Of a DNA stretch of 18,177 nucleotides, positions 1 through 18,177 are shown piece by piece. This DNA is from an uncultured bacterium. Its GTDB lineage: Bacteria; CAIJMQ01. Below the pieces are notes generated by a model that had not been told where the DNA came from, made no database searches, and saw only the letters and a list, made by a program, of their open reading frames with translations. The stretch is taken from NCBI GenBank assembly GCA_903821905.1, contig CAIJMQ010000106.1, positions 1 through 18,177 on the forward strand. Reading direction: 5' to 3'. The position numbers and the translations under genes are program-made. The first letter of the stretch is position 1; each line of letters starts with the position of its first letter.

Positions 1-215
1 ATAATAATCGCTGCAGTCTTTGCGAAATACTTCCTTCCTTGCAACCAGCAAAGAAAAGTTAAAAGTAATGTTATCCAAATTAATGCTATATCTAATACGA
101 TTTCTATTATCCCTCTTTCTCCTATTGAACGAGAGGGTAGAATAAAAGCTAAAAATACATCTCGAAAATATCCTGGTGCACCCCATGTTACCAATGAACA
201 CCATACCGAAACCAT
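1..215 (-). CDS. Small membrane protein of unknown function, 3' end outside window
   Basis: I do not recognise this gene. An open frame runs from an ATG at 215 off the left edge (71 codons visible). It reads as one hydrophobic segment near the start (VSVWCSLV), a polar stretch containing GYFRDVFLAF and RSIGERG, then a strong second membrane segment (IALIWITLLLTFLCWL) followed by a basic QGRK turn. It lies 80 bases downstream of folD on the same strand, so co-transcription is possible. The ATG at 215 has no convincing ribosome site. A better one (GAGA about 9 bases ahead) precedes an in-frame ATG at 251, which would give a typical MKK plus membrane-helix start, but an in-frame TAG at 240-242 interrupts it. 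The gene may therefore be a pseudogene, start internally, or contain a sequence error. Confidence 0.45.
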   Translation of the reverse strand, partial: MVSVWCSLVTWGAPGYFRDVFLAFILPSRSIGERGIIEIVLDIALIWITLLLTFLCWLQGRKYFAKTAAII

Positions 216-295
216 CAGGAGTGTAATTGTAGCTACTCTCTACTTTTTCATATATTTTCTCTATACGAATTTAATATACGCCTTATTATTTTGAA

Positions 296-1165
296 TTATT
301 CTTTGCCGCTTCCCGCCGTTCCAGCGAGGCAAGCTATCGTATTTTTAAGAAGCATTGCGGTGGTTACGGGACCAACTCCGCCGGGAACGGGGGTTATGAA
401 AGATGCTTTTTTTACAGCTTCATCAAATATGACATCTCCGACTATTTTATTATTGACTCTGTTTATGCCGACATCGATAACTATAGCTCCTTCTTTGAGC
501 ATATCACCTTTAATTAAACCCGCTTTACCGACTGCAACGATTAGAACATCTGCCCTTTTTGTATGAAATGCCAAATCTTTTGTTGCAATATGACATACCG
601 TCGGAGTTGGAGATTCTAAAGAGGATTGAAGCAAAAGAAGGACTAAAGGTTTACCGACAATCTCTGAATGCCCAACGATTACAACCTCTTTACCTTTTAA
701 GGAAACTTTTGTGCTTTTCAATATCTCCATAACTGCAAGCGCAGTGCAAGGTGCCAGTACGTTTTCACCATAAATAAGTTTACCAATATTAAAAGGATGT
801 ATTCCCTCTACATCTTTGGAAGGACAAATCTTCATCTGAACTTCCCGTCCATTTATATGAGAAGGAACAGGCATCTGAAGGATAATCCCTGTTACTTTGG
901 GATTTTTGTTTAGTTGCAGTATGAAATCCTCAAGCTCTTTTTGCGAAGTGGATTCAGGAAGTTCATTGAGTTTGTAGGAAATACCCAATTCTTTACATGC
1001 TTTTTCCTGATTTCCTGCATATATCTTAGCCCCTTGATTCCCGCCAACCATAACCGCTTCAAGATGCGGACTTATCCCTTGGGCTTTAATCTTGTCTATT
1101 TCAGACCTTAAGTCTTGTTTAATCTTCGAGGCAATCTGATTACCATCTATAATTTTCGCCTCCAT
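296..1165 (-). CDS. folD: FolD: methylenetetrahydrofolate dehydrogenase (cyclohydrolase activity doubtful)
   Basis: This cytoplasmic enzyme of one-carbon metabolism normally oxidises 5,10-methylene-THF with NAD(P)+ and then hydrolyses methenyl-THF to 10-formyl-THF. The 289-residue length is normal. The start at 1165 is fixed by a GGAGG seven bases upstream (1173-1177) and by the family N-terminus MEAKIIDG; the frame stays open upstream but that part is not FolD-like. Visible family motifs are Y49, the QMPVP block with Q97, the Rossmann motif GHSEIVGKP, IVIDVGINR and the C-terminal PGGVGPVT. Two active-site positions differ: the lysine of the YxxxK motif is Q53 and the second Asp of KDVDG is E120. 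In bifunctional FolD/MTHFD1 that lysine is needed for the cyclohydrolase step, so a mainly dehydrogenase enzyme is inferred. It is divergent from argJ, with 76 bases between the start codons. Confidence 0.93.
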   Translation of the reverse strand: MEAKIIDGNQIASKIKQDLRSEIDKIKAQGISPHLEAVMVGGNQGAKIYAGNQEKACKELGISYKLNELPESTSQKELEDFILQLNKNPKVTGIILQMPVPSHINGREVQMKICPSKDVEGIHPFNIGKLIYGENVLAPCTALAVMEILKSTKVSLKGKEVVIVGHSEIVGKPLVLLLLQSSLESPTPTVCHIATKDLAFHTKRADVLIVAVGKAGLIKGDMLKEGAIVIDVGINRVNNKIVGDVIFDEAVKKASFITPVPGGVGPVTTAMLLKNTIACLAGTAGSGKE

Positions 1166-1202
1166 AAGATTCCCTCCGTTTAATATTTCGCGAATAAATG
1201 TT

Positions 1203-1211
1203 ATTATAGCA
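1203..1211 (-). promoter_or_regulatory. Extended -10 promoter for folD
   Basis: On the minus strand the bases read TGCTATAAT, a perfect TGn extended -10 element. It lies about 37 bases upstream of the folD ATG, giving a leader of roughly 30 bases that contains the GGAGG ribosome site. No good -35 is seen at 17-18 bases, which an extended -10 can do without. Confidence 0.5.
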
Positions 1212-1241
1212 TTGTAAAAGTTATAAGGAAAAAGTGAAAAA

Positions 1242-2468
1242 ATGGTTAACTTTAAAGAAATAGAAAACGGCGTAACAGCACCCTTGGGGTTTAAAGCGTC
1301 GGGTGTAGCCTGCGGCATTAAACAGAAGGGCGGAGAAGATTTGGCTCTTATATATTCCGAAGCGGATGCTTTGACTGCTGGTATGTTTACAACAAATAAA
1401 TTCAAAAGTGCAGGCATAATTGTTGATTTAAAACAATTAAAACACGGAAACAATTTCAGAGCAATCGTAGTAAATAGCGGTAATGCCAATGCCTGCACGG
1501 GAGAAGAAGGAATCAAAGATGCCGAAGAAATGGTAGCTATTACTGCTGAAAATTTGGGAATAAATAAAGAAAAAGTTTTGGTGTCATCAACCGGTATTAT
1601 AGGCAGGAAATTGCCGATGGATAAAGTTAAGAAAGGAATAATAGAAGCTGTGGAAAAATTAAGTTATAACGGCGGAAGTTTTGCCGCTTCAGCAATAATG
1701 ACAACGGACACAAAACCTAAAGAGCTCTCTCTCGATACAGGAATAAAAGGAAGGGGCAATAAGACGATTCAAATCGGCGGGATTGCAAAAGGCGGCGGGA
1801 TGATTTCTCCCAACGTTGCCACTATGCTTGTATTTCTGACGACTGACGCTTGTATATCTTTAGAAGCACTTAAAGAATCGCTAAGAATAGCAGTAAATAA
1901 ATCTTTCAATAGATTAACTGTCGACGGATGTATGTCTCCTAACGATTCGATATTTATAATGGCTAATGGCTTGGCAAGAAATGAGAGGATAAAACCGAAA
2001 AGTGAAAATTTCTCTTCATTCGCGGAAGCACTTACGTTTTTATGCGAAACCCTTGCAAAGAAAATGGCTTCCGATGGTGAAGGAGCTACCAAACTTATAG
2101 AAGTGAAAGTTAAAGGAGCATGGGATGATAAAGATGCGCATAGAGCTGCAAAAGCAATTGCCAGTTCCGCTTTGGTAAAGACCGCTATGTATGGTGCCGA
2201 CCCTAATTGGGGAAGAATAATTTCCGCTTTGGGTTCGGTGAAAGTGAAGTTTAATCCTGATAAGATATCTTTGAAATTACAGGGAACATCTTTGATAGAG
2301 AAAGGGAAATTTGTTGATTATAATGAAAAGAAACTTTCCGACTCTTTGAAAAACGAGAATACAGTAATTATTGATGTGGATTTGCACCACGGCGAAAAAT
2401 ATACGACGGTATGGAGTTGCGACCTTACCGAAGAATATGTCAAAATAAACGCTCATTATAGGACATAA
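1242..2468 (+). CDS. argJ: ArgJ: glutamate N-acetyltransferase
   Basis: ArgJ transfers acetyl from N-acetylornithine to glutamate, recycling the acetyl group in the cyclic arginine pathway; some members also use acetyl-CoA. The 408 residues match the family. The oxyanion-hole motif STGIIG is at 116-121. The self-cleavage site is in KGGGMISPNVATML, with Thr194 as the predicted new N-terminal nucleophile of the beta chain, and the conserved C-terminus INAHYRT is intact. The precursor should split between Ala193 and Thr194 into two chains. The ATG at 1242 is the only sensible start, because a TAA lies in frame just upstream; AAGGA precedes it at a rather long distance. This is the first gene of the operon and is divergent from folD. 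An ArgJ-type pathway implies no dedicated ArgE is needed. Confidence 0.95.
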   Translation: MVNFKEIENGVTAPLGFKASGVACGIKQKGGEDLALIYSEADALTAGMFTTNKFKSAGIIVDLKQLKHGNNFRAIVVNSGNANACTGEEGIKDAEEMVAITAENLGINKEKVLVSSTGIIGRKLPMDKVKKGIIEAVEKLSYNGGSFAASAIMTTDTKPKELSLDTGIKGRGNKTIQIGGIAKGGGMISPNVATMLVFLTTDACISLEALKESLRIAVNKSFNRLTVDGCMSPNDSIFIMANGLARNERIKPKSENFSSFAEALTFLCETLAKKMASDGEGATKLIEVKVKGAWDDKDAHRAAKAIASSALVKTAMYGADPNWGRIISALGSVKVKFNPDKISLKLQGTSLIEKGKFVDYNEKKLSDSLKNENTVIIDVDLHHGEKYTTVWSCDLTEEYVKINAHYRT

Positions 2469-2493
2469 AAGATTTCAGGGGATAAGATAAAAA

Positions 2494-3375
2494 ATGAAAA
2501 ATGCACTTGATAGAGCAAAAATACTTGTAGAGGCATTGCCGTATATAAGACAGTTTCAAGGAAAATTTATGATTATTAAATGCGGCGGTGAGCTTATGGC
2601 AAACGAAGAGATTAAGCATACAATCTCTCAGGACGTTGCTTTGATGAGATTTGTCGGGATAAAGCCAATTGTAGTTCACGGAGGAGGAGTGCAGGTAACG
2701 CAGCTTTTGGAAAAGCTCGGTAAAAAAGCAGAGTTTTCAGAGGGTTTAAGAAAAACCGATAAAGAGACCATAGATGTAGTTGAAATGGTTTTAGGTAAAA
2801 TAAATAAAGACATTGTGAACTTAATAAATCAGTCAGGAGGCCACGCAGTCGGTCTTTCAGGAAAAGACGGTAAACTGATTAAAGCTAAAAAAACTACTTC
2901 TTCAAAAGGAGAAGATTTAGGAATGGTCGGTGAAGTGGATGAAATAAATCTTTCTATCATTAAAGCATTGGATGATGAAACACATCTCCCAAACGGACAA
3001 GGTTTCATTCCGGTTATTGCCCCTTTGGGAGTAACAGATGACGGAATGACACTCAACATTAATGCAGATATTGTAACAGCAGACATTGCGGTAGCTTTGA
3101 AAGCCGAGAAGATGATAATTCTCACAAATCAGCCGGGAATTCTAAAAGATGTAAAAGATGAGAATTCTCTTATATCTACTATTTCGGTATCTGAAATTGA
3201 TTCGCTTATTAAAAAGGGAATTATTTCGGGCGGGATGCTGCCAAAAGTGAAAGCTTGTAAGAAAGCAACTTTGGGAGGAGTAAATAAAACTCACATCATA
3301 GACGGAAGAATTTCTCATAGCATTCTTCTTGAAGTATTCACTGACAAGGGTGTAGGAACGGAGATAACGAAATGA
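2494..3375 (+). CDS. argB: ArgB: acetylglutamate kinase
   Basis: ArgB phosphorylates N-acetylglutamate with ATP, the second step of arginine synthesis. It belongs to the amino-acid kinase fold: the phosphate-binding start IIKCGGE has Lys29, the substrate loop VHGGG is at 61-65, and the C-terminus GRISHSILLEVFTD with GVGTEI closes the kinase. The 293 residues include an N-terminal helix (RAKILVEALPYIRQF, about 7-21) that the short E. coli type lacks. In known families this helix forms the hexamer of arginine-inhibited kinases, so feedback inhibition by arginine is inferred. The gene starts 25 bases after argJ behind a GGGGA-containing ribosome site, and its stop overlaps the argD start. Confidence 0.95.
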   Translation: MKNALDRAKILVEALPYIRQFQGKFMIIKCGGELMANEEIKHTISQDVALMRFVGIKPIVVHGGGVQVTQLLEKLGKKAEFSEGLRKTDKETIDVVEMVLGKINKDIVNLINQSGGHAVGLSGKDGKLIKAKKTTSSKGEDLGMVGEVDEINLSIIKALDDETHLPNGQGFIPVIAPLGVTDDGMTLNINADIVTADIAVALKAEKMIILTNQPGILKDVKDENSLISTISVSEIDSLIKKGIISGGMLPKVKACKKATLGGVNKTHIIDGRISHSILLEVFTDKGVGTEITK

Positions 3376-4547
3376 AAAATAAGGAAATAGCTGAATTAGA
3401 CCAGAAATATATTATCCCCACATACGGTGGGAAAGCTATTGCGTTTTCCCACGGAAAAGGATGTAAACTTTGGGATGTAGAAGGCAAAGAATATCTTGAT
3501 TTTCTTTCAGGGATTGCAGTCGATGGTTTGGGTCATTCCCATCCTAAACTTGTTAAAGCTATTCAGGAACAGGCGGCGAATTTAATTCACACGTCAAATC
3601 TTTACCTTATCCCAAACCAGATTGAGTTAGCATCCATCCTGGTGGAAAATTCTTTCCCGGGAAAATGTTTCTTCTGTAATTCCGGGGCAGAAGCAAATGA
3701 AGCAGCTATTAAGTTTGCAAGAAAATATGGAGCAGGCAGATACGAAATAATCACTATGATGGGTTCTTTTCACGGAAGAACTTATGGAGCATTAACTGCT
3801 ACGGGGCAAGAAAAATTCCATAAGGGATTTGAACCGTTATTGCCAGGTTTTAAATATGCAGAGTTTAATAATATTGAATCGGTAAAAAGTTTTATAACTC
3901 CCAAAACTTGTGCAATAATGGTTGAGCCAATTCAGGGAGAAAGCGGTGTACACCCCGCAGATAAGGAATTTATTAAAGAGTTAAGATTATTATGCGATGA
4001 AAAGAATATGCTTCTAATTGCAGATGAAGTTCAATGCGGGATGGGCAGAACCGGGAAACTTTTTGCGTATGAACATTACGGCATTACGCCGGATATAGTT
4101 ACTTTGGCTAAATCTTTGGGCGGAGGAATTCCGATAGGAGCTGTTATTGCAAAAGAGAAAGTATCTTCATGCATTAACCCGGGCAACCATGCAGCTACAT
4201 TTGGCGGCAATCCTCTTGCAACAAAAGCTGCAGTTACAACGTTAAATATTATGTTTGAGGATAATCTCATCAAGAATGCCGAAGTGATGGGGAATTATTT
4301 TAAAGATAAATTGGAAAACTTAAAAAATAAATATACTTTTATAAAAGAAGTAAGAGGCAAAGGGCTTATGTTGGGAGTTGAAGTAAATTATTCCGCAAAG
4401 GAAATATTAAAAAAATGCATGGAGAAAGGTCTATTGATAGGGACTGCCGGTGAAAACGTTGCAAGATTTCTGCCCCCTCTTATAATACAGAAAAAAGATA
4501 TTGATAAAGGAATAACCATATTTGAAGAGGTTTTGAATAATATATAG
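3372..4547 (+). CDS. argD: ArgD: acetylornithine aminotransferase
   Basis: ArgD is a PLP-dependent class-III aminotransferase that converts N-acetylglutamate semialdehyde plus glutamate to N-acetylornithine and 2-oxoglutarate. The 391 residues match the family. Visible landmarks are the NSGAEANEAAIK block near 103-114, the cofactor Asp218 in IADEVQCGMGRTG, and the PLP lysine Lys247 in LAKSLGGGIP. The ATG overlaps the argB stop (ATGA), and a GGAG site lies eight bases upstream inside argB, so translation is probably coupled. The gene ends with two in-frame stops in a row, TAG then TGA. A related succinyl-ornithine or ornithine specificity cannot be excluded by sequence, but the operon context favours the arginine pathway. 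Confidence 0.94.
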   Translation: MKNKEIAELDQKYIIPTYGGKAIAFSHGKGCKLWDVEGKEYLDFLSGIAVDGLGHSHPKLVKAIQEQAANLIHTSNLYLIPNQIELASILVENSFPGKCFFCNSGAEANEAAIKFARKYGAGRYEIITMMGSFHGRTYGALTATGQEKFHKGFEPLLPGFKYAEFNNIESVKSFITPKTCAIMVEPIQGESGVHPADKEFIKELRLLCDEKNMLLIADEVQCGMGRTGKLFAYEHYGITPDIVTLAKSLGGGIPIGAVIAKEKVSSCINPGNHAATFGGNPLATKAAVTTLNIMFEDNLIKNAEVMGNYFKDKLENLKNKYTFIKEVRGKGLMLGVEVNYSAKEILKKCMEKGLLIGTAGENVARFLPPLIIQKKDIDKGITIFEEVLNNI

Positions 4548-4559
4548 TGAGATAAAAAT

Positions 4560-5483
4560 ATGAATAAAGATTTGATTTCTATTAAAGATTTAAAAATACA
4601 GGATATCGAGATCCTCTTTCAAATGGCTTCGGATTTGAAACAGAGAAGAAAAAGAGGAGAGAAGGTTATACATCTATTGGATGGAAAAAGCTTGGGGCTA
4701 CTGTTTGAGAAACCATCGACAAGAACCAGAATATCTTTTGAGATAGCCATAAGAGAACTTGGTGGCAGTTCACTCTTTTTGCAATCCGACCAGCTTCAGC
4801 TAAAAAGAGGAGAACCCATTGGCGACGCTGCGAAAATTTTCTCGCTTTATCTTGATGCTCTCGTGGTAAGAACATTCAATCACGATAACCTAATTGAACT
4901 GGCTAAAAATGCTTCAATACCCGTGATCAATGGATTGTCTGATTTTTCACATCCATGCCAGGTGTTATCTGACATGTTTACTATAAAAGAAAAAAAAGGT
5001 GACTTAAAAAATATAAAATTAACCTACATCGGTTCAGGCAATAATGTCTGCAATTCTTGGATATACGCAGCAGCAAAAGCAGATATTAACTTGGTAATTG
5101 CATCTCCTAAGGGTTATGAGCCAAAAGACAAGATATTGAAAGAGGCCCAAAAAATTAATTCGAAATGTAAAATTGAATTAATAAGAGACCCTTTTAAAGC
5201 AGTAAAAGGCACAGATGTAATCTATACAGATGTTTGGGTTTCCATGGGAGAAGAAGCAGAAAAAAAACAAAGAATAATTGACTTCAAAGGCTTTCAGGTA
5301 AATGGGAAATTAATTAAGTTAGCTAAAAAGAATGTCCTTGTTATGCACTGTCTTCCTGCTCATAGAGGAGAAGAGATAACAGGAGAGATATTGGATGGAT
5401 CTAATTCTGTTGTATGGCAGCAAGCGGAAAATAAACTCCATCTACAGAAGGCATTGTTAGTTCTGCTTTTGACAGAAAAATGA
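4560..5483 (+). CDS. argF: ArgF: ornithine carbamoyltransferase
   Basis: ArgF joins carbamoyl phosphate and ornithine to give citrulline. The carbamoyl-phosphate loop STRTR is at 53-57, HPCQ at 131-134, the ornithine-side motif DVWVSMG at 224-230 and HCLP at 263-266, which together distinguish it from aspartate carbamoyltransferase. At 307 residues it has the usual catalytic-chain length. It starts 12 bases after argD. Its final codons overlap the start of a 21-codon ORF (ATGA at 5480-5483), so ribosomes finishing argF could reinitiate there. Acetylornithine or succinylornithine carbamoyltransferase is the alternative but is less likely with an adjacent argJ, because ArgJ supplies free ornithine. 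Confidence 0.95.
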   Translation: MNKDLISIKDLKIQDIEILFQMASDLKQRRKRGEKVIHLLDGKSLGLLFEKPSTRTRISFEIAIRELGGSSLFLQSDQLQLKRGEPIGDAAKIFSLYLDALVVRTFNHDNLIELAKNASIPVINGLSDFSHPCQVLSDMFTIKEKKGDLKNIKLTYIGSGNNVCNSWIYAAAKADINLVIASPKGYEPKDKILKEAQKINSKCKIELIRDPFKAVKGTDVIYTDVWVSMGEEAEKKQRIIDFKGFQVNGKLIKLAKKNVLVMHCLPAHRGEEITGEILDGSNSVVWQQAENKLHLQKALLVLLLTEK

Positions 5484-5545
5484 GCATATGGGATTTGGAA
5501 AAGCAGATGGAGCAATATATAATGGAAGATAACAAAGGGAGATAA
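5480..5545 (+). CDS. Putative 21-residue ORF filling the argF-argG gap
   Basis: The ATG at 5480 overlaps the argF stop as ATGA. The frame encodes 21 residues beginning MSIWDLEKQMEQYIMEDN and stops with TAA at 5543-5545, immediately followed by the argG ATG at 5546. The ORF therefore tiles the gap exactly, and its last codons (AAA GGG AGA TAA) contain the argG ribosome site. The peptide is acidic, is predicted helical, and resembles no family I recognise. It could be a real microprotein, a coupling peptide that carries ribosomes from argF to argG, or chance. The exact fit at both ends is the main support. Confidence 0.35.
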   Translation: MSIWDLEKQMEQYIMEDNKGR

Positions 5546-6757
5546 ATGAAAATAGTACTTGCTTATTCAGGCGGTTTGGATACTTCTGTAGCTTTAAAAT
5601 GGCTCCAGGAAAAATATAAAGCTAAAGTAATAACATATACTGCTACTATTGGACATGAAATTAACTCTAAAGATATTAAAGAGAAGGCAAAGAAAACAGG
5701 AGCATATAATGTATATGTAGAAGATTTAATAAAAGAATTTGCAAACGAATTTATATTACCCACATTAAAAGCAGGCGCTTTATATGAAAAAAAGTATCCT
5801 CTAGCAACAGCACTTTCAAGACCTTTGATAGCAAAAAAATTGGTAGATGTGGCTAGAAAAGAAAATGCCGATGCAGTAGCTCATGGGTGTTCAGGTAAAG
5901 GCAATGACCAGGTAAGATTTGAGCTGGTATTCTTCTCCTTTGCACCAGATTTGAAAATAATAGCTCCTTTGAGAGAATGGGAATTAAAATCAAGAGAAGA
6001 AGAAATAGAGTATGCAAAAAAACATAATATCTCCGTTTCAACTACAAAGAAAAGCCCTTACAGTATAGATGATAATATTTGGGGTACTTCCATAGAATGC
6101 GGAATTTTAGAAGATCCTGATCAAGAACCACCGGAAGACGCATGGACTATTACAAATTCAATAGAAAAAGCACCTCAAAAACCTGAATATATAAAAATAT
6201 ATTTTGAAGAAGGAACTCCTAAGAAGCTGAACGGCAACAAATATGAACTATCATCACTTATCATAGAACTTAATGAGATTGGCGCAAAACACGGCATAGG
6301 CAGAATTGACATGATAGAGGATAGACTTGTTGGCATAAAGAGTAGAGAATTGTATGAAGCGCCTGCAGCTGTTATTCTGCATAAAGCTTTAGGAGAAATA
6401 GAGAATCTAACCCTTGACAGAGAAACTATACACTTTAAAGAAATGATATCAAGCAAATATGCTCAGTTAGTTTATTACGGCTTGTGGTACTCTGATTTGA
6501 AAGAAGCTCTTGATGCATTTTTAAACAAGATACACCAGAATACAACGGGTGAAGTTAATTTAAAACTACATAAAGGGAACTGTGTTGTAGTAGGAAGAAA
6601 ATCAGAGAACTCGCTTTACGATATGAAGATGGCAACATATTCTCCCGAAGATATTTTTAATCATAAATCTGCAAAAGGATTCATAGAACTTTTTGGGCTT
6701 TCTCTAAAAATAAAAGCGCTTAAAAAATTAGAAAGACAGAGAAAAAAGAAATCGTAG
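5546..6757 (+). CDS. argG: ArgG: argininosuccinate synthase
   Basis: ArgG condenses citrulline and aspartate using ATP to form argininosuccinate. The ATP PP-loop AYSGGLDTS is at 6-14, the family block YPLATALSRPLIAKK is near 84-98, and GCSGKGNDQVRF is at 114-125 (usually GCTGKGND, a conservative change). The 403 residues agree with bacterial ArgG. A GGGAG ribosome site lies about six bases before the ATG, inside the preceding tiny ORF. This is the last recognisable arginine gene here. argH, which commonly follows argG, is absent, and dnaJ comes next after 36 bases. Confidence 0.96.
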   Translation: MKIVLAYSGGLDTSVALKWLQEKYKAKVITYTATIGHEINSKDIKEKAKKTGAYNVYVEDLIKEFANEFILPTLKAGALYEKKYPLATALSRPLIAKKLVDVARKENADAVAHGCSGKGNDQVRFELVFFSFAPDLKIIAPLREWELKSREEEIEYAKKHNISVSTTKKSPYSIDDNIWGTSIECGILEDPDQEPPEDAWTITNSIEKAPQKPEYIKIYFEEGTPKKLNGNKYELSSLIIELNEIGAKHGIGRIDMIEDRLVGIKSRELYEAPAAVILHKALGEIENLTLDRETIHFKEMISSKYAQLVYYGLWYSDLKEALDAFLNKIHQNTTGEVNLKLHKGNCVVVGRKSENSLYDMKMATYSPEDIFNHKSAKGFIELFGLSLKIKALKKLERQRKKKS

Positions 6758-6793
6758 AATCATATTCCTGTTTTTAAACCCCAGAGGTAAGAA

Positions 6794-7906
6794 TTGATTA
6801 CTAAAAGAGATTATTACGAGGTTTTAGGTATAAGCCGCAGTGCTTCTGTGGAAGATATTAAAAAAGCTTACAGGAAATCCGCTCTTCAACATCATCCCGA
6901 CAGGAATTCTGGTAATAAAGAAGCAGAAGAAAAATTCAAAGAAATATCTGAAGCTTATGCTGTCCTTTCTGCCCCAGAAAAGAGAGAAATGTATGACCAA
7001 TTTGGACATGCTGGTATTGAAGGAAGCGGTTTTAGAGGATTTAGAACTACCGAAGATATATTTTCTTCGGATATTTTTGCGGATTTCCACAGTATTTTCG
7101 AGTCATTTTTCGGGGAAACAAACAGAAGTATTGATTTACGATATGACTTGAGAATTTCTCTGAAAGAAGCTTACACCGGAACAAGCAAAGAAATCACAAT
7201 GTCCAAAAATGAAACTTGTACACTTTGTCAAGGTGAAGGAGCAGAACTAGGTAGTGGGACTCAAATATGCCCTGAATGTAAAGGTAAAGGGGAAGTTATT
7301 TTTCAACAGGGATTCATTGGTATCATTATAAGACGTACATGTCCTAACTGTGGGGGAGCAGGCAGAATTATAACAACTCCTTGCAAAGAGTGTCATGGTA
7401 GAGGTCAAGTTAAAGAATCAAAGAAAATCGTTGTCAATCTACCGAAAGGAGTAGATACAGGTTCCAGAATTAAGATAAAAGGAGAAGGAGAGGGAGGCGG
7501 AAAAGGAGTTATGTCTGGAGACCTTTATATTTTTATCCATGTTGAAGAAGACCCTTTCTTTCAAAGAAGAGATGATGATATAATCACAGAGATTCCCATT
7601 TTGATTACAACAGCATGTTTGGGGGGAGAAATCGAAATCCCGACTTTAGATGGGAAATCGAGATTGCAAATTCCTGCTGGTGTACAAAATGGCAAAATGT
7701 TTCGCTTGAGAGGAAAAGGGATGACGCATCTTCACGGTCATGGAAGTGGAGACCAGTACATCCGAATACTCATGGAAATACCCGTCAATTTAACTAAAGA
7801 ACAGCAAAGATTAATACAAGAATTCAGTAAGTTGGAAACTGAAAAGAATAATCCATTTATAAAAGAGTTTCTAAATAAATTCCAAAATAGAGATAAGGAG
7901 GCCTAA
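6794..7906 (+). CDS. dnaJ: DnaJ: Hsp40 co-chaperone, TTG start
   Basis: DnaJ delivers unfolded clients to DnaK and stimulates its ATPase. The domains in order are a J-domain (about 5-70) with HPD at 34-36; a short linker with GFRGF and DIF motifs in place of a long Gly/Phe region; four CxxCxGxG zinc repeats (C142/C145, C159/C162, C183/C186, C197/C200), making it a full type-I DnaJ; and a C-terminal client-binding beta domain. The start is TTG at 6794 preceded by AGAGGT at good spacing, and the next residues [11 protein letters not shown] are the expected J-domain opening. The partners dnaK and grpE are not here. The end of the gene contains the AAGGAGG ribosome site for the next small gene. 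Confidence 0.94.
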
Positions 7907-7907
7907 A

Positions 7908-8000
7908 ATGCCTTGTGGTAGAAAGAGAAAAAGAAAAAAGATGTCTACCCATAAGTTGAAGAAAAGAAGAAAACGGGATAGACATAAGAACAGAAAATAA
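7908..8000 (+). CDS. 30-residue very basic protein, probable ribosome-associated small protein
   Basis: The ORF begins one base after the dnaJ stop. It encodes 30 residues beginning MPCGRKRKRKKMSTHK, of which 18 are Lys or Arg and 2 are His. A consensus AAGGAGG lies six bases upstream, the strongest ribosome site in the window, which suggests high expression. Similar tiny proteins with a KKRKRKK-STHKRKKR pattern occur in several bacterial phyla and are usually annotated as small ribosomal or AURKAIP1/COX24-like proteins (the bS22 type in mycobacteria). That similarity is from memory and the composition invites false matches, so the ribosomal role is an inference. A perfect hairpin follows the stop closely. 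Confidence 0.7.
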   Translation: MPCGRKRKRKKMSTHKLKKRRKRDRHKNRK

Positions 8001-8004
8001 AGCA

Positions 8005-8037
8005 CACCCCCACCACAAAAATTTTGTGGTGGGGGTG
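8005..8037 (+). terminator. Perfect 16-bp hairpin after the small basic gene, no U-tract
   Basis: Bases 8005-8020 are exactly complementary to 8022-8037 around a single central A at 8021; in practice the loop is a few A/U bases. The stem contains a run of five C opposite five G, so it is very stable. It starts five bases after the TAA of the small basic gene and ends 20 bases before the ctpA ATG. The downstream side is GAAAAAATTG rather than T-rich, so it does not look like a standard intrinsic terminator in the plus direction. It may be a partial terminator, an RNA-stabilising or processing stem, or a Rho-linked element. Confidence 0.6.
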
Positions 8038-8057
8038 AAAAAATTGAGAGAATAAAA

Positions 8058-9272
8058 ATGAAACCAATTAAATATGTATTGGGGTTTTTGCTGTTTTTTT
8101 CCTTGATATTTTTTATAGGAGATAACCCTCGTGGCAATACTCTTGCAGAAAAAGAGGAAATTTATCCACACCTTGAATTGTTAGCAGAAGTAATGGCAAC
8201 TATACAGCAAAGATATGTAAAAGAAGTAGAAGCCAAGAAACTCATAGACAGCGCCTTAGAAGGAATGGTTAGCTCTTTAGACCCATATTCACAATTTATG
8301 ACACCTGATGTAAAAAAAGAATTTGATGTCGACACAAAAGGTGAATTAGAAGGTGTGGGTATGGTAATTACTCTACAAGATAATGTAATTACTGTAATAT
8401 CTCCTATTGAGGATACGCCGGCTTTCAGGGCAGGGATTGAATCAGGAGATAAGATCCTGGAAATTAATGGTGAATCTGCTAAAGGGTTGTCTACATGGGA
8501 AGCAGTCAAAAAGTTAAGGGGAGCACCAGGCACCAAAGTTACAATAAAAATTTGGAGAGAAGGAGAAGAAGACCTGCTCCCTTTTGAATTAGCAAGAGAA
8601 ACTATTCACATAAAGAGTGTCAAGGATGTAAATATAATAAGTGAAGGAATCGGTTATGTCCGTATTACCGCTTTCAGGGAAGATACGATTAAAGGACTTG
8701 AAGAAGCAATAACTAAACTATTAAAAGATGGGGCTACTTCTGTCATATTGGATTTGAGGAATAACCCCGGCGGATTCCTTGACTCATCAATTCAAGTATC
8801 CGACCTCTTTCTGCCCAAGGGAGAATTAATTGTATATGTAAAGGGCCGAAACGGTGAGGATGAAAGAAAATTTTATGCCCAAAAAGAGCCGTTATTACCA
8901 ATGAATGATGCAATTGTGGTTTTAGTAAATGAGGGAAGTGCCAGTGCTTCAGAAATAGTCGCTGGTGCACTAAAAGATTCTAAGAGAGCCACGATTATAG
9001 GAACAAAAACTTTCGGAAAGGGTTGCGTACAATCAATAATAGACCTCGATGAAGAATATGCTTTAAGACTCACCACTGCATATTATTACATCCCTGAAGG
9101 TATATGTATAGAAGGCAAAGGAATAGCTCCAGACATACAAGTGGAAATATCAAAAGGAGAGAAAAAACAAATTAGAGAATTCCTTGCAGGATATAAAAAA
9201 GAAGATATAGAAAAAGACCCCCAGTTAAAAAGAGCAGTTGAATATCTTATAGAGAAAAAGAAAAATGGATAA
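8058..9272 (+). CDS. ctpA: CtpA: exported carboxy-terminal processing protease (S41)
   Basis: S41 family serine protease, acting outside the cytoplasmic membrane on proteins with exposed C-termini. The N-terminus MKPIKYVLGFLLFFSLIFF is a signal peptide or anchor. A tail-protease N-domain (about 36-95) is followed by a PDZ domain (about 95-180, GVGMVITLQDN and AGIESGDKILEING). The catalytic domain contains LDLRNNPGGFLDSS, the nucleophile Ser296 in NEGSASASE, and the general base Lys321 in TFGKG, spaced 25 residues apart as in characterised members. The C-terminus is short, without an extra domain. GAGAG lies about eight bases before the ATG. The stop overlaps the next gene by eight bases, matching the common CtpA/YibQ pairing in envelope biology. 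Confidence 0.94.
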   Translation: MKPIKYVLGFLLFFSLIFFIGDNPRGNTLAEKEEIYPHLELLAEVMATIQQRYVKEVEAKKLIDSALEGMVSSLDPYSQFMTPDVKKEFDVDTKGELEGVGMVITLQDNVITVISPIEDTPAFRAGIESGDKILEINGESAKGLSTWEAVKKLRGAPGTKVTIKIWREGEEDLLPFELARETIHIKSVKDVNIISEGIGYVRITAFREDTIKGLEEAITKLLKDGATSVILDLRNNPGGFLDSSIQVSDLFLPKGELIVYVKGRNGEDERKFYAQKEPLLPMNDAIVVLVNEGSASASEIVAGALKDSKRATIIGTKTFGKGCVQSIIDLDEEYALRLTTAYYYIPEGICIEGKGIAPDIQVEISKGEKKQIREFLAGYKKEDIEKDPQLKRAVEYLIEKKKNG

Positions 9273-10353
9273 CAAAAAGTTTTTGGTATATGGCCTTTTG
9301 GTGTTATTCATAGTAGAAATGGGCATCTGGGGAACACTTAACTATAAGAAAATATATCCTGAGAATAAAGATATATCTGTTTCTTCATTAGTAGAAGATA
9401 CTCTAAACAAAGCTCTCCTCAGTGTAGGAATAACAGAGAAAAATATAGTAAAAAAATATTGGGAAGAAAAATCAACAAAGGAAAAAACCAAATCGGTAGA
9501 AGTACATGAAGAATTCTTGGTCAAACCATCCGTATCATTAAACGATGTCCTAAAGGTTATAGACCACAATATAACTCAAGCCGGCGGTAAAATATTATCT
9601 TATAATTTCTTGGATGGCGGGAAAAAACTAAAAATATCAGTAGGGCAAGGCAGCATAGCTACTCATTCCATTTATATAAGCAAAGTAAAACCTCCGCAAA
9701 TATCCATAATAATTGACGATATGGGTTATGGTAGGGATATAGAGAAAGAAATATTGAAAATCCCTTATAAACTAACTATCTCTGTACTCCCGCGCCAAAA
9801 GGATTCAAAAATAATTGCTAAGCTGGCTCACGATTCTGGTTTTGAAGTTTTATTACATCAACCTCTTGAATCTCAAAACACTGAGTACAATAATATTCCA
9901 GGACTTATCACAGAAAGTATGAATAAAGAAGAAATCCAGTTGGTTGTTATGCAAAACCTGGAAACTGTCCCTTATGCAGTTGGGGTAAACAATCATGAAG
10001 GTTCAAAAGGCATGGAAGAGAAAGAAATTGTAGCCCAACTGTTGGATACCCTGAAAAACAAAAATCTTTTTTTCCTGGATAGTCTTACATCATCCGATTC
10101 GTCTACTAAAAAAATAGCAGCCGAAAAAGGAGTTCCTTATCTTGAAAGAAATACTTTTCTTGACAACAAAAAAGATGAACAATATATTAAAGAACAACTT
10201 GAAGACCTGGTTTCTCAAGCTTTATCAAATGGACAAGCTATAGGCATAGCACATCCCAGTCCTGAAACACTAAATACCCTCAAGAATATACTTCCTCAAA
10301 TAGAAGCTGAAGGTATCCAAATAGTTCCAGTTTCTCAACTCCTTAAAAAATAG
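9265..10353 (+). CDS. YibQ-type divergent polysaccharide deacetylase
   Basis: Member of the divergent polysaccharide deacetylase family (DUF610, YibQ). A single N-terminal membrane helix (about 6-24) is followed by a charged, variable stretch (30-90), a small mixed domain, and the NodB-like barrel from about 145. Barrel landmarks are ISIIIDDMGYG with Asp151/Asp152, LLHQPLES with His198, VNNHEGSKG (242-249) and GIAHPSPETL near the end. It should sit in the membrane with the barrel facing outward. The substrate is not known for this family, though it is linked to cell-wall genes. Its ATG lies inside the ctpA end (ATGGATAA, eight-base overlap), so the pair is translationally coupled. Confidence 0.88.
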   Translation: MDNKKFLVYGLLVLFIVEMGIWGTLNYKKIYPENKDISVSSLVEDTLNKALLSVGITEKNIVKKYWEEKSTKEKTKSVEVHEEFLVKPSVSLNDVLKVIDHNITQAGGKILSYNFLDGGKKLKISVGQGSIATHSIYISKVKPPQISIIIDDMGYGRDIEKEILKIPYKLTISVLPRQKDSKIIAKLAHDSGFEVLLHQPLESQNTEYNNIPGLITESMNKEEIQLVVMQNLETVPYAVGVNNHEGSKGMEEKEIVAQLLDTLKNKNLFFLDSLTSSDSSTKKIAAEKGVPYLERNTFLDNKKDEQYIKEQLEDLVSQALSNGQAIGIAHPSPETLNTLKNILPQIEAEGIQIVPVSQLLKK

Positions 10354-10369
10354 ACGTTAAATAAAACTA

Positions 10370-10927
10370 ATGGGTTTTCGACTTTTTGAAAATAAGAAAC
10401 CAAGTTTTAATGACATTTTCCGCGATGTTATGGTGTTATTTGTCATTCTAATGTTTTTGGGGTTCATTTTCTTATTAATTCCTCCTCACGGAGATTCTCG
10501 TGTAAAAAGAATAAAAGCAGAAGCAGATATTAGCGCAATGGAAATTGCTATTGCTATGTATCAGACAGATATGGAAGGTTATTTCGGAAACTACAGTGGA
10601 ATTATTGGGGATATTAGTTCACCAGATCCTTTATATATAGGGCTTGTTAGTCCAAACGACATTTTAAAAGCACAGCCGAACTTTAAGCATTGGTATGGAC
10701 CATATATAAAGAATATACCTAAAGACCCTTGGGGAGAATATTACTATTATACTAATAATAAAGCCGACATTGATGGAACTAATAAACAGGTAGGAGTCCC
10801 AAGAGGAGAGCAAGTTCCTGATTCCCCCTACTATCTTTACTCTAAGGGCAAAGATAAACTAACTGGTTTAGGTCATAATAAAGACGACATAACTAGCTGG
10901 GATATGGATAAACATTGGCGACAATAA
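10370..10927 (+). CDS. GspG/pseudopilin-like protein with atypical N-terminus
   Basis: A 185-residue protein resembling the type II secretion major pseudopilin. A hydrophobic helix at about 21-37 is followed by an amphipathic stretch (RIKAEADISAMEIAIAMYQT) like the GspG alpha-1 helix, then IPKDPWGEYYYY (116-127) and a Ca-loop-like end with DDITSWD. It departs from the family at the N-terminus: there is no positively charged leader with GFTLIE directly before the helix. MGFRLFE at 1-7 matches the G|FxxxE peptidase pattern but lies about 14 residues before the helix. Processing by a prepilin peptidase is therefore uncertain and it may instead be anchored uncleaved. It starts 16 bases after the deacetylase gene with no clear ribosome site, and no other secretion gene is nearby. 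Confidence 0.7.
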   Translation: MGFRLFENKKPSFNDIFRDVMVLFVILMFLGFIFLLIPPHGDSRVKRIKAEADISAMEIAIAMYQTDMEGYFGNYSGIIGDISSPDPLYIGLVSPNDILKAQPNFKHWYGPYIKNIPKDPWGEYYYYTNNKADIDGTNKQVGVPRGEQVPDSPYYLYSKGKDKLTGLGHNKDDITSWDMDKHWRQ

Positions 10928-10960
10928 AAAAGCTATCTACCAAACCGAACGCCTAATAAC

Positions 10961-10966
10961 TATTAA
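10961..10966 (+). promoter_or_regulatory. Possible -10 box for a leaderless tsaD message
   Basis: TATTAA lies five bases before the tsaD ATG in a 44-base gap that has no Shine-Dalgarno sequence. A start site 6-8 bases downstream of such a -10 would fall on or next to the ATG. The region is AT-rich, so a chance match is quite possible. Confidence 0.2.
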
Positions 10967-10971
10967 TTAAT

Positions 10972-11967
10972 ATGTTAATCCTCGGAATAGAAACATCTTG
11001 CGATGAGACGTCTGCTTCAATAGTTAAAGATGGTACCATCATAGTTTCAAATATAATAACCTCTCAGGATAAAATTCATGCTCCCTTTGGCGGCGTTGTG
11101 CCGGAACTAGCTTCACGTGAACAATTGGAAAGCATAGGTTGGGTTGTAAAAGAAGCGCTCAATAAAGCTAACACTAAATTCTCAGGAATAGATGCAATAG
11201 CCGTAACTTATGGGCCGGGTCTTGCAGGTTCACTCTTGATAGGCGTTGAGTTTGCAAAAACTTTATCATATAGCTTATCCATTCCTCTTATTGGTATAAA
11301 TCATATTCATGCACATCTTTATGCAAACTTCCTTGGTCAACATAATATAGAATTCCCATATATTGGTCTGGTAATCTCCGGAGGGCATACATCGCTTTTT
11401 TATGTAGAAGATTTCATGACTTATTCTTTCCTTGGACAAACTAGAGATGATGCCTGCGGAGAAGCTTTTGATAAAGGAGCACAAATTTTAAACTTGGGCT
11501 ATCCCGGGGGACCTTTAATAGACAGAATAAGTAAAAAAGGAAACCTTTCGGCAATAAAATTTCCCCGCGCACACTTAGAGAACAAGTTTGATTTCAGTTT
11601 TTCAGGACTTAAAACTTCGCTCCTTAGATATGTAGAAAAAAAAGGGAAGATTTCCAAGAAAGAGCTCCCCGATATAGCTGCAAGTTTCCAGGAAGCAATA
11701 GTTGACGTTCTTGTTAAGAAAGCTATTCTTGCGGCAGAGTATAAAAAGACAGACACAATAGTTGTAGGCGGCGGTGTTTCCGCAAATTCAAGGATAAGGG
11801 GAAAATTGGAAGAAGAAGGTAAAAAGAAAAACTTAAAAATCCATTTCCCCAATGAACTCAAACTATGCACAGATAACGGTGCAATGGTTGCAGGTTTGGG
11901 TTACTGGATGTTAAAAGAGGGCAAAACCTCTTCTTTAGACCTTGATATTCAACCAAATATTTTTTAG
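10972..11967 (+). CDS. tsaD: TsaD: tRNA N6-threonylcarbamoyladenosine transferase
   Basis: TsaD, with TsaB and TsaE, transfers the threonylcarbamoyl group made by TsaC onto A37 of ANN-decoding tRNAs. It is an ASKHA-fold metalloenzyme. The N-terminus LILGIETSCDETS is the family signature, the metal-binding HxxxH is His111/His115 in NHIHAHL, and the nucleotide motifs VISGGHTSLF, DDACGEAFDK and VVGGGVSANS are all present. The 331 residues are normal. There is a 44-base gap from the previous gene and no ribosome site; the ATG at 10972 gives exactly the expected N-terminus. It ends with TAG followed in frame by TAA, 14 bases before dprA. Confidence 0.96.
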   Translation: MLILGIETSCDETSASIVKDGTIIVSNIITSQDKIHAPFGGVVPELASREQLESIGWVVKEALNKANTKFSGIDAIAVTYGPGLAGSLLIGVEFAKTLSYSLSIPLIGINHIHAHLYANFLGQHNIEFPYIGLVISGGHTSLFYVEDFMTYSFLGQTRDDACGEAFDKGAQILNLGYPGGPLIDRISKKGNLSAIKFPRAHLENKFDFSFSGLKTSLLRYVEKKGKISKKELPDIAASFQEAIVDVLVKKAILAAEYKKTDTIVVGGGVSANSRIRGKLEEEGKKKNLKIHFPNELKLCTDNGAMVAGLGYWMLKEGKTSSLDLDIQPNIF

Positions 11968-11981
11968 TAAAGATTACCCAA

Positions 11982-13079
11982 ATGGAAGAAATAGAAAGTT
12001 GGCTTTATTTTAATGCAATTCCTGGATTGGGACCAGTAAAAGGTAAAGCTTTACTTGATAGATTCGGCTCTCCTCAAGCTATATTCAAAGCAAGCGATAA
12101 GGAACTTTTCTCCACATCTGGAATCGGAACAGATTTAATAGAGAATATAAGGGATAAAGAGAAACATCTCGACCTAAAACAGGAGATTTCTCTCATCAAA
12201 AGACTCGGGATTAAACTCATCCCATTTATAGGCCCGGATTATCCTCCGCTTCTTAAAAATATTTCTTCTCCCCCACTTCTCCTATATGTAAGAGGAGAAT
12301 TTAAAGAACTGGATTATAAGATGTCGGTAGCTATTGTCGGGACAAGGAAGGCATCTTATTACGGAAAAACCATAACGTTTGAGCTAGCAGATAATTTAGC
12401 CCAAGCAGGTTTTACAATAGTCAGCGGCATGGCTCGCGGCATAGATACATCCGCACACCAAGGAGCACTAAAGCAAAAAGGCAGAACTATAGCAGTTTTA
12501 GGAAGTGGCTTGAATTTTATATATCCGCGTGAGAATAAGAAATTATCAGAAGAAATAGCTCAAGCCGGAGCTTTAATTTCGGAATTCCCATTAAACACTT
12601 CACCCGACAGATTCAATTTCCCGAGAAGAAACAGAATAATATCGGGATTATCTTTAGGAATAGTTGTTGTTGAAGCAGGAGAAAAAAGCGGCGCACTTAT
12701 TACTGCAAATTTTGCTTTAGAACAGGGAAGAGATATATTTGCTATCCCGGGTAAGATTGATTCTGAATATACTCAAGGGACACATAAACTCATTCAGGAC
12801 GGAGCTAAACTTGTTACTGGATGGACAGATATTGCATCCGAACTTATGCCCCAGATAAACTGGGATACAAATAGAAAACCAGAAGAAAGATTCCATGAAA
12901 AATTAGAAGAAAAAGAAAGTAAAATCTATAACTTGCTTTCTTCTGAGCCAATACAAATTGAAGAGATTATCAAGGAAACCAAAATGAGTTCTCCGGAAGC
13001 ATTATCTGTGCTATTATCATTGGAACTGAAGGGCATCATAAAACAACTGCCGGGAAAATTCTTCGTGAAAACAAAATAA
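11982..13079 (+). CDS. dprA: DprA/Smf: DNA-processing protein
   Basis: DprA binds incoming single-stranded DNA in natural transformation and loads RecA; it is also common in bacteria not known to be competent. Domains in order are an N-terminal helix-hairpin-helix/SAM-like region (about 1-60, with IPGLGPVKG and TSGIGTDL), the extended Rossmann fold (about 80-290) with AIVGTRKAS, VSGMARGID (147-155), GSGLNFIYP, FNFPRRNRIISGLS and SGALITA, and a C-terminal winged-helix domain (about 305-365). The ATG lies 14 bases after tsaD with no obvious ribosome site. The gene ends in TAA at 13077-13079, immediately next to the stop of the opposing murC. Confidence 0.95.
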   Translation: MEEIESWLYFNAIPGLGPVKGKALLDRFGSPQAIFKASDKELFSTSGIGTDLIENIRDKEKHLDLKQEISLIKRLGIKLIPFIGPDYPPLLKNISSPPLLLYVRGEFKELDYKMSVAIVGTRKASYYGKTITFELADNLAQAGFTIVSGMARGIDTSAHQGALKQKGRTIAVLGSGLNFIYPRENKKLSEEIAQAGALISEFPLNTSPDRFNFPRRNRIISGLSLGIVVVEAGEKSGALITANFALEQGRDIFAIPGKIDSEYTQGTHKLIQDGAKLVTGWTDIASELMPQINWDTNRKPEERFHEKLEEKESKIYNLLSSEPIQIEEIIKETKMSSPEALSVLLSLELKGIIKQLPGKFFVKTK

Positions 13080-14468
13080 TTACTGACTACTACCAATTAA
13101 CTTCTCCCCTATCTTATATACATCTCCTGCCCCGATAGTTAATACAATATCATCTGGTTGGACTGTATTTTTTAGATATGCAACCGCTTCTTCCTTCTCT
13201 TGGAAATATAATGGCAATGCACCAAGTTTTTCCAAGTGATTACAAATTAGTTCTGATGTTACTCCCGGAATTGGCTTCTCGCTGGCAGCATAAATAGGTA
13301 TAAGAATAGGAATATCAACATCTTTAAGAACTTCAGCAAACTGACAAGCAAAATGTTGTGTACGAGTATATCTGTGCGGTTGAAATATGGCAATTTTTCT
13401 CTTCGGCTTTAATTCATCTGCCATTTGCAGTGTTGCTTTTATCTCGGTTGGATGATGTGCATAATCATCTACAACTAAAGCCCCTTTATATTTACCTTTT
13501 ATCTGGAACCTACGACCTACCCCTTTAAACTGCGGCAAAATTTCTACCATTTGCTCCCACTTAAGTCCATAATGAAGCCCAATTACAATAGAAGGAAGGA
13601 CATTTTTCACATTGTGAATTCCTAATAGGGATATTTTCATTCTACCCAGATATTTACCTTTAAAATTCACATCAAAACATTTTTTACCGTTATCTGTTTG
13701 AATATTGGATGCATAGATTGTGTTGGATGATTCTATGCCATAGGTAATCACCTGTGCTTTAATATTTTTTTTCTGCGTAAGTAACATATCTTTTACGACT
13801 TCATCATCTCCGCAAGCCAAAAGCCATCCTCTATCTTTTATATTTTGAATATATTTTAAGAAAGCATCCTTAAGATTTGCAAAAGTTTTGTAGTGGTCAA
13901 GATGTTCTGCTTCTATATTGGTAATTACCTCAAATGACGGTGATAGCAGCAGGAATGAACTATCAGATTCATCAGCTTCTGCCACAAACAGATCTTTATC
14001 GCCTATATGGGCATTACCTCCAAGATCTTCTACATCACCGCCAACAATAAATGTCGGATTAAGTCCTGCACGCAACAGGAGAAAAGATATTAAAGAAGAC
14101 GTAGTCGTTTTCCCATGAGTACCACAGACTGCAATTCCTGTACTGTTGTCCATTAAATGCGCCAGCATCTGACCCCTCGAAAAAATTTTTAACCCTTTTT
14201 GTTTTGCAACGAGAAGTTCTGCGTTGTCGGGGGAAACAGCGCTGGAATAAACCACTGTCCTTGCATTTCCAACATTACCTTCTTTATGAGAGAGATATAT
14301 TTTCACCCCTAATAAAGCAATCCTCTTGGTATATACATTTTCCTGTACATCAGAACCCTGCACCTTGTATCCCTTTTTAAGCAAAATATAGGCAATACCA
14401 CTCATTGAACATCCGCCAATACCTATAAAATGAACTGGATCATGTAACTCAAATTTATTATTGGACAT
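13080..14468 (-). CDS. murC: MurC: UDP-N-acetylmuramate-L-alanine ligase
   Basis: MurC adds L-Ala to UDP-MurNAc using ATP, the first peptide step of murein synthesis, in the cytoplasm. The 462 residues contain FIGIGGCSMSGIA, which binds the UDP sugar, the ATP loop GTHGKTTT (116-123), EADESDSSFL, the block EAEHLDHY, and the MurC-type motif DDYAHHPTEIKATL. It is the last gene of the murein cluster, 11 bases after murG. No clear ribosome site is seen before the ATG; the leader is A-rich. murB, ddl and ftsQ, frequent followers of murC, are absent, and its stop directly abuts that of dprA. Confidence 0.96.
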   Translation of the reverse strand: MSNNKFELHDPVHFIGIGGCSMSGIAYILLKKGYKVQGSDVQENVYTKRIALLGVKIYLSHKEGNVGNARTVVYSSAVSPDNAELLVAKQKGLKIFSRGQMLAHLMDNSTGIAVCGTHGKTTTSSLISFLLLRAGLNPTFIVGGDVEDLGGNAHIGDKDLFVAEADESDSSFLLLSPSFEVITNIEAEHLDHYKTFANLKDAFLKYIQNIKDRGWLLACGDDEVVKDMLLTQKKNIKAQVITYGIESSNTIYASNIQTDNGKKCFDVNFKGKYLGRMKISLLGIHNVKNVLPSIVIGLHYGLKWEQMVEILPQFKGVGRRFQIKGKYKGALVVDDYAHHPTEIKATLQMADELKPKRKIAIFQPHRYTRTQHFACQFAEVLKDVDIPILIPIYAASEKPIPGVTSELICNHLEKLGALPLYFQEKEEAVAYLKNTVQPDDIVLTIGAGDVYKIGEKLIGSSQ

Positions 14469-14479
14469 TTAGATGTTTT

Positions 14480-15568
14480 TTATTTTATATACTTATAGAT
14501 TTCTTCACATATTCTTTCTAATGCGTCATTTTGTAATATATCCTTCATATTCTTACTCATAAGCTTTAATTTGTCAGAATCATTTAACAACTCTTTGAAG
14601 TTTTCAGGAAAATTATCTTCTTTAATATCTTCTTGTTTCAAGAGATAAACTCCACCCCTTTCTTGAAAATAACGCGCATTGTACTCTTGATGATTATCTT
14701 TTGCATAAGAATAAGGGACAATCAAAGCTGATATACCCCAAAAAGAAAGTTCAGAGAGTGAAAGGGCTCCACCCCTTGAAACTGCCAAATCAGATATTTT
14801 ATAAGCACAATCAATTGGATATAAAAAAGGTAATACTACCGAGCGTATTTTAAAATTTACGTATCTATTCTTAACTCTTACATAATCACTTTTCCCAGTA
14901 ATATGAATTATCTGCCAATCATTAAAATTACTAATTTCTCCCAATACGTTTATAAACCAACTATTAAGTGAAGAAGCCCCTTGTGAACCACCGAAAACAA
15001 GAAGAGTTTTTTTATTAATATCTAATTCCAATTTTTTATAGCACTCCCTTTTATCTAAATTGGATTTGTGTTTTCCCACTGGATTTCCCACTAAAACAGA
15101 CTTGGAATTTGGGAAAAAAGAATTAGGAAAAGCAAGAAATATTTTTGTGGCGAATTTACCCAAGAAAACATTTGCTTTTCCAGATACTATATTCTGTTCG
15201 TGAATAAAAAGGGGTATTCTCAAAAAAAAAGCAGATACTCCAGCAGGTACACTTCCAAAACTTCCCGTAGCCATTACTATATACGGTCTATTACAACTTA
15301 AGAATAGAAAAGAATCAAAGGTAGATTTCAGCATTGCTAAATAATAGAATAAAACTTTGGCAATTATATTTGTTTGGTTAGAAGAAATAGGGAGGTTAAC
15401 GAAAGGGATTTTTTCTGTTTTAAGTATAGTCTGAAATTCTTTTTTTATTGGGCCTAAAAATATAGTTTCTATATTATAGTTTTGTCTTAAATGTTCAGCT
15501 ACTCTTAACCCAGGGAAAAAATGGCCGCCCGTCGAACCTACTGATATAATTATTCTTTTGGGAAATAT
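14480..15568 (-). CDS. murG: MurG: lipid I to lipid II GlcNAc transferase, apparent ATA start
   Basis: MurG transfers GlcNAc from UDP-GlcNAc to lipid I at the inner face of the membrane, giving lipid II. The conserved N-terminal block IIISVGSTGGHFFPGLRVAE is encoded in frame well upstream of the first ATG (15334), so a start there would delete the acceptor-binding GGTGGH loop. Between the preceding in-frame TGA and this block there is no ATG, GTG or TTG. The best start is ATA at 15566-15568, seven bases after AAGGAG, giving 362 residues, the normal length. Other landmarks are GSFGSVPAG, FGGSQGASSLN and the UDP-GlcNAc site SRGGALSLSEL with PYSYAKDNHQ. It follows pilZ copy A by 27 bases. ATA as start is inference; a base error in an ATG is the main alternative. 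Confidence 0.9.
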   Translation of the reverse strand: MFPKRIIISVGSTGGHFFPGLRVAEHLRQNYNIETIFLGPIKKEFQTILKTEKIPFVNLPISSNQTNIIAKVLFYYLAMLKSTFDSFLFLSCNRPYIVMATGSFGSVPAGVSAFFLRIPLFIHEQNIVSGKANVFLGKFATKIFLAFPNSFFPNSKSVLVGNPVGKHKSNLDKRECYKKLELDINKKTLLVFGGSQGASSLNSWFINVLGEISNFNDWQIIHITGKSDYVRVKNRYVNFKIRSVVLPFLYPIDCAYKISDLAVSRGGALSLSELSFWGISALIVPYSYAKDNHQEYNARYFQERGGVYLLKQEDIKEDNFPENFKELLNDSDKLKLMSKNMKDILQNDALERICEEIYKYIK

Positions 15569-15575
15569 TGTATTT

Positions 15576-15582
15576 CTCCTTA
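15576..15582 (-). promoter_or_regulatory. Ribosome binding site that fixes the murG ATA start
   Basis: The minus strand reads TAAGGAG here, a strong Shine-Dalgarno sequence seven bases before the in-frame ATA at 15568. It sits in the right half of a 16-bp palindrome (15574-15589), whose left half TTCTCCTT is complementary to the ribosome site. With no loop bases the palindrome cannot form a normal small hairpin. Confidence 0.65.
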
Positions 15583-15595
15583 AGGAGAAGAGATA

Positions 15596-16054
15596 TCATA
15601 ACAATACCTTCTCCAACCTTGCTTTTACCAGTTGTTCAAGTAAATCCTGGAATTCCCCTTCTGCATCTATCTTCAAAAATTCTACACCTGTATCATGGGT
15701 ATATCCTAAAGCATGTCCAAGAATTCGTTTCTTTCTCCATGCTACTTTTGCCAATATATGGAAAGGTACTTTTCTGGTAGGACTAAAAATTTCTACGAAC
15801 ACTTGCGTTTCGGGAGGATAATCTTTACTAGTTGTAAAACATATGCCGCCTATGGACATATTTTTGGCTATACTTATATCATTATCTTCTAATTCTTTAA
15901 AAGTAATAACATGTTGATTTTCCTTGTTAGAGCCCTCTCCATCTTTTCTAACTCTAATAAAAAAAGGATAATCAAGTCTTACGTATTTCCTTCTTTCTGG
16001 CCCCTTATATTCAAGGGTATTTGTTCTTTCACTTCTACGTTCTATTTTATCCAT
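15596..16054 (-). CDS. PilZ-domain protein, copy A
   Basis: PilZ domains bind cyclic di-GMP and act as receptors. The first motif RxxxR is R22-R26 in RRKYVRLDYPF. The second, [D/N]xSxxG, is N65-MSIGG-70, so this copy uses Asn. A beta-barrel follows (ETQVFVEIFSPT, FHILAKVAWRKK, GVEFLKI), then a C-terminal helix (LLEQLVKARLEKVLL). At 152 residues it is essentially a lone PilZ domain with a charged N-terminal tail of about 14 residues. It is about 64% identical (89 of 138 aligned residues by hand) to copy B, 30 bases upstream, with no gaps. AAGGA lies nine bases before its ATG. Its place between ftsW and murG suggests a link to septal or cell-wall growth, but ligand and partner are unknown. Confidence 0.85.
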   Translation of the reverse strand: MDKIERRSERTNTLEYKGPERRKYVRLDYPFFIRVRKDGEGSNKENQHVITFKELEDNDISIAKNMSIGGICFTTSKDYPPETQVFVEIFSPTRKVPFHILAKVAWRKKRILGHALGYTHDTGVEFLKIDAEGEFQDLLEQLVKARLEKVLL

Positions 16055-16084
16055 AATTAGAATTCCTTTTTAGGAGAAAAATTA

Positions 16085-16528
16085 TCATAATAATACTTTC
16101 TCCAATTTTGTTTTTACAAGTTGCTCAAGTAAATTTTTAAATTCATTTTCCCCTTCTATTTTTAAAAATTCTATTCCCATTTCATATGTGCCACCAGAAG
16201 AACTGCCCAAGATTCTTTTTTTTCTCCATACAACTTTGCCCAATATATTAAATGGGGTTTTTCTAGTGGGGCTGAAAACTTCAACATTTACAAGGCTCCC
16301 TGGAAGATAGTCTCTACTTGTTACAAAACGTATTCCACCTATTGATATATCCCTAGATATACTTATATGATTGTCCTGTAACTCTTTGAAACTCATAAGA
16401 GAAGGTTTTTCTGCAATATTTGCCTCACCATCTTTTGTGACACGAATAAAAAAAGGATAGCCAAATCTCAAGTACTTTCTTCTGTCTGGCCCTTTATATT
16501 CAGAAGGTGTCGTCTTCTCGTCTTTCAT
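16085..16528 (-). CDS. PilZ-domain protein, copy B, coupled to ftsW
   Basis: A lone PilZ domain of 147 residues. RxxxR is R17-R21 in RRKYLRFGYPF, and the second motif D60-ISIGG-65 keeps the standard Asp, so cyclic di-GMP binding is plausible. The barrel strands (VNVEVFSPT, FNILGKVVWRKK, GIEFLKI) and the C-terminal helix match copy A. Its ATG overlaps the ftsW stop (ATGA, 16525-16528), and a G-rich ribosome site (AGAGGGGG) lies seven bases upstream inside ftsW, so it is translated together with ftsW. That tight coupling is the best evidence for a role in FtsW-dependent septal synthesis, though it remains inference. Confidence 0.88.
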   Translation of the reverse strand: MKDEKTTPSEYKGPDRRKYLRFGYPFFIRVTKDGEANIAEKPSLMSFKELQDNHISISRDISIGGIRFVTSRDYLPGSLVNVEVFSPTRKTPFNILGKVVWRKKRILGSSSGGTYEMGIEFLKIEGENEFKNLLEQLVKTKLEKVLL

Positions 16529-17637
16529 GTTAATACCCCCTCTTCAATGTTTTTATTTTTACCAATATTAAGTAGAATGCCAACAGATGTCAAGTTGACT
16601 ACCATGGAACTACCACCATAGGATATGAATGGAAGACATAAACCCTTAGTAGGAAGAATGCCTGTACTTACTCCCATATTTATAAATGCCTGAAGTACTA
16701 TTAAAAGAATAATTCCTAATGCAAGGAAAACCGCAAAATCATCTTTGGCTTCTTTTGCCTTTAATACAATCCGAAAACCTAGAATAACAAAGACAACATA
16801 TAGAAGTATTATAGTTATTGTACCTAAAAATCCTAATTCTTCTCCTATTATAGAAAAAATGAAATCATTATAAGAAGAAGGTAAGAAAAAAAGTTTCTGT
16901 CTTGAAGCGCCGAATCCTTTACCAAAAATCTTTCCTGAACCGATAGCGATAATAGATTGTATCAATTGGAAGCCTGCACCTTGAGGATCTTTGTAGGGAT
17001 TTAAAAAAGCAATTATTCTTTCCTTTCGGTACCCACCTCTAAATATAAGATAATAAACCACAGGTAGTGAAAAGAAAAATAGTGAAAATATGTAAATAAG
17101 ATTGCCTCCGCCAACAAAGAATAGAATCAAGGTAATGGCAGTAATAAGAGCCGCTGTGCCAAAATCTGGTTGCATAAGAAGTAGGATTACAAGTGCTGAA
17201 AGAATAAAAAGAGGAGGGCATAGTCCCTTAATAAAACTTTTAACTTTTACTTTTTTCCTTGATAGAAAATCGGATATATATACAATAAAGAAGAGTTTAG
17301 AAACTTCGGAAGGTTGAAAAAGGAAACTGCCAATCTTCACCCATCTCTTTGCACCACCTGCATGATAGCCTAAGGGACTAATAGATAATAATAGTAGAAA
17401 TATCGCAGATAATATGAGAGGCTTACTTATAAACTTCCAATTAGAATATGGGAAATGGTAAGCAAAAATTAACCCCGCACTACCAATTAATAACCATATA
17501 AGTTGCTTGTAGAAAAAGAAATAACTACTTCCGAATTTATCTCTTGCATACGCTGAAGACGCGGAATAAACCATTATGATCCCAATCGATGAAAGAAGAA
17601 TAACTATCAGAAGTAACATAAAATTTGTCTTATCCAT
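16525..17637 (-). CDS. ftsW: FtsW: septal peptidoglycan polymerase (SEDS family)
   Basis: FtsW is a multi-pass membrane glycosyltransferase that polymerises lipid II at the division septum with a class-B PBP. The 370 residues carry about ten hydrophobic segments. SEDS signatures include IGIIMVYSAS near the start, the GGAKRWVKIG and QPSEVSK block, LLMQPDFGTA, and the C-terminal MGVSTGILPTKGLCLPFISYGGSSM. I place the start at 17637 (MDKTNFMLLLIV): the frame is open for 40 more codons upstream, but those overlap the murD end in another frame. ATGGATAA gives an eight-base overlap with murD. A position between murD and murG favours FtsW over RodA. Confidence 0.93.
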   Translation of the reverse strand: MDKTNFMLLLIVILLSSIGIIMVYSASSAYARDKFGSSYFFFYKQLIWLLIGSAGLIFAYHFPYSNWKFISKPLILSAIFLLLLSISPLGYHAGGAKRWVKIGSFLFQPSEVSKLFFIVYISDFLSRKKVKVKSFIKGLCPPLFILSALVILLLMQPDFGTAALITAITLILFFVGGGNLIYIFSLFFFSLPVVYYLIFRGGYRKERIIAFLNPYKDPQGAGFQLIQSIIAIGSGKIFGKGFGASRQKLFFLPSSYNDFIFSIIGEELGFLGTITIILLYVVFVILGFRIVLKAKEAKDDFAVFLALGIILLIVLQAFINMGVSTGILPTKGLCLPFISYGGSSMVVNLTSVGILLNIGKNKNIEEGVLT

Positions 17638-18177
17638 AGAGTTTTTTGAGTTTATGAAAAATATCTTTAAATACTTTTCCTCTCTCTTTGTAATCTGTAA
17701 ACATATCAAAAGAAGCACAAGCCGGAGAAAGTAGAATTTTATCTCCAGATTTAGCATTATTTAATGCATTATCTACGGCTTCTTCCAAGGTGCTATATTC
17801 AAAAACAGGGACTACCCCTTTAAGAACTTTTTTAATTTTTTCTTTACTTTCGCCAATTGCAAAGATAGACTTTACTTTTTCTCTGATAAGTTTTTCTACT
17901 TGAGAATAATCATTCCCTTTATCTCTTCCACCTAATATAAGAAGTAAAGGTGATTTAAGTGTAAGGAGTGCTTTTTCGACACAGTCAACATTTGTAGATT
18001 TGGAGTCATTTATAAACTCAACTCCTTTTATTTCTCCTATTTTTTCCAAGCGGTGTTCCAAATTTTTAAAACTCCTTAAACCTTTTTCTATCTCAATTTT
18101 ATCCAAATCAAAAAGTTTTGCTACAGCTATTCCTGCAAGACAGTTTTCCAAATTATGGTCTCCATATAAAGGAAATA
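17630..18177 (-). CDS. murD: MurD, C-terminal part (5' end outside window)
   Basis: About 181 C-terminal residues of UDP-N-acetylmuramoyl-L-alanine D-glutamate ligase, which adds D-Glu in murein precursor synthesis. The frame is open to the right edge, starting with the central-domain motif GDHNLENCLAGIAVA, so the TTG at 18151 is internal and not a start. C-terminal domain landmarks are EHRLEKIGE, FINDSKSTN, LLILGGRDKGNDY and LLSPACASFDMFTDYKERG, all typical of MurD. The N-terminal UDP-binding and ATP-loop parts lie outside. It is the first gene of the visible minus-strand cluster and overlaps ftsW. Confidence 0.95.
   Translation of the reverse strand, partial: FPLYGDHNLENCLAGIAVAKLFDLDKIEIEKGLRSFKNLEHRLEKIGEIKGVEFINDSKSTNVDCVEKALLTLKSPLLLILGGRDKGNDYSQVEKLIREKVKSIFAIGESKEKIKKVLKGVVPVFEYSTLEEAVDNALNNAKSGDKILLSPACASFDMFTDYKERGKVFKDIFHKLKKLYG

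Follow-up and report, generated by a model that had tools for sequence, protein, structure and literature searches.

Results and Discussion

Two pilZ genes lie between ftsW and murG

The window, i.e. the whole stretch of 18,177 nucleotides analysed here, is contig 106 of a draft genome of 1.30 Mb that is 84% complete. Its minus strand carries, in this order, murD (cut), ftsW, pilZ copy B, pilZ copy A, murG and murC. The murD-ftsW-murG-murC order of the standard cluster is present on one strand, and the PilZ genes separate ftsW from murG. Copy B (16085-16528, minus strand) encodes a single-domain PilZ protein of 147 aa and copy A (15596-16054, minus strand) one of 152 aa. Both scored above the curated Pfam cut-off for PilZ (PF07238, 22.5 bits), copy B with 46.4 bits and copy A with 40.7 bits, and PilZ was the sole Pfam domain in either protein. 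An earlier note on this DNA had described two PilZ genes at this place, with RxxxR in both copies, DxSxxG in copy B and Asn at the Asp position in copy A. The open reading frames, the profile scores of the PilZ proteins and of their FtsW and MurG flanks, and the motifs themselves (RKYLR and DISIGG in copy B, RKYVR and NMSIGG in copy A) confirmed this description.

The SEDS polymerase gene ftsW (16525-17637, minus strand) was identified by Pfam (360 bits) and by TIGR02614 (387 bits, above cut-off). Its start was corrected from 17757 to 17637 using the N-termini of related proteins, which have 362 aa and begin with MNK[IT]NFML; by this comparison 17637 is most likely the true start. Upstream, the 3' part of murD (17630-18151, minus strand) is truncated by the contig end; a complete MurD is encoded at this place in the relative G002. 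Downstream, murG (14480-15568, minus strand) was recognised from its translation and the Pfam MurG domains. No ATG, GTG or TTG was found ahead of its conserved N-terminal motif in the window sequence. An in-frame ATA at 15566-15568 (minus strand), 7 nt after AAGGAG, is likely to be the start as judged from its position; it looks like a rare start codon or an assembly error, and murG of relatives starts with TTG. The last gene of the cluster is murC (13080-14468, minus strand), 71% identical to murC at the same position in G001 and G002. The murG ribosome-binding site lies within a palindrome, TTCTCCTTAAGGAGAA, at 15574-15589, and a portion of this palindrome is found again after copy B. We considered and rejected a structured RNA switch at the junction of pilZ and murG; local folding was no better than that of shuffled sequences (z about -1).

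The earlier note had also reported an ATGA overlap of copy B with the ftsW stop, and a strong ribosome site. This was seen: the ATG of copy B (16528-16526) and the TGA of ftsW (16527-16525) share an ATGA overlap (16525-16528, minus strand), and a putative ribosome-binding site, GAGGGGG (16536-16542, minus strand), lies 7 nt upstream of copy B within the ftsW 3' end. The start of copy B is supported by its N-terminus, MKDEKTTPSE, which resembles MKNKKITDSE of its orthologs. As a conserved feature, translational coupling of ftsW and pilZ was ruled out, since the relatives G001 and G002 lack the overlap and about 50 bases separate the two genes there. A possible internal promoter ahead of copy B (TTGACA-17-TAATAT, 16593-16565) was likewise discarded: 26 such sites were present as compared to 20 expected, and the sequence here belongs to the conserved coding region of FtsW.

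The two copies are tandem duplicates with intact PilZ motifs

Copies A and B share 62% protein identity. Sequence common to both was found at both gene ends and continued beyond the stop codon into the spacer, which identifies them as products of a tandem duplication, as the earlier note had assumed. The age of this duplication relative to the genus split is read differently from two features: a site pattern of 5 to 2 leans weakly towards an older duplication followed by loss, and the shared spacer favours a younger one.

RxxxR and [DN]xSxxG were kept in all four PilZ proteins encoded in the cluster, namely copies A and B and the two orthologs from G001 and G002. The suggestion that Asn in copy A reflects different tuning of the two copies was not upheld. 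The second PilZ motif is given as D/NxSxxG (PMC3131395), so Asn is an ordinary residue at this position; furthermore, both single-copy orthologs carry it. Altered ligand binding by copy A on account of Asn was ruled out on the same grounds.

AlphaFold modelled copy B (pLDDT 70, pTM 0.66) as a six-stranded PilZ barrel with a C-terminal helix. Its best structural matches were MotI/DgrA, MrkH, MapZ complexes, YcgR and BcsA (Z about 11-12.6); a profile-based sequence search of solved structures gave no match. In these respects the copies resemble single-domain PilZ receptors of the DgrA/PA4608/MapZ type (PF07238), which have one PilZ domain with RxxxR and D/NxSxxG and a barrel with a C-terminal helix. 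They differ from that type in being arranged in tandem, in lying inside a peptidoglycan cluster and in a longer stretch between the two motifs. This stretch is shorter in YcgR-type proteins too. Other PilZ types were not recognised: the N-terminal YcgR domain of YcgR/MotI-type flagellar brakes is absent from these proteins of 147-152 aa, PilZ and glycosyltransferase are on separate ORFs and not fused as in BcsA, and both motifs are complete, unlike those of the degenerate Xanthomonas protein XCC6012. The four cluster copies share a strongly conserved C-terminus, LLEQLV..xLEK[VI]LL, from which the paralogs differ; this may mark a candidate surface for a partner.

The position of pilZ is inherited within one family

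Seven genomes of the phylum (G000-G006, with G000 being that of the window) were compared. G000-G003 form family f1, and G004-G006 a sister family, f2, of the same class. Database relatives with names are draft genomes under the labels Candidatus Omnitrophota and Candidatus Ratteibacteria. G001 and G002, which belong to another genus of f1, each have one PilZ gene, located between ftsW and murG and sharing their strand; a PilZ ortholog was thus found at this place in both other genomes of the family in which the region is assembled. Their proteins are 75% (FtsW), 63% (MurG) and 54-66% (PilZ) identical to those of the window, with 64-66% for copy A. The G002 cluster reads ftsI-murE-murF-mraY-murD-ftsW-pilZ-murG-murC. 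Genes and order are those of the standard cluster, from which f1 differs by the one or two pilZ genes between ftsW and murG. G003 (81% complete) is uninformative, since neither ftsW nor murG was detectable there. In f2, contigs of G004 and G005 end at or soon after ftsW; in G006, the sole testable genome of this family, ftsW overlaps murG and the slot holds no gene. The PilZ search returned one distant PilZ protein from each f2 genome and nothing more.

The neighbourhood survey proposed in the earlier note covered 154 genomes from across Bacteria, almost every one of a different family. They were searched for murG and ftsW, and coordinates were paired by script. A pair required both genes on the same contig with ftsW upstream of murG within 4 kb, and 96 genomes had one among the matches listed. 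Among these matches, 91 of the 96 genomes had no more than 300 bases between the ftsW and murG profile matches, which leaves no room for a PilZ gene. The gap exceeded 300 bases in five: the three f1 genomes, G104 and G062. No recognised protein family was found within the gap of G062. PilZ occupied the slot in 3/3 f1 genomes tested and in 0/93 others among the matches listed. A wide search for the subfamily returned few, distant matches beyond the family; those that were checked adjoin neither ftsW nor murG.

The position of PilZ between ftsW and murG is inherited across two genera of one family. According to the earlier note, PilZ genes confined to this genome, together with a lack of ligand or partner binding, would point to chance insertion. 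Confinement to this genome was not observed: the slot holds PilZ in two genera and is free of it in the 93 other pairs among the matches listed. One orthologous PilZ at the same place in two genomes of another genus, in which FtsW is just 75% identical, argues against chance insertion.

As a separate observation, opposite-strand ORFs, one of them encoding a PIN-domain protein, lie between ftsW and murG in G104 (L116 2130-3754). They are likely to be a mobile insertion in an essential operon.

Cyclic di-GMP signalling and wall synthesis in these genomes

The genome of the window encodes four GGDEF proteins, all with the GG[D/E]E[FL] signature and two of them also with RxxD. GGDEF enzymes occur in the relatives too; their GG[D/E]EF is intact, and some of them have the inhibitory RxxD site. 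Six PilZ proteins are encoded in the window's genome: the two cluster copies, three FHA-PilZ fusions and one separate paralog. Judged from these sequences, cyclic di-GMP signalling is likely to operate in this organism and, as intact diguanylate cyclases are present, cyclic di-GMP is the likely ligand of the cluster PilZ proteins.

Each of the genomes G000-G006 apparently has a single SEDS polymerase and a single clear PBP transpeptidase. The search for FtsW/RodA-family proteins gave only one in each of six of the seven genomes, and none was detected in the seventh; FtsZ was present in all four f1 genomes. All drafts are incomplete, and the pattern of one SEDS protein and one PBP recurs in drafts that are 92% and 96% complete. 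This suggests that the class is without a separate elongation (RodA/PBP2) system and that the cluster probably serves all wall synthesis. Hence, a regulator encoded here would sit with the main wall machinery and not with a division-only set, which moves the idea of septum placement in the earlier note towards overall wall synthesis.

A proposed link to peptidoglycan synthesis

Cyclic di-GMP is best known for its roles in motility, biofilm formation and polysaccharide export. Two stand-alone putative receptors for it would here be co-produced, from one operon, with peptidoglycan precursor enzymes and apparently the only SEDS polymerase. Cyclic di-GMP made by the GGDEF proteins would bind the PilZ copies; the bound proteins would contact FtsW (or FtsI) or MurG at the cytoplasmic face, and this contact would turn glycan synthesis up or down, in the manner of the PilZ domains of BcsA and Alg44. 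A cyclic di-GMP signal may in this way tune cell-wall growth in the family.

Action on a membrane glycan enzyme is proposed by analogy. Cellulose synthase BcsA is gated by cyclic di-GMP via its PilZ domain (PMC12564702), and Alg44 provides PilZ control of alginate synthesis (PMC10519070). The likeness lies in a PilZ module beside a membrane glycan polymerase and in the proposed logic of action; in the window PilZ is a separate protein, the polymerase FtsW is unrelated to BcsA, and control is a proposal. In Escherichia coli, the diguanylate cyclase YfiN (DgcN) halts septal wall synthesis, and its authors allowed for an unknown cyclic di-GMP-binding factor (PMC4992967). Cyclic di-GMP signalling meets septal peptidoglycan synthesis there too, but YfiN is a cyclase that binds FtsZ and ZipA, with neither a PilZ protein nor a link to the ftsW operon. 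Two recent reviews of cyclic di-GMP receptors leave peptidoglycan unmentioned (PMC12564702, PMC10519070), and a literature search by titles, abstracts and term counts returned no PilZ protein tied to FtsW, MurG or the dcw cluster. The protein family is a known one; what is new, within the reach of this search, is its fixed position in a wall cluster.

The steps of this proposal differ in strength. We hold with good confidence that copies A and B are cyclic di-GMP receptors, and they likely bind the product of the genome's own GGDEF proteins. That the ligand-bound copies contact FtsW (or its FtsI partner) or MurG and change glycan synthesis is a weaker, analogical step. The full chain, from receptors made by the wall operon to action on FtsW (or FtsI) or MurG, is put forward tentatively, and direct gating of the single SEDS polymerase (FtsW) or MurG by the receptor pair appears rather doubtful. 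If such gating occurs, a second messenger would control all peptidoglycan synthesis, a control point without description for any PilZ protein in the titles and abstracts searched. With a PilZ gene fixed by inheritance between those for the septal polymerase and the enzyme that forms lipid II, a direct link to wall growth can be tested using purified proteins; the case also shows that a very conserved gene junction is able to acquire and retain a regulator.

About equally plausible is co-expression only, with the essential operon merely ensuring steady production in growing cells of cyclic di-GMP receptors whose target lies elsewhere, such as a type IV pilus or secretion ATPase or exopolysaccharide synthesis; we give this reading the same tentative standing as the full chain. 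Placement of PilZ genes in housekeeping operons, such as FHA-PilZ genes after secA and a related gene between those for a PilB-type ATPase and a PilC-type protein in G003, suggests that they settle readily near unrelated genes, and a paralog adjoins unrelated PAP2 and Memo genes. A shared operon is no proof of a shared pathway, and these cases count against a target in the wall machinery, as does the lack of conservation of the precise coupling to ftsW. Yet pilZ stays between ftsW and murG even though overlap and spacing vary, and the slot is almost always empty in genomes outside the family among the matches listed. Furthermore, PilZ paralogs elsewhere in the genomes form a separate clade (support 100/100), so the cluster copies constitute a distinct, stably placed lineage.

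Neutral retention, with one landing in the family's ancestor kept as harmless and the second copy a drifting duplicate, is improbable. Occurrence in one small family only is in its favour, as are the longer branch of copy B in the PilZ tree and a pilZ dN/dS of 0.6 within genus g2, where the same pair gave 0.5 for murG and differences are few. Against it, dN/dS was about 0.1 both between the copies and between genera (dS saturated), consistent with selection on both copies, and the binding motifs are intact in all four. Compact genomes, here of 1.3-1.5 Mb, also seldom keep neutral genes. Least probable of all is that the copies are scaffolds or sensors of another nucleotide: some PilZ proteins, e.g. 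XCC6012, bind no cyclic di-GMP (PMC3131395) and the inter-motif loop of copy B is badly predicted (residues 38-53, pLDDT <50), but both motifs are complete, unlike in XCC6012, and diguanylate cyclases are present in the genome.

Other PilZ genes

Additional PilZ genes were located in the f1 genomes. Two tandem FHA-PilZ fusions lie directly downstream of secA in the window's genome (L056 3865-5426, G000 contig 30), and reading of phosphothreonine and of cyclic di-GMP may be combined in one protein there; neighbouring PilZ-domain genes also occur in G001, G002 and G003. A further short PilZ gene is the one between the PilB-type ATPase and PilC-type protein genes (L051 12118-12504, G003 contig 27). 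The separate paralog is present in all four f1 genomes (L052 6010-7187; equivalents in L050, L053 and L054), where it adjoins a 267-aa ORF (Memo-like in G000) and is divergent from another of about 200 aa, which in G000 encodes a PAP2 phosphatase. The third FHA-PilZ gene is divergent from a glycogen debranching enzyme gene (L055 7203-8036, G000 contig 62); in Streptomyces, the debranching enzyme GlgX is activated by cyclic di-GMP (PMC10519070).
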